From Streptomyces sp. HUAS 15-9 (GTDB taxonomy: Bacteria; Actinomycetota; Actinomycetes; Streptomycetales; Streptomycetaceae), in assembly GCF_025642155.1 (NCBI RefSeq), contig NZ_CP106798.1, forward strand, positions 3,534,001 through 3,598,000: DNA of 64,000 nucleotides, in the 5' to 3' direction. A model generated the notes under the pieces. That model worked only from the letters and a program-made list of their open reading frames with translations. It made no database searches and was not told the DNA's origin. Below, one piece after another: positions 1 to 64,000 of the stretch. Position 1 is the first letter of the stretch. The number at the start of each line of letters is the position of its first letter. The translations under genes and the position numbers were made by a program.

Positions 1-252
1 GCCCAGCTGACCTGCGGGGACGGACCACTCCGGCGTCATGGACGGGTCCCCATCCGGTCATGGGTAGGCACAAACAGCGTCAAATGCCTTGAGCTCGACG
101 GTCTGGGAGAGATACGGAAACGAGCCCAACCTTGGCTGGAATGGTCATGTGGAGACAAGCCGTACGGGTGGCCGGTTGCCGTCCGGACGGCGGCCCTCTT
201 GCCGCGTGGAGGCGGGGCGGCCGGACCGTGCGGGGACTACGCTTCACCAGTG
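1..252. other. Gene-free left edge
   Basis: No convincing coding sequence. A short minus-strand reading frame opens with an ATG at 39 and runs off the window edge, but only 13 codons are visible and they match nothing I know. The stretch probably holds the promoter and leader of the plus-strand gene at 253; I see no clear -35/-10 pair. Confidence 0.4.
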
Positions 253-705
253 ATGGACAACCGTGTACCGCCCCGTGCCGCCGGCCCCGGGCCCCGTCGT
301 CGTGATCGCCACGGTCGGGGCATGCGCGGGCCGATCGCGCCACCCCAGGTGCCGCTGGCGGCGAGCCGTGCCGAGGCGTTCGCGGACCTGGTGCAGGACT
401 CCGTGGAGCGACTCGAGCGGCGGTGGCCGCAGCTCGCCGACATCGATTTTCTGGTGCTCGAGGTGCCCCGGCTGGACGGGCGGCCCGGAGAGGGCTGGAG
501 CGACGACGCGGTGCCGCTCGGCGGGACGATCCCGGCGCGCGAGGGACGCCGGGCCCGGGTCGTGGTCTACCGGCGGCCGGTGGAGATCCGGACCAAGGGG
601 CGGGACGAGCGGGCCGCGCTGGTGCACGAGGTGGTCGTGGAACAGGTGGCGGAGCTGCTGGGGCTGACCCCGGAGACGGTGGACCCCCGCTACGGCGAGG
701 ACTGA
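253..705 (+). CDS. Small metallopeptidase-fold protein (DUF1025-like, degenerate zinc motif)
   Basis: A 150-residue protein resembling the minimal zincin-like family found next to whiB in streptomycetes. Residues 1-35 are Arg/Pro-rich and basic. The core begins near the segment ASRAEAFADLV and contains a predicted helix, beta strands around DFLVLEVP, and a C-terminal helix with VHEVVVEQVAELLG. True members carry HExxHxxG in that helix; here it reads HEVVVEQ, so the second zinc histidine is missing and proteolysis is doubtful. ATG at 253 is chosen because it starts the conserved Arg-rich leader; upstream in-frame codons look non-coding. It converges on the DUF5719 gene. The family assignment is from motif recall. 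Confidence 0.75.
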   Translation: MDNRVPPRAAGPGPRRRDRHGRGMRGPIAPPQVPLAASRAEAFADLVQDSVERLERRWPQLADIDFLVLEVPRLDGRPGEGWSDDAVPLGGTIPAREGRRARVVVYRRPVEIRTKGRDERAALVHEVVVEQVAELLGLTPETVDPRYGED

Positions 706-767
706 GCGAGCCGGGGCCCGCCGGACACCCCGACGAACCGGACACCCGACGACCCCCGGTCGGACCG

Positions 768-2273
768 CTACTTCTGCAGCACCGACAGATCCTGGTCCGC
801 CTCCGGTACGGCCACCGTCCCCCGGTCGTCCGGGAGGGTCTGCACGGTGAAGCCGGGGACGCCCTCCTCCGTGGCCGCCAAGGTGCGGGCGCCGTAGACC
901 GGACCGCCGGACAAGGGCTCCACCGTCAGCGCGTACGTGCCCTTCAGGCCGGCCGGGACCGGGGCGTCGACGTCCTGGGTGGTGCCCGCCTTGATCGTGT
1001 ACGTCTTCGTCACCGGCGTGCCGCCACCGCTGCCCGCCGATGCCGTGACCTTGACCTTCGCGGCGGCGGTGGGCGCGATGAGGGACAGCGTCGTGCCCTT
1101 GCCGCTGTTGTCGGCGGACGTCGCGCGCGTGCCGACCGGGCTGGTGGCGGGGATGAATGCCGTCTCCTGCTTGTCGCCCTTGCCCCGGGTGACCCGGAGG
1201 GCGGCGACCACCGGGACCGACCTGTCCGTCGGGGTCAGGACCACGGAGCCCGCCTCACCGCGCGTGACGTCGCCCAGGTCGATCGCCGACGTCATGCCCG
1301 ACTTCACATGCAGGGTCTCGTTCCCGGCGGGAGTGATCAGGCCGTCGGGAGAGGCGAGGCGCACCTTCAGGTCGGCGTCGGCGTCGCCGGGGGTGAAGGC
1401 GATCAGGCGCACGGAGGTGGCGTCCTTCGGGATGCCGGGCAGGACCAGGGTGCCCGCCGGGTCGGCGGACGCGGCCAGCCAGTCACCGCCGATCTTGTCG
1501 TCCAGGGCCTGCACGGCCGCGGCGACCCGTCCGCTGCGCACGCTGACGTGCACCGTCAGGTTGGTCTGCCGCTCGTCGCTGAGCGTGGACAGCAGGACCG
1601 GCTCGCTGGAGTGCGGCTGGACCGTGATGCCCTCCCCGACCGTGGACTTGATCGCGCCGTCCTTGCCGTAGAGCTCGATGTCGACGACGGCCGGGCCGTC
1701 GTCGGGGTTGGTGAGGTGCACATAGTCGGTGCGCTCGGCGGCGGTGCTGGCGCCGGGGAACCAGAACTCGGTGTCCGGGGCCGTGCAGTTGACGCCCTGG
1801 AGTCCGCGTCCGTTGCCCGCCGCGACCTCGGTGGTCTCCTGGACGGTCCAGCCCGGCGCGAACCTCCCGTCCGCGGCTCCGATGAGCGCGGGCGAGTCGG
1901 CGCCGGAGGTGTCACCGGTGACCGGGGTGCCGGGCTGCTTGGGGGTCAGGACGGCGCTGGTGGTCTTCTTCTTGTCCTTGCCCTTGGCGGAGCCGCTCGT
2001 CCCGTCCGCCGACTCCTCCGTGGCCGAGCGGAGTTCGGCCTTGCCGCCGCTCGCCGTGCCCTTGGTGACGGGGGTGAAGGACGTGTACGAGGTCTCGGCG
2101 ATGTCGGAGATGCTCGGGGCCGGGCACAGCAGGCTCGTGCGCTCCACGGGCAGCTGGGCCGCCGCCTGGACTGTCGGCGCGCCGGGCGCGTCCGGCGTCT
2201 TGAGCGCGGCGAACCCGGTGACGGCGGCCAGCGCGGCGGTGCCGGCGATCAGGGACAGGGTGGTGCGCTTCAC
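768..2273 (-). CDS. Secreted DUF5719-type protein
   Basis: A 501-residue exported protein. An N-terminal signal segment (residues 1-25, MKRTTLSLIAGTAALAAVTG) is followed by a long beta-rich, Thr/Ser/Val-rich ectodomain and a Lys/Ser-rich linker (SGSAKGKDKKKT) near residues 93-105. No catalytic motif is visible. The GTG start overlaps the stop of the upstream glycosyltransferase by four bases (GTGA, 2270-2273), with a GGGAG ribosome site six bases upstream. The two genes are therefore translationally coupled, and a joint role in envelope glycan assembly is inferred. The ectodomain resembles the DUF5719 family found in this position in Streptomyces; its molecular role is unknown. Confidence 0.8.
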   Translation of the reverse strand: MKRTTLSLIAGTAALAAVTGFAALKTPDAPGAPTVQAAAQLPVERTSLLCPAPSISDIAETSYTSFTPVTKGTASGGKAELRSATEESADGTSGSAKGKDKKKTTSAVLTPKQPGTPVTGDTSGADSPALIGAADGRFAPGWTVQETTEVAAGNGRGLQGVNCTAPDTEFWFPGASTAAERTDYVHLTNPDDGPAVVDIELYGKDGAIKSTVGEGITVQPHSSEPVLLSTLSDERQTNLTVHVSVRSGRVAAAVQALDDKIGGDWLAASADPAGTLVLPGIPKDATSVRLIAFTPGDADADLKVRLASPDGLITPAGNETLHVKSGMTSAIDLGDVTRGEAGSVVLTPTDRSVPVVAALRVTRGKGDKQETAFIPATSPVGTRATSADNSGKGTTLSLIAPTAAAKVKVTASAGSGGGTPVTKTYTIKAGTTQDVDAPVPAGLKGTYALTVEPLSGGPVYGARTLAATEEGVPGFTVQTLPDDRGTVAVPEADQDLSVLQK

Positions 2274-5200
2274 TGCTGGCTCCCGTCGGGGCGCTCACTG
2301 TCGGTGGTGCCGTGGGGGTGGGGCTGCGACGGGTCATAGGCCTGGTCGTAGCCCTGCTGGTACGTCGGGTCGTACGGCATCTGTCCGCCCTGTCCGCCGT
2401 ACGCGTACGGGTCGTACTGGCCGCTCTGGTACGGGTCGGCCTGGTACGCCTGCTGGTCGTAGCCACCCGTCTGGTACTGCCCGGCGCCCTGGTACTGGTC
2501 GCCGTAGGCGGGGTAGCCGTCGCCCGCGTAGCCCGACGCGTCCCAGTCGCCGTAGGACTGCTGGTGCGGGACGGCGGCGGGAGCCTCCTCCTGAGGAGGA
2601 GGCACGCTGCCGGGGTCGGACTCGTCCGCGTCGGCGGTCTCCGCGGCCTCGGCCTGGGCCCGCAGACGGCGGGCGCGACGGCCCTCACCGGCGGGGGCCT
2701 GGGCGGGGACGGCGGTCTCCTCCTCGGGAAGGTCGTCGTCGATGTTGCGGCGGCGGCCCGGCAGGGCGAGCACGACGAGGACGACGGCGAGTGAGCCCTG
2801 GGCCCACAGCCAGCCGGTGTGGCCGACGGGGGCGTCGTAGGTGACGTCCAGCCGTCCCCCGGTGGAGGGGAGTTCGAAGCCCTGGGCCCAGCCGTCGACC
2901 GTGGTGCGGATGAGCGGCCTGCCGTCCAGGGTGGCGGTCCAGCCCTCGGCGGCGGAGTCGGCCAGGCGCAGGACACGGCCGTCGGCGCCGGTCGGGATCG
3001 TGGTGTGGATCTCGACGGGTCCGGCGGCGACCGGCTGTGCGGTGCCCGAGCCCGAGGCGGGCACGATCGCGGCCCGTGAGACCTGCTGGTCGACGCGCCA
3101 CAGCGCGCTGCCGCTCTGCTGGCTGAGCCGGGTCAGGCCGGGCGTGGCGTCCAGGACGCGGGTGACCTCGCGGGGCGCGCCGTTGTGGACCAGGACGTAG
3201 CGCACGGCGAAGCCGCCGAGCTGGTTCGCCTGGTCGGCGCCGGAGCCGGCGACGAGGTTGCCGACGACCTTGTCGAGCCTGCCGTTCTCACCGTCGGTCG
3301 CGGCCAGTTCGGCATCACCCATGCGGGCACCGGAGCCGCGGACCAGGGTGTAGCGGACGCGGGCGGTGGAGTCGCTGTCGAGGACCAGGGTGCGGGCCTG
3401 GTCGCGGGTGCCGCTCTCCTCGGCGACGAACGCGGGCACCTGCACCGGGTCGCGTCGCTGCACGGGACCGTCGGCGCCGCCGATCATCCAGCCGGCGGCG
3501 ACGAGCAGCGGGCCCGCGGCCGAGGCGAGCGCGATCAGCGCGGCGACCGGCTGGCGCCAGCCGAAGTTCTGCTCGGCCACGCGTGCGCGTGCCCCGTCGG
3601 CGCCGAGCGCGGCGGCGGCCAGCAGCGCGATGCCGTAGACGAGGGTCGCGGGTCCGGCCCAGGTGGAGCTGTTGGACAGGGCCGCGAAGACGAGGCCCAC
3701 CAGCGCGACCGTCCAGGCCGTGCGGATTCCCAGCTGTCGCTCGGAGCGCATCAGGGCGGCCAGCGCGGCCAGGACGATGCCGAGGAGCATCAGCCCGTTC
3801 ACGGTGCCAGGGCCGCCCGGGCTGGCGCCGAGCAGGTCGAGGGCGGAGGCGGCCGAGGAGCCGTACTCCAGTCCGGCCTCCTTGAAGAAGCCGAACGGGA
3901 GCAGCGTCAGCGACCAGGGCGCGAGGACCAGCAGCGGGGTGCCCAGCTGGACCAGGAAGCGCAGGCTGTGGGCGATGGGGTCGCGGCGGCGCACGGCCAG
4001 TACGCCGATGCCCAGGACCAGTGCGATCGGCCACACGATCGGTGTGAAGGCGGTGGCCAGGGTCAGCAGCAGCGCGTACGCCCAGGTGGCGCGCCAACTG
4101 CCGCGTGCACCCGAGGAGTTGGCCAGTCCGGCCGCGGCGGTGCCCGCGCGGGCGAGGAGCGGCAGCAGGACGGCGAGGACGGCGGTGCCGATGCGGCCAC
4201 CGGCCAGGGCGCCGGTGGCGGCGGGCAGGAAGGCGTAGGCGACGGCCGCCCACGCGCGCAGCAGGCGGGACTCGACGAGCGGGCGGGAGGCGAAGTAGGC
4301 GGTGAACCCGGCCAGCGGCACCGAGCCGACGAGCAGGACCGTGACCGCGAGGCCGGTCGAGCCGAACAGCGTGGAGGCCAGCATCGCGACGAGGGCGAGG
4401 TAGGGCGGCGCGGCAGGGGTGCCGCCCGCGCCCACCGGGTGCCAGGCGTCCAGGTAGCGGGACCACAGCTCCTCGGAGTCGCCCGGGGCGGGCAGCAGGG
4501 CACCGCCCGCGAGCGCGCCGCCGCCCAGGAGCGCGCGGCAGGCGATGAGCGAGACGAGCAGCAGCACCAGGAAGAGCACCGGGCCGGGCTTGCGGGCGAT
4601 GCGCTTGACGCGGGCGAACTGCTCGACCTCCAGGAAGTCGGCGTCGTCGCCGCCGGGCCCGGACTCGACCGCGCCGCCGTGCCGTCCGGCCGAGGAGGCC
4701 TCGGTGTCGGAGCCGCCGAAGAAGTCGCCGGCGACCTGCTCCACGGTGGCCCGCACGGTCGCGCCCGGTGGCGGGAACAGCGCCCGCAGCTCGCCCTTGT
4801 CGATCTGCGGACGGCCGCGCCTGCGCCGTCCGGCGATGATCCGCTCGGGCCGCAACAGGGTGCCCAGGAGGCCGCGGATCTCGTCGACGGCCTGTCCGGG
4901 GACCTTGCCGACGAGGTAGGCGACGGTCCTCATGAAGGTGCCGAGCGCCACGCGCAGCAGCACCCAGGGCAGCAACCCCGTGCGCGTGTTGACGAGGAGG
5001 GTGTAGACGGCGCCCGCCTTGTCGACCTTGTGCGGGGACGCGGCGGTGCGGCCCAGGCAGTCGACGGTGCGGCGCTCGCGGGAGGCGGCCTCGGCGTGCC
5101 GTACGACGGCATCGGGGGCGATGAGGACGCGGTGGCCGGCCGAGTGTGCGCGCCAGCACAGGTCGACGTCGTCGCGCATCAGGGGCAGCCGACGGTCGAA

Positions 5201-5947
5201 GCCGCCGAGTTCCTCGAAGACGTCGCGCCGGATCAGCATGCCGGCGGTGGACACCGACAGCACGGGCCGTACGTGGTCGTGCTGGCCCTGGTCCTGTTCG
5301 CGGCGGTCGAGGCCGGTCCAGCGGCGGCCGGAGTTGGCGATGGTGACGCCGACCTCCAGGAGCTGGCGGCGGTCGTACCAGCCGCGCAGCTTGGGGCCCA
5401 CGACGGCCACGTCGTCGCGGCCGAGCTCCATCTCGTTGTCGACGACGCGCAGCAGCTGGGCGAGGGCGTCGGGGTCGGGGGCGCAGTCGTCGTGCAGCAG
5501 CCACAGCCACTGGATCGGCTCGCCGTGCGGGAGCTCGGGCAGGTCGTAGGCGTCGTCGCGCCAGGTGCGCGTGACGGGGTCCCAGCCGCTGGGCCGCTTG
5601 AGATACGGCAGCTCGTCCGGGGTGAGCACGGGGGCGCTGCGGTTGGCCTCCTCGACGGCCTGGCCGAAGCCGGTGCGCCGGGCGAGGTGGAGCACACGGT
5701 CGGCGCCGAGGGCGTCGGTGACCAGCCGGGCGGAGTCGTCCGCGCTGCCGGTGTCGGCCGCGACGGCGTACTGAACGGGGCGCTCCTGGCCGAGCAGCCC
5801 GGCGAGCGCGTCGGGCAGCCAGCGGGCGCCGTCGTGGGAGACGAGGACCGCGGTCACCACATGACGCGGAGACTCGGGCTGGTGGGCCGGGTCAAACACT
5901 GCGGTGGCAGCGTCGTGTTGGGCTGCCGTTTGGCTGTGCACGGACAT
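2270..5947 (-). CDS. Large polytopic GT2 glycosyltransferase with Tyr/Gln/Gly-rich tail
   Basis: A 1225-residue membrane enzyme. Residues about 30-330 form a GT2 domain: HVVTAVLVSHDGARWLPDAL at the nucleotide-binding strand, WLLHDDCAPD as the DXD-like acidic motif and LMRDDVDLCWRAHSAGHRV as the acceptor-side motif. From about 450 to 870 there are many hydrophobic helices, then an extracellular beta-rich part, a final TM near 1060, a charged cytoplasmic stretch, and a tail of about 110 residues dominated by Tyr, Gln, Gly, Asp and Pro. The ATG start lies in a Gln/Ala-rich leader. The likely job is glycan transfer at the membrane for a cell-wall polysaccharide. Substrate unknown. It is coupled to the DUF5719 gene by a 4-bp overlap. 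Confidence 0.88.
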   Translation of the reverse strand: MSVHSQTAAQHDAATAVFDPAHQPESPRHVVTAVLVSHDGARWLPDALAGLLGQERPVQYAVAADTGSADDSARLVTDALGADRVLHLARRTGFGQAVEEANRSAPVLTPDELPYLKRPSGWDPVTRTWRDDAYDLPELPHGEPIQWLWLLHDDCAPDPDALAQLLRVVDNEMELGRDDVAVVGPKLRGWYDRRQLLEVGVTIANSGRRWTGLDRREQDQGQHDHVRPVLSVSTAGMLIRRDVFEELGGFDRRLPLMRDDVDLCWRAHSAGHRVLIAPDAVVRHAEAASRERRTVDCLGRTAASPHKVDKAGAVYTLLVNTRTGLLPWVLLRVALGTFMRTVAYLVGKVPGQAVDEIRGLLGTLLRPERIIAGRRRRGRPQIDKGELRALFPPPGATVRATVEQVAGDFFGGSDTEASSAGRHGGAVESGPGGDDADFLEVEQFARVKRIARKPGPVLFLVLLLVSLIACRALLGGGALAGGALLPAPGDSEELWSRYLDAWHPVGAGGTPAAPPYLALVAMLASTLFGSTGLAVTVLLVGSVPLAGFTAYFASRPLVESRLLRAWAAVAYAFLPAATGALAGGRIGTAVLAVLLPLLARAGTAAAGLANSSGARGSWRATWAYALLLTLATAFTPIVWPIALVLGIGVLAVRRRDPIAHSLRFLVQLGTPLLVLAPWSLTLLPFGFFKEAGLEYGSSAASALDLLGASPGGPGTVNGLMLLGIVLAALAALMRSERQLGIRTAWTVALVGLVFAALSNSSTWAGPATLVYGIALLAAAALGADGARARVAEQNFGWRQPVAALIALASAAGPLLVAAGWMIGGADGPVQRRDPVQVPAFVAEESGTRDQARTLVLDSDSTARVRYTLVRGSGARMGDAELAATDGENGRLDKVVGNLVAGSGADQANQLGGFAVRYVLVHNGAPREVTRVLDATPGLTRLSQQSGSALWRVDQQVSRAAIVPASGSGTAQPVAAGPVEIHTTIPTGADGRVLRLADSAAEGWTATLDGRPLIRTTVDGWAQGFELPSTGGRLDVTYDAPVGHTGWLWAQGSLAVVLVVLALPGRRRNIDDDLPEEETAVPAQAPAGEGRRARRLRAQAEAAETADADESDPGSVPPPQEEAPAAVPHQQSYGDWDASGYAGDGYPAYGDQYQGAGQYQTGGYDQQAYQADPYQSGQYDPYAYGGQGGQMPYDPTYQQGYDQAYDPSQPHPHGTTDSERPDGSQQ

Positions 5948-6140
5948 CGAGGTACGGGCCCCGGTTCGATGGACTGCGGTGGACGCCTGTGCCCCGAGGG
6001 GGCGGCGGGGCGTCTCGGACGAGCGACCACACTATCGGCTGGGCAGGAAGACGGCCCGCCGCCTGTGGATAACCCACCGGCGACGGGCCGTTCGTGACGC
6101 GTACGAGACGTGTACAGGTGAAGGAATCTGTGCGGTCTTC

Positions 6141-6404
6141 TCAGACGGCGGCCTTCTTCAGCCGGCGGCGCTCCCGTTCGGACAGACCGCCCCAGATCCC
6201 GAAGCGCTCGTCGTTGGCCAGGGCGTACTCGAGGCACTCGGAGCGCACCTCGCAGGCGAGGCAGACCTTTTTGGCCTCTCTGGTCGAGCCGCCCTTCTCG
6301 GGGAAGAAGGACTCGGGGTCGGTCTGGGCGCACAGTGCGCGCTCCTGCCAGCCGAGTTCCTCGTCCGCGTCGTCGACCAGCAGTTGCTGCACCAGCTCGG
6401 TCAT
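6141..6404 (-). CDS. whiB: WhiB sporulation regulator (Wbl family, 4Fe-4S)
   Basis: An 87-residue WhiB-family protein, the size of S. coelicolor WhiB, which with WhiA controls sporulation septation. The four cluster-binding cysteines are C25, C48, C51 and C57, in the pattern C-x22-C-x2-C-x5-C. They are followed by the Wbl turn GIWGG (residues 69-73), which contacts sigma-A region 4 in characterised members, and a basic DNA-contacting tail ERRRLKK. The N-terminus MTELVQQLLVDD matches my memory of WhiB itself rather than other Wbl paralogues. The ATG is preceded by a GAGGGGCGCAC ribosome site. A promoter-like pair lies about 75-105 bases upstream on the same strand. Confidence 0.95.
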   Translation of the reverse strand: MTELVQQLLVDDADEELGWQERALCAQTDPESFFPEKGGSTREAKKVCLACEVRSECLEYALANDERFGIWGGLSERERRRLKKAAV

Positions 6405-7077
6405 GTGCGCCCCTCGTCTGTCTTTCGCGTCCCCGTGATGTAGCCGTTACCGGTCCCCGGCTGAACGACACGAGTGAAATTACAAGTGTGCTGCTCCGGG
6501 CGAGTCAAGCCGGGATCTGCTATTGGGCCCGTTATTCACTCTGCGGAACCAAGGCCATGCGGAAAGTGTTCAAATCGCCATAAACCTTGACACGCAGATA
6601 TGGCCCGGGAGGGACGCCGACCCCACACAGACACTTGTACGGAGAAGGACGCCCAGAAGTTCGATCGCGTTCCGACGGGACTCATGCGCCCGGTTGTGCG
6701 CGATGTGTCCGGGTGTCCCGCAGAACAAACCCTTCACCCTGGAGATGCACCGGATGAGGTGAAACATGTCCCACATACCGGTCGCCGAGTTGACAGTGCG
6801 GGTGTGAACCGATGTCCTTGGGGGCATGCTCGCGAACTTGGCTCCCACCTCGACCCGCACCGCCGGGTCCCACGGTGCTGCCCACGGTCGCTGTAGCTGT
6901 TGTCGCTGTTCCAGCTGTTGAGCCCAACGCGCTCCGGTTGCCCTTGAGTCCATCCCGACTCGGCTGCTGTCCCCTTCCCCGACCCTGATCCAGGGCCACC
7001 CCTTCCGTCCGTGACCCGGGCGGACGGCACGCGAGACCCCAGCCCCCACTCTTCCGCCGAGGACCCACCCCACGCCC
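6405..7077. other. Divergent intergenic region, whiB / cupin dioxygenase
   Basis: A 673-base non-coding stretch between divergent genes. It holds the whiB promoter-like pair (6479-6508) and a locally AT-rich part (about 6520-6600). A TTGACA at 6790-6795 on the plus strand has no good -10 at normal spacing. No hairpin or ORF with convincing codon use was seen; a regulatory RNA cannot be excluded by eye. Confidence 0.5.
6479..6508 (-). promoter_or_regulatory. Probable whiB promoter
   Basis: On the minus strand a -35 box TTGACT (6503-6508) and a -10 box TGTAAT (6479-6484) are separated by 18 bases. The -10 matches TATAAT in five of six positions, unusual for this GC-rich DNA. It would give a whiB leader of roughly 70 bases. 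Promoter strength and sigma factor are inferred. Confidence 0.6.
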
Positions 7078-7620
7078 ATGAACAGCGACAACGACCTCCA
7101 GATCGCCGGCGACATCCTCGAAGTCCCGCACCTGCTGCAGCCCCCGCGCGAGCACCCGGCCACCGTCGCCGAGTTCGTCGGCCTGGCCCGCGCCATCGCC
7201 GCCGACCGCTCCCAGTGGGAGCACCTCGTCCGGTACGACGCGACGACCCGCTGGTACCACCGGCTGCGCACCGGACCCGGCTACGAGGTGTGGCTGCTTT
7301 CCTGGGTGCCGGGACAGGGCAGCGGGCTGCACGACCACGGCCGGTCCTCCGGCGTGCTGACCGTCCTGGAGGGCACGCTGACCGAGCGGACCGAGCGGGG
7401 CACGCGCGCGTTGGAGGCGGGCGCGCAGCGGGTGTTCGCGCCGGGGTATGTGCACGAGGTCGTCAACGACACGCTGGAGCCGGCGGTCAGCCTGCACGTC
7501 TACCACCCGGGCCTGACCGAGATGCCCATGCTCCCCCAGTCTCAACTTCGTTCGACCGGGGGGACCCCCATCTCCCCGCACTGCGAGGCGGGCGCGCGGC
7601 CCCGTCGGGTGACTGCCTGA
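7078..7620 (+). CDS. Cysteine dioxygenase-family cupin protein
   Basis: A 180-residue cupin. The metal-site motif GSGLHDHGRSSGVL (near residues 80-93) supplies the HxH pair and APGYVHEVVND (near 122-132) the third histidine, the 3-His facial site of thiol dioxygenases that oxidise cysteine to its sulfinate. The fold is complete by about residue 150 (SLHVYHPGLTEMPM). The last 30 residues are odd: a 42-bp palindromic repeat (7530-7571) is embedded in the reading frame and rewrites the C-terminus. No strong Shine-Dalgarno precedes the ATG. The gene diverges from whiB and precedes the F420 genes without an obvious functional link. Confidence 0.82.
   Translation: MNSDNDLQIAGDILEVPHLLQPPREHPATVAEFVGLARAIAADRSQWEHLVRYDATTRWYHRLRTGPGYEVWLLSWVPGQGSGLHDHGRSSGVLTVLEGTLTERTERGTRALEAGAQRVFAPGYVHEVVNDTLEPAVSLHVYHPGLTEMPMLPQSQLRSTGGTPISPHCEAGARPRRVTA
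7530..7571. repeat. 42-bp palindromic repeat, copy 1 (inside cupin gene)
   Basis: A short imperfect palindrome with C-rich left and G-rich right arms (CTCCCCCA ... GGGGGGACCCCCA). It aligns without gaps to 48503-48544, with roughly three quarters of positions identical. The outer arms and the TCTC and TCGA cores are conserved. It lies in the 3' end of the cupin dioxygenase gene. Confidence 0.7.
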
Positions 7621-7699
7621 CGGTCGGCCGCCCGGCACTCGGCGGCCTGACACTCGGCTGCCCGACGCGTTGTCGTACCCGCCTGCCAGACTTGCTCCC

Positions 7700-8659
7700 A
7701 TGCGCATTGTGGTTCTGGCAGGCGGCATCGGTGGTGCCCGGTTCCTGCGCGGTCTGAAGCGAGCCGTGCCGGACGCGGACGTCACGGTCATCGGCAACAC
7801 CGGCGACGACATCCACCTCTTCGGGCTCAAGGTCTGCCCGGACCTCGACACGGTGATGTACACGCTCGGCGGCGGCATCAACGAGGAGCAGGGCTGGGGA
7901 CGGGCCGAGGAGACCTTCCACCTCAAGGAGGAGCTCGCGGCGTACGGGGCCGGGCCCGGCTGGTTCGGGCTCGGCGACCGGGACTTCGCCACGCACATCG
8001 TGCGGACGCAGATGCTCGGCGCCGGTTATCCGCTGAGCGCGGTGACCGAGGCGCTGTGCGACCGCTGGGAGCCGGGCGTGCGGCTGATCCCGATGACCGA
8101 CGACCGCGTCGAGACGCATGTCGCGGTCGAGGTCGACGGCGAGCGCAAGGCGGTCCACTTCCAGGAGTACTGGGTGCGGCTGCGGGCGTCGGTACCGGCG
8201 GAGGCGGTCGTGCCGGTCGGGGCCGAGCAGGCGAAGCCCGCGCCCGGCGTGCTGGAGGCGATCGCGGAGGCGGACGTGATCCTCTTCCCGCCGTCCAACC
8301 CCGTCGTGTCCATCGGCACGATCCTGGCCGTGCCCGGCATCCGGGAGGCGATCGCCGACGCCGGGGTGCCGGTGGTGGGCCTCTCCCCCATCGTCGGGGA
8401 CGCGCCCGTGCGCGGGATGGCCGACAAGGTGCTCGCGGCGGTCGGCGTGGAGTCCACCGCGGCGGCGGTGGCCGAGCACTACGGCTCGGGGCTCCTCGAC
8501 GGCTGGCTCGTCGACACCGTGGACGCCGGCTCGGTGGAGCGGATCGAGACGGCCGGCATCCGCTGCCGTGCCGTACCGCTGATGATGACCGACGCGGACG
8601 CGACCGCGCGGATGGCCCGAGAGGCGCTGACGCTGGCCGAGGAGGTGCGGGGAGCTTGA
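7700..8659 (+). CDS. fbiA: 2-phospho-L-lactate transferase (F420 biosynthesis)
   Basis: A 319-residue FbiA/CofD enzyme, joining the lactate-type phospho side chain to Fo (7,8-didemethyl-8-hydroxy-5-deazariboflavin) to give F420-0 or its dehydro form. The N-terminus [19 protein letters not shown] carries the Gly-rich nucleotide loop. [19 protein letters not shown] (near residues 33-51) is the family's Asp-rich substrate site, and [19 protein letters not shown] is a later signature. ATG at 7700 is chosen because the Gly-rich strand starts directly there. The stop overlaps the TTG start of the ligase gene (TTGA, 8656-8659), so the two are coupled. Confidence 0.95.
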
Positions 8660-9963
8660 GCGAGGAAGCACCCGAGTACCGGGTCTGGGCCCTCGGCGGG
8701 ATTCCCGAGGTCCAGCGGGGCGACGACCTCGGCAAGCTGATCGCCGCCGCCGAACCCGGGCTGCTCGACGGGGATGTGCTCCTCGTCACCTCCAAGATCG
8801 TGTCGAAGGCGGAGGGCCGGATCGTCGAGGCGGCCGACCGGGAGGCGGCGATAGACGCCGAGACCGTGCGGGTCGTGGCCCGGCGCGGGCCGCTGCGGAT
8901 CGTCGAGAACCGGCAGGGCCTGGTCATGGCGGCCGCCGGGGTCGACGCCTCCAACACCCCTTCGGGGACGGTGCTGTTGCTGCCGGAGGATCCGGACGCG
9001 TCCGCACGGGCGATCCGGGACGGGCTGCGCGACGTCCTCGGTGTCGACGTCGGAGTCGTGATCACCGACACGTTCGGGCGACCGTGGCGCGCGGGGCTGA
9101 CGGACGTCGCGATCGGCGCCGCGGGGGTGCGCGTACTGGACGATCTGCGTGGGGGCACGGACGGGTACGGCAATCCGCTCAGCGCGACGGTCGTGGCCAC
9201 GGCGGACGAACTCGCCGCCGCGGGCGACCTCGTCAAGGGCAAGGCGGCCGGCCTGCCGGTCGCCGTGGTGCGCGGGCTGCCGCACATGGTGACCGGGGAG
9301 CACGGGGAAGGGGCACGGGCGATGGTGCGCGACGCGCGCGACGACATGTTCCGGCTCGGCACCTCCGAGGCGGTACGGGAGGCGGTGACCCTGCGCCGTA
9401 CCGTACGGGCCTTCACCGACGAACCCGTCGACCCGGAGGCGGTACGGCGGGCGGTGGCCGCGGCGGTGACCGCGCCGGCCCCGCACCACACCACGCCGTG
9501 GCGCTTCGTCCTGCTGGAGTCAGAGGAGTCCCGGACCCAGTTGCTCGACGCCATGCGCGACGCGTGGATCGCCGACCTCACACGGGACGGCAAGACACAG
9601 GAGTCGATCGCCAAGCGGGTGCGGCGCGGGGACGTGCTGCGCAACGCGCCCTATCTGGTCGTGCCGTGTCTCGTCATGGACGGCTCGCACACCTACGGGG
9701 ACGTGCGGCGGGACACGGCCGAGCGGGAGATGTTCGTGGTCGCCACGGGCGCGGGCGTGCAGAACCTCCTGGTCGCGCTGGCCGGGGAGCGGCTCGGTTC
9801 GGCCTGGGTGTCGTCGACGATGTTCTGCCGGGACGTGGTGCGCGAGGTGCTCGGGCTGCCGCGGGACTGGGATCCCATGGGGGCGGTGGCGGTCGGGCAT
9901 CCGGCCGAGGTGCCGCGGCCCCGGCCGGAGCGGGAGGCGGGGGCGTTCATCGAGGTCCGGTGA
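8656..9963 (+). CDS. fbiB: Coenzyme F420:L-glutamate ligase / nitroreductase-like bifunctional protein
   Basis: A 435-residue two-domain protein. The N-terminal half ([20 protein letters not shown] onward, with [14 protein letters not shown] and [21 protein letters not shown]) is the CofE-type gamma-glutamyl ligase that adds glutamates to F420-0. The C-terminal half (from about residue 255, [17 protein letters not shown] ... [20 protein letters not shown]) is an FMN-binding nitroreductase fold, as in actinobacterial FbiB, where it reduces dehydro-F420-0. The TTG start overlaps the fbiA stop by four bases and is preceded by GGAGGTGCGGGGAGC. Length and architecture fit full-length actinobacterial FbiB, unlike the single-domain archaeal CofE. 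Confidence 0.95.
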
Positions 9964-10032
9964 CCGTGCCGTACGACCGCCTGGCCTCACTAGTCTCATA
10001 GGACAGCTCCGGCAGCTCAGGGGATCCCGCTC

Positions 10033-11043
10033 GTGGCAGGACGTTTCGCTCCGCGGCCCACGCGTACGACCGTGCGCGGTGGGCATGTCGCCGTGCCCGC
10101 CAAGACGGGCGTGCCGCGGCAGACCGGCGGGGCCGGGCGGGTACGCAGATGGGTGCCGGAGGGCGCCCTCGATCTCGGGCTGGTGCTCGGGCCGCTGCGG
10201 CGCGGACCGGCCGACCCGACGTTCCGGGCCCTGCCGGACGGGTCCGTGTGGCGGGCCAGCCGGACGCCCCTCGGACCGGGGACGCTGCGGGTGGCGGTGT
10301 ACGGCGGTGAGGTGCGCGGCGAGGCATGGGGGCCGGGAGCCGAGTGGCTGCTGGAGCGGTTGCCGGAGCTGCTGGGCGCCGCCGACGACCCCGACGCCTT
10401 CGCTCCGCGGCACCGGCTGGTGGCGCTTGCCCGGCACCGGCGGCCCGGGCTCAGACTGACGCGGACCGGCCTTGTGCTGGAGTCGCTGATTCCGTCGATT
10501 CTGGAGCAGAAGGTCACGACCGACGAGGCGTACCGGGCGTGGCGGCTGCTGGTGCGGAAGTTCGGGGAGCCGGCGCCGGGGCCCGCGGCGGGCTCACGGC
10601 TGTGGGTGATGCCCGAGCCCCGGACATGGGCGCTGATTCCGTCCTGGGAGTGGCATCGGGCCGGGGTCGACAACAAGCGGGCGTCGACGATTCTGCGTGC
10701 CGTACGGGTCGCTGCGCGACTGGAGGAGGCGGTCGGGATGGAGCCGACGGCCGCGCAGGCGCGGTTGGAGGTAGTGCCGGGGATCGGGCCCTGGACGTCG
10801 GCGGAGACCGTGCAGCGCAGTCATGGGGCGCCGGATGCGGTGACCGTCGGGGATCTTCATCTGCCGGGGATCGTGGGGTGGGCGCTGGCCGGGGATCGGT
10901 ATGCGGACGACTCCGTGATGCTGGAGTTGTTGGAGCCGTATGCCGGGCAGCGGCATCGGGCGGCTCGGTTGATTCTGTTGAGCGGGAAGACGCCCGCGCG
11001 GAGGGCTCCGAAGATGCCTCGGGGGGACATCGGTCGGTTGTGA
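10033..11043 (+). CDS. AlkA-like DNA-3-methyladenine glycosylase 2 family protein
   Basis: A 336-residue HhH-GPD base-excision protein, expected to remove alkylated purines. The helix-hairpin-helix is VVPGIGPWTSAET (near residues 247-259). It is followed by AVTVGDLHLPGIVGWAL, whose Asp fits the catalytic aspartate of AlkA. The earlier IPSILEQKVTTDEAYRAW matches the glycosylase core helix. The N-terminal 120 residues are the AlkA beta domain and a basic leader. The GTG start has AGGGGATC upstream. The gene follows fbiB by about 70 bases, converges on the sugar nucleotidyltransferase, and has no visible damage-response operator. Confidence 0.85.
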   Translation: MAGRFAPRPTRTTVRGGHVAVPAKTGVPRQTGGAGRVRRWVPEGALDLGLVLGPLRRGPADPTFRALPDGSVWRASRTPLGPGTLRVAVYGGEVRGEAWGPGAEWLLERLPELLGAADDPDAFAPRHRLVALARHRRPGLRLTRTGLVLESLIPSILEQKVTTDEAYRAWRLLVRKFGEPAPGPAAGSRLWVMPEPRTWALIPSWEWHRAGVDNKRASTILRAVRVAARLEEAVGMEPTAAQARLEVVPGIGPWTSAETVQRSHGAPDAVTVGDLHLPGIVGWALAGDRYADDSVMLELLEPYAGQRHRAARLILLSGKTPARRAPKMPRGDIGRL

Positions 11044-11127
11044 GGTGTGCGCCCGGTGCTGGTGCCGGGCGGGGGTGGGTCGCGCGGCCCGGCGCTATCG
11101 GGGTGCCGCTGCGCCCACCCGCACGAA

Positions 11128-12210
11128 CTACTGGTCCGACGAGAAGCGGAGTGCGCCCGGTGGGATTTGGGCGTCGCACCACACCCGTACCCCCTCGCGG
11201 AGTTCGTTGTCCGGGCCCACGATCGCGCCGTCTCCGATGACCGTGCCGGTGAGGACCGAGCGTTCGCCGACGCGGGCGCGGGTGCCGATGAGGGAGTCGG
11301 TGATGACGGCGCCGGGTTCGATGACGGCGCCGGGCAGGATCGTGCTGCCGAAGACCCGCACGCCCTCCGCGACGAACGCGCCCTCGCCCACCACCGTGCC
11401 GCCGGTCAGCTTCGCGTCCGGCGCCACCCGTGCCGTCGGCAGGATCAGCCGGTCGCCGCAGCGGCCGGGGACCGCGGGGGACGGCGCCCGGCCGAGGACC
11501 AGGTCCGCCGAGCCGCGGACGAAGGCGGCGGGGGTGCCCAGGTCGAGCCAGTAGGTGGAGTCCACCAGGCCCTGGAGGTGGGCTCCGGCGGAGAGGAGGC
11601 CCGGGAACGTCTCCCGTTCCACCGACACCGGGCGGCCCGCCGGGATCGTGTCGATGACCGAGCGGCGGAAGACGTACGCCCCCGCGTTGATCTGGTCGGT
11701 GACGATCTCCTCCGGTGTCTGCGGCTTCTCGAGGAAGGCGAGGACCCTGCCCGTCTCGTCCGTGGGGACCAGGCCGTAGGCGCGGGGGTCGGTCACCTTC
11801 GTCAGATGCAGGGACACGTCCGCGCCCGTCGACTCGTGCGTGCGCACCAGCGCCCTGATGTCCAGGCCCGTCAGGATGTCGCCGTTGAACACCAGTACCG
11901 GGTCGTCGGGGCCCGAGTGGAGGTGCGCGGCCGCGTTGCGGATCGCGCCGCCCGTGCCGAGGGGCTCCTCCTCGGTGACGTACTCGATGTGCAGGCCGAG
12001 CGCGGCGCCGTCACCGAAGTACGGCTCGAACACCTCTGCCAGATAGCTCGTCGCCAGCACGATGTGCTCGACGCCGGCCGCTCTCGCGCGGGCCAACTGG
12101 TGTGTGAGGAACGGGACTCCGGCCGCCGGGACCATGGGCTTGGGCGTGTGCACCGTGAGCGGACGGAGCCGGGTGCCTTTGCCGCCGACCAGGAGGATCG
12201 CTTCTGTCAC
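11128..12210 (-). CDS. Sugar-1-phosphate nucleotidyltransferase (probable mannose-1-phosphate guanylyltransferase)
   Basis: A 360-residue NDP-sugar pyrophosphorylase. The N-terminal nucleotide loop is EAILLVGGKGTRLRPLT with downstream PKPMVPAAGVPFL. VFNGDILTGLDI gives the metal-binding Asp, and ITDQINAGAYVF follows in the catalytic domain. The C-terminal third has hexapeptide-repeat character (GGTVVGEGAFVAEGVRVFGS, VITDSLIGTRARVGERSVL), typical of left-handed beta-helix GMPPs. It makes activated sugar, probably GDP-mannose, for nearby glycan genes. The exact sugar is inferred. GTG at 12210 is chosen because the nucleotide loop begins five residues later; the longer upstream frame is basic and non-conserved. 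Confidence 0.88.
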   Translation of the reverse strand: MTEAILLVGGKGTRLRPLTVHTPKPMVPAAGVPFLTHQLARARAAGVEHIVLATSYLAEVFEPYFGDGAALGLHIEYVTEEEPLGTGGAIRNAAAHLHSGPDDPVLVFNGDILTGLDIRALVRTHESTGADVSLHLTKVTDPRAYGLVPTDETGRVLAFLEKPQTPEEIVTDQINAGAYVFRRSVIDTIPAGRPVSVERETFPGLLSAGAHLQGLVDSTYWLDLGTPAAFVRGSADLVLGRAPSPAVPGRCGDRLILPTARVAPDAKLTGGTVVGEGAFVAEGVRVFGSTILPGAVIEPGAVITDSLIGTRARVGERSVLTGTVIGDGAIVGPDNELREGVRVWCDAQIPPGALRFSSDQ

Positions 12211-12370
12211 CTGTCGTCTCTGCTTCCTGCCGGGACCGGCCGAAGTGTGTTTCGGCCGGCCAGTGTATGCAGACCGTGCGACGGCGCCCTCGACGGCCAC
12301 GCGGTGTCCCGCGACATCGGCATGCGGTTTCCCCCGGCTGTCCCGACGGCGATGCACGCGCGCCCCGGCC

Positions 12371-13813
12371 TCAGCGCCCCTGGTAGCGCGCCGCGTCGGA
12401 ACGGGCGGTGCCGAGCTTGGAGTAGAGCTTCTTTCCTGGGCACTGCGTGGCGAACCCGTCCCGATGGCCGGAGATCACGTTCAGTCGTACGTTCTTCCCC
12501 TTTGGGTAGAGATTGCCACCACCCGACGTCAGATATGTCTTTCCGCGCGGATTGGCCCCGTAGAGTCCGAGCTTCCACGCGGTGAGTCTGGCGATGGCCT
12601 TCACCGCGGCGGAGGCCGGCTTGGTCGAGTCGTAGCTGCCGAGGACCGCGATGCCCATGGTGTTCGCGTTGAAACCGCGGGTGTGGGCGCCCATGACCGC
12701 CTTGGCGGCACCCCCGGCCCGGCCCTCGTAGATGTTTCCGCACTTGTCGACGAGGAAGTTGTAGCCGATGTCCCGCCAGCCCATGCTCTTGACGTGATAG
12801 CGGTAGATACCGCGAATGACGGACGGGGCCTGTGAGCAGGTGTACTTGTTGCCCCCGGCGCTGTGGTGCACGAAGGCGGCCTTGATCTTCTTCGTGTAGA
12901 CGAAGCCCCGTTCGCGCAGGCTCTCGTCGGCGCCCCAGCCGTGCCGCGTCACGATCCGGGGGCGCGGTCCGATGTACGGCTTCGCGCTCTGGGCCTGGGT
13001 CAGTTCGCCCGAGCGCAGGGCCAGCAGTTCGATCTCGGTGTCCCGCCTGTTCAGTGCGGGGATCTCGGCGGCTCCCAGGCGGGTCAGCGCCAGGTCGGTG
13101 TTGACGGCTGAGGCGGCGATGTCACCCAGGCTGTCGGCGCGGGCGACCTCGCCCGGGGGGACGTCGGTCCCCGGGGAGTCGGCGCGGGGCCCGGCGGCGG
13201 GGCGGCCCACGGGCGAGGGCTCCGTGCCGGGGTCGACGCCCGGGTCGACGAGTTCCAGACGCAGTCCGGAGGGGAGAAGGGGCCGGTCGGCGGCGCCCCC
13301 GTCACGGCCGGGGCCCGCCGCGTCCACGGCGTCCGCGCGCACGCGCACCTCCACGCCGTCCGAGTCCCCCACCCACAGTGGTGCCGTCGCGCCGCGCACC
13401 CGGCCGGACGTGCGCTCCGCCGTGCCCGGGTCGGCGCCGTGGTCCTCGCTGTGCGTCTCGACGTCCTGCCAGCCCGACCAGGAGCCGTCGGCCACGTCAC
13501 GGGTGCGGACCCGGACCAGGCCGTGGAGTTCGGTGTCGGGGTTGTCCCAGATGACACCGACCAGGGAGAAGTTACGTACGTTCCGGCGGTACAGGCCCTG
13601 TTCGGGGGCCACACCGTGGACGCGGTCGCGGGTGAGCGGTACGAGCGGGAGCGACTGGGTGGCGCCGGAGACGGCCGGCACCGGGAGTCTCATGGGTGCG
13701 GCGGCAGCGGTGGGCGGGAGGGCGAGGGCGGCCGCGCAGGTGACACCGGCCGAGGAGACACCGAGCGAGGAGGTGAGAAATCCGTGCATGCCCCTCATCC
13801 TGGATATCTTCAT
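12371..13813 (-). CDS. Secreted peptidoglycan-recognition / N-acetylmuramoyl-L-alanine amidase
   Basis: A protein of about 480 residues: signal peptide (residues 1-40, ending in an Ala-rich cleavage region), a beta-rich N-terminal domain with GVIWDNPDTELHGLVRVRTR and WSGWQDVETH, and a C-terminal Amidase_2/PGRP domain. That domain shows RIVTRHGWGADESL, AAFVHHSAGGNKYTCSQAP with zinc-binding His, GWRDIGYNFLVDKCGNIYEG, GHRDGFATQCPGKKLY with the late His, and Cys. These residues fit a zinc amidase cleaving muramoyl-alanine bonds. Start uncertain: ATG 13813, 13798 (MRGMHG) and 13789 (MHGFL, with GAGGGGC upstream) are all possible. The position beside LCP genes fits a wall-remodelling role. Confidence 0.88.
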   Translation of the reverse strand: MKISRMRGMHGFLTSSLGVSSAGVTCAAALALPPTAAAAPMRLPVPAVSGATQSLPLVPLTRDRVHGVAPEQGLYRRNVRNFSLVGVIWDNPDTELHGLVRVRTRDVADGSWSGWQDVETHSEDHGADPGTAERTSGRVRGATAPLWVGDSDGVEVRVRADAVDAAGPGRDGGAADRPLLPSGLRLELVDPGVDPGTEPSPVGRPAAGPRADSPGTDVPPGEVARADSLGDIAASAVNTDLALTRLGAAEIPALNRRDTEIELLALRSGELTQAQSAKPYIGPRPRIVTRHGWGADESLRERGFVYTKKIKAAFVHHSAGGNKYTCSQAPSVIRGIYRYHVKSMGWRDIGYNFLVDKCGNIYEGRAGGAAKAVMGAHTRGFNANTMGIAVLGSYDSTKPASAAVKAIARLTAWKLGLYGANPRGKTYLTSGGGNLYPKGKNVRLNVISGHRDGFATQCPGKKLYSKLGTARSDAARYQGR

Positions 13814-13918
13814 ATAATCTTGTCCATTTGGAACTTGACGGGTCGTCGGGTTCCGTTCCCCCGAACCGGTGGCCCCGCCGCGCGGTGCGCCGCCCGGGCG
13901 CCGCGTACGCTTGCACGG

Positions 13919-14674
13919 GTGAACGCCACCGACCGCACCCCTGCCGACCTGCTGCGTTCCGCGCTCGCCGCGGATCCCGGACGCCCCCTGGTGACCTTCT
14001 ACGACGACGCCACGGGCGAACGCGTCGAACTGTCCGTGGCCACCTTCGCCAATTGGGTGGCCAAGACGGCGAATCTGCTCCAGGGCGAGCTCGCCGCCGG
14101 GCCCGGCGACCGGGTCGCGCTGCTGCTGCCCGCGCACTGGCAGACGGCGGTGTGGCTGCTGGCGTGTTCGTCGGTGGGCGCGATCGCGGACGTGGCCGGC
14201 GACCCGGCGGCGGCCGACGTCGTCGTGAGTGGCCCGGACTCGCTGGAGGCGGCACGCGCCTGCCGCGGGGAGCGGGTCGCCCTCGCGCTGCGGCCGCTGG
14301 GCGGGCGCTTCCCGCAGCCGCCGGAGGGCTTCATGGACTACGCCGTCGAGGCGCCGAGCCAGGGGGACCGGTTCGCTCCGTTCGCGCCGGTGGACCCCGA
14401 GGAGCCGGCGCTGATCGTGGCCGGGGCGGAGTACACCGGGGCCGAGGTCGTGGACCGGGCCCGGGCGGACGCGCCGTCGCTGGACCTGACCGGACCCGGC
14501 TCCCGGCTGCTCTCGGGGCTGTCGTACGACACGTGGGAGGGGCTGAGCGCGGGGCTGTACGCGCCGTTGGCCGTCGGGGGGTCCGTTGTGCTGTGCCGGC
14601 ATCTCGACCGGCTGGACGAGGACGCGCTGGCCAAGCGGATCGAGAGCGAGCGGGTGACTGCGTCGCGTCACTGA
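13919..14674 (+). CDS. TIGR03089-type AMP-ligase-like protein
   Basis: A 251-residue protein with the start of an adenylate-forming ligase fold (RPLVTFYDDATGERVELSVATF, then NWVAKTANLL and GDRVALLLPAHWQTAVWLLA). It stops long before the AMP-binding P-loop and C-terminal lid of full-length acyl-CoA synthetases, which exceed 500 residues. This matches the truncated actinobacterial TIGR03089 family, whose role is unknown. GTG at 13919 fits the start of the conserved segment. The upstream Shine-Dalgarno is weak, so the gene may be leaderless or poorly initiated. It is divergent from the amidase and followed by the tandem repeat array. Confidence 0.8.
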   Translation: MNATDRTPADLLRSALAADPGRPLVTFYDDATGERVELSVATFANWVAKTANLLQGELAAGPGDRVALLLPAHWQTAVWLLACSSVGAIADVAGDPAAADVVVSGPDSLEAARACRGERVALALRPLGGRFPQPPEGFMDYAVEAPSQGDRFAPFAPVDPEEPALIVAGAEYTGAEVVDRARADAPSLDLTGPGSRLLSGLSYDTWEGLSAGLYAPLAVGGSVVLCRHLDRLDEDALAKRIESERVTASRH

Positions 14675-14695
14675 GGGGGGTGGTGGCGGTTTCCG

Positions 14696-15090
14696 GGCGA
14701 GTGCGGGTCCGTTGTGGCCGGTCGCGCAGTTCCCCGCGCCCCTGAGGGGGTCGCAGTCACCCGTGCCGGGAAGGTCACCCGCACTGAGCCGGGATACGGC
14801 TGCCGTACGGCGGCTACCGGTCCGTCGTGGCGGATCGCGCAGTTCCCCGCGCCCCCGAAGGAGTCGCAGTCACCCGTGCCGGGAAGGTCACCCGCACTGA
14901 GCCGGGATACGGCTGCCGTACGGCGGCTACCGGTCCGTCGTGGCGGATCGCGCAGTTCCCCGCGCCCCTGAGGGGGTCGCAGTCACCCATGCTGAGCTGG
15001 GATGCCGCTGCTGTACGGCGGCTGCCGGTCCGTCGTGGCCGGGCGCGCAGGTCCGCGTGCCCCTGAGGGGGTCGCAGTCACCCGTATGGA
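14696..15090. repeat. Tandem intergenic repeat array (113-bp unit)
   Basis: Four head-to-tail copies of a GC-rich element whose core is GCGCAGTTCCCCGCGCCC followed by TGAGGGGGTCGCAGTCACCC. Equivalent core positions are 14722, 14835, 14948 and 15043. The first two periods are exactly 113 bases; the third is 95 because an 18-base piece is absent. The middle copies are almost identical; the outer ones are diverged. The core resembles a dispersed intergenic repeat common in Streptomyces. It fills nearly all of the non-coding 14675-15173. Short ORFs crossing it are repeat artefacts. Confidence 0.85.
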
Positions 15091-15173
15091 GTAGTACCGG
15101 CCGCCCCCGCCGCTGCCTCCGGGCCATCGTCGTAGGAGCAGGACGACACGTTCGTACGCCATAAGGGGGTGGC

Positions 15174-16373
15174 TTGCCCGTGACCGACACCGCAGGTACG
15201 CCTTCCTCGGGCACCCTCGGTCCCGGTGCGGGTGCCTCCGCCACCGGTGACGGGCTGATACGGCGGCACCGTCGGCGCTGGACACAGGGTGCCGCCCTGG
15301 GAGGTGCCTTCCTGGTGCTCGCGGCGGGCGGCGCCGGATGGGCCGTGTACGCGACGCTCAGCGGCAACATCACGGCCGACGAGGCCGCCGCGGCCGAGCT
15401 GGCCCGCTATGAGCGGGAGCGGCCCACCCCGCTGGTGCGCGGCGCGCAGAACATCCTGCTGATCGGGTCCGACACCCGCTCGGGGGCGGGCAACCGCAAG
15501 TACGGGCGGGATCAGGGGACGGAGCGGTCCGACACCGCGATCCTGCTGCACCTGGCGGCCGACCGGAAGAGCGCCACCGCGGTGTCCCTCCCCCGCGATC
15601 TGATGGTGCGCGTGCCGAGCTGTCGGCGGGCGGACGGCAGCCGCAGCGAGCCCACCTGGGCGATGTTCAACTACGCCTTCGCGGTGGGCGGTTCCGCCTG
15701 CAGCATCCGTACCGTGGAGAACCTGACGGACATCCGGATCGACCATCACGTCGTCGTCGACTTCAGCGGGTTCAAGGAGATGGTCGACGCCGTCGACGGC
15801 GTGCAGGTGTGTCTGAAGCGGCCCATCGACGACAAGGCCGCCAAGCTGAAGCTGCCCGCGGGAAGGGTCACGCTCGACGGCGAGCAGGCGCTCGGCTATG
15901 TGCGGGCCCGCAAGTCGCTCGGCGACGGAAGCGACACCGACCGCATGGACCGCCAGCAGCGCTTCCTCGGCGCGCTGGTCAACAAGGTGCGGAGCGATGA
16001 CGTACTGCTGAATCCCGTGAAGCTCTACCCCGTGCTGGACGCGGCGACCTCGTCGCTCACCACCGACCCGGAGCTGGCCAGCTTGCGCGGTTTGTACCAA
16101 TTGGTGCGCGGGCTGCGGAACATCCCCACCGAACATGTGCAGTTCCTGACCGTTCCGCGGGAGTCGTATGTCCACGACATCAATCGGGACCAACTGGTGG
16201 AGCCGGCGGCCGAGCGGCTCTTCTCGCGGCTGCGCACCGACAGACCGGTGACCGTTTCCTCGAAATCAGCAACGAAGAGTGGCAATCCGGGCAGGGGCGG
16301 CGACGAGAAGAGCGACCCCTCCGCCGAACCCACATTCCACGGGACCACGGCCGCCGAGAACAGCTGCGGGTAA
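15174..16373 (+). CDS. LCP family glycopolymer transferase, LCP1
   Basis: A 399-residue LytR-CpsA-Psr protein, the membrane-anchored class that transfers undecaprenyl-linked glycopolymers to peptidoglycan. A short basic cytoplasmic leader (RRHRRRW) is followed by one TM (GAALGGAFLVLAAGGAGWAV, near residues 39-58) and the LCP domain. Visible LCP motifs are NILLIGSDTRSG, RSDTAILLHL, SLPRDLMVRVP, FNYAFAVGG, DHHVVVDFSGF and LGYVRARKSLGDGSDTDRM, with the conserved Asp/Arg residues. There is no LytR_C domain. Start is TTG 15174 or GTG 15180; both lie downstream of AAGGGGGTGG. First of six LCP genes in this cluster. Confidence 0.9.
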   Translation: MPVTDTAGTPSSGTLGPGAGASATGDGLIRRHRRRWTQGAALGGAFLVLAAGGAGWAVYATLSGNITADEAAAAELARYERERPTPLVRGAQNILLIGSDTRSGAGNRKYGRDQGTERSDTAILLHLAADRKSATAVSLPRDLMVRVPSCRRADGSRSEPTWAMFNYAFAVGGSACSIRTVENLTDIRIDHHVVVDFSGFKEMVDAVDGVQVCLKRPIDDKAAKLKLPAGRVTLDGEQALGYVRARKSLGDGSDTDRMDRQQRFLGALVNKVRSDDVLLNPVKLYPVLDAATSSLTTDPELASLRGLYQLVRGLRNIPTEHVQFLTVPRESYVHDINRDQLVEPAAERLFSRLRTDRPVTVSSKSATKSGNPGRGGDEKSDPSAEPTFHGTTAAENSCG

Positions 16374-16605
16374 AGCATGCGCCAAGACGACGAACTTATG
16401 TTCAGAGGAATGAGGCGGATTGCCCGGTTGTAGGGGCGTGGAATTTGTCACCGGCGTCACCCAACGCTGAACTGGGCGGATAGTGTGAGCGATCCGGTGC
16501 ACCACGCCACGAGCTCCGACCTGGGGTCGTGCACTGATTGACCGAGACCCGAGCGCCTTGAGGGGGGAAGGCGCCGCGTGGCCCCAACGGAGGATTCGGA
16601 CAACC

Positions 16606-18345
16606 GTGGACGCGCAAGGCCGTGGGCGGGCGGACAACATCGACCCCGCAGACCAGTGGGTACTCAATCCGAGCACCGGTGAATACGAACTGCGACTGAC
16701 TCCTTCCGCACCGCAGTCGGCGGTCCCTGGCCCCCGTAGACCACGCGGTCGCGGCGGTCCCGCCGGCGCGGCGCGCGGCCGCACGCCCGCACCGAGGCGC
16801 GAGGAGTCCGAGACACCGAGCCGGGAGGTTCCGGCGCAGCGCAGGCGCCGGGGCGAGCCCGAGCCGCCGCCGGGGCGGCGCACCAGGCGGCCGGTGAAGA
16901 AGAAGTCGAAGGCGAAGAAGATACTGCTGTGGACCGGCGGAGTGATGGCCTTCGTCCTGGTCGCCGGGTCGGCCGCCGCCTACCTCTACATCCAGCACCT
17001 CAACGACAACATCACGTCGGTCTCCGACGACGGCGCGAGCACCGGTGGCTTCAGCAAGGACAGGGCGATCAACATCCTGCTGATCGGCACCGACAAGCGC
17101 ACCGGCAAGGGCAACGAGGGCTACGGCGACGCCGGCAGCGTCGGTCACGCCGACACCAACATCCTGCTGCACCTGTCCAAGGACCGGTCGAACGCCACCG
17201 CGCTGAGCATCCCGCGCGACCTGATCGTGAACATCCCGGACTGCCCGACGAAGCAGCCCGACGGCTCCGAGAAGGTCATCCCGGGCACCGACAACGTCCG
17301 CTTCAACACCAGCCTCGGGCAGGACGGGCGGACGCCCAGCTGCACCGTGCGCACCGTGACCGCGCTGACCGGGATCAAGCCGGACAACTTCATGGTCGCC
17401 GACTTCAACGCGGTCAAGACGCTGACCGAGGCGGTCGGCGGCGTCGAGGTCTGCCTGGGCAAGAACATCGACGACCCGGACTCGCATCTGAAGCTGTCGA
17501 AGGGAACCCACAACATCTCCGGTGAACAGGCACTGGCCTTCGTACGGACCCGGCACGCGGTCGGCTTCGGCGGTGACCTGAGCCGGATCGGGCTGCAGCA
17601 GCAGTTCCTGAGCGCGCTGATGCGCAAGCTCAGCTCCAACTCGACGCTCTCCAGCCCGACGAAGATGCTGAAGCTCGCGGAGACCGGCACCAAGGCGCTG
17701 ACGGTCGACTCCCAGCTGGACACCATCGGCAAACTGAAGGACCTCGGTATGGAGCTGGGCAAACTCAACCCGAAGAACCTGACCTTCACGACGGTGCCGG
17801 TCGTGGACAACCCGGCCGAGAAGGTCAAGGCGACCGTCGTCCTCAACGACTCCAAGGCCCCCGCGGTCTTCCAGGCGATCAAGGGCGACGTCTCCTTCAC
17901 CGACGTGAAGAAGAAGCAGAAGGCCGCCAAGGACGCCCAGGCTGCCCGGCTCAAGGGCACCAAGGCCGACGCCTCCGAGGTGCGGGTGCGCATCCTCAAC
18001 GGCGGTGCGGTGGCCGGCAGCGCGCAGGAGACCCTGCAGTGGCTGCAGAACGACGAGGGCGTGCTCAAGTCGGAGAACGCGGGCAACGCTCCGGCGGAGC
18101 TGGGCAGGACGACACTCGAGTACGCTCCCGACCAGGCGGCCCAGGCGCGCAGGCTGGCCGCCATCATGGGGCTCTCCGGATCCGCGATGAAGCCCGGCAA
18201 GAGCGTGACCAACTCCCAGGGGCTGCCCGCGATGACGCTGACCCTGGGCAAGGACTTCAAGGGTGCGGGTGTGTCCCTCACCACTCCGGCAAAGGCGCCG
18301 GATGTTGATAAGTCCACGGCAGACAAGGTGACATGCGCCAAGTAG
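16606..18345 (+). CDS. LCP family glycopolymer transferase with LytR_C domain, LCP2
   Basis: A 579-residue protein. The cytoplasmic leader of about 105 residues is Arg/Pro-rich and ends in a poly-Lys stretch (KKKSKAKK). Then come one TM (ILLWTGGVMAFVLVAGSAAA), the LCP domain (NILLIGTDKRTGKG, HADTNILLHLSKDRSNAT, SIPRDLIVNIPDC, DNFMVADFNAVKTL, LAFVRTRHAVGFGGDLSRI) and a C-terminal LytR_C domain (VRVRILNGGAVAGSAQETL onward). Extracellular cysteines may form disulfides. GTG at 16606 is chosen because DAQGRGRAD is the usual beginning in relatives and GGAGGA lies upstream; an earlier TTG at 16558 would add implausible Arg-rich residues. A strong terminator-like hairpin follows. Confidence 0.9.
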   Translation: MDAQGRGRADNIDPADQWVLNPSTGEYELRLTPSAPQSAVPGPRRPRGRGGPAGAARGRTPAPRREESETPSREVPAQRRRRGEPEPPPGRRTRRPVKKKSKAKKILLWTGGVMAFVLVAGSAAAYLYIQHLNDNITSVSDDGASTGGFSKDRAINILLIGTDKRTGKGNEGYGDAGSVGHADTNILLHLSKDRSNATALSIPRDLIVNIPDCPTKQPDGSEKVIPGTDNVRFNTSLGQDGRTPSCTVRTVTALTGIKPDNFMVADFNAVKTLTEAVGGVEVCLGKNIDDPDSHLKLSKGTHNISGEQALAFVRTRHAVGFGGDLSRIGLQQQFLSALMRKLSSNSTLSSPTKMLKLAETGTKALTVDSQLDTIGKLKDLGMELGKLNPKNLTFTTVPVVDNPAEKVKATVVLNDSKAPAVFQAIKGDVSFTDVKKKQKAAKDAQAARLKGTKADASEVRVRILNGGAVAGSAQETLQWLQNDEGVLKSENAGNAPAELGRTTLEYAPDQAAQARRLAAIMGLSGSAMKPGKSVTNSQGLPAMTLTLGKDFKGAGVSLTTPAKAPDVDKSTADKVTCAK

Positions 18346-18352
18346 GTAACCC

Positions 18353-18396
18353 AACGGGTCCCTCGTGCGTCTAACCCGACGCGGGAGGGACCCGTT
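18353..18396 (+). terminator. Terminator hairpin after LCP2
   Basis: AACGGGTCCCTC pairs perfectly with GAGGGACCCGTT, with an inner GCGTC/GACGC extension around a TAACCC loop. It begins eight bases after the LCP2 stop. There is no poly-T run, common for terminators in this genus. It separates LCP2 from LCP3. Confidence 0.75.
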
Positions 18397-18461
18397 GTCA
18401 GGCGCAGGGCGGGGAGGGCAGGCAGTTGGCGCAGAGCAGTGTGCGGGGGGAGGTTCCTGCG

Positions 18462-20075
18462 GTGGAAGACACCATGTCGCTCACACCGAGGGAGCCGAGA
18501 GAGCCGAGCGCGGACGGGGGCGGACGGCACGGCGGAGGGCGCCGCGGCGGCGGTCCGGACGGCGGCCCGCCGCGCCGCAGACGGCGCGTGCTGCGCTGGT
18601 CGGCCACGGTCCTCGCGGTGGTGATACTCGGCACGGCCGGCGCCGGCTACCTGTACTACGAGCACCTCAACGGCAACATCCGCAAGGGCCAGCGCAGCAG
18701 CGGCGACTCCAAGGCGAAGAGGACCGAGCCCAACGCGGCCGGCCAGACTCCGCTGAACATCCTGCTGATCGGCTCCGACAGCCGTAACTCCGACGAGAAC
18801 GTGAAGCTCGGCGGCAGCAAGGACAGCCGTGGCAATCCGCCGCTCGGCGACGTGCAGATGCTCATCCACCTGTCCGCCGACCGCAAGAGCGCCGCGATGG
18901 TCAGCATCCCGCGGGACACCCGGGTCGACATCCCCAAGTGCACGGACCCCGCCACCGGCAAGACGTACCCGGCGACCAACGGCATCATCAACGAGTCGCT
19001 GGCCCGTGGCGGCGCCGGCTGCACGCTGGCCACCTGGGAGAACCTCACCGGGGTCTACATCGACCACTGGATGACGATCGACTTCGCGGGTGTGGTGCGG
19101 ATGGCCGACGCCATCGGCGGCGTCGACGTCTGTGTGAAGCAGAACGTGTGGGACCACCCGACGGCCTCGGTGCCGGGAGGCTCCGGCCTGAAGCTGACGG
19201 CGGGCTCGCACAAGGTCAAGGGCAAGCAGGCCCTGCAGTGGCTGCGCACCCGGCACGCCTGGGGCAGTGACCTCATGCGGGCCAGGGCCCAGCACATGTA
19301 CCTGAACTCGATGATCCGCACGCTGAAGAACCAGAACGTCTTCACCGACACCGGGCGGCTGACGGACCTGGCCGAGGCGGCCACGAAGTCCCTCCAGGTC
19401 TCCGAGGAGATCGGCACGGTCAAGAAGCTGTACGACCTGGGCATGGAGCTCAAGTCGGTGCCGACGGACCGCATCACCTCGGTGACGATGCCGAACGTCA
19501 CGGACCCGCAGAACGCCGACCACGTCGTGCCGGACGCCACCAACGCCGACAAGGTGTGGCAGATGCTCCGTGACGACGTGCCGCTCGACAAGAACGGCAA
19601 GGCGTCGGGCGCGAAGAAGAAGACCGGCACGAGCACGCCCACCAAGACTCCCTCGGTCGACCCGGGCAGCCTCGGCGTGCAGGTGCAGAACGCCACCCGC
19701 ACCTCCACCGAGCTGCCGGTCGGGCAGCGGGCGAGCGCGATCGCCCAGGTGCTCGCGGGCAAGGGCTTCACCAGGGCCGCGGCGGACACGACGGCGACTC
19801 TGTCCGCGGACAAGACGGTCGTGCAGTACCCGAGCGCGGATCTGGAGGGTGACGCCCAGGCCGTCGCCAAGTCGCTGGGGATCCCGCTGAGCGCGGTGAA
19901 GAAGTCGACCGCCGTGTCGGGTGTCACCGTCGTCGTCGGCGCCGACTGGCGTACGGGCTCGGCGTACCCGAAGCAGTCCTCGCCGAAGGCCGGCGACCTG
20001 CCCAGCAACTCCGACGCCATCAACGGCTCGGACACCAAGCAGTGCATGGACGTCTACAAGGTCTACCAGTGGTAG
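18462..20075 (+). CDS. LCP family protein with LytR_C domain, LCP3
   Basis: A 537-residue protein of the same plan as LCP2: Gly/Arg-rich cytoplasmic leader, one TM (RWSATVLAVVILGTAGAGYL), LCP domain (NILLIGSDSRNSDEN, GDVQMLIHLSADRKSAAMVS, SIPRDTRVDIPKCTDP, INESLARGGAGCTLATWENL, LQWLRTRHAWGSDL) and a LytR_C domain from about residue 405 (VQVQNATRTS onward). The usual 'DT' before the ILLHL strand is 'DV' here, shared only with LCP4. GTG 18462 is chosen because GGAGG lies eight bases upstream. Probably the partner of LCP4 in a tandem duplication. Substrate unknown. Confidence 0.9.
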   Translation: MEDTMSLTPREPREPSADGGGRHGGGRRGGGPDGGPPRRRRRVLRWSATVLAVVILGTAGAGYLYYEHLNGNIRKGQRSSGDSKAKRTEPNAAGQTPLNILLIGSDSRNSDENVKLGGSKDSRGNPPLGDVQMLIHLSADRKSAAMVSIPRDTRVDIPKCTDPATGKTYPATNGIINESLARGGAGCTLATWENLTGVYIDHWMTIDFAGVVRMADAIGGVDVCVKQNVWDHPTASVPGGSGLKLTAGSHKVKGKQALQWLRTRHAWGSDLMRARAQHMYLNSMIRTLKNQNVFTDTGRLTDLAEAATKSLQVSEEIGTVKKLYDLGMELKSVPTDRITSVTMPNVTDPQNADHVVPDATNADKVWQMLRDDVPLDKNGKASGAKKKTGTSTPTKTPSVDPGSLGVQVQNATRTSTELPVGQRASAIAQVLAGKGFTRAAADTTATLSADKTVVQYPSADLEGDAQAVAKSLGIPLSAVKKSTAVSGVTVVVGADWRTGSAYPKQSSPKAGDLPSNSDAINGSDTKQCMDVYKVYQW

Positions 20076-20271
20076 TGCCGTCCGCGTAGCTCACCCGGTG
20101 CGGTCTTCGTGCGCGCAGGTGACTCATACATGTCTGCAGAACAATGCGGCGTGCTCGGGTGCTGAGGCCCGGCGCCGGTGGCAGGAGCGGGTGGGAGGGC
20201 GGGCAGTGGTGCGGAGCGGTGTGCGCGGGGAGGTGCCCCCGGTCGAGGCGGTCGAGGGGGTCGACGACGCG

Positions 20272-21816
20272 ATGTCCCTCGCACCGCCGGACCAGGACGT
20301 GCCGGGTGGCAACGGTGCCCGCAGGCCGCGCGGACGGCGTGTGCTGCGCTGGACGGCGGTGGTCCTGGCGGTGGTGATATCCGGCACGGCATGCGCCGGA
20401 TACCTCTACTACCAGCACCTCAACGCCAACATAAAGAAGGACGCGCTCAACATCGGCGACGCCAAGGACCGTGCGGCCGAGTCCAAGGCGAACGCGGCGG
20501 GCCAGAAGCCGCTGAACATCCTGCTCATAGGCTCCGACGCGCGGAACACCACGGAGAACCAGAAACTCGGCGGCGCCAAGGACACCTTCAACACCGCGCC
20601 GCGCGCCGACGTCCAGATGCTGGTCCATGTCTCGGCGGACCGCACCAACATGTCGGTGATCAGCATGCCGCGCGACACACTGCTGCAGGTGCCCAAGTGC
20701 ACGGACCCGGACACCGGCAAGGTGTACGCGGCGAGCACCTCACTGGCCATGACGAACGACTCCCTGGGCCGCGGCGGGCCCGGCTGCACGGTGGCGACCT
20801 GGGAGAAGCTGACCGACATCCACATCGACCACTTCATGATGGTCGACTTCGCGGGTGTGGTGTCCATGGCGGACGCGATCGGCGGTGTCCCGGTGTGCGT
20901 CGACGCCGACATCTACTCGCACACCTCCTCCGGCCACGGCTCGGGCCTGAAGCTGAAGAAAGGCACCACCTCCATCAAGGGCAAGCAGGCCCTGCAGTGG
21001 CTGCGCACGCGGTACGGCTTCGAGGACGGCAGCGACATCACCCGGACCAAGGCCCAGCACATGTACATGAACTCGATGGTCCGCCAGCTGCGCGCCAACG
21101 CCACGCTCAGCAACCCCGGCAAGCTGCGCGACCTGGCCGAGACGGCCACCAGGGCGCTGACGGTGGACACCGGCCTCGGGACGGTGACGCAGCTCTACGA
21201 CCTGAGCACCGAGCTGAAGAAGGTCCCCACCCGGCGCATCACCATGACGACGATGCCGTGGGTGTACTCCTCGGACGGCAACCGGGTGCTGCCCAAACCT
21301 ACCGACGCGGCAAAGCTGTTCCGGCTGGTCCGCGAGGACATCGCGCTGGACGGCAAGGACAAGAGGAAGAGCACCAAGACCGAGACGTCCACCGACCCCG
21401 CCGCGGCGGACGACAAGATCGCGGTGCAGGTGCGGAACGGCACGCGGAGCGCCACCGAGGCCGCGGTCACCAGCCGGGCGGGCACGATCGCCCAGCTGCT
21501 CGTCGGCAAGGGCTTCGACCAGGCGGTCGCGGACACCTCCACGCTGCTCGGCGAGGACGAGACGGTCGTCCGCTACCCGAGCGCCGACCTGGAGGGCGAC
21601 GCCCAGCGGGTCGCCAAGGCCCTCGGCATCCCGGCCGGTCAGGTGAAGAAGTCGACGGACGTGTCCGGAGTCACGCTGGTGGTGGGCGCGGACTGGCGCT
21701 CGGGCACCAAGTACACAGCGACACAGGACGACGACAGGACACCGGAGTCGGCCGACGCCCTCAACGGCGCGGACACCACGGCGTGCATGCACGTCGACCC
21801 GGACTACACCTGGTAG
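20272..21816 (+). CDS. LCP family protein with LytR_C domain, LCP4
   Basis: A 514-residue close paralogue of LCP3, matching along its whole length: RRVLRWTAVVLAVVISGTAC TM leader, NILLIGSDARNTTENQKLGG, ADVQMLVHVSADRTNMSVIS, MPRDTLLQVPKCTDPDTG, GPGCTVATWEKLTDIHIDHF, LQWLRTRYGFEDGSDITRTK and a C-terminal LytR_C domain ending in WRSGTKYTATQDDD. A cysteine in the TM (ACAGY) is unusual. ATG 20272 is preferred because it aligns with MSLTP of LCP3; upstream GTG codons (20221, 20233) remain possible. It converges on the GT2 gene. Confidence 0.9.
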   Translation: MSLAPPDQDVPGGNGARRPRGRRVLRWTAVVLAVVISGTACAGYLYYQHLNANIKKDALNIGDAKDRAAESKANAAGQKPLNILLIGSDARNTTENQKLGGAKDTFNTAPRADVQMLVHVSADRTNMSVISMPRDTLLQVPKCTDPDTGKVYAASTSLAMTNDSLGRGGPGCTVATWEKLTDIHIDHFMMVDFAGVVSMADAIGGVPVCVDADIYSHTSSGHGSGLKLKKGTTSIKGKQALQWLRTRYGFEDGSDITRTKAQHMYMNSMVRQLRANATLSNPGKLRDLAETATRALTVDTGLGTVTQLYDLSTELKKVPTRRITMTTMPWVYSSDGNRVLPKPTDAAKLFRLVREDIALDGKDKRKSTKTETSTDPAAADDKIAVQVRNGTRSATEAAVTSRAGTIAQLLVGKGFDQAVADTSTLLGEDETVVRYPSADLEGDAQRVAKALGIPAGQVKKSTDVSGVTLVVGADWRSGTKYTATQDDDRTPESADALNGADTTACMHVDPDYTW

Positions 21817-21857
21817 TCCGGGCTGGAGCAGGTACGGCGACGCTCGGTCGACGGTGC

Positions 21858-22886
21858 TCAGTCGGCGGCGAGCACCGCCGGACGGCGGGACGCGATGACC
21901 CGCTTCGCCAGCGCCTTCGGGCTGGTCAGGAAGCCCCAGCCCCACGACATGTGCATGGTGGCGAGGGCCACGGGGATCTGCAGCCGGGCCTTCAGTGGCA
22001 GCCCCTTGCCCGCCGGGACCGACCCCGCGACGATCGCCGCGAGATAGCCGCCGGGGATCACGAAGCCCAGCGGGGTCAGGACAGCGCCGACCACGATGCC
22101 CGCCGCGATCGCGCACACGGCGGTCGGCGGGGCGAGGTAGCGCAGGTTGATGGAGCCCTCGTGGTAGCGGGCGACGACATGCCGCCAGCGGCCGTAGTCC
22201 TTGTACTGCTTGGCCAGCGCCTTCACGCTGGGGCGCGGCCGGTACGACACCCTCAGCTCCGGCGAGAACCAGATCAGCCCGCCGGCCTCACGGATGCGGA
22301 AGTTCAGCTCCCAGTCCTGGGCGCGGACGAACTCCTCGTTGTAGCCGCCCTGCCGCTCGAGGGCCTCGCGCCGGAAGACGCCGAGGTAGACGGTCTCGGC
22401 CGGGCCCGCCTCGCCACCGGTGTGGAAGGCCGCGTTGCCGACGCCGATCTTCGAGGTCATCGCGGCCGCGACCGCGTGCTCCCAGTCGTTCTCGCCCTCG
22501 GCGTGCATGATGCCGCCGACGTTCTGCGCGCCGGTCTCCTCCAGGAGTCGTACGGCGGTGGCGATGTAGTTCGGCGAGAGGATGCCGTGGCCGTCGACAC
22601 GTACCACGATCGGGTGGCTGGATGCCTTGATGGCCGCGTTGAGTGCGGCGGGCGTACGGCCTGTCGGGTTCGGAACGGTGTGCACGCGCGGGTCTTCACG
22701 AACGAGCTCGGCGGCGATCTCGTCCGTGCGGTCCGTGGACGGACCGAGGGCGATCACGACCTCCATCTCGCCGGCGTACTCCTGCGCGAGGATCGCTTGG
22801 ACGGCCCCGCGCAGATGCCGCTCCTCATTGAGGACGGGCATGATCACAGAAACTGCGGGGAGCCGCACGTCGGGCTTGGCGTTCAT
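21858..22886 (-). CDS. GT2 family glycosyltransferase
   Basis: A 342-residue GT2 enzyme. The N-terminal nucleotide domain has PAVSVIMPVLNEERHLRGAV, then GPSTDRTDEI, PVVR-VDGHGILSPNYI (DxH/DXD-like metal site) and QDWELNFRIREAGGLIWFSP as the acceptor motif. Two C-terminal hydrophobic stretches (AVCAIAAGIVVGAVLTPLGF and IPGGYLAAIVAGSV) suggest membrane attachment on the cytoplasmic face, with succinoglycan-type transferases as relatives. It sits reversed between LCP4 and LCP5, the right context for making a polymer that LCP enzymes ligate to the wall. Sugar donor unknown. Confidence 0.88.
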   Translation of the reverse strand: MNAKPDVRLPAVSVIMPVLNEERHLRGAVQAILAQEYAGEMEVVIALGPSTDRTDEIAAELVREDPRVHTVPNPTGRTPAALNAAIKASSHPIVVRVDGHGILSPNYIATAVRLLEETGAQNVGGIMHAEGENDWEHAVAAAMTSKIGVGNAAFHTGGEAGPAETVYLGVFRREALERQGGYNEEFVRAQDWELNFRIREAGGLIWFSPELRVSYRPRPSVKALAKQYKDYGRWRHVVARYHEGSINLRYLAPPTAVCAIAAGIVVGAVLTPLGFVIPGGYLAAIVAGSVPAGKGLPLKARLQIPVALATMHMSWGWGFLTSPKALAKRVIASRRPAVLAAD

Positions 22887-23025
22887 AGGGGGCTCACGTT
22901 ACCGCGAACGGGGGACACCGTTGCGCGCCACCGGTCCACTGCCTCGGGCCGGAGATCGTATGGGCCTACGGTGCTCAGGATCCCACGTACGGCCCCGGGG
23001 CCACGGCCCGAGCGGAGGTTTCCCC

Positions 23026-24507
23026 ATGCCCGCCACGCCGCCACGCTCCCCGGCACGGCCGCAGCGCCGTCCACAGCCGCCACCCCGGCCCGCGCGTGCG
23101 CCGGTGCGGCCCGTACGGCGGAAGCGGCCGCGCTGGGCCATGCGGGCGGTGACGACCCTGTCCGTGGTGGTGCTCGCGTCCGCCGGGATCGGGCACGCGG
23201 TGGTCACCAGCCTCGACGCGGACATCGCCCGGGTCGACCCGTTCCGGGACATGAAGAACCGCCCGCAGGCGGGGCACGGCATGAACGTGCTGCTGGTGGG
23301 CACGGACGGCCGCGACAGGGTCACCGAGCAGGAGCGGCGGAAGTACCGGCTCGGCGGGGCGCCGTGCCACTGCACCGACACGATCATGATCGTGCACATC
23401 TCGGAGGACCGGGAGCGGGCCAGCGTGGTGAGCCTGCCCCGCGACTCGTACGCCGAGCTGCCCGAGCACGTCGACGAGACCACCGGCGCCCGCCACGGCC
23501 CCCACCCGATCAGGATCAACGCGGCGTACGCGGAGGGCGGGCCGCAGCTGACCGTGCGCACGGTCGAGAACATGACCCATGTGAAGATCGACCACTATCT
23601 GGAGGTCGACTTCACCACCTTCATGAAGACCGTGGACGTCCTCGGCGGGGTCAAGATCTGTACGACGAAGCCGCTCAAGGACTCCTACACCGGCCTCGAC
23701 CTCGCGGCCGGCACCCACACGCTGATGGGCGGACAGGCCCTGCAGTACGTCCGCTCGCGGCACATCGACGGGGCGAGCGACCTGGGCCGGATGAAGCGCC
23801 AGCAGCGGTTCCTGGCGGCGCTGATCGAGCGGGCGACCTCGTCCGGGGTGCTGCTGAACCCGCTGAAGTTCCGTGACGTGACACGGGCCATGCTGGGGTC
23901 GGTGCGGGCGGACCAGGGCTTCGGCACCGACGAGCTGCTGGACCTCGGCCGTGCGATGCGGAACTTCTCCCCGTCGTCCTCCGAGTTCATGACGGTCCCG
24001 ATCGGCCGGCTGGGATACGTCGTACCGGGCATCGGCTCGACCCTGAAGTGGGACCAGCCCAAGGCGGACCAGCTGTTCCGGTCCCTGCGCGACGACAAGC
24101 CGCTGGCCGTGAACCGTCCGCCGGGCATCCGGGCCGAGACGGTGGACGTGGCCCCGCAGCAGATCCGTGTGCAGGTGGAGAACGGCACCGGTACCGCCGG
24201 TCTGGCCAAGCGCGTCGACACGGCCCTGGCCGCGACCGGCTTCGCCACCACCCACCGGCCCGCGACCTCGAGGGAGCACTCCGTACGACGGACGGTGATC
24301 GTCTACGACCCCCGCTGGGACCGCTCGGCCAGATCCCTGGCGGCGGCGCTCCCGGGCAGCGAGCTGCGGCCGGAACCCGGGCGGGGGCCGCTCCTGAAGG
24401 TGATCGCCGGGTCCGACTTCAAGGACGTACGCAAGGTGAAGCCGGAGGACCCGCCCGAGGAGGAGTCCCAGGCGGTACGGGGGGACGAGGTGGTGTGCGG
24501 GGCGTAG
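23026..24507 (+). CDS. LCP family protein with LytR_C-like tail, LCP5
   Basis: A 493-residue protein. A Pro/Arg-rich cytoplasmic leader (about 40 residues) precedes one TM (TTLSVVVLASAGIGHAVVTS) and the LCP domain: NVLLVGTDGRDRVTEQE, CTDTIMIVHISEDRERASVV, LPRDSYAELPEHVDET, NAAYAEGGPQLTVRTVENM, DHYLEVDFTTFMKTVDVLGG and LQYVRSRHIDGASDLGRMK. The C-terminal part from IRVQVENGTGTAGLAKRVDT resembles LytR_C. The ATG has GGAGG seven bases upstream. It is the most diverged LytR_C-bearing member here, with a CHC insertion (GAPCHCTDT) before the catalytic strand. Confidence 0.9.
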   Translation: MPATPPRSPARPQRRPQPPPRPARAPVRPVRRKRPRWAMRAVTTLSVVVLASAGIGHAVVTSLDADIARVDPFRDMKNRPQAGHGMNVLLVGTDGRDRVTEQERRKYRLGGAPCHCTDTIMIVHISEDRERASVVSLPRDSYAELPEHVDETTGARHGPHPIRINAAYAEGGPQLTVRTVENMTHVKIDHYLEVDFTTFMKTVDVLGGVKICTTKPLKDSYTGLDLAAGTHTLMGGQALQYVRSRHIDGASDLGRMKRQQRFLAALIERATSSGVLLNPLKFRDVTRAMLGSVRADQGFGTDELLDLGRAMRNFSPSSSEFMTVPIGRLGYVVPGIGSTLKWDQPKADQLFRSLRDDKPLAVNRPPGIRAETVDVAPQQIRVQVENGTGTAGLAKRVDTALAATGFATTHRPATSREHSVRRTVIVYDPRWDRSARSLAAALPGSELRPEPGRGPLLKVIAGSDFKDVRKVKPEDPPEEESQAVRGDEVVCGA

Positions 24508-24525
24508 TGGCGATGTGCGGGCCGG

Positions 24526-25083
24526 TCAGTCCTCGTACCCCTGCGCCGCGCGCTTCTCGCGCAGTTCCTTGATCTCCTTGCGGCGGGCCAGGCGGTGGGT
24601 GCGGCGGATCTGGGCCTCCTGGTAGCGGCGCTTGTCGCGTTCGGTCTCCGGGAGGACCGGGGGGACCCGGCGGGGCTTGCCGTCCGCGTCGACCGCCGCG
24701 AAGACCAGATACGCGGAGCCGACCTGGGTGGGCGGGGCCGACTCGTTCCAGCGTTCCGCGAGGACCCGTACGCCGACCTCCATCGAGGTCCGGCCGGTCC
24801 AGTTGACCTGTGCCTTCACATGGACCAGATCGCCGACGCTCACCGGCTCCAGGAACGCCATCTCGTCCATGGACGCGGTGACGGCGGGACCGCCGGAGTG
24901 GCGCCCGGCCACGGCGCCCGCCGCGTCGTCCACCAACTTCATGATCACGCCACCGTGCACCGTGCCCAGCAGGTTGGTGTCGTTGTGGGTCATGATGTGG
25001 CTGAGGGTGGTACGGGACGCCGAGGTGGCCTTGCCCGGTATGTCCATTCCGTCCGCGTCCACGGGGGAAACCTGGTCTGTCAT
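24526..25083 (-). CDS. Acyl-CoA thioesterase, hotdog fold
   Basis: A 185-residue single-hotdog thioesterase. The signature is HIMTHNDTNLLGTVHGGVIM followed by KLVDDAAGAVAGRHSGGPAV, where the Asp and nearby polar residues form the active site of YciA/BACH-type enzymes, hydrolysing fatty acyl-CoA. It ends in a strongly basic coiled tail (RRKEIKELREKRAAQGYED). ATG 25083 is chosen for the start of conserved sequence and the AAGGTGGGGG ribosome site; a longer upstream frame is Cys/Pro-rich and non-coding in appearance. It lies between two LCP genes on the opposite strand with no clear functional link. Confidence 0.88.
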   Translation of the reverse strand: MTDQVSPVDADGMDIPGKATSASRTTLSHIMTHNDTNLLGTVHGGVIMKLVDDAAGAVAGRHSGGPAVTASMDEMAFLEPVSVGDLVHVKAQVNWTGRTSMEVGVRVLAERWNESAPPTQVGSAYLVFAAVDADGKPRRVPPVLPETERDKRRYQEAQIRRTHRLARRKEIKELREKRAAQGYED

Positions 25084-25202
25084 GACCCCCACCTTATGCC
25101 GAAGTGACATTCGGGGAATTTGTGTCAGCTTCGCAACAGCACTGCCCTGATTTTCCGATGACCCTTGTAAGGGACACGGCCCCGCCCTGCACACTGGGGC
25201 GC

Positions 25203-26483
25203 ATGAACGATTGGCCCGAGGCATGGTCCGACGAAAACCGCGGCAACCGGTACGGACGCGGTAGCGCCAGCGCGCACCCCGAGGGCGCCCGCGTGATGCG
25301 CCAGGTCCGGCGCGGCCCGGCGGCCCCGCCCGGGCAGGGCGGGTACGGCGCCGGTGTCCCGCAGCAGCCGTCGTACGTCGACGGCCAGGGGTACGACGAC
25401 GGCTACGACAGCGGCTACAACACCGGCCAGGTGTACGGCGGCGGTGGCGGCGGCTTCGTCCCCAACGACAACGACATGGACCCGGACGTCGGTCAGTACC
25501 GGCCCCGGCCGAACTGGCGCAAGCGCCTCAAGTGGACGGCGATCACCCTCACCACTGTGCTGGTCGTCACATCCGTGGCGACCTACTTCTGGGCCGACTC
25601 CAAGCTCCACCGCGACGTCGACCTGTCGAAGGTCATCGACCGCCCGGAGACGGGCGAGGGCACCAACTACCTCATCGTCGGCTCCGACAGCCGCAAGGGC
25701 ATGTCGGCCGCGGACAAGAAGAAGCTGCACACCGGCTCCGCCGAGGGCCAGCGCACCGACTCGATGATGATCCTGCACGTCGGCGACAACGGCGACACGC
25801 TGATCTCGCTGCCGCGTGACTCCAACGTCACGATCCCGAAGTTCCAGGGCTCGGAGTCCGGCAAGATCAAGGGCCCGCTCGGTACGAACAAGCTGAACGC
25901 GGCGTACGCCTTCGACGGCCCGACGCTTCTCGTGCGCACGATCGAGTACAACACCGGTCTGCACATCGACCACTACGTGGAGATCGGCTTCGCCGGCTTC
26001 GCGAACATAGTCGACGCCGTCGGCGGGGTCGAGATCGACATCGACAAGGGCTTCAAGGACAAGTACTCGGGCGCGGACTTCAAGGCCGGCAAGCAGACGC
26101 TGAACGGCGAGGAGGCGCTGGCCTTCGTGCGCACCAGGCACGCCTTCGCGGCCAGTGACCTGCAGCGCACCAAGAACCAGCAGAAGTTCCTGTCGGCCCT
26201 GGCCCACCAGGTGGCCACGCCGTCGACGGTCCTGAACCCCTTCAAGTTCTATCCGACCATGGGCGCGGGCCTCGACTCCCTCACGGTGGACAAGGACATG
26301 AGCCTGTGGGACCTGGCCTCCATGTTCTGGGCGATGAAGGGCGTCAGCGGCGGTGCCGGCAAGTCGATGAACATGCCGGTCTCCGGCTCCTCGGGCGGCA
26401 ACCTCGTCTGGGACAAGGCGAAGGTCAAGACCCTGGTGGACGAACTGAAGAACGACGACCCGGTCACCGTCTCCGGCAACTGA
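25203..26483 (+). CDS. LCP family glycopolymer transferase, LCP6
   Basis: A 426-residue protein. The cytoplasmic leader (about 110 residues) is rich in Gly, Tyr and Asp (GYDDGYDSGYNTGQVYGGGG), then one TM (WTAITLTTVLVVTSVATYFW) and an LCP domain: NYLIVGSDSRKGMSAADKKK, TDSMMILHVGDNGDTLISL, LPRDSNVTIPKFQGSE, LNAAYAFDGPTLLVRTIEY, DHYVEIGFAGFANIVDAVGG and LAFVRTRHAFAASDLQRTKN. There is no LytR_C domain. ATG 25203 starts the conserved NDWPEAWSDENRG leader. A clean terminator hairpin follows. Likely a stand-alone anionic-polymer or arabinogalactan-type ligase; substrate inferred only from family. Confidence 0.9.
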   Translation: MNDWPEAWSDENRGNRYGRGSASAHPEGARVMRQVRRGPAAPPGQGGYGAGVPQQPSYVDGQGYDDGYDSGYNTGQVYGGGGGGFVPNDNDMDPDVGQYRPRPNWRKRLKWTAITLTTVLVVTSVATYFWADSKLHRDVDLSKVIDRPETGEGTNYLIVGSDSRKGMSAADKKKLHTGSAEGQRTDSMMILHVGDNGDTLISLPRDSNVTIPKFQGSESGKIKGPLGTNKLNAAYAFDGPTLLVRTIEYNTGLHIDHYVEIGFAGFANIVDAVGGVEIDIDKGFKDKYSGADFKAGKQTLNGEEALAFVRTRHAFAASDLQRTKNQQKFLSALAHQVATPSTVLNPFKFYPTMGAGLDSLTVDKDMSLWDLASMFWAMKGVSGGAGKSMNMPVSGSSGGNLVWDKAKVKTLVDELKNDDPVTVSGN

Positions 26484-26508
26484 GCCGTACCGGCCACGAG
26501 ATCGCCAC

Positions 26509-26537
26509 ATGGGGAAGGGCCGGGCGCCCTTCCCCAT
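26509..26537 (+). terminator. Terminator hairpin after LCP6
   Basis: ATGGGGAAGGGC and GCCCTTCCCCAT form a perfect 12-bp stem around a five-base loop, 25 bases after the LCP6 stop and before the convergent Cys-rich gene. It may work in both directions. Confidence 0.75.
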
Positions 26538-26564
26538 CGGTGTTCCGGAAGGACCGCGACGCGG

Positions 26565-26927
26565 TCACATGCGCGCGCCCGCCATCGTGCGGCACGTCTC
26601 GGCACAGCGACGACACGCCTCCGCGCAACGCATCATCTGCGGGTCGTCGGGCATCGACATACACGCCTCGGCGCACATGTCGCACGCCTTGGCACACATC
26701 GCGCACATCTCGGCGGACATGGGCGAGCGGCGCATCATCATGTCCGCGCACATACGGGTCGTCTCGGAGCAGTCCATGAGCGCGCGCATGATCTGCATCT
26801 GGGCCTGCCCACCCATCTGCATGCAGGAGCTCATCGTCTCCTCGCACGTGGCGTGGCAGGACATGCAGGCCTCGACGCAGTCCTGCATCTCCTTGCTCAT
26901 GGCGCTCATGGTTCCGGGCTGGGTCAT
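26565..26927 (-). CDS. Cys/Met-rich four-helix copper-storage-like protein (DUF326/Csp3 type)
   Basis: A 120-residue protein with 16 cysteines and about 25 methionines. Cys spacing is CxxxCxxCxxxC in three blocks (C17-C28, C75-C89 and C101-C112), with further Cys at 35, 53 and 60, as expected for helices whose inner faces are lined with thiols. This is the hallmark of cytosolic copper-storage proteins (Csp3) and four-helix-bundle copper-binding proteins. There is no signal peptide, so it would buffer Cu(I) in the cytoplasm. The ATG has an ideal AGGAGG four bases upstream. No CsoR-type gene is adjacent. Function inferred from composition and spacing. Confidence 0.85.
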   Translation of the reverse strand: MTQPGTMSAMSKEMQDCVEACMSCHATCEETMSSCMQMGGQAQMQIMRALMDCSETTRMCADMMMRRSPMSAEMCAMCAKACDMCAEACMSMPDDPQMMRCAEACRRCAETCRTMAGARM

Positions 26928-27048
26928 GGCTCCTCCTGAGAGGGAGAGGGGCCCTGGGCGGGCCCCGCGTGCTTCCGTCCTACGCCCGACCGCCGGGTAG
27001 TGCCATTCGTACGACGGCTCCCGCGACGGCTCCCCGCGCCCGACGAGC

Positions 27049-27074
27049 GGAAGGCGCCCCGCGGGGCGCCTTCC
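27049..27074 (-). terminator. Terminator hairpin downstream of acyl-CoA dehydrogenase
   Basis: GGAAGGCGCCCC and GGGGCGCCTTCC form a perfect 12-bp stem with a GC centre, 21 bases beyond the stop of the minus-strand dehydrogenase gene. Confidence 0.7.
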
Positions 27075-27095
27075 TCGAACTCCTGCAACTGCCGC

Positions 27096-28253
27096 CTACG
27101 GCAGGTTCCTTGCCATCACGATCCGCTGAACTTGGTTCGTGCCCTCATAAATCTGCGTGATCTTGGCGTCGCGCATCATCCGCTCCACCGGGTAGTCCCG
27201 CGTGTAGCCGTAGCCGCCGAGGAGCTGGACCGCGTCCGTGGTGACCTCCATCGCCACGTCCGAGGCGAAGCACTTGGCGGCCGCGCCCTGGAAGGTGAGG
27301 TCGCGGTCGCCGCGCTCGGACTTGGCCGCGGCCGCGTAGGTCAGCTGGCGGGCGGCCTCGATCTTCATGGCCATGTCGGCGAGCATGAACTGGATGCCCT
27401 GGAAGTCGGCGATCGGCTTGCCGAACTGCTTGCGCTCCTGGACATAGCCCTTGGCGTAGTCGAAGGCGCCCTGCGCCACGCCGAGCGCCTGGGCGGCGAT
27501 CGTGATGCGGGTGTGGTCCAGGGTCTTCATCGCGGTGGCGAAGCCGGTGCCCTCCTCGCCGATGATGCGGTCGGCGGGGATGCGGACGTTGTCGAAGTAG
27601 ACCTCGCGGGTCGGCGAGCCCTTGATGCCGAGCTTCTTCTCCGGCGCGCCGAAGGAGACGCCCTCGTCCGACTTCTCGACGACGAAGGCCGAGATGCCCT
27701 TGGTGCGCTTGGACGGGTCGGTCACCGCCATGACGGTGTAGTACTCGGAGACGCCGGCGTTGGTGATCCAGCGCTTGACGCCGTTGAGGACGTAGTGGTC
27801 GCCGTCGCGGACCGCCTTCGTCGTCATGCCGCCCGCGTCCGAGCCCGCCTCCGGCTCGGAGAGGCAGTACGAGAACATCCCGTCGCCCTTGGCCAGCGGC
27901 GACAGGTACTTCTTCTTCAGGTCCTCGGACCCGGAGAGGATCACCGGGAGAGAACCCAGTTTGTTCACCGCGGGGATGAGGGAGGAGGAGACGCAGGCGC
28001 GTGCCACCTCCTCGATCACGATCACGGTGGCCAGGGCGTCCGCGCCCGCACCGCCGTACTCCTCGGGTACGTGCACGGCGTGCAGGTCGCCCGCGACCAG
28101 GGCGTCCAGTGCCTCCTGCGGGAAGCGTGCCTCCTCGTCGACCGCGGCGGCGAACGGCGCGATCTTAGCCTCGACCAGCGAACGGACGGCGTCGCGGAGC
28201 ATGTCGTGCTCCTCGGACGGGCGGTACAGGTCGAAGTCAGCCGATCCGGCCAC
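27096..28253 (-). CDS. Acyl-CoA dehydrogenase
   Basis: A 385-residue flavoprotein of the medium/short-chain acyl-CoA dehydrogenase family, doing the first oxidation step of beta-oxidation or branched-chain catabolism. Signatures are FSYCLSEPEAGSDAGGMTTK (FAD/substrate), NGVKRWITNAGVSEYYTVMA, FDNVRIPADRIIGEEGTGF and the C-terminal YGYTRDYPVERMMRDAKITQ followed by IYEGTNQVQRIVMARNL, whose Glu is in the usual catalytic-base position. The start is GTG. The upstream region is unusually AT-rich with an inverted TTAC/GTAA element, suggesting control by a TetR- or FadR-type repressor. Chain-length specificity cannot be read. Confidence 0.93.
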   Translation of the reverse strand: MAGSADFDLYRPSEEHDMLRDAVRSLVEAKIAPFAAAVDEEARFPQEALDALVAGDLHAVHVPEEYGGAGADALATVIVIEEVARACVSSSLIPAVNKLGSLPVILSGSEDLKKKYLSPLAKGDGMFSYCLSEPEAGSDAGGMTTKAVRDGDHYVLNGVKRWITNAGVSEYYTVMAVTDPSKRTKGISAFVVEKSDEGVSFGAPEKKLGIKGSPTREVYFDNVRIPADRIIGEEGTGFATAMKTLDHTRITIAAQALGVAQGAFDYAKGYVQERKQFGKPIADFQGIQFMLADMAMKIEAARQLTYAAAAKSERGDRDLTFQGAAAKCFASDVAMEVTTDAVQLLGGYGYTRDYPVERMMRDAKITQIYEGTNQVQRIVMARNLP

Positions 28254-28289
28254 GGTCTCTCACGCTCCAAAGACGCAGTGATACTGACG

Positions 28290-28320
28290 CTAATTACCGT
28301 TAAGTAACTCAAATTTTAAA
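28290..28320 (-). promoter_or_regulatory. AT-rich control region of acyl-CoA dehydrogenase
   Basis: A 31-base AT-rich island in GC-rich DNA, containing an inverted repeat TTAC-N6-GTAA (28294-28307). It lies about 40-65 bases upstream of the GTG. A repressor-operator role is inferred; no clear -35/-10 pair can be fixed. Confidence 0.4.
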
Positions 28321-28431
28321 GGGCCTCCCGCGGCCCGCCTACGTGACCTTGGCGACAGCCGGGAAAATGCCCGGTGGGCGGCCCGACTATGCTCGGCTCC
28401 GCACTGAGACGTACCCGATCTGGAGCACTCC

Positions 28432-29775
28432 ATGAGCCTGAAGATCACCGTGATCGGCACCGGCTACCTCGGCGCCACGCACGCCGCGGCCATGGCCGAG
28501 CTCGGTTTCGAGGTACTGGGACTGGACGTCGTACCCGAGAAGATCGCGATGCTGGAGCGCGGCGAGACCCCGATGTACGAGCCGGGGCTCGACGAGCTGC
28601 TGCGCAGGCATGTCGCCGGTATCGAGGGTTCCTCCGGGAGACTCCGGTTCACCATGGACTGGGCCGAGGTGGCCGAGTTCGGCGATGTCCACTTCGTGTG
28701 TGTGAACACCCCGCAGAAGCACGGCGAGTACGCGGCGGACATGTCGTACGTCGACGCCGCCATCGCCTCCCTCGCCCCCCATCTGACCGGCCCCGCGCTC
28801 GTGGTCGGAAAGTCCACCGTGCCCGTCGGCTCCGCGAACCGGCTCGCCGCCTACCTGGAGGAGCACGCGCCCGCCGGTGCCGACGCCGAGCTGGCCTGGA
28901 ACCCGGAGTTCCTGCGAGAGGGCTTCGCCGTCGAGGACACCCTGCACCCCGACCGGATCGTGGTGGGCGTGCGCAGCGAGCGGGCCGAGAAGCTGCTGCG
29001 CGAGGTGTACGCCACCCCGATGAGCGAGGGCACGCCGTTCGTGGTGACCGACTTCCCGACCGCCGAGCTGGTGAAGACCTCCGCGAACTCCTTTCTGGCC
29101 ACGAAGATCTCCTTCATCAACGCCATGGCGGAGGTGTGCGAGGCGGCCGGCGGCGACGTCGCCAAGCTGGCGGAGGCCATCGGGTACGACGACCGGATCG
29201 GCAAGAAGTTCCTGCGCGCCGGGATCGGGTTCGGCGGCGGCTGTCTGCCGAAGGACATCCGGGCGTTCATGGCGCGCGCCGGTGAGCTGGGCGCGGACCA
29301 GGCGCTGACCTTCCTGCGGGAGATCGACTCCATCAACATGCGCCGGCGCGGGCAGATGGTGGAGATGGCCCGGGAGGCGCTCGGCGGGGGTTCCTTCCTC
29401 GGCAAGCGGGTCGCGGTCCTCGGCGCCACCTTCAAGCCCGACTCGGACGACGTCCGGGACTCGCCCGCGCTCAATGTGGCGGGCCAGATCCATCTGCAGG
29501 GCGGCCAGGTCACGGTGTACGACCCGAAGGGCATGGACAACGCCCGCCGCGTCTTCCCGACGCTGGGGTACGCCGACTCCGCGCTCACCGCCGTCCGGGG
29601 TGCCGACGTCGTGCTGCACCTCACGGAGTGGCGGGAGTTCCGTGAGCTGGACCCGGCGGCGCTGGGCGAGGTCGCGGCGGGCCGGGTGATCCTCGACGGG
29701 CGCAACACCCTCGACCCGGAGCACTGGCGGCGGGCCGGATGGACGTACCGGGCGATGGGGCGTCCGACCGCCTGA
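28432..29775 (+). CDS. ugd: UDP-glucose 6-dehydrogenase
   Basis: A 447-residue nucleotide-sugar dehydrogenase, oxidising UDP-glucose to UDP-glucuronate in two NAD-dependent steps. The Rossmann motif is VIGTGYLGATHAAAMAELGF. KSTVPVGSANRLA and WNPEFLREGFAVEDTLHPDR are typical of the family, the catalytic Cys is in GFGGGCLPKDI, and the C-terminal UDP-binding domain has GATFKPDSDDVRDSPALNV. The ATG has GGAG six bases upstream. Near LCP and glycosyltransferase genes, it may feed uronic-acid polymer synthesis. A 17-bp terminator stem follows. Confidence 0.95.
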   Translation: MSLKITVIGTGYLGATHAAAMAELGFEVLGLDVVPEKIAMLERGETPMYEPGLDELLRRHVAGIEGSSGRLRFTMDWAEVAEFGDVHFVCVNTPQKHGEYAADMSYVDAAIASLAPHLTGPALVVGKSTVPVGSANRLAAYLEEHAPAGADAELAWNPEFLREGFAVEDTLHPDRIVVGVRSERAEKLLREVYATPMSEGTPFVVTDFPTAELVKTSANSFLATKISFINAMAEVCEAAGGDVAKLAEAIGYDDRIGKKFLRAGIGFGGGCLPKDIRAFMARAGELGADQALTFLREIDSINMRRRGQMVEMAREALGGGSFLGKRVAVLGATFKPDSDDVRDSPALNVAGQIHLQGGQVTVYDPKGMDNARRVFPTLGYADSALTAVRGADVVLHLTEWREFRELDPAALGEVAAGRVILDGRNTLDPEHWRRAGWTYRAMGRPTA

Positions 29776-29792
29776 TATCCCGGCGGCAGGGT

Positions 29793-29833
29793 GACGCCGG
29801 TTCGGCCGAGGCTCAGTCGGCCGAACCGGCGTC
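29793..29833 (+). terminator. Terminator hairpin after ugd
   Basis: A perfect 17-bp stem (GACGCCGGTTCGGCCGA with its complement) around a seven-base loop, 17 bases after the ugd stop and followed by CTGTTGC. The flank 29868-29938 then holds two diverged copies of a ccTGTGGGTaCCGCnCCTTCGGC element. Confidence 0.8.
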
Positions 29834-29931
29834 CTGTTGCATTCTGCACCACGGGGCCACCGGATGGCCGACGAACCACCTGTGGGTTACCGCTCCTTCG
29901 GCCATGCGCCCTGTGGGTACCGCGCCTTCGG

Positions 29932-30438
29932 CTACTGCTCCTTGGCGCGGTAGCGGCGCATCTTCGCGCGTGCCCCGCACACCTGCATCGAGCACCAGCG
30001 GCCGCGGCCGGCCGGACTGCGGTCGTAGTACGCCCAGTGACAGGTCACGGCCTCGCAGGCCTTCAGCCGGTTCCAGGTGCCCGCCACCAGCGCCTCGGCG
30101 ACGGCCGCGGCGACCCGGGACAGCAGCGGGGCGCCGTCGGCGGGGGCGAGGGTCGCGGAGCCGTCCCGCTCGTCGACCGCCACATACAGCGGGGCTTGAG
30201 TCAGCAGCTCGCTCAGCGGGCTGACCTCGCGGTGCGGCGGATGTCCGGCGTGGGCGAGCAGTGTCGCGCGCAGTGACTCGCGCAGTGCGCGCGCGTCGGG
30301 CAGCTCGTCCCGCGTGAGCCCGAAGCGGGCCCGGCCCTCCGGCGTGTCGAGCGAGTCGCCGCCGGTTTCGAGGTCGAGCGTGTTCACCAGGGACTCGACC
30401 AGGGCCAGGCTCCCGGGGGCGGGCGATCTCTCACTCAT
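29932..30438 (-). CDS. CGNR zinc-finger regulator-like protein (CGAR variant)
   Basis: A 168-residue protein: an N-terminal helical ABATE-type domain (LVNTLDLETGGDSLDTPEGR, then RALRESLRATLLAH) and a C-terminal zinc finger. The finger has CEAVTC, 19 intervening residues, and CSMQVCGARAKMRRYRAKEQ. In most relatives the last motif is CGNR; here it is CGAR, with all four cysteines kept. Such proteins are taken to be DNA-binding regulators. ATG 30438 is chosen over an earlier one that adds seven residues. It is divergent from a VOC gene, and the shared region is full of GGTAAC elements, suggesting autoregulation. Confidence 0.8.
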   Translation of the reverse strand: MSERSPAPGSLALVESLVNTLDLETGGDSLDTPEGRARFGLTRDELPDARALRESLRATLLAHAGHPPHREVSPLSELLTQAPLYVAVDERDGSATLAPADGAPLLSRVAAAVAEALVAGTWNRLKACEAVTCHWAYYDRSPAGRGRWCSMQVCGARAKMRRYRAKEQ

Positions 30439-30473
30439 GGCCGTGACGCTACCTCTCACGAATTCCCTTGCGA

Positions 30474-30534
30474 CGTTACCTCCGATGCGGGAGCATGAGG
30501 TAACGGTTACTGGTTACCCGCTTCTACAGGTAAC
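30474..30534. promoter_or_regulatory. Clustered GGTAAC/GTTACC operator
   Basis: A perfect inverted repeat CGTTACCTC (30474-30482) / GAGGTAACG (30497-30505) is followed by GGTTAC at 30505 and 30512 and GGTAAC near 30529. That is five half-sites in about 60 bases between the divergent CGNR and VOC genes. The likely ligand is the CGNR protein; this is inferred from position only. Confidence 0.6.
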
Positions 30535-30579
30535 TCAGGTGATCCGCTTTCCCTGGTCACTCGCTTCGAGGAGGAAGTC

Positions 30580-30939
30580 ATGGCTCTCGCCAAGCTGGGC
30601 GTCGTCGTCCTGGACTGTCCCGACCCACGCGCGCTCGCCGGTTTCTACGCCGGGGTGCTCGGCGGCACCGTCGAGGACCAGGGGGAGTGGGTGGACCTCA
30701 AGGTGCCCGGCGGGCAGGCGCTGGCGTTCCAGGAGTCGCCCGGGTTCGTACCGCCGAAGTGGCCTGCGCCCGACGTCTCGCAGCAGTTCCATCTGGACCT
30801 GGTCGTGGAGGATCTGGACGCGGCGGAGAAGGGGGTGCTGGAACTGGGCGCGAAGCCGCTGGACGCGGCGGACCGCTCGCGCACGTGGCGTGTGTACGCG
30901 GACCCGGCGGGGCACCCCTTCTGTCTGTGCAGCAGCTGA
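30580..30939 (+). CDS. VOC family (glyoxalase/dioxygenase fold) protein
   Basis: A 119-residue vicinal-oxygen-chelate protein: LGVVVLDCPDPRALAGFYAG begins the first beta-alpha-beta module, QFHLDLVVEDLDAAEKGVLE the second, and VYADPAGHPFCLCSS is the C-terminal strand. His and Glu/Asp positions fit a weak metal site, but the reaction cannot be told. The ATG has GAGGAGG four bases upstream. A cysteine pair (FCLCS) ends the protein. Just after the stop lies a fragment resembling its own middle part, implying decay of a second module. Control by the divergent CGNR protein is likely. Confidence 0.85.
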   Translation: MALAKLGVVVLDCPDPRALAGFYAGVLGGTVEDQGEWVDLKVPGGQALAFQESPGFVPPKWPAPDVSQQFHLDLVVEDLDAAEKGVLELGAKPLDAADRSRTWRVYADPAGHPFCLCSS

Positions 30940-31042
30940 CGGGTACACCCCGCCCGAGTGGCCGCGCGCCGACCGGAACTCGCAGCAGTTCCATCTCGAC
31001 CTCGACGCCGGGTCCACCTGGATCGACCCTGGCTCTGCCTAG
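30937..31042 (+). pseudogene. Remnant of a second VOC module
   Basis: Read in the frame that follows the VOC stop, the DNA encodes GYTPPEWPRADRNSQQFHLD then LDAG. This closely matches GFVPPKWPAPDVSQQFHLDL of the intact upstream gene, but lacks the rest of the fold and has no start or ribosome site. It is best explained as the remains of a duplicated or fused VOC domain. Confidence 0.6.
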
Positions 31043-31099
31043 GGGGGTGTCGTTCGGGGCGGGGCGGCCCGGTGCGTCCGGGCCCCCGCCCCTCGGCGA

Positions 31100-32278
31100 T
31101 CAGCCGTCCAGTTCCGCGATGGTCGCGTTGGACGGTGCGCGCGTGGTCTGGAGGTCGCGGGCCACGTCCTCCGCCGCGCTCAGGACCCGTACCGCGTTCT
31201 GCCAGGTCAGCTTGGCGAGGTCGGGCTTGGACCAGCCGCGGTCGAGGAGTTCCGCGATCAGGTTCGGGTAGCCGGAGACATCGCTGAGGCCGTCCGGTGT
31301 GAAGGCCGTGCCGTCGTAGTCGCCACCGATGCCGAGGTGGTCGATGCCGGCGACCTCGCGCATGTGGTCGAGGTGGTCGGCGACCGTCGACACCGTGGCG
31401 ACCGGACGCGGGTTGCTCTCCTCGAAGGCGCGGTGCACCTTCATCGCCTCGGCAGTGGTGGCGAGGTGATGGAAGCCATGGGCACGCATGTTCTCGTCCG
31501 CCGCGGCCGTCCAGTCGACCGCCGCCTGGAGCACGAACTTCGGTACGAACGTCACCATCGCGACACCGCCGTTGACCGGCAGCCGCTCCAGCACGTCGTC
31601 CGGAATGTTGCGCGGGTGGTCGCAGACGGCACGGGACGAGGAGTGGGAGAAGATCACCGGGGCGACGGAGGTGTCCAGCGCGTCGCGCATCGTCGTCGCC
31701 GCCACATGGGAGAGGTCGACGAGCATGCCGAGGCGGTTCATCTCCCGCACGACCTCACGGCCGAAGGACGACAGGCCGCCGACGTTCGGCGTGTCCGTCG
31801 CCGAGTCCGCCCACGCGTTGTTGTCGTTGTGGGTGAGGGTCATGTAGCGGACGCCGAGGCCGTAAAGACCGCGCAGCGTGCCCAGCGAGTTGGCGATCGA
31901 GTGGCCGCCCTCCGCGCCCATGAGCGACGCTATACGGCCCTCAGCGCGCGCGGACTCCATGTCGGCGGCGGTCAGTGCGGGCGCCAGGTCGTCCGGGTAG
32001 CGGGCGATCAACTGCCGTACGCAGTCGATCTGTTCCAGCGTCGCGGGGACCGCGTCGGGCAGGTCCGAGCGGACGTACACCGACCAGTACTGCGCCCCGA
32101 CCCCGCCCTCGCGCAGCCGCGGGATGTCGGTGTGCAGGTGGGCCTTCTGGTGGGCGGCGATGTCACGGGCGTCGAGGTCGTAGCGGACCTGTTCGCGCAG
32201 CGCCCAGGGCAGGTCGTTGTGGCCGTCGACGACGGGGAACTCCCGCAGGAGTGCCCGGGCTTCCTCCGCTGAAGCCAT
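31100..32278 (-). CDS. Membrane-type dipeptidase (M19 family)
   Basis: A 392-residue zinc dipeptidase related to renal dipeptidase. Metal-site motifs are [12 protein letters not shown] (His and Asp), [16 protein letters not shown] (bridging Glu), [14 protein letters not shown] (His) and [20 protein letters not shown] (His), with [13 protein letters not shown] near the C-terminus. There is no signal peptide, so it is probably cytoplasmic, hydrolysing dipeptides. ATG 32278 is preferred: GGGGAAG lies eight bases upstream. A GTG at 32287 overlapping the purE stop would leave too short a spacing. It follows purE closely and is probably co-transcribed with purK-purE. Confidence 0.9.
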
Positions 32279-32283
32279 CGCCG

Positions 32284-32811
32284 TCACTTCCCCGAGCCGA
32301 AGCCGAAGCCGCTCACGCCCTCGACCTTGGCGCGCAGGCGCTTGCCCTTCTCGGTCGCCTGGTCGTTCAGCTCCTGCTGGAACTCCCTCATACGGGTGAG
32401 GAGTTCCTCGTCGTGCGTGGCGAGGATGCGGGCCGCGAGCAGACCGGCGTTGCGGGCGCCGCCCACGGAGACGGTGGCGACGGGGACACCGGCCGGCATC
32501 TGCACGATCGACATCAGGGAGTCCATGCCGTCGAGGTACTTCAGCGGGACCGGGACACCGATGACCGGCAGCGGGGTGACCGAGGCGAGCATGCCGGGCA
32601 GATGGGCGGCACCGCCCGCGCCCGCGATGATCACCTTCAGGCCGCGCTCCGCCGCCTGCTCGCCGTACGCGATCATCTCGCGCGGCATGCGGTGCGCGGA
32701 GACGACGTCGACCTCGTACGCGATCTCGAACTCGTCGAGCGCCTGGGCGGCGGCCTCCATGACGGGCCAGTCGGAGTCCGACCCCATGACGATGCCTACA
32801 ACTGGGCTCAT
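32284..32811 (-). CDS. purE: N5-carboxyaminoimidazole ribonucleotide mutase
   Basis: A 175-residue class I PurE, moving the carboxylate of N5-CAIR to C4 in purine synthesis. The N-terminus [18 protein letters not shown] holds the phosphate/carboxylate pocket, [18 protein letters not shown] the catalytic His, and [20 protein letters not shown] the glycine-rich loop. The ATG overlaps the purK stop by four bases (ATGA, 32808-32811), so the pair is coupled. The C-terminus has an extra basic helix ([13 protein letters not shown]). Confidence 0.96.
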
Positions 32812-33947
32812 TCGGTGATGGTGCCTCTCAGGTAGCCGGCAGCGTGACGGGCGCGCTCCAGCACCTCGTCCAGGTCGTCGCCGTAGGTGTTGACATGACC
32901 GACCTTACGGCCGGGCTTCACGTCCTTGCCGTACATGTGGATCTTGAGCTGGGGGTCGCGGGCCATGCAGTGCAGGTACGCGGAGTACATGTCCGGGTAG
33001 TCGCCGCCGAGGACGTTCGCCATGACCGTCCACCTGGCGCGCGGACGCGGGTCGCCCAGCGGCAGGTCGAGGACCGCGCGGACGTGGTTGGCGAACTGCG
33101 AGGTGATCGCGCCGTCCTGGGTCCAGTGGCCCGAGTTGTGCGGGCGCATCGCCAGTTCGTTGACGAGGACGCGGCCGTCGCGGGTCTCGAACAGCTCGAC
33201 GGCGAGGTGACCGACGACGCCGAGTTCCTTGGCGATGGTCAGGGCCATCTCCTCGGCCTTCACGGCGAGGGCCTCGTCCAGGCCGGGGGCGGGCGCGATC
33301 ACGGTGTCGCAGACGCCGTTCACCTGCTGGGACTCGACGACCGGGTAGGCGACGGCCTGGCCGTGCGGGGACCGTACGACGTTGGCGGCGAGCTCGCGGA
33401 CGTAGTCGACCTTCTCCTCGGCGAGGACCGGGACGCCGGCGCGGAACGGGTCGGTGGCCTCCTCGGCCGACTCCACGACCCACACGCCCTTGCCGTCGTA
33501 GCCGCCGCGGACGGTCTTGAGGACGACGGGGAAGCCGTCGCCCTCGGCCGCGAAGCGGACGACGTCCGCGGCATCCGTCACGATCCGGTGCCGCGGGCAC
33601 GGCACACCGATCGCGTCGAGCCTCGCGCGCATCACACCCTTGTCCTGGGCGTGCACGAGCGCGTCGGGGCCGGGGCGCACGGGGATGCCGTCCGCCTCCA
33701 GGGCCCGCAGATGCTCTGTGGGTACATGTTCGTGATCAAAGGTGATCACATCGCATCCCTGCGCGAACGCACGCAGCGTCTCCAGGTCGCGGTAGTCGCC
33801 GACGACGACATCGCTCACGACCTGTGCCGCGGAATCCTGAGGGGTGTCACTGAGGAGCTTGAACCTGATGCCCAACGGGATGCCCGCCTCGTGTGTCATA
33901 CGAGCGAGCTGACCCCCGCCGACCATGCCGACTACCGGGAACGTCAC
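32808..33947 (-). CDS. purK: N5-carboxyaminoimidazole ribonucleotide synthase
   Basis: A 379-residue ATP-grasp enzyme, converting AIR, bicarbonate and ATP to N5-CAIR, the substrate of the next gene. [20 protein letters not shown] is the N-terminal nucleotide-binding-like strand, [20 protein letters not shown] the ATP-grasp lysine region, and [20 protein letters not shown] the family signature with active-site residues. The start is GTG. Genes purK-purE and the dipeptidase read as one operon. A divergent promoter region of about 200 bases separates it from the GtrA gene. Confidence 0.96.
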
Positions 33948-34155
33948 GCCCCCAGGGTATCGGCCGTGCCGACGCGGCCGGATTGCACGCCTTCGAACAG
34001 GCTTCTTACCCTGCGTTTCGCCACCTCTTGCCCTGCTTTTCCCCGGCTCTTTCCGATCTGTGGCCGACCCGTGAGCCGGTCCACAGGAAAGCCCGGAGAG
34101 CGGCGGTTAGCATGGCTGGGTTGACCGAATCCTACGGACGGGGGCCTGCACGACC

Positions 34156-34659
34156 ATGGAACATCGTTCCTCGGGGCTGCAACGACTCGTGCGCGAGGTG
34201 GCCAAGTTCGGCGCCGTCGGAGGCGCGGGGCTTCTTGTCAATCTCGGTGTGTTCAACCTGGTACGGCACGTCACCGACCTGCCGGTCGTCAGGGCGAGCG
34301 TCATCGCGACCGTCGTCGCGATCATCTTCAACTACATCGGTTTCCGCTACTGGACGTACCGGGACCGTGACAAGAGCGGGCGCACCAAGGAACTCACGCT
34401 GTTCCTGCTGTTCAGCGTGGTCGGCCTGGTGATCGAGAACGGCGTGCTGTACGCGGCGACGTACGGCTTCGGCTGGGACAGCCCGCTGCAGAGCAACGTC
34501 TTCAAGTTCATCGGCATCGGCGTCGCGACGCTGTTCCGCTTCTGGTCCTACCGGAGCTGGGTCTTCAAGGCGCTTCCGGCCCGTGAGGCCGTGGCCAGCG
34601 CGGAGTCGTTCCTCGATGAGGGATCCGCCGCCCGCCGCGCCACCCAGCGGGTGCCGTAG
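34156..34659 (+). CDS. GtrA family membrane protein
   Basis: A 167-residue protein with four hydrophobic helices: FGAVGGAGLLVNLGVFNLVR, ASVIATVVAIIFNYIGFRYW, LFLLFSVVGLVIENGVLYAA and VFKFIGIGVATLFRFWSYRS. These and the FNYIGFRYWTYRD and RFWSYRSWVF motifs are typical of GtrA/DPMS-type flippases proposed to move polyprenyl-linked sugars across the membrane. This fits the envelope-glycan content of the window, though the partner glycosyltransferase is not adjacent. The ATG has a weak upstream GGGGGCC. It converges on the histidine kinase. Confidence 0.88.
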   Translation: MEHRSSGLQRLVREVAKFGAVGGAGLLVNLGVFNLVRHVTDLPVVRASVIATVVAIIFNYIGFRYWTYRDRDKSGRTKELTLFLLFSVVGLVIENGVLYAATYGFGWDSPLQSNVFKFIGIGVATLFRFWSYRSWVFKALPAREAVASAESFLDEGSAARRATQRVP

Positions 34660-34677
34660 CCCTCCCGCGGGACCTGT

Positions 34678-35949
34678 CTATCGGACCGTCGGATGGTCCT
34701 CGTCGTGTTTCCTGAGCGGGGGCGTACGGGACAGGAACAGGCCGAAGACCGGGGGCTGGGCCTGGAGCAGCTCCAGACGGCCGCCGTCCGCCTCCGCGAG
34801 GTCGCGGGCGACGGCGAGGCCGATCCCCGTCGAGTTCCGCCCGCTGATCGTCCGCTCGAAGATACGGGCGCCGAGGTCGGCCGGCACCCCGGTGCCCTCG
34901 TCGGTGACCTCGACCACGGCTTGGTTGCCGGTGACCCGGGTGCGCAGGGCGACCGTGCCGCCGCCGTGCATGAGGGAGTTCTCGATCAGCGCCGCCAGCA
35001 CCTGGGCGACGGCGCCCGGAGTGCCGACGGCCCGCAGATGCCGCTTGCCGGAGCTGACGATCGCGCGGCCCGCGCTGCGGTAGGCGGGGCGCCACTCGGC
35101 GAGCTGCTGCTGGATGACCTCGTCCAGGTCGAAGGAGACGGCGGAGCCGGTCCGCGGGTCGCGGGCGTTCGTCAGCAGCCGCTCCACGACGTCCGTCAGC
35201 CGCTCCACCTGCGTCAGCGCGACGTTCGCCTCCTCCTTCACCGTGTCCGGATCGTCGGTGAGGGTGATCTCCTCCAGCCGCATCGACAGCGCCGTGAGGG
35301 GCGTACGCAGCTGGTGGGAGGCGTCGGCCGCGAGCCGCCGCTCGGCCGTCAGCATGCGGCCGATGCGCTCGGCTGAGGAGTCGAGGACATCGGCGACCCG
35401 GTCCAGCTCGGGCACGCCGTACCGCTTGTGCCGGGGACGCGGGTCACCGGAGCCGAGGCGCTCGGCGGTCTCCGCGAGGTCGGTCAGCGGGGAGGTGAGA
35501 CGGTTGGCCTGGCGTACGGCCAGCAGGACCGCGGCGATCACCGCGAGCAGCGCCACCGCACCGATGATCAGCAGCGTACGGCCCACCTCGCGCGTCACCG
35601 ACGAGCGCGGCTCCTGCACGGTGACCGTCTCGCCCTCCTCGCCGGCCTGCGTGGAGTGGATGACGTCGCCCTGCGGCTTGGTGCCCACCTCGATCGGCGC
35701 GTGCCCGGGCAGGCGGATCACCGCGTACTGCTCCTTGGCGACCTGGTCGCGCAGGATCTCGGCGTTGACGTTCTCCGCGCCGAGGATCCGGCTGTCGACG
35801 ATGCTGGCCAGGCGCACCGCCTCGGAGTCCACCCGTTCCTGCGCGCTGTTGCTGATGGTCCGGGTCTCGACGATCACCAGGGACACGCCGAAGACCGCGA
35901 TCACCACGAGGACGACGGCAAGGGTGGACTGAATGAGACGACGACGCAC
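34678..35949 (-). CDS. Sensor histidine kinase
   Basis: A 423-residue two-component sensor. TM1 (IQSTLAVVLVVIAVFGVSLV, residues about 7-26), a short extracellular sensor of about 100 residues, TM2 (LLIIGAVALLAVIAAVLLAV), a HAMP linker, and a kinase core. The core has the H box DASHQLRTPLTALSMRLEEI (phospho-His), N box LAALIENSLMHGGG and G boxes VTDEGTGVPADLGARIFERT and STGIGLAVARDL. The GTG start has GGAGGG upstream. It lies 109 bases downstream of its response regulator, probably in one transcript. The signal is unknown. Confidence 0.93.
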   Translation of the reverse strand: MRRRLIQSTLAVVLVVIAVFGVSLVIVETRTISNSAQERVDSEAVRLASIVDSRILGAENVNAEILRDQVAKEQYAVIRLPGHAPIEVGTKPQGDVIHSTQAGEEGETVTVQEPRSSVTREVGRTLLIIGAVALLAVIAAVLLAVRQANRLTSPLTDLAETAERLGSGDPRPRHKRYGVPELDRVADVLDSSAERIGRMLTAERRLAADASHQLRTPLTALSMRLEEITLTDDPDTVKEEANVALTQVERLTDVVERLLTNARDPRTGSAVSFDLDEVIQQQLAEWRPAYRSAGRAIVSSGKRHLRAVGTPGAVAQVLAALIENSLMHGGGTVALRTRVTGNQAVVEVTDEGTGVPADLGARIFERTISGRNSTGIGLAVARDLAEADGGRLELLQAQPPVFGLFLSRTPPLRKHDEDHPTVR

Positions 35950-36058
35950 GGGGCCCTCCGGGCAGTGGCTTTACGACGACCAGTGTGCCTCGGGCATCTG
36001 TGCAGCCGGGCTCGGTACAGCGCCCTGAGAGGCAGCCACCCCACCTCAGCGGCAGCGC

Positions 36059-36736
36059 TCAGCTCTTCTCGAAGCGGAACCCGACCCCACGCACCGTCGC
36101 GATGTACCGAGGGTTGGCCGCGTCGTCGCCGAGTTTCTTGCGCAGCCACGAGATGTGCATGTCCAGCGTCTTGGTCGAGGACCACCACGTCGTGTCCCAC
36201 ACCTCGCGCATCAGCTGGTCCCGGGTGACGACCCGGCCCGCGTCACGCACCAGGACCCGCAGCAGGTCGAACTCCTTGGCGGTGAGCTGGAGTTCCTCCT
36301 CGCCCATCCACGCGCGGTGCGACTCGACGTCGATCCGCACGCCGTGCGTGGCCGGCGGCTGCTGCGGCTCGGCGGCGCCGCGCCGCAGCAGGGCCCGGAC
36401 ACGGGCGAGCAGTTCGGCGAGCCGGAAGGGCTTGGTGACGTAGTCGTCGGCGCCCGCGTCGAGTCCGACGACGGTGTCCACCTCGTCGGCCCGCGCGGTA
36501 AGGATGAGGATGGGCACGGTGTGGCCCTCGGCACGCAGCCGGCGGGCGACCTCCAGGCCGTCCATGCCGGGCAGGCCCAGATCCAGCACGACAAGGTCGA
36601 CGCCGCCCTGCATTCCGGCGTCGAGCGCGGTGGGTCCGTCCTCGCGCACCTCGACCTCGTAACCTTCCCGGCGCAGGGCGCGGGCCAGCGGCTCCGAGAT
36701 GGACGCGTCGTCCTCGGCGAGCAGTACACGGGTCAT
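36059..36736 (-). CDS. OmpR-family response regulator
   Basis: A 225-residue regulator. The receiver domain has acidic residues AEDDASI (D9, D10), phospho-acceptor D52 in VVLDLGLPGMDGLEVA, LTARADEVDT, and the lysine in DYVTKPFRLAELLARV. The C-terminal winged helix (from about residue 130) shows TAKEFDLLRVLVRDAGRVVT and SWLRKKLGDDAANPRYIATV, the OmpR/PhoB DNA-binding form. It is the partner of the adjacent sensor kinase. The ATG start is clear. No autoregulatory direct repeats were recognised upstream. Confidence 0.94.
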   Translation of the reverse strand: MTRVLLAEDDASISEPLARALRREGYEVEVREDGPTALDAGMQGGVDLVVLDLGLPGMDGLEVARRLRAEGHTVPILILTARADEVDTVVGLDAGADDYVTKPFRLAELLARVRALLRRGAAEPQQPPATHGVRIDVESHRAWMGEEELQLTAKEFDLLRVLVRDAGRVVTRDQLMREVWDTTWWSSTKTLDMHISWLRKKLGDDAANPRYIATVRGVGFRFEKS

Positions 36737-37229
36737 GAGGTGATGGTAGTCCGCCCGCCCGTAGTGCAGGGGTGTGATCGGCTGGCCGGATTCTTACCTT
36801 GGGGCACAGTGGTACGAACCTATGGCCGAGAGGTGCGACCCTAAGAGGGACCTTCGAAATCGGGTGCGAGGTTCCTGCGACACCTGTGATCCCTGTCTCA
36901 AGTCCTTCCATATCAGGCACTGTCCTGACGTACAGTGACCTGCAACGCCTGTAGTACACCGGGGACCTTTGGCGGGCAGTTGACGCTGAAGGTCTCTTTT
37001 GTGTGCGGGCCGGTCCTCCACCGGCCTTGAAAGGAATGACCTCTGGCCGGGCTCCGTACGCATGACGCGTCATGTGGGCGTGGATCCCGGTGGTCGCCGT
37101 CCACCGCTCCGCGATCCGGAGCGGACTCCCCTCGGGCGTGGGGGTGGACGTGCCGACCCCGCCGGTGCCGGCCACTCCCCCACCGGGCGCGCAACGCTCC
37201 GCCGCGCGTCCAGACCAGCAAGGAACGAC
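36737..37229. other. Divergent region, response regulator / POT transporter
   Basis: A 493-base non-coding stretch. It holds an imperfect inverted repeat around CACTG (36918-36922) / CAGTG (36933-36937), a T-rich run near 36994-37001, and a small hairpin GGCCGGT-CCTCC-ACCGGCC (37008-37026), about 200 bases before the transporter start. Together with the long leader this hints at post-transcriptional control. No ORF with convincing codon use was seen. Confidence 0.45.
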
Positions 37230-38768
37230 ATGGCGTCCAGCCTGACGAAGGACTCGGTCCACCCGGGCACCCCCGGTTCCGAGAAGACCTTCTTCGGCCA
37301 CCCCCGCGGACTGGCCACCCTCTTCATGACCGAGATGTGGGAGCGATTCTCCTACTACGGCATGAAGGCCCTCCTGACCGTCTATCTGCTCTCCGGCGGC
37401 CCCGGCGCCGGCAAGGGCAGCATGGGTGGCGGCCTGGCCATGGACGTGGCCACCACCACAGTGATCGTCTCCGTCTACTCGGCGATGGTGTACCTGCTCG
37501 CCATGCCCGGCGGCTGGCTCGGCGACCGCGTCTGGGGCCCGCGCAAGACGGTGGCCATCGCCGCCGTCACGATCATGTCCGGCCACCTCGTGCTGGCGCT
37601 GCCCGGCGGCCAGGCGCCGTTCTTCGCGGGTCTCGCGCTGGTCGCGGCCGGTTCGGGTCTGCTCAAGGCCAACATCTCCACGATGGTCGGCCACCTGTAC
37701 GACGGTCCTAACGACCCGCGTCGCGACGGTGGCTTCACGATCTTCTACATGGGCATCAACGCGGGCGCCTTCTTCGCCCCGCTGGCCATCGGCACCGTCG
37801 GCCAGAAGGTCAGCTGGCACCTCGGCTTCGGCATGGCCGCGGTCGGCATGGCCATCGGCCTCGCCGCGTTCCTGATCGGCACCCGCACCCTCAGCCCCAA
37901 GAGCAACATCGTCCCCAAGCCGCTGACGGTCGAGGAGCGCACCACCTGGCTGCGCAAGGGCCTGACCTGGCTGATCGTCGCGACCGTGTTCTACGGCGTC
38001 GTCGGCGTCTCCGGCCACTTCACCCTGAACTGGGCGATGATCCCGCTGACCGTCATCGGTCTGGTCGTCCCGGCGGGCGTGCTGCTGCGCATCAAGGGGG
38101 ACAAGGAACTCTCGGGCACCGAGCAGTCGAAGATGAGCGCCTACATCTGGTTCTTCGTCGCCGCCGCCGTGTTCTGGATGATCTACGACCAGGGCGCGTC
38201 CACGGTCCAGGCGTTCGGTGAGGGCAAGGCGTCCCACGACATGCTGGGCTTCGACTTCCCGACCTCCTGGTACCAGTCGCTGAACCCGCTGTTCATCATG
38301 GCGCTGGCCCCGGTGTTCGCCTGGATCTGGATGTGGCTGAACCGCCGGGACAAGGAGCCCAGCACCATCGTGAAGTTCGCGATGGGCCTGGTCCTGATCG
38401 GCGTGTCGTTCTTCTTCTTCCTGATCCCGCTGGGCATGGCGGCCAACGGCACCGCGGTCAGCCCGATGTGGCTGGTCGGCATCTACTTCATCCAGACCGT
38501 CGGTGAGCTGTGCCTGTCCCCGGTCGGCCTGTCGGTGACGACGAAGATGGCGCCGGCCAAGTACGCCAGCCAGATGATGGGCGTGTGGTTCCTCGCGGTC
38601 ACCGCGGGCGACTCCATCACCAGCCTGCTGTCCAACCCGGCCATAGCCGGGATCGACCTGAGCGGCAAGGGCGCCGTCTTCGGGGAGGCGGCCCTCGCGG
38701 CCCTCGCCGGATTCGCGGTGTGGATGTACCGCCGGAAGGTCAAGACGCTGATGGGCGACGTGCACTGA
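37230..38768 (+). CDS. POT/PTR family proton-dependent oligopeptide transporter
   Basis: A 512-residue MFS protein. The POT signature lies in the first helix: FMTEMWERFSYYGMKALLTV contains ExxERFxYYG, whose Glu/Arg residues couple proton and peptide. Further markers are GGWLGDRVWGPRKTVAIAA (MFS loop), KANISTMVGHLY and FTIFYMGINAGAFFAPLAIG. About 14 hydrophobic helices are visible, as in bacterial POTs. It imports di- and tripeptides at the cytoplasmic membrane. The ATG has AGGA five bases upstream; an earlier frame is discarded as leader. A near-perfect terminator follows. Confidence 0.95.
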   Translation: MASSLTKDSVHPGTPGSEKTFFGHPRGLATLFMTEMWERFSYYGMKALLTVYLLSGGPGAGKGSMGGGLAMDVATTTVIVSVYSAMVYLLAMPGGWLGDRVWGPRKTVAIAAVTIMSGHLVLALPGGQAPFFAGLALVAAGSGLLKANISTMVGHLYDGPNDPRRDGGFTIFYMGINAGAFFAPLAIGTVGQKVSWHLGFGMAAVGMAIGLAAFLIGTRTLSPKSNIVPKPLTVEERTTWLRKGLTWLIVATVFYGVVGVSGHFTLNWAMIPLTVIGLVVPAGVLLRIKGDKELSGTEQSKMSAYIWFFVAAAVFWMIYDQGASTVQAFGEGKASHDMLGFDFPTSWYQSLNPLFIMALAPVFAWIWMWLNRRDKEPSTIVKFAMGLVLIGVSFFFFLIPLGMAANGTAVSPMWLVGIYFIQTVGELCLSPVGLSVTTKMAPAKYASQMMGVWFLAVTAGDSITSLLSNPAIAGIDLSGKGAVFGEAALAALAGFAVWMYRRKVKTLMGDVH

Positions 38769-38781
38769 CGCACCGCCCCGC

Positions 38782-38828
38782 CAACGGCGAGGGCCGCCGC
38801 ACATGATGTGCGGCGGCCCTCGCCGTTG
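38782..38828 (+). terminator. Perfect 23-bp inverted-repeat terminator
   Basis: A 47-base sequence in which 23 bases pair exactly with the last 23 around a single central G. It begins 14 bases after the POT stop and ends 46 bases before the stop of the convergent surface-protein gene, so it is probably bidirectional. Confidence 0.85.
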
Positions 38829-38874
38829 TGCGCGTCGGCCGTCAGGAAGGTTTGAGGAGCCACGAATCCGCAGG

Positions 38875-40161
38875 TCAGCGGGTGTTCCTCCGGGGCATGA
38901 ACGTGAACACCGCCGCGCCCAGCAGGATCGCCGTACCCGCCACCAGACCGAGGGCCTTCAGGGCGCCGTGGTCGCCCGAACCCGTCTCGGCCAGGCCACC
39001 GCTGCCGCTGCTCCCGCCCGACGACGAACCGCCGGACGACGACGTGCCGCCCGAGGCGCCGTTCGCCTGCTGCGAGGTGTCCAGCGTGAGGGAGACCTCC
39101 GACTTGACCGGCGTACAGGTCGTGGTCGTACCCAGGGCCTTGATGGTCAGGACACCCGGGGACAGGGTCGAGGAGCCGCTCGCCCCCGGCTTGTAGGTGC
39201 CCGTCAGATCGGGGATCTCGATCGGGTCGCCGGACTTGATGGCGGAGGAGTTCGTCGGGCCCTCCACATGCACCGTGCCCTTGTCCGCGCCGCCCAGGAC
39301 CACCTCCATCGACGGCTTCACGGAGTCCTTCGGGATGTCGGCCGGGCTGTTCATCACCGACTTCTTGAACTGCACGGTGAGGTCGAAACTCCCGCCGTTC
39401 TTCTTGGCGTTGATCTGCACCGGCGAGGTCGCGTTCTTGTCGCCGATGGGCGTCTTGCAGGCGTAGGGGACCTGGACCTCCTTGCCGGTGAAGTCGGTCT
39501 GTCCGGTGCCGTCGCTCGGACTCGCCGAGGCCGAGGCGGTGGCGCTGGCGCTGCTCGACGGGGTGGGCGTGGCCGACTGCGAGGTCGAGGTCGTCGGCCC
39601 CGGTGTCGTACTCGACGAACCGCCGCCGCCCGCCGTCACCTCGATGGTCGCCGCCTTCTGCACCGTCTCCTTCGGTGTGCACTTGGTGTCGGTCGACATG
39701 GCGTTGACGGTGTACGCGTCCGGCGTCAGCGTCACCTCACCGGGTGCCGTCAGCTTCAGGGTGCCCTTCATGTCGGACAGCACCATGGCCGCGCCCTTGG
39801 GGATCGCCGGGTTCTGCCGCGGCCCCTGCATCGCGATGTCGGAGGTCTGGGCGCCGGCCGCCTTGAGGACGCCGGACGGCTGGACCGAGTTGGCGGGCAG
39901 GTCGATGATGTCGGGGTTCTTGGACGCGGCCTGTACGAACTTCCACACCACGTCGACGGTGTCGCCGACCTTCGCGGTGGCCGGTGCGGTGATCTCGACC
40001 TTGGTGGTGCCGTCGACGGGGTCGATGCCCGCGGGCGGCACGCAGTGCGTCGCGAACGACACCTCGGCGGCCTGGGCGGGCGTCGCGGCCATGCCCAGCA
40101 GGACCGCCGCCGAGCAGAGCAAAAGTGCAGCGCCGGCCGCTGTCACCCTCCGTTCATTCAT
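38875..40161 (-). CDS. LAETG sortase-anchored surface protein
   Basis: A 428-residue exported protein: signal peptide (residues 1-33, ending ATPAQA), a first beta-rich domain with paired Cys, a Ser/Thr/Pro linker (residues about 180-220), then a second domain beginning VQVPYACKTPIGDKNATSPV. A Ser/Gly spacer leads to LAETG at residue 390, a hydrophobic helix and a basic tail (PRRNTR). This is a complete cell-wall sorting signal; LAxTG is the motif of class E sortases in Streptomyces. The second domain is homologous to the LPKTG protein encoded at 42334. It is the last of four envelope genes on this strand. No function is known. Confidence 0.85.
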   Translation of the reverse strand: MNERRVTAAGAALLLCSAAVLLGMAATPAQAAEVSFATHCVPPAGIDPVDGTTKVEITAPATAKVGDTVDVVWKFVQAASKNPDIIDLPANSVQPSGVLKAAGAQTSDIAMQGPRQNPAIPKGAAMVLSDMKGTLKLTAPGEVTLTPDAYTVNAMSTDTKCTPKETVQKAATIEVTAGGGGSSSTTPGPTTSTSQSATPTPSSSASATASASASPSDGTGQTDFTGKEVQVPYACKTPIGDKNATSPVQINAKKNGGSFDLTVQFKKSVMNSPADIPKDSVKPSMEVVLGGADKGTVHVEGPTNSSAIKSGDPIEIPDLTGTYKPGASGSSTLSPGVLTIKALGTTTTCTPVKSEVSLTLDTSQQANGASGGTSSSGGSSSGGSSGSGGLAETGSGDHGALKALGLVAGTAILLGAAVFTFMPRRNTR

Positions 40162-40362
40162 CGTGCCGCTCCGTTGATGTGACGAGTGGTGCGGTTGCGG
40201 CGTGCTGCGCGAGAGCCAAGCCAGCACAACAACCTCCAATCCTTGGGGAAACCGGGCTGGTTCCAACCCGGCTGGTGTTGATCGCGTGAGACTTGATCGC
40301 TCGCTGAGCGGACGAGCGGCGTGAGCCAGGAATCCCTCTCGCTCGCGAGAGGGAGGGAGGGT

Positions 40363-41379
40363 TCAAGTGGGTCCCTTCGTGGTCGCCGTGCCCGGATCGG
40401 AATCCGGGGTGAACCACGGCAGCGTCGAGATCGTGGAGGGCGTCTGTGCAGGCGCCCTCCCTCTCGGCAGCCGCAGAAAGAATCGGGGCCCGGCGTGCCG
40501 TACGCCCCCCGCCCCGCGCGGCCGTACCCGGTCCACCACCGCCATCCCGACGCGGAACACCGCGGCCGGTACGACGAGACAGACCAGGATCCAGAAGAGG
40601 GTCACGCCCCAGGGCCGCCCCACGCCCCACGGCTGCTCGGCGAGGACCTTGCCGCCGTATTCGAGGGAGACGGTGTAGTCGCCGTGCGCCCCGGCCGCGA
40701 GTTCGACGGGCAGTCTGATCCGAGCCTTCTTGCCGGGCCCGAGGGTGCCCCGCCACTGCTGCTCTTCCCACTGCGGGGCAAACACGCCGTGCGAGGTGCC
40801 GACCTGGAAGACGGGGTTCTTGACGGTGGAGGAGCCGACGTTGCCGACGGTGAGGACCAGCGTGCGCGACGGCGGTGCGCCGAACCAGGTCAGCAGCCCG
40901 CCGGCTCCCTCGAGCCGGGTGTCGGTGAGGATCGACAGGCGGCCGCCGGACGGCTCGGCGGGCAGCGGCTCGACGGCGTGCCCGGCGACCTGGAGGACGG
41001 CGTCCGCGTCGGCCTTCGCCCCGGTCACGGTGGCCACGTGCACCACGCACGGGCACGGCACCGGCGGCTCGGCGACCGGCAGCTTCTTGCCGAAACCGCC
41101 CTTGGCGTCGGTGGTGACGGCCCTGCCGTCGCCGTTGGCGCAGGAGTTGGTGCCGCCGATCACGCCGCGGGACGGGGTGGCCTGGCCGCAGATCAGCATC
41201 ATCAGCAGCGTGTGCGGCCGCCAGCCGCTGCCGCTGACGGTGACCGAACCGCCCGTTCCCGCCTGGGAGTCGGAGAGCTCGACGCTCGGTCCGTCCGCCG
41301 CCGTCGCCGCGCCCGCGAGCGGCAGCAGGAGCAGCGCGAGCACCGCCACCAGCACCGGAATCCGCACTCTCCCGCTCAC
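40363..41379 (-). CDS. Secreted membrane-anchored protein of unknown function
   Basis: A 338-residue exported protein: signal peptide (PVLVAVLALLLLPLAGAATA), an Ig-like domain (SVTVSGSGWRPHTLLMMLIC with later CANGDGRAVTTDAKGGF and the Cys-Pro-Cys of PVPCPCVVHV), a second beta-rich domain (LVLTVGNVGSSTVKNPVFQV), then one TM (FWILVCLVVPAAVFRVGMAV) and a basic cytoplasmic tail. The GTG start overlaps the previous gene's stop by four bases (41376-41379), so both are translationally coupled and may form a membrane complex. It resembles neocarzinostatin/Ig-like secreted proteins in pattern only; I do not recognise the family. Confidence 0.8.
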   Translation of the reverse strand: MSGRVRIPVLVAVLALLLLPLAGAATAADGPSVELSDSQAGTGGSVTVSGSGWRPHTLLMMLICGQATPSRGVIGGTNSCANGDGRAVTTDAKGGFGKKLPVAEPPVPCPCVVHVATVTGAKADADAVLQVAGHAVEPLPAEPSGGRLSILTDTRLEGAGGLLTWFGAPPSRTLVLTVGNVGSSTVKNPVFQVGTSHGVFAPQWEEQQWRGTLGPGKKARIRLPVELAAGAHGDYTVSLEYGGKVLAEQPWGVGRPWGVTLFWILVCLVVPAAVFRVGMAVVDRVRPRGAGGVRHAGPRFFLRLPRGRAPAQTPSTISTLPWFTPDSDPGTATTKGPT

Positions 41380-42239
41380 GTCAGCACCCCCGTCGACTCG
41401 GCTTCCACGCACGGCGGTTGTGCCTCGCTGCCGGTCGTACGACGCCTGCGCCGCCGTACGACGCATGCCGTGGCCGCTCCGGCCGCCAGGGCCGCCCCCG
41501 TCGCCACGCCGCCCCAGGGCACGCACCGCACCGACGTGCTCGCCGAGTCCCGCGCCCCGCCCGACGCGGTCACCGTCAGCCGTACGTCGACCGCGTCCAG
41601 CGCCGGCCGGTCGGGCCACGGCTCGTCGAGCCGCAGGCGCCGACCCGGGGGCAGCCGGACGGGCAGGGTGCGCGGGGCGCGTTCCAGGACCGGTCCGAAC
41701 ACCCCGTCCACGCGCACCGCGAGTCTCGGTACGAGGACCGTCGTACCGCGGTTGACCAGCTCGTACGTGATGCGCTCGGCGTGCACGGCCAGGTGCTCGA
41801 CGGTCAGCGCGGACAGGGCGGGACCAGCGACGCACAGACGGACCGGGACGGTCGCCGTGCGGCCGTCGGTGTCCCGCGCCGTGATCGTGCCCGCCCGGTC
41901 GCCGGGCGCGGCGCCCGCCGGGACGGCCACCGTGAAGGGGACGTCGGCCCGGGTGCGGGCGGGGACGCTCAGCCGCGCCCGGGCGAAGGTGACCCGGACG
42001 CCGGTACCGCTCAGCCGTACCGTGACCGGCCGTGCGCCGCGGTTGGTCACGGACACCGTGTCCTGCTGGACCGTCCCGGGCGCGCCCTCGGTGTAGAAGG
42101 ACGGGCGTCCGCCGCCCGAGGGCGCGACGGACCAGCCGCCCGCCGCCCCGGCCGGGGCGGCGGCGAGCAGGGGCAGGAGAGCCAGCGCTGCGAGGGCGGG
42201 CACGAGGGACGGACGCGGGACACGGGCGGCGGACGGCAT
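41376..42239 (-). CDS. Secreted DUF916-like protein with C-terminal membrane anchor
   Basis: A 287-residue exported protein: signal peptide (VPALAALALLPLLAAAPAGA), two Ig-like beta domains (DTVSVTNRGARPVTVRLSGT, then TYELVNRGTTVLVPRLAVRV), a C-terminal TM (GGVATGAALAAGAATACVV) and a stop-transfer tail RRRRRRTT. The first domain resembles WxL-protein interacting DUF916 domains; this is pattern recognition only. ATG 42239 is chosen because GGAG lies eight bases upstream; an earlier in-frame ATG at 42293 falls inside the repeat array. It is coupled to the next gene. Neighbours with sortase motifs suggest it binds a wall-anchored partner. Confidence 0.78.
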   Translation of the reverse strand: MPSAARVPRPSLVPALAALALLPLLAAAPAGAAGGWSVAPSGGGRPSFYTEGAPGTVQQDTVSVTNRGARPVTVRLSGTGVRVTFARARLSVPARTRADVPFTVAVPAGAAPGDRAGTITARDTDGRTATVPVRLCVAGPALSALTVEHLAVHAERITYELVNRGTTVLVPRLAVRVDGVFGPVLERAPRTLPVRLPPGRRLRLDEPWPDRPALDAVDVRLTVTASGGARDSASTSVRCVPWGGVATGAALAAGAATACVVRRRRRRTTGSEAQPPCVEAESTGVLT

Positions 42240-42249
42240 CGGCGGCTCC

Positions 42250-42336
42250 AGCGGTCGGACCCGGGAGGCAAGCGGTCGGACCAGGCGGTTCAAGCGGTCG
42301 GATCCGGGAGGTCAAGCGGTCGGACCCGGGGGTTCA
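42250..42336. repeat. Short tandem repeat, four units of 21-22 bp
   Basis: Four direct copies of AGCGGTCGGAyCCGGG, starting at 42250, 42271, 42293 and 42315, lie between the LPKTG gene stop and the DUF916-like gene start. The last copy touches the LPKTG stop codon. The array is non-coding and could vary in copy number between strains. Confidence 0.75.
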
Positions 42337-43026
42337 GCGGCGTACGGCCTGATTCCGCCGTGTCAGCCACAGCGCGCCCGCCGCCCCGGCGAGGAGAACG
42401 GTGCCGCCGAGCGTGCCGAGGGCGACGACCGAGTCCTCGGGGCCGGTCTTCGGGAGCTGGCCGCCGGAGTCGGTGCCGCTGTTGGACGTCGTGGAGGAGG
42501 AGCCGGAGGAGCCGCCTGCCGCGGTGACGTCCAGGGTCAGGGACGGCTTGGGGCTGTTGGCCGGCGTGCAGGTCGTCGTCGTACCGAGCGCCTTGATGGT
42601 GAGCACACCCGCGGTGAAGGTGACCTTGCCGGTCTTCTTCGGTGTGTAGGTGCCGCTCAAGTCATTGATCTTGATGGGGGTGTTGGCCGGGATCGCGCTC
42701 TGGTTGGCCGGGCCCGACACGGACAGCGTGCCGCTGTCGGCACCGCCCAGCACGATGGTGGCGCTCGGGTTCATCGCGCCCTTGCCCAGCTCGACCGGGC
42801 TGGAGGAGACGCCCTTCTGCCAGGACATGGTGATCCTGTAGCCGCTGCCGCTCTTGACGCCCTTGATGTCGATGGGCGAGACGGCGCTCTTGTCGCCGAT
42901 GGGCGTCTTGCACTGGTAGTTGACGTCGACGACCTCGGCGTGGGCCGCGGGGGCGGCCAGCAGCACCGCCGACCCGGCCAGCGCCGCGGCGGACACGAGC
43001 GCGGCGGTTCGTTTCGGGTACGACAC
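42334..43026 (-). CDS. LPKTG sortase-type surface protein
   Basis: An exported protein of about 230 residues: signal peptide (ALVSAAALAGSAVLLAAPAA), a single beta-rich domain from VVDVNYQCKTPIGDKSAVSP to TIKALGTTTTCTP with two cysteines likely disulfide-bonded, a Ser/Gly/Thr spacer, LPKTG, a hydrophobic helix (TLGGTVLLAGAAGALWL) and a basic tail. The domain duplicates the second domain of the LAETG protein at 38875. GTG 43026 is listed; ATG 43038, four codons earlier, is equally possible and both have poor ribosome-site spacing. First gene of the surface-protein group. Confidence 0.82.
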   Translation of the reverse strand: MSYPKRTAALVSAAALAGSAVLLAAPAAHAEVVDVNYQCKTPIGDKSAVSPIDIKGVKSGSGYRITMSWQKGVSSSPVELGKGAMNPSATIVLGGADSGTLSVSGPANQSAIPANTPIKINDLSGTYTPKKTGKVTFTAGVLTIKALGTTTTCTPANSPKPSLTLDVTAAGGSSGSSSTTSNSGTDSGGQLPKTGPEDSVVALGTLGGTVLLAGAAGALWLTRRNQAVRR

Positions 43027-43176
43027 GGTCCACCCCATTCCTGACGGTACATCAGATCGGCCGTCAAGGTACGCCCGGGGCCTTGAGGAGGGAAGACAAG
43101 GCGCACGCCGGAGTTGTGACGATCCGGCGTGCGCGGGAGGGGGCTCGAGTGGAGAGAGTGGCCGCGAGGAACGGGG

Positions 43177-43791
43177 TCAGGCCGGTGCGCCCAGCTCGGC
43201 CCACACCGTCTTGCCGGACACGCCCGGGGTGCGGACGACCCCCCAGTCCAGGCACAGCCGCTGCACGATGAACATCCCGTGGCCGCCGGGGCGGCCGGCG
43301 CGGTGCGGGGTACGGGGGGCCGGCTGGCCGGTGCCGCGGTCGGTGACCTCGATGCGGATCACCTTGTCGTCGCAGGCGAGGAACAGCTCCTCCGGGCCCT
43401 CGGCGTGCAGACAGGCGTTGGTGACCAGCTCGGAGACGACGAGCAGGACGTCCTCGGCGGCGGCCCGCCGGTCGGCGCCGACGGCGGGCAGCCAGCCCCA
43501 CGCGTACAGCGCCTGGCGGGTGAAGTCACGGGCGAGCGGGACGACCCCGCTCTCGCCGCCCAGGCGCAGCCTGCGGACCTGACGGCCTTGGCCGTCCTGG
43601 CCGCTCCCCGGGCTCCCTGGGCCCTGACCCCGATGGCCCTGGCCGCCCTGGCGGTCCTCCGTCGGCGCGGACGGTGCGGCCGTTTCCCCCATGGACGCGC
43701 CGGCCGCCGGCGCTCCCCCCTCGGACGCCCCGGAAGCGCCACTGGGCTCCGGGCCGCGGTCGCCCGGCGAGCAGGGCCGGGTGGTGCTCAT
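43177..43791 (-). CDS. RsbW-like anti-sigma ATP-binding protein
   Basis: A 204-residue protein with a Gly/Gln-rich, low-complexity N-terminus (about 75 residues) and a C-terminal GHKL ATPase domain of the anti-sigma (HATPase_c_2) type. Its N box is VVSELVTNACLHAEGPEELF, its D box IEVTDRGTGQPAPR and its G box RPGGHGMFIVQRLCLDWGV. Such proteins bind a sigma factor and phosphorylate a STAS antagonist. Next to a STAS gene and a SigB/F-class sigma gene, it fits the PrsI-type anti-sigma factor of a SigI partner switch. The ATG start is clear. Assignment to SigI is from remembered S. coelicolor gene order. Confidence 0.85.
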   Translation of the reverse strand: MSTTRPCSPGDRGPEPSGASGASEGGAPAAGASMGETAAPSAPTEDRQGGQGHRGQGPGSPGSGQDGQGRQVRRLRLGGESGVVPLARDFTRQALYAWGWLPAVGADRRAAAEDVLLVVSELVTNACLHAEGPEELFLACDDKVIRIEVTDRGTGQPAPRTPHRAGRPGGHGMFIVQRLCLDWGVVRTPGVSGKTVWAELGAPA

Positions 43792-44028
43792 CAGCGCTTC
43801 ACCTCACCGATTCACCAGTTCACGATTCACACGATTCAGAATTCTCGGTCGGTCGGTACCAGTCAGTACGCGAGTCGTACACGGGGTGTTCGCCGGTTCC
43901 GTGGCGCCCCCGGGGCCAACAGGTCCAGCTTGTCTCCTGCCCGGCGGATCCGACGGAACACCCCCTTTGCGGTGTGACCGGCGCGACCACCGGGATCGGC
44001 CACCGCGGGGGGACGGCCGCGGCGAGAC

Positions 44029-44406
44029 TCAGCCGGCCTCGTCGGCCAGGGCCGCCTCGACGGAGTCGTGAACGGTGAAGACCGCATCCGCCCCCGTGAT
44101 CTCGAACACACGGGCCACCACGGGCAGCATCCCCGCCAGGTGCACCCCACCACCGGCGGCCTCCGCCTTCAGACGGGCCCCGAGCAGCACGTTCAGGCCC
44201 GTGGAGTCGCAGAACTCGAGCCGTGAGCAGTCCACGACGAGCCGCGAGAAGCCCTTGGCGAGGAGGCCCTCGATGGGCTCGCGCAAGAGATCGGCGGTGT
44301 GGTGATCGAGCTCACCCGCCGGCGTCACGACGGCGCTGGAGCCCTCTTCCCGCACCTCCACCAGTAGCCGGCCCGACTGTGCGCTGCCGACCGTCCCGCG
44401 GTCCAT
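44029..44406 (-). CDS. STAS-domain anti-sigma factor antagonist
   Basis: A 125-residue single STAS domain. The segment FSRLVVDCSRLEFCDSTGLN contains the conserved Asp-Ser, the Ser being the kinase target in anti-sigma antagonists; when unphosphorylated it sequesters the RsbW-like protein. VVTPAGELDHHTADLLREPI and LGARLKAEAAGGGVHLAGML complete the fold. ATG 44406 has GGGAGA eight bases upstream. It sits upstream of the anti-sigma gene on the same strand, 237 bases apart, and diverges from the sigma gene. Probable ArsI-type partner of SigI; inferred from context. Confidence 0.87.
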   Translation of the reverse strand: MDRGTVGSAQSGRLLVEVREEGSSAVVTPAGELDHHTADLLREPIEGLLAKGFSRLVVDCSRLEFCDSTGLNVLLGARLKAEAAGGGVHLAGMLPVVARVFEITGADAVFTVHDSVEAALADEAG

Positions 44407-44711
44407 GCCGTCTGTCTCCCGAGGTCGTGGCTGCTGTCTGACGTCCTGCGGATGTGCTGTCCGCACTCCGGCCGACGCCCTGCCGGCACCCGGCCGGTGC
44501 CCTCGAACATTACGCCTTCCCCGCACACTCCGACACCCGAACAACCTCTCATTATCGGTCATATCGTCCCATATCGCACTTGCCAGGGGCTCGGGGGAGC
44601 CGGTAGGGCTAGTAGGGACAAGAAACCGACACGGCCGGCTTTGGAGGCGCCGCACACCGCAGTGCACGCATGGCTTCGGCAGCCTTATGCCGAGAACGAT
44701 GGAGGACACCC
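44407..44711. other. Divergent region, STAS antagonist / sigma factor
   Basis: A 305-base non-coding gap. Apart from the two ribosome sites, I see a direct repeat of CATATCG near 44563-44578 and no consensus -35/-10 or SigB-type GTTT/GGGTA pair that could be defended. Confidence 0.4.
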
Positions 44712-45587
44712 ATGTCACCCCGGCTCGACGCATCGCACACCTGGACCGCGACGTCGACACCCCCACCGGAACAGCTGGATCCCATCGACGGGCTCCCCGA
44801 GATCCCCCCGTTCGACGAGGTCGGGCCGGTGGACGCACGGGCCCTGTCCAAGACCCTCTTCGAGCGGCTCGAGTCGCTGGAGGAAGGCACGCACGAATAC
44901 GCGTACGTGCGCAACACGCTGGTCGAACTCAACCTCGCGCTGGTCAAGTTCGCCGCCTCCCGCTTCCGCTCCCGCAGCGAGCCGATGGAGGACATCATCC
45001 AGGTCGGCACCATCGGCCTGATCAAGGCGATCGACCGCTTCGAGCTGTGCCGCGGCGTCGAGTTCCCGACCTTCGCGATGCCGACCATCATCGGTGAGAT
45101 CAAGCGGTTCTTCCGGGACACCTCGTGGTCCGTGCGCGTCCCGCGCCGGCTGCAGGAGCTGCGGATCGACCTGGCCAAGGCCGGCGACGAGCTGGCCCAG
45201 CGGCTGGACCGCGCCCCGACGGTCACGGAACTCGCCCAGCGCCTGGGCCTCTCGAACGACGAGGTGCTCGAGGGCATGGCGGCCTCCAACGCCTACACCG
45301 CCTCCTCGCTGGACGCCCAGCCCGAGGAGGACGACTCCGAGGGCGCGCTCGCAGACCGCATCGGCTACGAGGACCACGGGCTCGAAGGCATCGAGTACGT
45401 CGAGTCGCTGAAGCCGCTGATCGCCGAACTCCCCTCCCGGGACCGGCAGATCCTCTCCCTGCGCTTCGTCGCGGGCATGACCCAGTCGGAGATCGGCGAC
45501 GAGCTCGGTATCTCGCAGATGCACGTGTCACGGCTGCTCTCCCGGACGCTGGTGCGCCTGCGCAGGGGACTGACGGTCGAGGAGTGA
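44712..45587 (+). CDS. sigI: SigB/SigF-class RNA polymerase sigma factor (probable SigI)
   Basis: A 291-residue sigma-70 family factor. Region 2: LVELNLALVKFAASRFRSRS, then EDIIQVGTIGLIKAIDRFEL and FPTFAMPTIIGEIKRFFRDT (-10 recognition). Region 3: RVPRRLQELRIDLAKAGDEL. Region 4: LPSRDRQILSLRFVAGMTQS followed by EIGDELGISQMHVSRLLSRT (-35 helix-turn-helix). These are typical of the stress and development SigB/F/G group. ATG 44712 follows GGAGGA with a five-base gap. The anti-sigma and STAS genes lie divergently, so activity is probably set by partner switching. The SigI name rests on remembered synteny. Confidence 0.88.
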   Translation: MSPRLDASHTWTATSTPPPEQLDPIDGLPEIPPFDEVGPVDARALSKTLFERLESLEEGTHEYAYVRNTLVELNLALVKFAASRFRSRSEPMEDIIQVGTIGLIKAIDRFELCRGVEFPTFAMPTIIGEIKRFFRDTSWSVRVPRRLQELRIDLAKAGDELAQRLDRAPTVTELAQRLGLSNDEVLEGMAASNAYTASSLDAQPEEDDSEGALADRIGYEDHGLEGIEYVESLKPLIAELPSRDRQILSLRFVAGMTQSEIGDELGISQMHVSRLLSRTLVRLRRGLTVEE

Positions 45588-45609
45588 GCCTCTCCCCCCA
45601 CACACATCG

Positions 45610-45636
45610 AGCGGTCCGGCCTGGTGCCGGGCCGCT
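45610..45636 (+). terminator. Terminator after sigma factor gene
   Basis: AGCGGTCCGGC and GCCGGGCCGCT pair over 11 positions (one G-U) around CTGGT, followed by TCGCTTTT, an unusually T-rich tail for this DNA. Confidence 0.8.
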
Positions 45637-45806
45637 TCGCTTTTCGGACGACGGCACCGCGCTGACCGGAGGACTCACAGCACTCTCACCGGTTACCCGG
45701 AGAAACGTCTTTCCCTCAAGCCCCCTCTCCACCACTATGGGCCCCCAAACTGGCCGGTACGGCAAGACAGGGTGTTCGGCCGCACCAGCTGCTAGGAGGC
45801 GCAGGG

Positions 45807-47357
45807 ATGGCTCAGGGGGACCGGGCCGACGACCGGGACGAGAGCGCGGGGGTACCGGACGCTCGGCTGACCGAGCTGCTGCGCGCCCGGACCGCGGCCG
45901 CGTACCCGGCGTTGCGGGAGATCCGTCGGCGCCACCACGACGCGGTCCTCGGCTACGCCCGGCTGTGCGCGTCGAGCGATTCGTCGGCACGGCAGCTGGC
46001 GGCGCAGACCTTCACCACCCTGGCGCGCGAGACCGCACGCGGGGTGGAGCCGCAGGTGCCGCTGCGCCATCAGCTCCTACTGCTGACCTGCCGGTCGGCC
46101 GCGTCCTGGGCCGGTGACGAGCGCTCGGCGGGCCTGGACCCCGGCCTCCTCCTGGTCCTGAACACGACCGCCGCCCCGAACGGCCCGACCCCTGCCCTGC
46201 TGGCGCCCTTCCGCGCCCTCCCCTCCCGCACCCAGGGCCTGATCTGGTACGGGGTCGTGGAACAGGAAGCCGAGGAGAGCACCGCCGCCCTGCTCGGCCT
46301 GACCCGCGAGGACGTGCGGTACGGCATCCCGCAGGCGCTCCAGGCCATGGCCCAGGCCTGTCTCAAGCACCGGCTGGCCGCCTCCGACGACCCGCAGTGC
46401 GGGGACTTCCGCCGGCTGATCGAGGAGTCGGTACGGCCGGACACTCCCCGCTACAGCTCCGATCTGCACACCCACATGGCGCACTGCGCCCACTGCACGG
46501 CGGCGTACGAGGACCTCACCGCCCTGCGCGACGCCCCGCGGGCGGCACTGGCGGAGGGACTACTGCCCTGGGCCGGGACGGCGTACGCGCGCACTGCCGC
46601 GCCGGCCGCCGAAGCGGACGGGCCGCAGGAGGAACCGCAGGAGAAGCGGAGCCGGCCGCCGACCCGGCGCGTGGTCCTCACCTCGGTCGCGCTGGGCGTG
46701 GCCATGGCACCGCTGCTGGTCTTCGCGCTGGCGCAGTCCGGCTCGCACGGCCGGCGTCCGACGGCGACCACCCTGCCGCCCTCGAGCCCGCCGGTGACGG
46801 TGACTGCGACGGTCTCCGCACCGTCCCCGTCACCGACCAGCAAGTCCCCCTCGCCGACAAAGACTTCACACCCCCCGAAGACCCCGTCCGCCACACCGAA
46901 GCCGCGGCCCAAACCGAAGCCGAAGCCCACTCCGTCCCCCACCCCGTCGGCTCCGGGCAGCGCCTACGCCGAAGTGGTGAACGTCGCCACCGGCCGCTGT
47001 CTGGACGTCCGGGACGGCGACTTCGAGAACGGCACGGACGTCGTCACGGTCCGCTGCGACGGCACCTCCTCGCAGCGCTGGCGCGTCGACACCGACCGCC
47101 AGGTCGTCCAGTCGGCCGGCGACCCCGACTTCTGCCTGGACAGCCGGGGTGACGTCGACCGGGGCGTCGGCATCTGGGGGTGCGACTCGGTCTACGGCCG
47201 CAACGGCGACAACCTGCGCTTCACCGTCGACTCCGACGGCGTCATCCGCCCGGCGATCGCCGTCGAGACGGCGGTCACGCCGGACAGGGGTTACGGAGTG
47301 TCGCTGGACTGGCTGAGCGGGGACGCGGATCAGCGGTGGCGGGCCGGAGCCCGCTGA
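45807..47357 (+). CDS. Sigma-like / zinc-finger / TM / ricin-lectin fusion protein
   Basis: A 516-residue mosaic. The N-terminal 180 residues form a helical domain reminiscent of an ECF sigma factor (RTAAAYPALREIRRRHHDAV, then LPSRTQGLIWYGVVEQEAEE with LLGLTREDVRYGI). Next comes an anti-sigma zinc finger with His-x3-Cys-x2-Cys (HTHMAHCAHCTAAYEDL). Then one TM (VVLTSVALGVAMAPLLVFAL), a Pro/Lys/Ser/Thr linker and an extracellular ricin-type beta-trefoil (GRCLDVRDGDFENGTDVV, SQRWRVDTD, FCLDSRGD, DQRWRAGAR). A carbohydrate signal outside could thus be linked to transcription inside. ATG has GGAGG seven bases upstream. Signalling is inferred. Confidence 0.8.
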   Translation: MAQGDRADDRDESAGVPDARLTELLRARTAAAYPALREIRRRHHDAVLGYARLCASSDSSARQLAAQTFTTLARETARGVEPQVPLRHQLLLLTCRSAASWAGDERSAGLDPGLLLVLNTTAAPNGPTPALLAPFRALPSRTQGLIWYGVVEQEAEESTAALLGLTREDVRYGIPQALQAMAQACLKHRLAASDDPQCGDFRRLIEESVRPDTPRYSSDLHTHMAHCAHCTAAYEDLTALRDAPRAALAEGLLPWAGTAYARTAAPAAEADGPQEEPQEKRSRPPTRRVVLTSVALGVAMAPLLVFALAQSGSHGRRPTATTLPPSSPPVTVTATVSAPSPSPTSKSPSPTKTSHPPKTPSATPKPRPKPKPKPTPSPTPSAPGSAYAEVVNVATGRCLDVRDGDFENGTDVVTVRCDGTSSQRWRVDTDRQVVQSAGDPDFCLDSRGDVDRGVGIWGCDSVYGRNGDNLRFTVDSDGVIRPAIAVETAVTPDRGYGVSLDWLSGDADQRWRAGAR

Positions 47358-47394
47358 AATCCTCGGGTGCGAGGGCCTGCTCTCCTGTCTCCGG

Positions 47395-48606
47395 TCAGAC
47401 CACGCGCACGCCCCGCTGCCACACACCGCTGACGAGGGGCACGCCCGGCCGGTAGGCCAGGTGCACATGGCTCGGCGCGTCCAGCAGGGTCAGGTCGGCG
47501 TACGCGCCCGGGGCGAGGCGGCCGATGTCGTCACGGCGCAGGGCCGCGGCCCCGCCCGCCGTCGCCGACCACACCGCCTCGTCCGGGGTCATCCTCATGT
47601 CCCGTACCGCCAGTGCGATGCAGAAGGGCACCGAGGAGGTGAAGGACGAGCCCGGGTTGCAGTCCGTCGAGAGCGCCACCGTGACACCGGCGTCCAGGAG
47701 GCGGCGGGCGTCGGGCCACTCGGCGCGGGTGGAGAACTCGGCGCCGGGGAGCAGCGTGGCGACCGTGCGGCCGCTCGCCAGGGCGTCGACGTCCGCGTCC
47801 GTGAGGTGGGTGCAGTGGTCGGCGCTGGCCGCGTCCAGTTCGACGGCGAGCTGGACGCCCGGGCCGTAGGAGAGCTGGTTGGCGTGGATGCGGGGCGTGA
47901 GGCCCTTGGCCAGGCCCGCGGTGAGGATCGTCCTGGCCTGGTCGCCGTCGAAGGCGCCCTTCTCGCAGAAGACGTCGATCCAGCGGGCGTGCGGGGCGCA
48001 GGCGTCGAGCATCTCGCCGGTGACCAGGGCGACGTAGGCGGCCGGGTCCTCGGCGTGGTCGGGCGGGACGATGTGGGCGCCGAGGTAGGTGACCTCGTCG
48101 GTGTGCGCGGAGGCGATGCGCAGGGCGCGGGACTCGTCGGCGACCGTCAGGCCGTAGCCGGACTTCGTCTCGAACGTGGTCGTGCCCTGGCGCAGGGCCT
48201 CGGCGAGATAGCGGGTGAGGTTCGCCTCCAGTTCCTCGTCGGTCGCGGCACGGGTGGCCGCGACGGTCGTCCGGATGCCGCCCGCGCTGTAGGCCCGCCC
48301 GGACATGCGGGCGTTGAACTCCTGCGTCCGGTCGCCCGCGAAGACCAGGTGGGAGTGGGAGTCGACGAAGCCCGGCAGCACCGCCCGGCCGCCGGCGTCG
48401 ACCCGGTTGTCAGTGGCGGGTGCTTTGCTGGATTCACCGGTCCACACGACACGGTCGCCGTCGATGACGACGGCCGCGTCCTGGACCAGACCGAGAGGGG
48501 AGCCTCCCCCACTCTCGAATTTACTCGAGCGGGGGGACCCCCACCCGAGGGATGGATCGTTGGTGACCAGCGTGGCGATGTTCGTGATGGCGGTGCTGCT
48601 GCTCAT
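47395..48606 (-). CDS. hutI: Imidazolonepropionase
   Basis: A 403-residue amidohydrolase, opening imidazolone propionate to formiminoglutamate in histidine degradation. Zinc motif [20 protein letters not shown], substrate loops [18 protein letters not shown] and [17 protein letters not shown], later metal residues [11 protein letters not shown] and [15 protein letters not shown], and the terminal Asp in [17 protein letters not shown]. Between the start and the first beta strand lies an atypical segment of about 15 residues ([16 protein letters not shown]) encoded by a 42-bp palindromic repeat inserted in frame. ATG 48606 has GAGGA upstream. It is the last gene of the hutU operon. Confidence 0.94.
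48503..48544. repeat. 42-bp palindromic repeat, copy 2 (inside hutI)
   Basis: Aligns without gaps to 7530-7571. It has the same C-rich left arm, a TCTCGAnTTTACTCGA-like centre and a GGGGGGACCCCCA right arm. Its length is a multiple of three, so it keeps the hutI frame and adds a variable loop before the first conserved strand. Confidence 0.7.
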
Positions 48607-48632
48607 GGTGTCCTCAGGGATGACGGTGGGAT

Positions 48633-49970
48633 TCAGCCGCGCAGGGCTTCGACGGCCGCTGCCAGAGCTGACGGCACATCCGGTACGAGGGTGTGGGCGC
48701 CGTCGCGTACGACATGGCGGCCGCCGACCAGTGTGTGCCGCACGTCCGCGGCGGAGGCGGCGAATACGGCTGTCTCCGCGCCGAGTCGCGGCAGCGTCCC
48801 CGTTGTCCTGACCGAGTCGAGGGAGATCGTCGTCAGGTCGGCGAGCGCACCGGCCTCGATGGTGCCTGCCTCGTCCCAGCCCAGGGCCGCATGACCGTCC
48901 GGCGAAGCCGCGCGCAGCAGTGCCGCGGCCGTCCAGTGGCCCCGGGAGCGGGTGCGCAGCCGCTCGTTCAGCTCCATCGCGCGTGCCTCTTCGAGCAGGT
49001 CGATGACCGCGTGGCTGTCGGAGCCGAGGCAGAGGGGGGAGCCCGCGCGCTGGAGTGCCACGGCGGGGCCGATGCCGTCGGCCAGGTCGCGTTCCGTCGT
49101 GGGGCACATGCAGGTGCCCGTGCCGGAGCCGCCGAGCAGGGCGATGTCCTCGTCGGTGAGGTGGGTGTTGTGGACACCGGTGGTGCGCGGGCCGAGGACT
49201 CCGTGGTCGGCGAGGAGCCGGGTGGGGGTGCAGCCGTGGGCCTCCTGGCAGGCGTCGTTCTCGGCGGTCTGTTCGGACAGGTGCACATGGAGCGGGGCCC
49301 GCCGCTCCTCGGCCCACCGCGCCACCGTGGCCAGCTCCCGCGCGGGCACGGCCCGTACGGAGTGGATGGCCGCCCCGATCCGTGCGTGATCCCGTTCCTT
49401 GAGAACTGAACAGCGTTCGGCCCAGGCCTCCGCGCTGCCGTCGGAGAAGCGCGACTGGTGGGTGTCGGGCGGCTGTCCGAAGCCGGAGGACAGATAGGCG
49501 GTGTCGAGGAGGGTGATACGGATACCGGCTTCGGCGGCGGCCGCGACGAGCGCCTCACCCATGGCGTTGGGGTCGGCGTAGGGAGTGCCGCCCGGGGCGT
49601 GGTGCACGTAGTGGAACTCGCCGACCGCCGTGACACCCGCGAGCGCCATCTCCGCGTACACGGCGCGGGCGAGGGCGTGGTACGTCTCCGGGGTCAGCCG
49701 GTCGGCGACCGAGTACATGACCTCGCGCCAGGTCCAGAAGGTGCCGGAACCGACCTGGACGGTGCCGCGCAGCGCCCGGTGGAAGGCGTGGCTGTGGGCG
49801 TTGGCCAGCCCGGGGAGGGTGAGACCGCGCAGGAGCTCGGCGCCGGGCGGCGGGGTGGGCACGCCGGTACGGACGGCGATGATACGGCCGTCCGCCACCT
49901 CGACCGCCACGCCCGGCTCGACCAGCGTGCCGAGCCAGGCGTGTTCCAGCCAATAGGTCCGTGTGGTCAC
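48633..49970 (-). CDS. hutF: Formimidoylglutamate deiminase
   Basis: A 445-residue amidohydrolase, converting N-formimidoylglutamate to N-formylglutamate and ammonia. Zinc site [60 protein letters not shown] (metal His), [20 protein letters not shown] and the terminal Asp in [23 protein letters not shown] 49970 overlaps the upstream hydrolase stop by four bases (49967-49970), preferred over a TTG two codons earlier. This shows the operon uses the deiminase branch of histidine degradation. Confidence 0.93.
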
Positions 49971-51184
49971 CTGCAAGCCAGCCCTTCCAGTACGTCGGCG
50001 AGAGCGCTCACCCCGGCCTCGCAGTCGTCCTCGGCCGCGAACTCGGCCGGGGAGTGCGAGACGCCGGTGGGGTTGCGTACGAACAGCATGGCGGTCGGGA
50101 CGAGCCCGGAGAGGATTCCGGCGTCGTGTCCGGCGCCGGTGCCCAGGACGGGCACCTTGAGGTCGGTGTCCTTGCCGAGGATGCGGCCCAGTTCGTCACG
50201 CAGGGCGTGGTCGAACTCGACGACCGGAGTGAAGGACTCGCGGACGACGTCGAGGTCGACGCCGTGCGCGGTGGCGTACTCGCGGGCCGCCTTCTCCACA
50301 CCCGTGACGACGGTGTCGAGGGTCTCCTGGTCGGCGGCGCGGGAGTCCAGCCAGCCGCGCACCAGGGAGGGGATGGCGTTGACGCCGTTCGGCTCGACGG
50401 CGATCTTGCCGAAGGTGGCGACGGCACCGGCGAGTTCGGCCTCGCGGCGGGCGGCGAGGACCGTCTCGGCGTACGACAGCATCGGGTCGCGCCGGTCGAC
50501 GAGCCGGGTGGTGCCGGCGTGGTTGGCCTCGCCGCGGAAGTCGAAGCGCCAGCGGCCGTGCGGCCAGATGGCACTGGCGATGCCGACCCGGTCGCCGCTC
50601 AGGTCCAGGGCCCGGCCCTGCTCTACGTGGAGTTCGACGAAGGCGCCGATGCGGGCGAGCCGCTCCGGGTCCGGTCCGATGGCGTCGGGGTCGTATCCGG
50701 CGGCCTCCATCGCCCGGGGCAGCGTGATGCCGTCGCCGTCGGTCAGCCGGTGCGCCTGCTCGACGGTGAGCTGTCCCGCGGTGAGCCGTGATCCGACGCA
50801 GGCGAGCCCGAAGCGGGCGCCCTCCTCGTCGCCGAAGTTGACGATGGCCAGGGGCTTGTCGAAGCGCACGGCCCTGGCGCGGAGTTCGTCGAGGGCGGCG
50901 AAGGAGGACACGACACCGAGGGGCCCGTCGAAGGCCCCGCCGTCGGGCACGGAGTCCAGGTGCGACCCGGTGACGACGGCGTCACCCGCGGCGGGGTCGC
51001 CGAGCCAGGCCCACTGGTTGCCGTTGCGGTCGGCCTCGTAGGCGAGCCCGCGTGTCTCGGCCTGCGCCTTGAACCACTCCCGGCACTCGGCGTCGGCACC
51101 GGTCCAGGCGTAGCGGCGGTAGCCGCCGGAGGCGGAGCTGCGGCCGATCGGCAGCAGCTCCGCCCACATGCTGTGGAAGGTCAC
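49967..51184 (-). CDS. M20-family amidohydrolase (allantoate amidohydrolase-like) in hut operon
   Basis: A 405-residue zinc hydrolase of the N-carbamoyl-amino-acid / allantoate amidohydrolase subfamily. Metal-ligand motifs are [53 protein letters not shown] and [20 protein letters not shown]; the dimer-interface [15 protein letters not shown] is also present. It lies between hutU and hutF with 4-bp overlaps at both ends (51181-51184 and 49967-49970), so it is an integral part of the pathway. A deformylase HutG is missing from the operon, and this enzyme may take that step; this is inference. Confidence 0.88.
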
Positions 51185-52845
51185 GCCTGGTCACCCTCGC
51201 GCATGGGCACCCGCACACCGCGCTCGGCGGCCACCGACTCCGCGATGTCGTACCCGGCGTCCACGTGCCGGATGACACCCATGCCCGGGTCGTTGGTGAG
51301 GACGCGGCGGATCTTCTCGCCGCCGAGCTTGGTGCCGTCGGCGACGGTCACCTGGCCGGCGTGGATGGAGCGGCCCATGCCGACGCCGCCGCCGTGGTGG
51401 ATGGAGACCCAGGAGGCGCCGGAGGCCACGTTGACCATGGCGTTGAGCAGCGGCCAGTCGGCGATCGCGTCGGAGCCGTCGAGCATGGCCTCGGTCTCGC
51501 GGTACGGGGAGGCGACGGAGCCACAGTCGAGGTGGTCGCGGCCGATGGCGAGGGGGGCCGCCAGTTCGCCGGAGGCGACCATGTCGTTGAAGCGCTCGCC
51601 TGCCTTGTCGCGCTCGCCGTAGCCGAGCCAGCAGATACGGGCGGGCAGGCCCTGGAAGTGGACGCGCTCGCCGGCCATCTTGATCCAGCGGTGCAGGGAC
51701 TCGTTCTCGGGGAAGAGCTCCAGGATCGCCTTGTCGGTCTTGGCGATGTCCGAGGCCTCGCCGGACAGGGCTGCCCAGCGGAAGGGGCCCTTGCCCTCGC
51801 AGAAGAGGGGGCGGATGTAGGCGGGGACGAAGCCGGGGAAGGCGAACGCCCGGTCGTAGCCGGCCAGCTGGGCCTCGCCGCGGATGGAGTTGCCGTAGTC
51901 GAAGACCTCGGCGCCGGCGTCCATGAAGCCGACCATCGCCTCGACGTGCTTGGCCATGGACTCACGGGCGCGGGTGGTGAAGCCGGCCGGGTCCTTGGCG
52001 GCGGCGGAGGCCATGTCGTCGAAGTCGACGCCGACCGGGAGGTACGACAGCGGGTCGTGGGCGGAGGTCTGGTCGGTGACGATGTCGATGGGGGCGTTCA
52101 TGGCCAGCAGCTGCGGGACCAGTTCGGCCGCGTTGCCGAGGACGCCGATGGACAGCGGGCGGCGGGCGTCGCGGGCCTCGGTGGCCAGCTGGAGGGCGTG
52201 GTCCAGGCTGTCGGCCTTCACATCCAGGTAGCGGTGCTCGATGCGCCGCTCGATGGCGCGCGGGTCGCAGTCGATGCAGATCGCGACGCCGTCGTTCATC
52301 GTCACGGCGAGCGGCTGGGCGCCGCCCATGCCGCCGAGGCCGGCGGTCAGGGTGATCGTGCCGGCGAGGGTGCCGTCGAACTTCTTCGCGGCGACGGCGG
52401 CGAAGGTCTCGTAGGTGCCCTGGAGGATGCCCTGGGTGCCGATGTAGATCCAGGAGCCGGCGGTCATCTGGCCGTACATGGTCAGGCCGAGGGCCTCCAG
52501 ACGGCGGAACTCCTCCCAGTTGGCCCAGTCGCCGACCAGGTTGGAGTTGGCGATCAGGACGCGCGGGGCCCATTCGTGGGTCTGCATGACGCCGACCGGG
52601 CGGCCGGACTGGACCAGCATGGTCTCGTCCTGCTTGAGGGTGCGCAGCGTGCGGACCATGGCGTCGAAGGAGCGCCAGTCGCGGGCGGCCTTGCCGGTGC
52701 CGCCGTAGACGACGAGCTTGTCGGGGTGTTCGGCGACCTCGGGGTCGAGGTTGTTCTGGAGCATCCGCAGGGCGGCCTCCTGCTGCCATCCCAGGGCGCT
52801 CAGTTCCGTACCGCGCGGCGCTCGTACGGGGCGGGGTCCTGACAT
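51181..52845 (-). CDS. hutU: Urocanate hydratase
   Basis: A 554-residue NAD-dependent urocanase, converting urocanate to imidazolone propionate. Marker segments are [20 protein letters not shown] at the N-terminus, [40 protein letters not shown] (NAD-binding glycine loop), [20 protein letters not shown] and [20 protein letters not shown] with the active-site Cys region. The ATG has AGGAGG six bases upstream. It heads the operon hutU-M20-hutF-hutI, and its promoter carries a palindromic operator (52890-52916). Confidence 0.97.
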
Positions 52846-52889
52846 GGTCTGCCTCCTAGCGGATTGCTCCCAGTGGATTGTTACTGTGT

Positions 52890-52926
52890 CTATTCACATC
52901 CTGGCGCTCTGAATAGAACTAGTCAA
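52890..52926 (-). promoter_or_regulatory. hutU promoter with overlapping palindromic operator
   Basis: On the minus strand, -35 TTGACT (52921-52926) and -10 CAGGAT (52898-52903) are 17 bases apart. A perfect inverted repeat CTATTCA-N13-TGAATAG (52890-52916) covers the -10 and much of the spacer, the ideal place for a repressor. The leader to the hutU ATG is about 45 bases. Confidence 0.65.
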
Positions 52927-53007
52927 TACATCGGCGTGCGGGCATCTGCGCGTCGCGGGTGTTTGGCTGGATGCATGGGTGCGGACAGCGGCAGGGCGGG
53001 GGGCGTC

Positions 53008-54402
53008 ATGGGCGGCGGTGACGCCGGGTACGAGGGCGACGGGTACGGGGACGACGCGGAGCGGGTCGCCCGGCGCGACGAGGCGGTGCGGGCCGCCGTG
53101 GAGCGGGGACTGGTCGGGCCCTCGGCACCCGTCGCCGGGCTGCTGGACGTCACCGGGATCCGGGAGTCGGCGGCGGCGCTGCGGGCGGCGTTCGACGCGG
53201 TGGTGGCACCGGGGACGCCGGTGCTGCACGCCTTCGCGGTGAAGGCGACCCCGCTGGTACCGGTGCTGCGGCTGCTGGACCAGGAGGGTGTGGGCGCGGA
53301 GGTGGCCAGTCCGGGCGAGCTGGCGCTGGCCCGGGCCGCCGGGATCCCGCCGGCCCGCACCGTCCTCGACTCGCCCGCCAAGACCCGGGCCGAACTGCGC
53401 GAGGCGCTGGCGCTGGGGATCGCCGTCAACGCGGACAGCCCGCAGGAACTGGACCGCATCGACGCGCTGATGCGGTCGGCCCCCAGCCGCTCCCCGCTGG
53501 GAATCCGGGTGAATCCGCAGGTCGGCGGTGGTTCGATCGAGGCGACCTCGACGGCGACGGCGACCTCGAAGTTCGGGGTGGCACTGCGCGACGAGGGGGC
53601 CCGGGAGTGGGTCGTGGGGGCGTACGCGGACCGTCCGTGGCTGACCCGGCTGCATGCGCACACCGGCTCGCAGGGCATTCCGCTGGCGCTCATGGCGCAG
53701 GGCGTGGCGGAGACGTACGCGCTCGCCGAGGAGATCAACGCGCGCGTGGGGCGGCGGCAGATCGACACGCTCGACATCGGGGGCGGGCTGCCGGTGAACT
53801 TCGAGTCGGACGCGACGACACCGACGTATGCGGAGTACGCGCGGCTGCTGGGCGAGGCGGTGCCGGGGCTGTTCGACGGGCGGTACGGGCTGGTGACCGA
53901 GTTCGGCCGGTCGCTGCTGGCCAAGCACGGGACCGTGGTGGCACGGGTGGAGTACACCAAGAGCGCCGGCGGACGACGGGTCGCGGTGACGCACGCGGGT
54001 GTGCAGGTGGCGACGCGGACGGTGTACGTGCCGGGGGCGTGGCCGCTCAGGATCGCCGCGTACGACGCGAAGGGGCGCCCCAAGCCCGGGCCCGAGGTGG
54101 TGCAGGACGTCGCGGGTCCCGCCTGTTTCTCGGGCGACCTGCTCGCCGAGGGGCGCGCCCTGCCACCGCTGGAGCCGGGCGACTACGCGGCGGCGCTGGA
54201 CACGGGCGCGTACTACTTCGCCCACCACTACGCGTACAACTCCCTCGTCCGGCCCGGGATCCACGGCTTCGTGCCCGACGGGTCGGGCGGCGTGGCCTTC
54301 GCGACGGTGCGCGAGCCGCAGACGCTCGATCAGATCGTGGCCGATTCGGGAGGGGCGCACGCATCCGCCCTCACCACCCTCGGGGCAGCCGGAAGCCGTT
54401 GA
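53008..54402 (+). CDS. PLP-dependent decarboxylase-like protein (LysA/alanine racemase fold)
   Basis: A protein of about 464 residues resembling diaminopimelate decarboxylase. The PLP lysine is in VLHAFAVKATPLVPVLRLLD. SPGELALARAAGIPPARTVL, LGIRVNPQVGGGSIEATSTA, LHAHTGSQGIP and TLDIGGGLPVNF (phosphate-binding) are intact. Two substrate motifs diverge: the EPGR of LysA is EFGRSLLAKHG, and the CExxD of the dimer active site is CFSGD, with Phe for the Glu that contacts the distal substrate group. It is thus unlikely to be housekeeping LysA. The start is uncertain (53008 has a G-rich site upstream; 52975 is an alternative). It diverges from hutU. Confidence 0.82.
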   Translation: MGGGDAGYEGDGYGDDAERVARRDEAVRAAVERGLVGPSAPVAGLLDVTGIRESAAALRAAFDAVVAPGTPVLHAFAVKATPLVPVLRLLDQEGVGAEVASPGELALARAAGIPPARTVLDSPAKTRAELREALALGIAVNADSPQELDRIDALMRSAPSRSPLGIRVNPQVGGGSIEATSTATATSKFGVALRDEGAREWVVGAYADRPWLTRLHAHTGSQGIPLALMAQGVAETYALAEEINARVGRRQIDTLDIGGGLPVNFESDATTPTYAEYARLLGEAVPGLFDGRYGLVTEFGRSLLAKHGTVVARVEYTKSAGGRRVAVTHAGVQVATRTVYVPGAWPLRIAAYDAKGRPKPGPEVVQDVAGPACFSGDLLAEGRALPPLEPGDYAAALDTGAYYFAHHYAYNSLVRPGIHGFVPDGSGGVAFATVREPQTLDQIVADSGGAHASALTTLGAAGSR

Positions 54403-54572
54403 CGCACCCCACCGTTACGGCGGTCAACTGGAGTGACATGCAGGCAAGTTGACCCACCCTAGCCCCACGGACGCATGTTCCACCGGAAAATGCCAGAAGA
54501 GTCACTCCCCCCGCACACGTTGCGTAGTGTCTCCGTCACTCAGCCGGAGTTCCAGGTGGGAGGGGAACCGCG

Positions 54573-54962
54573 GTGCCCGGAATCGACGAGTGCCTGCTGG
54601 AAGCGATGCGACTGCCCGGTGCCCGGGGCGCGGCGCTCGTGGACTGGACGAGCGGACTGGCCCTGGGCACCGTCGGGGAGGCTCCCGGCGGTGACCACGA
54701 GACGACCGCGGCCGAGGCCGCCGAACTGGCCCGGCTGGCCGCCGAGCACGGGGCGTTCGCGTCCGGTGACCCGGACGGCGAGCGGCCACCGGTCGAGGAC
54801 CTGATCGTCAGCAACCACGACAGCTACCACCTGCTGCGGTTCGTGGTCACGTCCTTCGACAGCACCGTGTTCCTGCATCTGTGGCTGGCCAGGGCGGACG
54901 GCAACCTCGCGCTCGCCCGCATCCGGCTCGGCGAGATGGCGGATCGGCTGGTACTGGCATGA
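54573..54962 (+). CDS. Roadblock/LC7-like small protein A
   Basis: A 129-residue cytoplasmic protein paralogous to the one at 56339. Both share an N-terminal helix, ARGAALVDWTSGLALGTVGE (compare ATGVALVDYTSGMALGTMGG), a central acidic helix, NHDSYHLLRFVV and a last strand-helix pair (FLHLWLARADGNLALARIRL, compare FLYLVLDQSRANLAMARHQL). This alternation fits the roadblock/LC7 fold of MglB-type GTPase regulators. GTG start with GGAGGGG seven bases upstream. First of five tightly packed genes; no small GTPase is beside it. Confidence 0.8.
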   Translation: MPGIDECLLEAMRLPGARGAALVDWTSGLALGTVGEAPGGDHETTAAEAAELARLAAEHGAFASGDPDGERPPVEDLIVSNHDSYHLLRFVVTSFDSTVFLHLWLARADGNLALARIRLGEMADRLVLA

Positions 54963-55273
54963 CCATGGTCGGGACGCCTCCGCCCCTGCCCGTACGGGAC
55001 AAGGTCGGCGCACACGAGCGCGGCCAGGGCGGCCTCTCACCGATGCTGACCCGGCTCGCCGACGAGCGGGCCACCGGCGTCCTCGTCCGCGAGCACGGCA
55101 GCCTGCACCTCGCCGAGGGCCGCGTGGTGCACGCCGAAAGCCCCCTCGCCCCCGGCCTCGACGTGCTCCTCACGGCCCACGGCACGCTCGACGCGGCGGA
55201 CTGGCTGCGGGCCGCGGGCCGGGCCGACGGCGCGCCCGGCACCGCCCACCGGCTGCTGGAGGCCTACGGCTGA
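54959..55273 (+). CDS. Small protein with DUF4388-like fold, cassette gene B
   Basis: A 104-residue protein beginning at an ATG that overlaps the previous stop by four bases (ATGA, 54959-54962). After a flexible leader, LSPMLTRLADERATGVLVRE, HGSLHLAEGRVVHAESPLAP and GLDVLLTAHGTLDAADWLRA follow the pattern of the PATAN/DUF4388 domain (an 'expression then tag' beta-sandwich with a helix), common in bacterial roadblock operons. No catalytic residues. Likely an adaptor acting with the roadblock proteins; inferred from coupling and fold pattern. Confidence 0.7.
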   Translation: MTMVGTPPPLPVRDKVGAHERGQGGLSPMLTRLADERATGVLVREHGSLHLAEGRVVHAESPLAPGLDVLLTAHGTLDAADWLRAAGRADGAPGTAHRLLEAYG

Positions 55274-55767
55274 CCACGGGCACGCTGGAACTGTGCCACC
55301 TGGGCGCGCTGTACGACGCCGGGTACTTCGCCCTGTCGCCCAGCAGCACCCCGGGCCGTTTCCGGTACGGCGCGGCGCCCCGCCCGGCCACCCTGTGCCC
55401 GGTGCCGGTCATCGCCCTGGAGCGGGAGACGCTGCGCCGCCGCGCCCTGCTGCACCGCATCTGGCCGGACCCGGCGACCGACAGCGGTCCGCTGATCCGG
55501 GCCGACCCGGTGGCCGCGCCGCCGGTCTCGACCCGCCAGCAGGCGGTCCTGGAGCGGGTGAACGGCGTCCGTACGGCCCTGGACATAGCCAGGGAGCTGG
55601 GCCGGAAGGCGTTCCACACGCTGGTGGACATACGCCGGCTGGCGGCGGCGGGACTCGTCTCGCCGGGTCCCACGGTGCCCGGACCGGCACCCCCGCCCCT
55701 TCCCCAGGTCACCGACCCCGACATCGCGCTGCTGAAGAGGCTCAGGAATGCGCTGGAGGCCCTTTGA
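55270..55767 (+). CDS. Winged-helix-like small protein, cassette gene C (possible CTG start)
   Basis: From GTG 55402 the frame gives 121 residues with a predicted helix-turn-helix (ALDIARELGRKAFHTLVDIR, then RLAAAGLVSPGP). Coding character continues upstream (LELCHLGALYDAGYFALSPS) to a CTG at 55270 that overlaps the previous stop (CTGA), with no ATG, GTG or TTG between. By analogy with the ATGA coupling one gene earlier, a CTG start giving 165 residues is plausible. If CTG is not used, the protein starts at 55402. It probably binds DNA or a partner through the winged helix. Function unknown. Confidence 0.65.
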   Translation: MTTGTLELCHLGALYDAGYFALSPSSTPGRFRYGAAPRPATLCPVPVIALERETLRRRALLHRIWPDPATDSGPLIRADPVAAPPVSTRQQAVLERVNGVRTALDIARELGRKAFHTLVDIRRLAAAGLVSPGPTVPGPAPPPLPQVTDPDIALLKRLRNALEAL

Positions 55768-55798
55768 ACGGCAACGACCCGCCGAGAGGAGAGATCTG

Positions 55799-56310
55799 AT
55801 GGCGGCCGAGTCCGACATCCTGGACGAGCTGCGCCGGCTGCGCAGCCGCGTTCCCCAGCTCACCGGGGCCCTGGCGGCCGGTGTGGACGGCCTGGTCGTC
55901 GCCCAGGACGCCCCCGGCGTCGACCCGGAGAGCCTGGCCGCGCTCACCGCGGCCGCGCTCGGCGTCGCCGTGCGGATGGCGGACGCCACCGGGCAGGGCG
56001 ACTTCCGGGAACTGCTGGTCCGCGGCATGGACGGCTATGTCGCCACCTACGCGGCGGGCCGCAGCGCCGTGCTGACCCTGCTCGCCCAGGACCGGGTCAA
56101 CGTCGGCCGACTGCACCTGGAGGGCCGCCGGGCGGCGCCCGGATCGGGGAGCTGGTCGACGCGGCGGAGGCCGCCGCGGCCAAGCGGGCCGTGCGAGCGG
56201 GCCCCGCGGCCAGGACCCCCGCCGTGCGCACGAGAGCCACCCGCACACCACGAACCACCGCAGGCGAAGCGCGCCCGGCGACCGACGCGCGCACCGCAAC
56301 CGACAGTTGA
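55799..56310 (+). CDS. Roadblock/LC7-like protein, cassette gene D, apparent frameshift
   Basis: The ATG follows GAGGAGA. The first 110 residues (SDILDELRRLRSRVPQLTGA, GVDGLVVAQDAPGVDPESLA, YVATYAAGRSAVLTLLAQDR, VNVGRLHLEG) are a complete roadblock/LC7 domain. Near 56132-56138 the frame turns into Arg/Pro-rich sequence. Restoring one G there gives GARIGELVDAAEAAAAKRAV and an Ala/Thr/Arg tail ending at a TGA at 56308-56310, a normal C-terminus of about 170 residues. As written, the frame instead runs on into the next gene, making a 304-residue fusion. Either a sequencing error or a true mutation. Confidence 0.75.
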
Positions 56311-56338
56311 GAAGCAGCAAAGGAAAAGAGGCAGCACC

Positions 56339-56713
56339 ATGGCCAACGCCGAGACCTCGCTCAAAGAGGCCCTCACCTCCATCGAAGGTGCCACCGGAGT
56401 CGCGCTCGTCGACTACACCAGCGGCATGGCGCTGGGCACGATGGGAGGCAGCAAGAGCTTCGACCTGAACGTGGCCGCCGCCGGCAACACGGACGTGATC
56501 CGCGCCAAGATGCGCACCATGGAGCACCTCGGTCTGAAGGGCGACATCGAGGACATCCTGATCACGCTGTCCAACCAGTACCACCTGATCCGGCTGCTCA
56601 AGGGTCGCGGCGGCAACGGTCTGTTCCTGTACCTGGTCCTCGACCAGTCCCGGGCCAACCTGGCGATGGCCCGGCACCAGCTCAAGAGGATCGAGGAGGA
56701 CCTGGAGGTCTGA
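56339..56713 (+). CDS. Roadblock/LC7-like small protein E
   Basis: A 124-residue protein closely matching cassette gene A: TSLKEALTSIEGATGVALVD, YTSGMALGTMGG, DVIRAKMRTMEHLGLKGDIE, DILITLSNQYHLIRLLKGRG and LVLDQSRANLAMARHQLKRI. It is a compact roadblock/LC7 fold with no catalytic motif, expected to dimerise like MglB. The ATG has GAGG seven bases upstream, independent of the frame that reads in from gene D. It ends directly at a 15-bp tandem repeat. The strong, clean start suggests high expression. Confidence 0.85.
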   Translation: MANAETSLKEALTSIEGATGVALVDYTSGMALGTMGGSKSFDLNVAAAGNTDVIRAKMRTMEHLGLKGDIEDILITLSNQYHLIRLLKGRGGNGLFLYLVLDQSRANLAMARHQLKRIEEDLEV

Positions 56714-56831
56714 GCCGGACGGGTCCGAGCCGGACGGGTCCGAGCCGGACGGGTCCGAGCCGGACGGGTCCGAGCCGGACGGGTCCGAGCCGGACGGGTC
56801 CGAGCCGGACGGGTCCGAGCCGGACGGGTCC
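56712..56831. repeat. Eight perfect tandem copies of a 15-bp unit
   Basis: GAGCCGGACGGGTCC is repeated eight times without a mismatch, starting inside the stop codon of gene E and ending 13 bases before the stop of the convergent membrane-protein gene. A degenerate ninth unit follows (GACGGATCC). Perfect identity implies recent slippage expansion. Confidence 0.9.
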
Positions 56832-56843
56832 GACGGATCCGAG

Positions 56844-57437
56844 TCAGACGAGCGCCGCGGTGCGGCGGCGGGCCCCGCCCGGGGCCGCGTCGCCCGCCGC
56901 GACGCCGGTCCCGCGGTAGGCCTTGACGGCCTTGCCCGCGGGACGCCCGCCGCGCCCGTCGAGCCAGTCGACGCGCAGCCACAGCAGGGTGTCCTCGGCC
57001 CGCTCGCGGCGGCCCAGCCAGGCGGCCTTCAGCCGCAGTCCGGCGCCGGTCCCGGCCAGCAGCATGCCGCCCGCCGCGGGCACGGCGAAGGAGCTGCCGA
57101 GCGCGACGGCGAAGGCGAGCAGCAGCCACCAGCGGTGGCCCCGGCGCCAGTTGCGCACGGTCACCGCACGGTCCTGGAGGACATCGTGCCTGCCCGCACG
57201 GGCCGTGCCCCGGGCCAGGGCGGCGTAGCGCCGTCGGCGCGCGTACGCCACGACGGCGGCGCCGACGATGAAAAGTGCGGCCCCGGCCATGACGCCGATA
57301 CGGCGCCCGGTCACCCCGGGCGGCAGGACGCCGATGCCCGCCGCGAACACCCCGCACCACCACAGCGGCGCCGCCCCGGCCCGTACGACGACGGCCACCC
57401 GGGCCAGTCCCTGTCCTCCGCGTGCTCCGCGCGCCAC
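56844..57437 (-). CDS. Small membrane protein of unknown function
   Basis: A 197-residue protein with hydrophobic helices near the N-terminus (LWWCGVFAAGIGVLPPGV), then VMAGAALFIVGAAVVAYA and WWLLLAFAVALGSSFAVPAA with a following Gly-rich stretch. Basic loops (RRRRYAALARGTARAGRHD) lie between them. The C-terminal part (DTLLWLRVDWLDGRGGRPAG) is soluble and cytoplasmic. I do not recognise the family. GTG 57437 is chosen because GAGGAGG lies upstream. It converges on the roadblock cassette. Confidence 0.7.
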   Translation of the reverse strand: MARGARGGQGLARVAVVVRAGAAPLWWCGVFAAGIGVLPPGVTGRRIGVMAGAALFIVGAAVVAYARRRRYAALARGTARAGRHDVLQDRAVTVRNWRRGHRWWLLLAFAVALGSSFAVPAAGGMLLAGTGAGLRLKAAWLGRRERAEDTLLWLRVDWLDGRGGRPAGKAVKAYRGTGVAAGDAAPGGARRRTAALV

Positions 57438-57564
57438 GCTCCGCCTCCTCGTCCTCGCGGCACAGTCCTGTCCGCACAGCCCTGTCCGCACAGTCCTGTC
57501 GGGCGGGCACGCTAACCAGCGAAGGTGAGACGAGTCTGAGAGCGGCGCGGCGGGGGTCGCCGGG

Positions 57565-58425
57565 TCAGTCCACGAACAGCCCGCGTGCCGTCGCCCGCGC
57601 GTCGAACTCCTCCAGCCGGGCCTGCGCGTCCGGCAGGTCGTCGCACATGGCCTCAAGAAGCACCCGTCCCAGCAGCATGGGCGCGCACGCGGTGTCGAAG
57701 GCGAGCCCGGTGCCGACGGCGGCCGGCAGCAGCAGGTCGGAGTACTTGGCGACCGGCGCGAAGGCCGAGTCGGCGACCGCGACGACCGTCAGTCCGCACT
57801 CCTTGGCGTACGCCAGGGTGTCGACGACCTCGCGCGGATGCCGCGGCAGCGCGAAGCACAGAAGGGCCGAGGCGCCCGCGCGCACGGCCGCGTCGATGCG
57901 GTCGTTGACCATCGTGCCGCCCTGGTCGAGCAGCCGGACGTCCGGGTGGACCTTGGCGGCGAAGTACGCGAAGCCGTAGGCCTGGGAGGCCGCGGCCCGC
58001 AGTCCGAGCACGGGCAGCGGGCGGGAGGCGGCGAGGATCCGGCCGGCCTTCTGCACCGGCCGCGGGTCGGCCAGCACCTCGGCCAGGTGCCGCAGGTTCT
58101 CGATCTCGGCCTCGACAGCCTGCTGGTACTCGTTGTACGAGCCCGGGCCCGCGGCGGGTTCGGCCGGCACGACCTCGCGCAGATGCCTGCGCAGGGCCGG
58201 GTAGCCGTCGAAGCCGAGGGCGACCGCGAAGCGGGTCACGGACGGCTGGCTGACCCCGGCCAGTTCGGCCAGCTCCACGCTGGACAGGAACGGCACGTCG
58301 GCGGCCCGCCGCACCATGCTGTGCGCGATGCGCCGCTGGGTCGGTGTGAGCCGGTGCCCCTCGAACAGCGCCTGCAGCCGTGTGGCAGGGCTGTCCGTCA
58401 CACCCGTACTCCTGTCGACGCTCAT
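57565..58425 (-). CDS. MurR/RpiR family transcriptional regulator
   Basis: A 286-residue regulator: N-terminal helix-turn-helix (RIAHSMVRRAADVPFLSSVE, then LAELAGVSQPSVTRFAVALG) and a C-terminal SIS domain (LPVLGLRAAASQAYGFAYFA, GASALLCFALPRHPREVVDT) that normally binds phosphosugars or related ligands. The ATG overlaps the upstream lyase stop by four bases (58422-58425). Coupling to an aromatic amino-acid lyase, together with shared TGAATAG sequences at the lyase and hutU promoters, makes it the best candidate for the histidine-utilisation repressor here; inference. Confidence 0.88.
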   Translation of the reverse strand: MSVDRSTGVTDSPATRLQALFEGHRLTPTQRRIAHSMVRRAADVPFLSSVELAELAGVSQPSVTRFAVALGFDGYPALRRHLREVVPAEPAAGPGSYNEYQQAVEAEIENLRHLAEVLADPRPVQKAGRILAASRPLPVLGLRAAASQAYGFAYFAAKVHPDVRLLDQGGTMVNDRIDAAVRAGASALLCFALPRHPREVVDTLAYAKECGLTVVAVADSAFAPVAKYSDLLLPAAVGTGLAFDTACAPMLLGRVLLEAMCDDLPDAQARLEEFDARATARGLFVD

Positions 58426-59918
58426 GTCCCGCTCCCCCTCCAGATGTCCGTGAACCGGTCAAGCAGTGCGGCCGCCGACGTCACGTCGTGCGTGAGCGGG
58501 CGGTCGGCCGGGTCCTCGTCGAGCACCGACTCGGCGAGCGCCATTGCCCGCGCGGCCGGAAGTTCCGGGTCGGGCTTCAGATCGCGCTGGCGCAGCGCCC
58601 GTACGGCGGCCACGAGTTCGCAGCCGATTACCAGACGGTACGCACCACAGGCGCGCAGCGTCTGGCGGGCGGCCAGCGAGGCGAAACTGGCCTGTTCCTC
58701 GACGCCACGGGAGAGTACAGCGTGCCCGAGCGACGCGGGGGCCGAAAAAGCCCGCAGATCGCCGAGGGCGGCTCCGGCGGCGTACTCCAGGATCATCACG
58801 CCGGACGAGGCGGGCTCGTGGTCCGCCAGAAAGGGGCGCAGTCGGGTGTAGGCGGGCTCGTTGAGGGTGGACAGGCGGGAGGTCGACAGCCGGGCCACCT
58901 GGGTGACCGCGAGCCTGAAGTGGTCCAGGGCGAGGGCGAGTTGGGCCTGGTAGAAGCCGCCGTGGTGGTAGGCGGCCAGGTCCTCGGGGGAGATGAGCGG
59001 GTTCTCCGCGGCCGCGTTGATCTCCACGCTCAGCACGTGCTCCAGCGCGTCCGCAGCGTCATGGGCGGGGCCGTGGATCTGGGGCAGGCAGCGGAAGCCG
59101 TAGGGGTCCTGGATCCGGCCGAGCGGGGGCACCGGCCGGTCCGCGGCGCCGGTCAGCCGCCGCATCCGCCGGGCGACCTCGGCACTGCCCCGGTGCGGTC
59201 GGGCGGCATGGACGGGGGCGGCGTACGCCTCGTGCGAGCCGTCGACGGCGAGCAGCGACAGGGCGGCGGCGACCTGGGTGGCCTCGATGAGCCCGCGCAG
59301 TTCGTGCAGGGCGAGCGCGGACTGGCCGAGAGTGAGTGCGTTGCTGCTGATCAGGGCGAGGGCGTCGTTGTTGTCGAGGGGCTGGGGCGCGGGCGGCTCG
59401 GCGCCCCGCCACGGGTGCTCCCCGACCAGCGCGAGCCCGGTCTGCGCGAGCGCCGCGATGTCGCCGGTGCCGACCGAGCCGAACTCGTTGACGACCGGGT
59501 ACGCGCCCGACTCCAGTGCCTCGCACAGGGCCGTGATCACGCCGGGCCGCAGTCCGGCGCCGCCGGCGAGCAGCTGGTTGGCGCGGATGGCGAGCATCGC
59601 CCGCACCTGGCGGGCGGGCAGCTCCGCGCCGATGGCGCCGGCGTGGCTGCGCAGCAGGCGCAGCCCGTGTCCGGCGGCGGCGTCGGTCGGCACGTCCTCG
59701 TTGCGGTTGGCGCCCACGCCGGTGGAGCGGCCGTACACGCGTCCGGTGGCGGCGATCTGCCGGGCGGCGTTCCAGGACTCCTCCGCGCGCCGCATCGCGT
59801 CGCTCCCCGCAACGGGCCGCACGGTGCCGTCGGCGAGACGCACGACGTCCTCGACGCCGAGGCCGATCCCGTCGAGGACCACGAGTCCGGAGCGCACGGA
59901 TGCGGGTGCGTCCACCAT
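58422..59918 (-). CDS. Aromatic amino-acid lyase (HutH-like) with altered MIO triad
   Basis: A 498-residue protein of the HAL/PAL fold: YGRSTGVGANRNEDVP near the N-terminus, LLRSHAGAIGAELPARQVRA, PVVNEFGSVGTGDIAALAQT, LALISSNALTLGQSALALHE, RIQDPYGFRCLPQIHGPAHD, AAENPLISPEDLAAYHHGGF. In active histidine ammonia-lyases an Ala-Ser-Gly triad cyclises to the MIO electrophile within GSVGASGD. Here the same place reads GSVGTGD, one residue shorter, with no Ser. Catalysis is therefore uncertain; it may act on another substrate or be a pseudo-enzyme. ATG has GAGAGGGG upstream. It is coupled to the RpiR gene. Confidence 0.85.
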   Translation of the reverse strand: MVDAPASVRSGLVVLDGIGLGVEDVVRLADGTVRPVAGSDAMRRAEESWNAARQIAATGRVYGRSTGVGANRNEDVPTDAAAGHGLRLLRSHAGAIGAELPARQVRAMLAIRANQLLAGGAGLRPGVITALCEALESGAYPVVNEFGSVGTGDIAALAQTGLALVGEHPWRGAEPPAPQPLDNNDALALISSNALTLGQSALALHELRGLIEATQVAAALSLLAVDGSHEAYAAPVHAARPHRGSAEVARRMRRLTGAADRPVPPLGRIQDPYGFRCLPQIHGPAHDAADALEHVLSVEINAAAENPLISPEDLAAYHHGGFYQAQLALALDHFRLAVTQVARLSTSRLSTLNEPAYTRLRPFLADHEPASSGVMILEYAAGAALGDLRAFSAPASLGHAVLSRGVEEQASFASLAARQTLRACGAYRLVIGCELVAAVRALRQRDLKPDPELPAARAMALAESVLDEDPADRPLTHDVTSAAALLDRFTDIWRGSGT

Positions 59919-59939
59919 GCCCCTCTCTGTTCGGTCGAC

Positions 59940-59977
59940 CTATTCACCCAACAAGAACTCTGCATGATGCTATGCAG
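59940..59977 (-). promoter_or_regulatory. Candidate operator upstream of the lyase gene
   Basis: CTGCAT-N6-ATGCAG (59960-59977) is a perfect short palindrome. Nearer the start, CTATTCA (59940-59946; TGAATAG on the coding strand) repeats the half-site of the hutU operator. The region is about 20-60 bases upstream of the ATG. A -35/-10 pair could not be fixed. Confidence 0.45.
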
Positions 59978-60078
59978 CCGGGCAAGGGACACCAAGAGTC
60001 GTTAAATAGCCACGCAAAGTGACTCGATGGATGCGTACGGTGATGGTGCGCTGCAGGCACGACACCGGAGGAAGCGCC

Positions 60079-60747
60079 ATGGCCTCCAACCGCAGGACCT
60101 TTCTGGCCGCCACGGCCGTCGGCACGCTGGCCGCCGCCCCGCCGCCGACGGCAGGTGTCCCCCGCCCCCGCCCCGGCCCGGTCACCGCCCGCGCGGCACT
60201 CGACCAACTGCTCGCCGGCAACCGGCGCTTCGCCTCCGGGCGCCCCCGGCACCCGCACGAGTCAGGAGGGGTGCGCCGGACACTCGCGGCCGGGCAGCGG
60301 CCGTTCGCGGTGATCGTCGGCTGCGTCGACTCGCGCGTACCGCCGGAGCTGGTCTTCGACCAGGGGCTCGGGGACCTGCTGTGCACCAGGACCGCGGGCG
60401 AGGTCCTCGACGAGGCGGTGCTCGGGTCCATCCAGTACGGCGTCGAGGAACTGCGCATCCCCCTGGTGCTGGTCCTCGGGCACGAGCGGTGCGGGGCGAT
60501 CGCGGCGACGCTCGACCATCTGCGGTCCGGGGCGCCCGTGCCGGGACATCTGGAGCTGCTGGTTGCCGAGATCGCCCCCGCCGCGCACCGCACCCGCGCG
60601 GTCCCCGGCGACTGGGCCGAGCACGCCATGCGGGCCCACACCGCCTGGGTCCGCGACGCCATCCGCGCCGACCCGGCGTTCACCTCGGCCCGGGTCGACG
60701 CCGCCCGCTTCGACCTCGACACCGGGCTCGTCTCCCTGCTGCCCTGA
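60079..60747 (+). CDS. Beta-class carbonic anhydrase with Tat signal
   Basis: A 222-residue beta-carbonic anhydrase. The N-terminus MASNRRTFLAATAVGTLAAA is a twin-arginine signal (RRTFL), so it is exported folded. Zinc residues: Cys and the Asp-Arg pair of IVGCVDSRVPPELVFDQGLG, and His/Cys of VLGHERCGAIAATLDHLR; the linker LLCTRTAGEVLDEAVLGSIQ is normal. It interconverts CO2 and bicarbonate, here outside the membrane, unusual for the beta class, which is mostly cytosolic. The ATG has GGAGGA upstream. It diverges from the lyase. Confidence 0.9.
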   Translation: MASNRRTFLAATAVGTLAAAPPPTAGVPRPRPGPVTARAALDQLLAGNRRFASGRPRHPHESGGVRRTLAAGQRPFAVIVGCVDSRVPPELVFDQGLGDLLCTRTAGEVLDEAVLGSIQYGVEELRIPLVLVLGHERCGAIAATLDHLRSGAPVPGHLELLVAEIAPAAHRTRAVPGDWAEHAMRAHTAWVRDAIRADPAFTSARVDAARFDLDTGLVSLLP

Positions 60748-60815
60748 CAGCCCCGGCACGGACAGGGGGGCTAGCCCCAGTGCGGCGCGGACCCCGGCTC
60801 CCTAACGTGGCCCGT

Positions 60816-61229
60816 ATGACGGGAATGGAAGCGCAGGACGCCGACCTGAAGAAGGAACTCGACGCCACGTTGCGGGCCCGCGGGGAACTCGGCGAGGAGT
60901 ACGAGCCCGCACTGGTCGACTCCTTCCTGGAGAAGGTCGACCAGCGGATCGACGCCGCGGTCGAGCGCCGGCTGCGCAGGCAGTTCGCCGAGCAGCGGAT
61001 GCAGGTCGCCCGCGGGGCCAGGTCCCCGAAGGGAACGGACTCATGGGGCGAGCGCTTCGGCTTCGCCATCGTCTCGCTGGTGCTGGCGATCCCGCTCTCC
61101 GCGATCGGCGGCGGCCTCGGACACCTGCCCGGCCTCATCGCCACCTGGATCGGCATCGTCGGCGTCAACATGGTCCAGGCCGTACGCCTCAATCCCGGCC
61201 TGTTCCACCGCCCGGACCGCGAGGACTGA
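60816..61229 (+). CDS. Small membrane protein with N-terminal coiled coil
   Basis: A 137-residue protein: a charged helical N-terminus (EYEPALVDSFLEKVDQRIDA, then AVERRLRRQFAEQRMQ), followed by a hydrophobic hairpin (FGFAIVSLVLAIPLSAIGGG, then HLPGLIATWIGIVGVNMVQA) and a short tail. The plan, charged coil then two TM helices, is common in actinobacterial integral proteins of unknown role. I do not recognise a named family. ATG 60816 is listed; a second Met lies three codons later. It follows the carbonic anhydrase by 68 bases, possibly in one transcript. Confidence 0.75.
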   Translation: MTGMEAQDADLKKELDATLRARGELGEEYEPALVDSFLEKVDQRIDAAVERRLRRQFAEQRMQVARGARSPKGTDSWGERFGFAIVSLVLAIPLSAIGGGLGHLPGLIATWIGIVGVNMVQAVRLNPGLFHRPDRED

Positions 61230-61733
61230 GTCGTTGCTCGACAGTTGAAGGCGACGACGGCCGCAACCATCAAATTGAGGAACCACGACGGCGAGCAACC
61301 ACCTCCGCGAGAGCGGCGGCGGTTCAGCCGCAAAAGACGGGCAACCACTTCCGCGAGAGCGGCGGCGGTTCAGCCGCAAGGGGGGTGCGCGGGGACCGCC
61401 GCACCCCCGTTGCCGGGGGGCGGGACGACGGCGGTCCCCGCGAGGGACGCGGGCCGGGTCAGGGCCGGGCTGCGCGTCCGTGGCGTCCATGGAGGTCCGG
61501 GAGCCGCTCCGGAGGTCCTTGGCGCCGTTCGGGGCCGGCCTGGGCGGGGAGCCGATCCCGCCCTGCCGACACCCACTAATGTGCCGGACCCGTGTTAAGC
61601 GGGTGCTGCGCGCACGTGACGCGCTCGTACCACTTCCGCGAAGTCCACCATCCGGACGCGGCACCCCAAGTTCGGTGCCGCAACGGGCAGTTCACCGGAC
61701 GTTGGCCACTGCCCCCGCCTGCTCCCTCCCGCC
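61230..61733. other. Convergent intergenic region, membrane protein / cbs
   Basis: A 504-base non-coding stretch. It contains two near-identical 39-base direct repeats (61295-61333 and 61341-61379), a GC-rich inverted run around 61380-61440 and no ORF with credible codon use. Confidence 0.55.
61295..61379. repeat. Pair of 39-bp direct repeats
   Basis: Copies at 61295-61333 and 61341-61379 differ at one visible position (ACCTCC against ACTTCC). Each contains CGCGAGAGCGGCGGCGGTTC and a small stem GCGGC/GCCGC. Spacing is 46 bases. Confidence 0.75.
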
Positions 61734-63125
61734 CTACTGCTTCCCGCCCTTGGCGAGGAAGGCCAGCAGGTCCTGCCGGCTGACCACACCGGTGGGCTTG
61801 CCCTCGACGAGGACGATCGCCGCGTCCGCCTCACCGAGCACGGACATCAGGTCCGCGACCGGCTCACCGGAGCCGACCTGGGGCAGCGGGGCGCCCATGT
61901 GCTTCTCCAGCGGGTCGTCGAGCGAGGCCCGCTTGTTGAACAGGGCGTCGAGCAGCTCCCGCTCCACGACCGACCCGACGACCTCGGCGGCCATCACGTC
62001 CGGGTGACCAGCGCCCGGCTTCACGACCGGCATCTGCGAGACGCCGTACTCGCGCAGCACCTCGATGGCCTGGCCGACGGTCTCCTCCGGGTGCATGTGC
62101 ACGAGGGACGGGATGGAGCCGCCCTCCTTGTCGTTGAGGACGTCGGCGACGCGGGCGCTGGGGCCCTCGTCCTCCAGGAAGCCGTAGTCGGCCATCCACT
62201 CGTCGTTGAAGATCTTGCTGAGGTAGCCGCGGCCGCTGTCGGGCAGCAGGACGACCACGACGTCGTCCGGGCCCAGCCGCTCGGCGACCCGCAGGGCGGC
62301 GACCACGGCCATGCCGCAGGAGCCGCCGACCAGCAGGCCCTCCTCCTTCGCCAGGCGCCGGGTCATCTGGAAGGAGTCCTTGTCGGACACGGCGACGATC
62401 TCGTCCGCGACGGTGCGGTCGTAGGCCGTCGGCCAGAAGTCCTCACCGACGCCCTCGACCAGGTACGGCCGCCCGGAGCCGCCGGAGTAGACGGAGCCCT
62501 CGGGGTCGGCGCCGACGACCTGCACCCGGCCGTCGCTGACGTCCTTCAGATAGCGGCCGGTGCCGGAGATGGTGCCGCCGGTGCCGACGCCCGCCACGAA
62601 GTGGGTGATCTTCCCCTCGGTCTGCTCCCACAGCTCGGGGCCGGTCGAGTGATAGTGAGAGAGGGGGTTGTTGGGGTTGGAGTACTGGTCGGGCTTCCAG
62701 GCTCCGGGCGTCTCGCGCACCAGCCGGTCCGACACGTTGTAGTACGAGTCCGGGTGCTCGGGGGCCACCGCGGTCGGGCAGACGACGACCTCGGCGCCGT
62801 AGGCACGCAGGACGTTGATCTTGTCGGTGCTCACCTTGTCGGGGCACACGAAGATGCACTTGTAGCCCTTCTGCTGGGCCACGATCGCCAGTCCGACACC
62901 CGTGTTTCCGCTGGTCGGCTCCACGATCGTGCCACCCGGCTTGAGCTCCCCGCTCTCCTCGGCGGCCTCGATCATGCGCAGGGCGATGCGGTCCTTCACG
63001 GAACCGCCCGGGTTGAAGTACTCCACCTTGGCCAGGACCGTCGCCCGGATGCCCTTGGTCACGCTGTTGAGCCTCAGCAGCGGGGTGTTGCCGACGAGGC
63101 TGATCATCGAGTCGTGGAATCGCAC
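61734..63125 (-). CDS. cbs: Cystathionine beta-synthase
   Basis: A 463-residue PLP enzyme condensing serine and homocysteine to cystathionine. The catalytic domain has the PLP lysine in NPGGSVKDRIALRMIEAAEE, the phosphate/serine loop VEPTSGNTGVGLAIVAQQKG and GVGTGGTISGTGRYLKDVSD. The C-terminal 130 residues hold two CBS motifs (VGQAIEVLREYGVSQMPVVK and MSVLGEADAAIVLVEGKPTG, then VVSRQDLLAFLAKGG), the Bateman module that regulates the eukaryotic enzyme. There is no heme-binding N-terminal extension. The start is GTG with GGAGA nine bases upstream. Full-length for the actinobacterial form. Confidence 0.94.
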   Translation of the reverse strand: MRFHDSMISLVGNTPLLRLNSVTKGIRATVLAKVEYFNPGGSVKDRIALRMIEAAEESGELKPGGTIVEPTSGNTGVGLAIVAQQKGYKCIFVCPDKVSTDKINVLRAYGAEVVVCPTAVAPEHPDSYYNVSDRLVRETPGAWKPDQYSNPNNPLSHYHSTGPELWEQTEGKITHFVAGVGTGGTISGTGRYLKDVSDGRVQVVGADPEGSVYSGGSGRPYLVEGVGEDFWPTAYDRTVADEIVAVSDKDSFQMTRRLAKEEGLLVGGSCGMAVVAALRVAERLGPDDVVVVLLPDSGRGYLSKIFNDEWMADYGFLEDEGPSARVADVLNDKEGGSIPSLVHMHPEETVGQAIEVLREYGVSQMPVVKPGAGHPDVMAAEVVGSVVERELLDALFNKRASLDDPLEKHMGAPLPQVGSGEPVADLMSVLGEADAAIVLVEGKPTGVVSRQDLLAFLAKGGKQ

Positions 63126-63272
63126 CGTTGTCTCCGGTCGCTTTCAAAAAATGGTCGTGATTGTTCCGCCAGCCTACGGCCCGGGAAGTGCGTTCACTCC
63201 CGGTTGAGATTGGCCGACGGCCGGTACGGGGCAATGAGTGGATGTACGGCTACGAGGAGGTGGCGGCGACGC

Positions 63273-64000
63273 ATGACGAGCATGTCGAGGGCGAGGGTGG
63301 CCCGGCGGATCGCGGCCGGTGCGGCGTACGGCGGCGGCGGGGTCGGGCTGGTCGGCGCGGCCGCCGTCGGCCTGGTGCTGGCCGAGGTACGGATGGCCAG
63401 GAGCCGGGTGGGCAACGGCACGAACAACCATGTGCCGGCGGCCGACGGCCTGTACGGCGACTCCTATGACATCCCCGGTGAACCGCCGCTGCGGCTGACG
63501 CTGCTCGGCGATTCCACGGCGGCGGGCCAGGGCGTGCACCGGGCGGGCCAGACGCCGGGCGCGCTGCTGGCCCACGGGCTGGCGGCGGTGGCGGAGCGGC
63601 CGGTGGACCTGCGCAACGTCGCCCTGCCCGGGGCCCAGTCCGACGACCTGGACCGCCAGGTGGCCCTGGTGCTGTCCTCGCCCTTTCCGGTCCCGGACGT
63701 CTGCGTGATCATGATCGGCGCGAACGACGTGACACACCGGATGCCGCCGACCCGCTCCGTGCGCCATCTGTCGGCGGCGGTACGACGGCTGCGCACGGCC
63801 GGCGCCGAGGTCGTCGTCGGCACCTGTCCGGACCTGGGCACGATCGAACCGGTGCAGCAGCCGCTGCGCTGGCTGGCCCGCCGGGCCTCACGGCAGCTGG
63901 CGGCGGCCCAGACGATCGGCGTGGTGGAACAGGGGGGCCGCACGGTGTCCCTCGGCGATCTGCTGGGCCCCGAGTTCGCGGCGAACCCGCGCGAACTCTT
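63273..64000 (+). CDS. SGNH/GDSL hydrolase, truncated by window edge
   Basis: The first 242 codons of an SGNH-fold esterase or lipase. One N-terminal hydrophobic segment (AAYGGGGVGLVGAAAVGLVL) acts as signal or anchor. Block I is LRLTLLGDSTAAGQGVHRAG with the nucleophilic Ser, block II includes NVALPGAQSDDLDRQVALVL, and block III IMIGANDVTHR supplies the Asn. The catalytic His block lies beyond the window. ATG 63273 follows GAGGAGGTGG; an ATG at 63282 is an alternative. It is divergent from cbs. Confidence 0.88.
   Translation, partial: MTSMSRARVARRIAAGAAYGGGGVGLVGAAAVGLVLAEVRMARSRVGNGTNNHVPAADGLYGDSYDIPGEPPLRLTLLGDSTAAGQGVHRAGQTPGALLAHGLAAVAERPVDLRNVALPGAQSDDLDRQVALVLSSPFPVPDVCVIMIGANDVTHRMPPTRSVRHLSAAVRRLRTAGAEVVVGTCPDLGTIEPVQQPLRWLARRASRQLAAAQTIGVVEQGGRTVSLGDLLGPEFAANPREL

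Follow-up and report, generated by a model that had tools for sequence, protein, structure and literature searches.

A conserved four-gene roadblock cassette of Streptomyces without its own GTPase, possibly acting on small GTPases encoded elsewhere

Conservons (CvnA-B-C-D) combine a histidine kinase-like protein (CvnA), a roadblock protein (CvnB), a DUF742 protein (CvnC), and a Ras-like GTPase (CvnD). The roadblock protein MfpD, a relative of CvnB, is described as a GAP for the conservon GTPase MfpB (PMC9769811). Deletion of cvn8 genes of S. coelicolor, the GTPase gene among them, alters the expression of specialized-metabolite genes (PMC8510531, PMC13343842). Neighborhoods of MglB and PATAN genes as well as an orphan actinobacterial MglB clade, with homologs devoid of conservon flanks, were already reported in 2014 (Wuichet and Sogaard-Andersen 2014, PMC4316618). 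That paper, which cites Makarova 2006, notes that none of the orphan MglB proteins had been characterized by then. An uncharacterized roadblock cluster, which may or may not be one of the genes described here, is mentioned for all 205 strains of a pangenome study (PMC9640686).

Here we describe a cassette of four genes, A, BC, D, and E, from a 64-kb stretch of Streptomyces DNA (the window, which in the following refers to the whole stretch analyzed). The cassette is conserved, kept in order in Streptomyces, and apparently uncharacterized: the literature searched, with subscription journals mostly outside its scope and many texts available in part, yielded no description of the A-BC-D-E set, of the architecture of BC, of the E family, or of a dyad found upstream of A. 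Reminiscent of conservons are the CvnB-like D, the similarity of the C-terminal half of BC to CvnC up to the last residue, the LPxR motif of most named BC proteins, known also from CvnA, and the location of E near conservon genes in some genomes. In contrast to conservons, the operon has neither a histidine kinase-like CvnA (complete loci consist of the four genes only) nor a Ras-like CvnD (0 of 93 cassettes), it encodes a DUF4388 domain as well as A and E, which are divergent members of the roadblock type, and D groups apart from conservon CvnB in a phylogenetic tree. With the modules that combine MglA/MglB and PATAN, which we take to be the DUF4388 domain, the cassette shares the neighborhood of a roadblock gene and a gene for a DUF4388-winged helix protein. 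Two distant loci (L199 and L203) even have genes of the E, D, and DUF4388 types, plus MglA. The cassette differs from these modules in that no GTPase is adjacent to the MglB-type D, in having A, and in lacking a gene without Pfam match that is present in L199 and L203. D fits the orphan MglB clade by description, whereas A, BC, E, the operator, and the relation to CvnC are absent from that description in the available text (PMC4316618). The eukaryotic Ragulator (LAMTOR1-5) is an analogy only: it draws on a fold in common, which by itself says nothing about function, and on weak matches to LAMTOR5, and its LAMTOR1-like wrapper, its lipid anchor, and its Rag GTPase have no demonstrated counterpart in the cassette.

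Gene content, frameshifts, and distribution

The cassette is real and consists of four genes, not of five as listed in a preliminary description which had counted B and C separately. Coding frames are present on the forward strand for A (54573-54962), B (54959-55273), C (approximately 55273-55767), D (from 55799), and E (56339-56713). Five separate genes were ruled out, as complete relatives have B and C in one frame or one chain. Of 23 congeneric loci, 22 read through B and C without leaving the frame (C was not detected in the remaining one, L075), and all 71 complete named loci encode BC as one chain, 249-406 aa long and with a DPDIALLKRLRDALEAL-like tail at its end. Both halves are present in order in all 120 listed homologs of an intact BC, from a search which admits only proteins of similar length and cannot reveal split copies. 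Among the matches listed, the one closest to the window (P0140, 269 aa) is 95% identical in B and 98% in C. The tight packing by start/stop overlaps or short gaps that had been noted is confirmed: the ATG of BC overlaps the stop codon of A (ATGA), and this 4-nt overlap is found in 62 of 71 loci.

As judged by alignment, the B/C split reflects a 1-nt deletion within one gene, and D is likewise shifted by 1 nt. Near 55264 (BC) and near 56132 (D), the window is one base short compared to 8 of 8 aligned relatives, and all other indels in the comparison with the nearest named relative keep the frame, their lengths being multiples of three. The frameshift in BC (55264-55273) leads to a premature stop that ends the N-terminal half (54959-55273), and the C-terminal half (55273-55767) follows in another frame. 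D (55799-56310) loses its frame near 56132, from where the open frame runs into E; its tail continues in another frame up to the stop at 56308-56310. The deletions would be either a defect of this strain or sequencing errors. Because BC and D are frameshifted, the copy of the cassette in the window may be nonfunctional. The flanking genes, which read as hutU-, decarboxylase-, RpiR-, and hutH-like, are all of full length.

In a first search, E was matched in 34 of 41 genomes, the own genome included, with the matches in G017 and G022 obtained only via an A-like or partial stretch. Of the 24 congeners in this search, 22 carry the full cassette, G017 being interrupted by a contig edge and the G022 locus having been left out of this count. 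Across the phylum, E was found in 21 of 396 genomes, and a broader profile detected it in 106 of 394 genomes of the class, representing 27 of 137 genera. A comparison of gene order, which the preliminary description had proposed, supports the cassette: A, BC, D, and E follow each other in 71 of the best 80 named loci, nearly all from Streptomyces. Five of the other nine are located at contig edges (L104, L122, L146, L154, L163), and E is present with the cassette absent in L153, L162, L164, and L165, the first two and the last of these having an ArsR-type gene downstream. We also surveyed 58 hand-chosen loci. This set is non-random: each genus contributed one or two loci, relatives were added, and some of the source genomes are related to each other. 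Eleven of them, from two other families, are collinear A-BC-D-E cassettes without GTPase, nine have BC plus D/A with E divergent or otherwise placed, and one has BC only. E is combined with an MglA-like GTPase in five, is near a GTPase-CvnC pair in six, is accompanied only by a roadblock gene in two and only by A in five, and stands alone in 19.

Domain assignment of the encoded proteins

Three roadblock proteins had been postulated, and the evidence differs between them. D, which has a long tail, matches Robl_LC7 from Pfam above the cut-off (65.9 bits, E-value 2.7e-18), and its profile matches CvnB5 (3leq, E-value 1.9e-5), MglB (3t1r), and Rv3364c (9hef) in the PDB. The comparison to CvnB by hhalign gives 96.6% (E-value 6.5e-10). 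In a roadblock tree (51 rows, midpoint root), D groups with D from divergent cassettes and with MglB from L199/L203, and conservon CvnB is on the opposite side, the support for this split being moderate (83/71). One row of this tree (cass_L066) is a mispicked neighboring orphan roadblock gene and not D, and another (mglA_L200) is long-branched. By its sequence, D classifies as a roadblock protein of the MglB/CvnB kind.

A (129 aa) scores 18.6 bits against Robl_LC7 in the window, which is below the cut-off of 23. Among 29 A sequences, 22 reach an E-value of at most 1 (best 3.1e-5). E (124 aa) is very conserved. The E of the window matched no Pfam family, PDB sequence searches with A and with E returned chance matches only, and direct comparison of E with D and CvnB by hhalign gave nothing (probability 0.1 for E against D, 0.4 for E against the roadblock set). 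That E is something other than a roadblock protein was considered and rejected: the sequence searches are empty, but the structure predicted for the E monomer has the roadblock fold. Against the roadblock set, A alone is weak in hhalign (3.4%), and A and E combined reach 33.7% (E-value 4e-4), which is suggestive only. The paralogy of A and E that had been recognized at the outset holds (hhalign 99.5%, E-value 3e-23; 99.8% with other rows). We take A and E, from their mutual similarity and the fold predicted for E, to be a divergent paralogous roadblock pair. The postulated trio thus holds: D matches by profile, A is below threshold in the window but matches in most of the A sequences at an E-value of at most 1, and E is backed by the predicted fold but not by profile.

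B had been described as DUF4388-like. On its own it matches DUF4388 in Pfam only weakly (12.4 bits), and a second sequence scored individually has 11.1 bits, both under the 25-bit cut-off. Of the full-length relatives, 37 of 45 match at an E-value of at most 1 (best 4.9e-5). The hhalign comparison of BC with the bona fide DUF4388 of L199/L203 gives 97.1% (E-value 7e-11). These comparisons argue for a DUF4388 domain in BC. The winged helix that had been attributed to a separate protein C was also found, as part of the C-terminal half of BC (approximate limits 55528-55662). These C-terminal halves, taken from 84 of 93 BC proteins (nine did not fit the cutting pattern), are related to CvnC by hhalign (88%, E-value 3e-6), with the alignment extending to the last residue; ArsR, MarR, IclR, and RpiR controls have E-values of at least 0.02. 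The match falls to 51% (E-value 1.6e-4) once the tails are removed. In the window, the CvnC-tail-like C-terminal tail is DPDIALLKRLRNALEAL (55714-55764). DUF742 from Pfam matches 7 of 45 BC proteins at an E-value of at most 1 (best 0.016). For HTH_20 the count is 8 of 45, and its best E-value (0.0031) is better than that of DUF742. Helix residues FHTLV..RRL are conserved in 59 of 71 BC proteins, those which fit the search pattern. A PDB sequence search with BC gave chance matches only, and many of the listed BC homologs carry the automatic name "transcriptional regulator."

Close to the N-terminus of BC is an LPxR motif (LPVR, 54986-54997), which is described for the conservon kinase CvnA (PMC4316618). 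Of 71 BC proteins, 49 have it among their first 30 aa, compared to a mean of 2.6 and a maximum of 7 upon shuffling (200 rounds). A motif of only four residues is short, and as such weak evidence for membership. We describe BC, from these similarities, as a DUF4388 (PATAN-like) domain followed by a CvnC-like winged helix and a C-terminal tail, with an N-terminal LPxR in most named copies.

GTPases in the genome and in distant relatives

That no GTPase is adjacent to the cassette had been noted before and holds for all full cassettes scanned. A GTPase profile had no match in the whole window, and profile scans of the flanks of 93 full cassettes (71 named loci and 22 relatives) detected neither a GTPase (0 of 93) nor a separate CvnC gene; the flanks covered up to approximately 6 kb per side for the named loci, with at least 3 kb on both sides in 66 of 71. 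Elsewhere in the own genome there are 11 CvnD/MglA-like GTPase loci, one of them with an internal stop, so candidate partners in trans are plentiful. The genome also has 11 DUF742 genes above cut-off and further GTPase-less conservon sets.

In distant relatives, genes related to the cassette occur next to a GTPase. Loci L199 and L203, which come from two genomes of a single distant actinobacterial family, have a row of genes for a DUF4388-winged helix protein, a Ras-like GTPase, a protein without Pfam match, a roadblock protein, and E. Above Pfam cut-off are Ras (30.7 bits) and Robl_LC7 (65.1 bits) in L199 and DUF4388 (58.8 bits) in L203, and the profiles built here recover the GTPase/roadblock/DUF4388/E set in both. 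The order in L200 is E, GTPase, roadblock, with the latter two above cut-off. L202 and L206 each have a GTPase-like gene that is more diverged, followed by a roadblock gene and E; the GTPase-like gene of L202 has a sub-threshold match to ATP_bind_1 in Pfam. Five loci of family f3 have E divergent from a CvnC-GTPase pair, with a CvnB match in four of them. Three named Streptomyces loci (L153, L162, L164) have E near roadblock-CvnC-GTPase sets. Because genes of the E, D, and DUF4388 types form a row with an MglA-like GTPase, and because E elsewhere neighbors conservon genes, the cassette looks like a GTPase-less offshoot of the MglA/MglB-DUF4388 and conservon machinery. Its own GTPase may either have been lost or never have been acquired.

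The upstream dyad and the possible function of the cassette

A 21-bp dyad (GCATGTTCCACCGGAAAATGC, 54473-54493, no strand assigned) precedes A. Of 94 Streptomyces cassettes, 92 have its pattern (GCATNTTCCNNNGGAANATGC) in the 200 bp preceding A with at most 2 of 16 mismatches, 64 of them perfect, the exceptions being L120 and L075. It is positioned 77-124 bp before A, and no match in other parts of these loci has fewer than three mismatches. The dyad is present in 70 of 71 named loci, compared to at most 1 of 71 for 200 permuted dyads, and it accompanies the cassette even where the flanking genes differ (the neighborhood of L087 compared to those of L139 and L161). In the own genome it is the only site at up to two mismatches, and the reversed control pattern has five sites. 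At up to one mismatch, sites occur in 68 of 101 genomes from the genus, counting the own genome, and 66 of the 68 have exactly one. The position upstream of A is stronger evidence than this uniqueness because the reversed control pattern itself occurs only 0-3 times per genome at that stringency. Outside Streptomyces, the best match upstream of A (estimated starts) has at least 6 of 16 mismatches in 11 type I cassettes. An alignment of 26 upstream regions revealed a conserved TGCGTAG element with a promoter-like TAGTGT (54525-54530, forward strand), which we infer to be the -10 box; the center of the dyad is approximately 54 bp upstream of the start site which this implies. We propose that the dyad is a private operator of the cassette, and BC, with its winged helix, is possibly its binder. 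What speaks for BC as binder is the uniqueness of the dyad and its co-conservation, and only these.

Our preferred reading, to which we give an even chance from sequence comparison and the fold predicted for E, is that A-BC-D-E is a GTPase-less operon of actinobacterial small-GTPase regulation and that the encoded assembly acts in trans on CvnD/MglA-type GTPases. Roadblock dimers, one of them perhaps a heterodimer of A and E and another formed by D, would be held together by the tail of BC. This assembly would dock on at least one CvnD/MglA-type GTPase whose gene lies elsewhere, and would tune the GTP/GDP state of its target or tie this state to BC. BC, or a dedicated regulator, would bind the single 21-bp dyad upstream of A and so control the operon; the place of the dyad, at about -54, would suit activation. 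Such an action on GTPases in trans seems more likely than the self-contained scaffold or sensor of the preliminary description because of the gene rows of relatives that include an MglA-like GTPase, the conservon neighbors of E, the CvnC-like winged helix and tail as well as the LPxR motif in BC, and the 11 GTPase loci in the genome.

A GTPase-independent scaffold or sensor, in which the roadblock proteins would only dimerize and hold BC while DUF4388 senses and the winged helix acts on DNA, is possible but rather unlikely. It could draw on the absence of a GTPase from the flanks of 93 full Streptomyces-type cassettes and from the 11 type I loci that the survey contains from two other families, on the proposed private operator, on the helix residues kept in the 59 of 71 BC proteins that fit the pattern, and on the naming of many listed BC homologs as transcriptional regulators; it sits poorly with the CvnC-like tail and LPxR motif of BC, with D being of the MglB/CvnB kind, and with relatives that carry a GTPase in the same gene row. 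That BC is mainly an autoregulator of its operon, with A, D, and E as clients unrelated to signaling via BC, we consider quite improbable: the dyad adjoins the operon and has no other site in the own genome at up to two mismatches, but the four-gene order is conserved, A and BC overlap by 4 nt in 62 of 71 loci, and DUF4388 and roadblock genes are also neighbors in distant lineages and in the literature (PMC4316618). The cassette might also be decaying in this strain, both frameshifts being true mutations that leave only A and E to be made. Two 1-nt deletions within 2.1 kb, between flanking genes of intact length, would agree with decay, as would the further GTPase-less conservon sets of this genome and the GTPase frame with an internal stop. 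Against this, A and E are still highly identical to those of relatives, BC is unsplit in a close relative, and single-base deletions are also common as sequencing errors. We regard decay as quite unlikely. Going beyond the preferred action in trans, the cassette might, by analogy, be a Ragulator-like hub: A/E and D, assembled on BC as an adaptor with input, CvnC, and LPxR elements and lacking a GTPase of their own, would dock in trans on many conservon GTPases, feed back to their own operator, and integrate about a dozen G-protein pathways. We regard this as unlikely.

Many conservons, each with its GTPase, operate in parallel in Streptomyces, and to our knowledge no common regulator of these is known. 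Being widespread and GTPase-less, and combining roadblock proteins, a CvnC-like protein with an LPxR motif, and a proposed private operator, the cassette is a concrete candidate for regulating in trans these G-protein pathways, through which development and specialized metabolism are influenced. It would also provide a genetic handle on the roles of CvnC and of the LPxR motif.

Cassettes and conservons lacking components in the same genome

Another cassette without a GTPase is present in the genome of Streptomyces sp. HUAS 15-9, at about 4950-6763 of locus L232 (G000:C1:5576000-5588000). It codes for a DUF4388/winged-helix-like protein which has an LPRR motif and is devoid of a CvnC-like tail, for a D-like roadblock protein and for a 137-aa protein without a Pfam match. 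The cassette is adjoined by oxyR/ahpC/ahpD-like genes, as assigned by reading of the sequence. Three conservons on the same contig are incomplete: one consists only of CvnA-CvnB (L233, 8.44 Mb), one of CvnA-B-C without the GTPase (L235, 1.58 Mb), and one of a GTPase and CvnB without CvnC (L231, 1.25 Mb). The GTPase frame of L218 (G000:C1:6910549-6911088) is interrupted by a single internal TGA. In view of this TGA and of the two frameshifts in the cassette (in BC and D), it may be asked whether the genome sequence is of poor quality or the genome shows decay.

Surroundings of E and of its relatives

Immediately 3' of the E stop codon, a short tandem repeat was noted by eye (56714-56830 of the window); its unit is ca 15 bp long (gccggacgggtccga). 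The same ArsR-type gene is found 3' of a solo E paralogue in the Streptomyces loci L153, L162, L165 (6001-6955), and L067 (7124-8065). A roadblock-CvnC-GTPase set is located a few kb away in Streptomyces loci L153, L162, and L164. In a distant actinobacterium, an 800-codon open frame (L198, 5846-8245) contains an E-like domain and is possibly a fusion protein.

Pairs of A-like and E-like genes

In five of the compared loci (L239, L240, L241, L252, and L254), an A-like gene adjoins an E-like gene and no matches to BC or D were found there. This arrangement of the genes suggests that A and E may be able to function as a pair.
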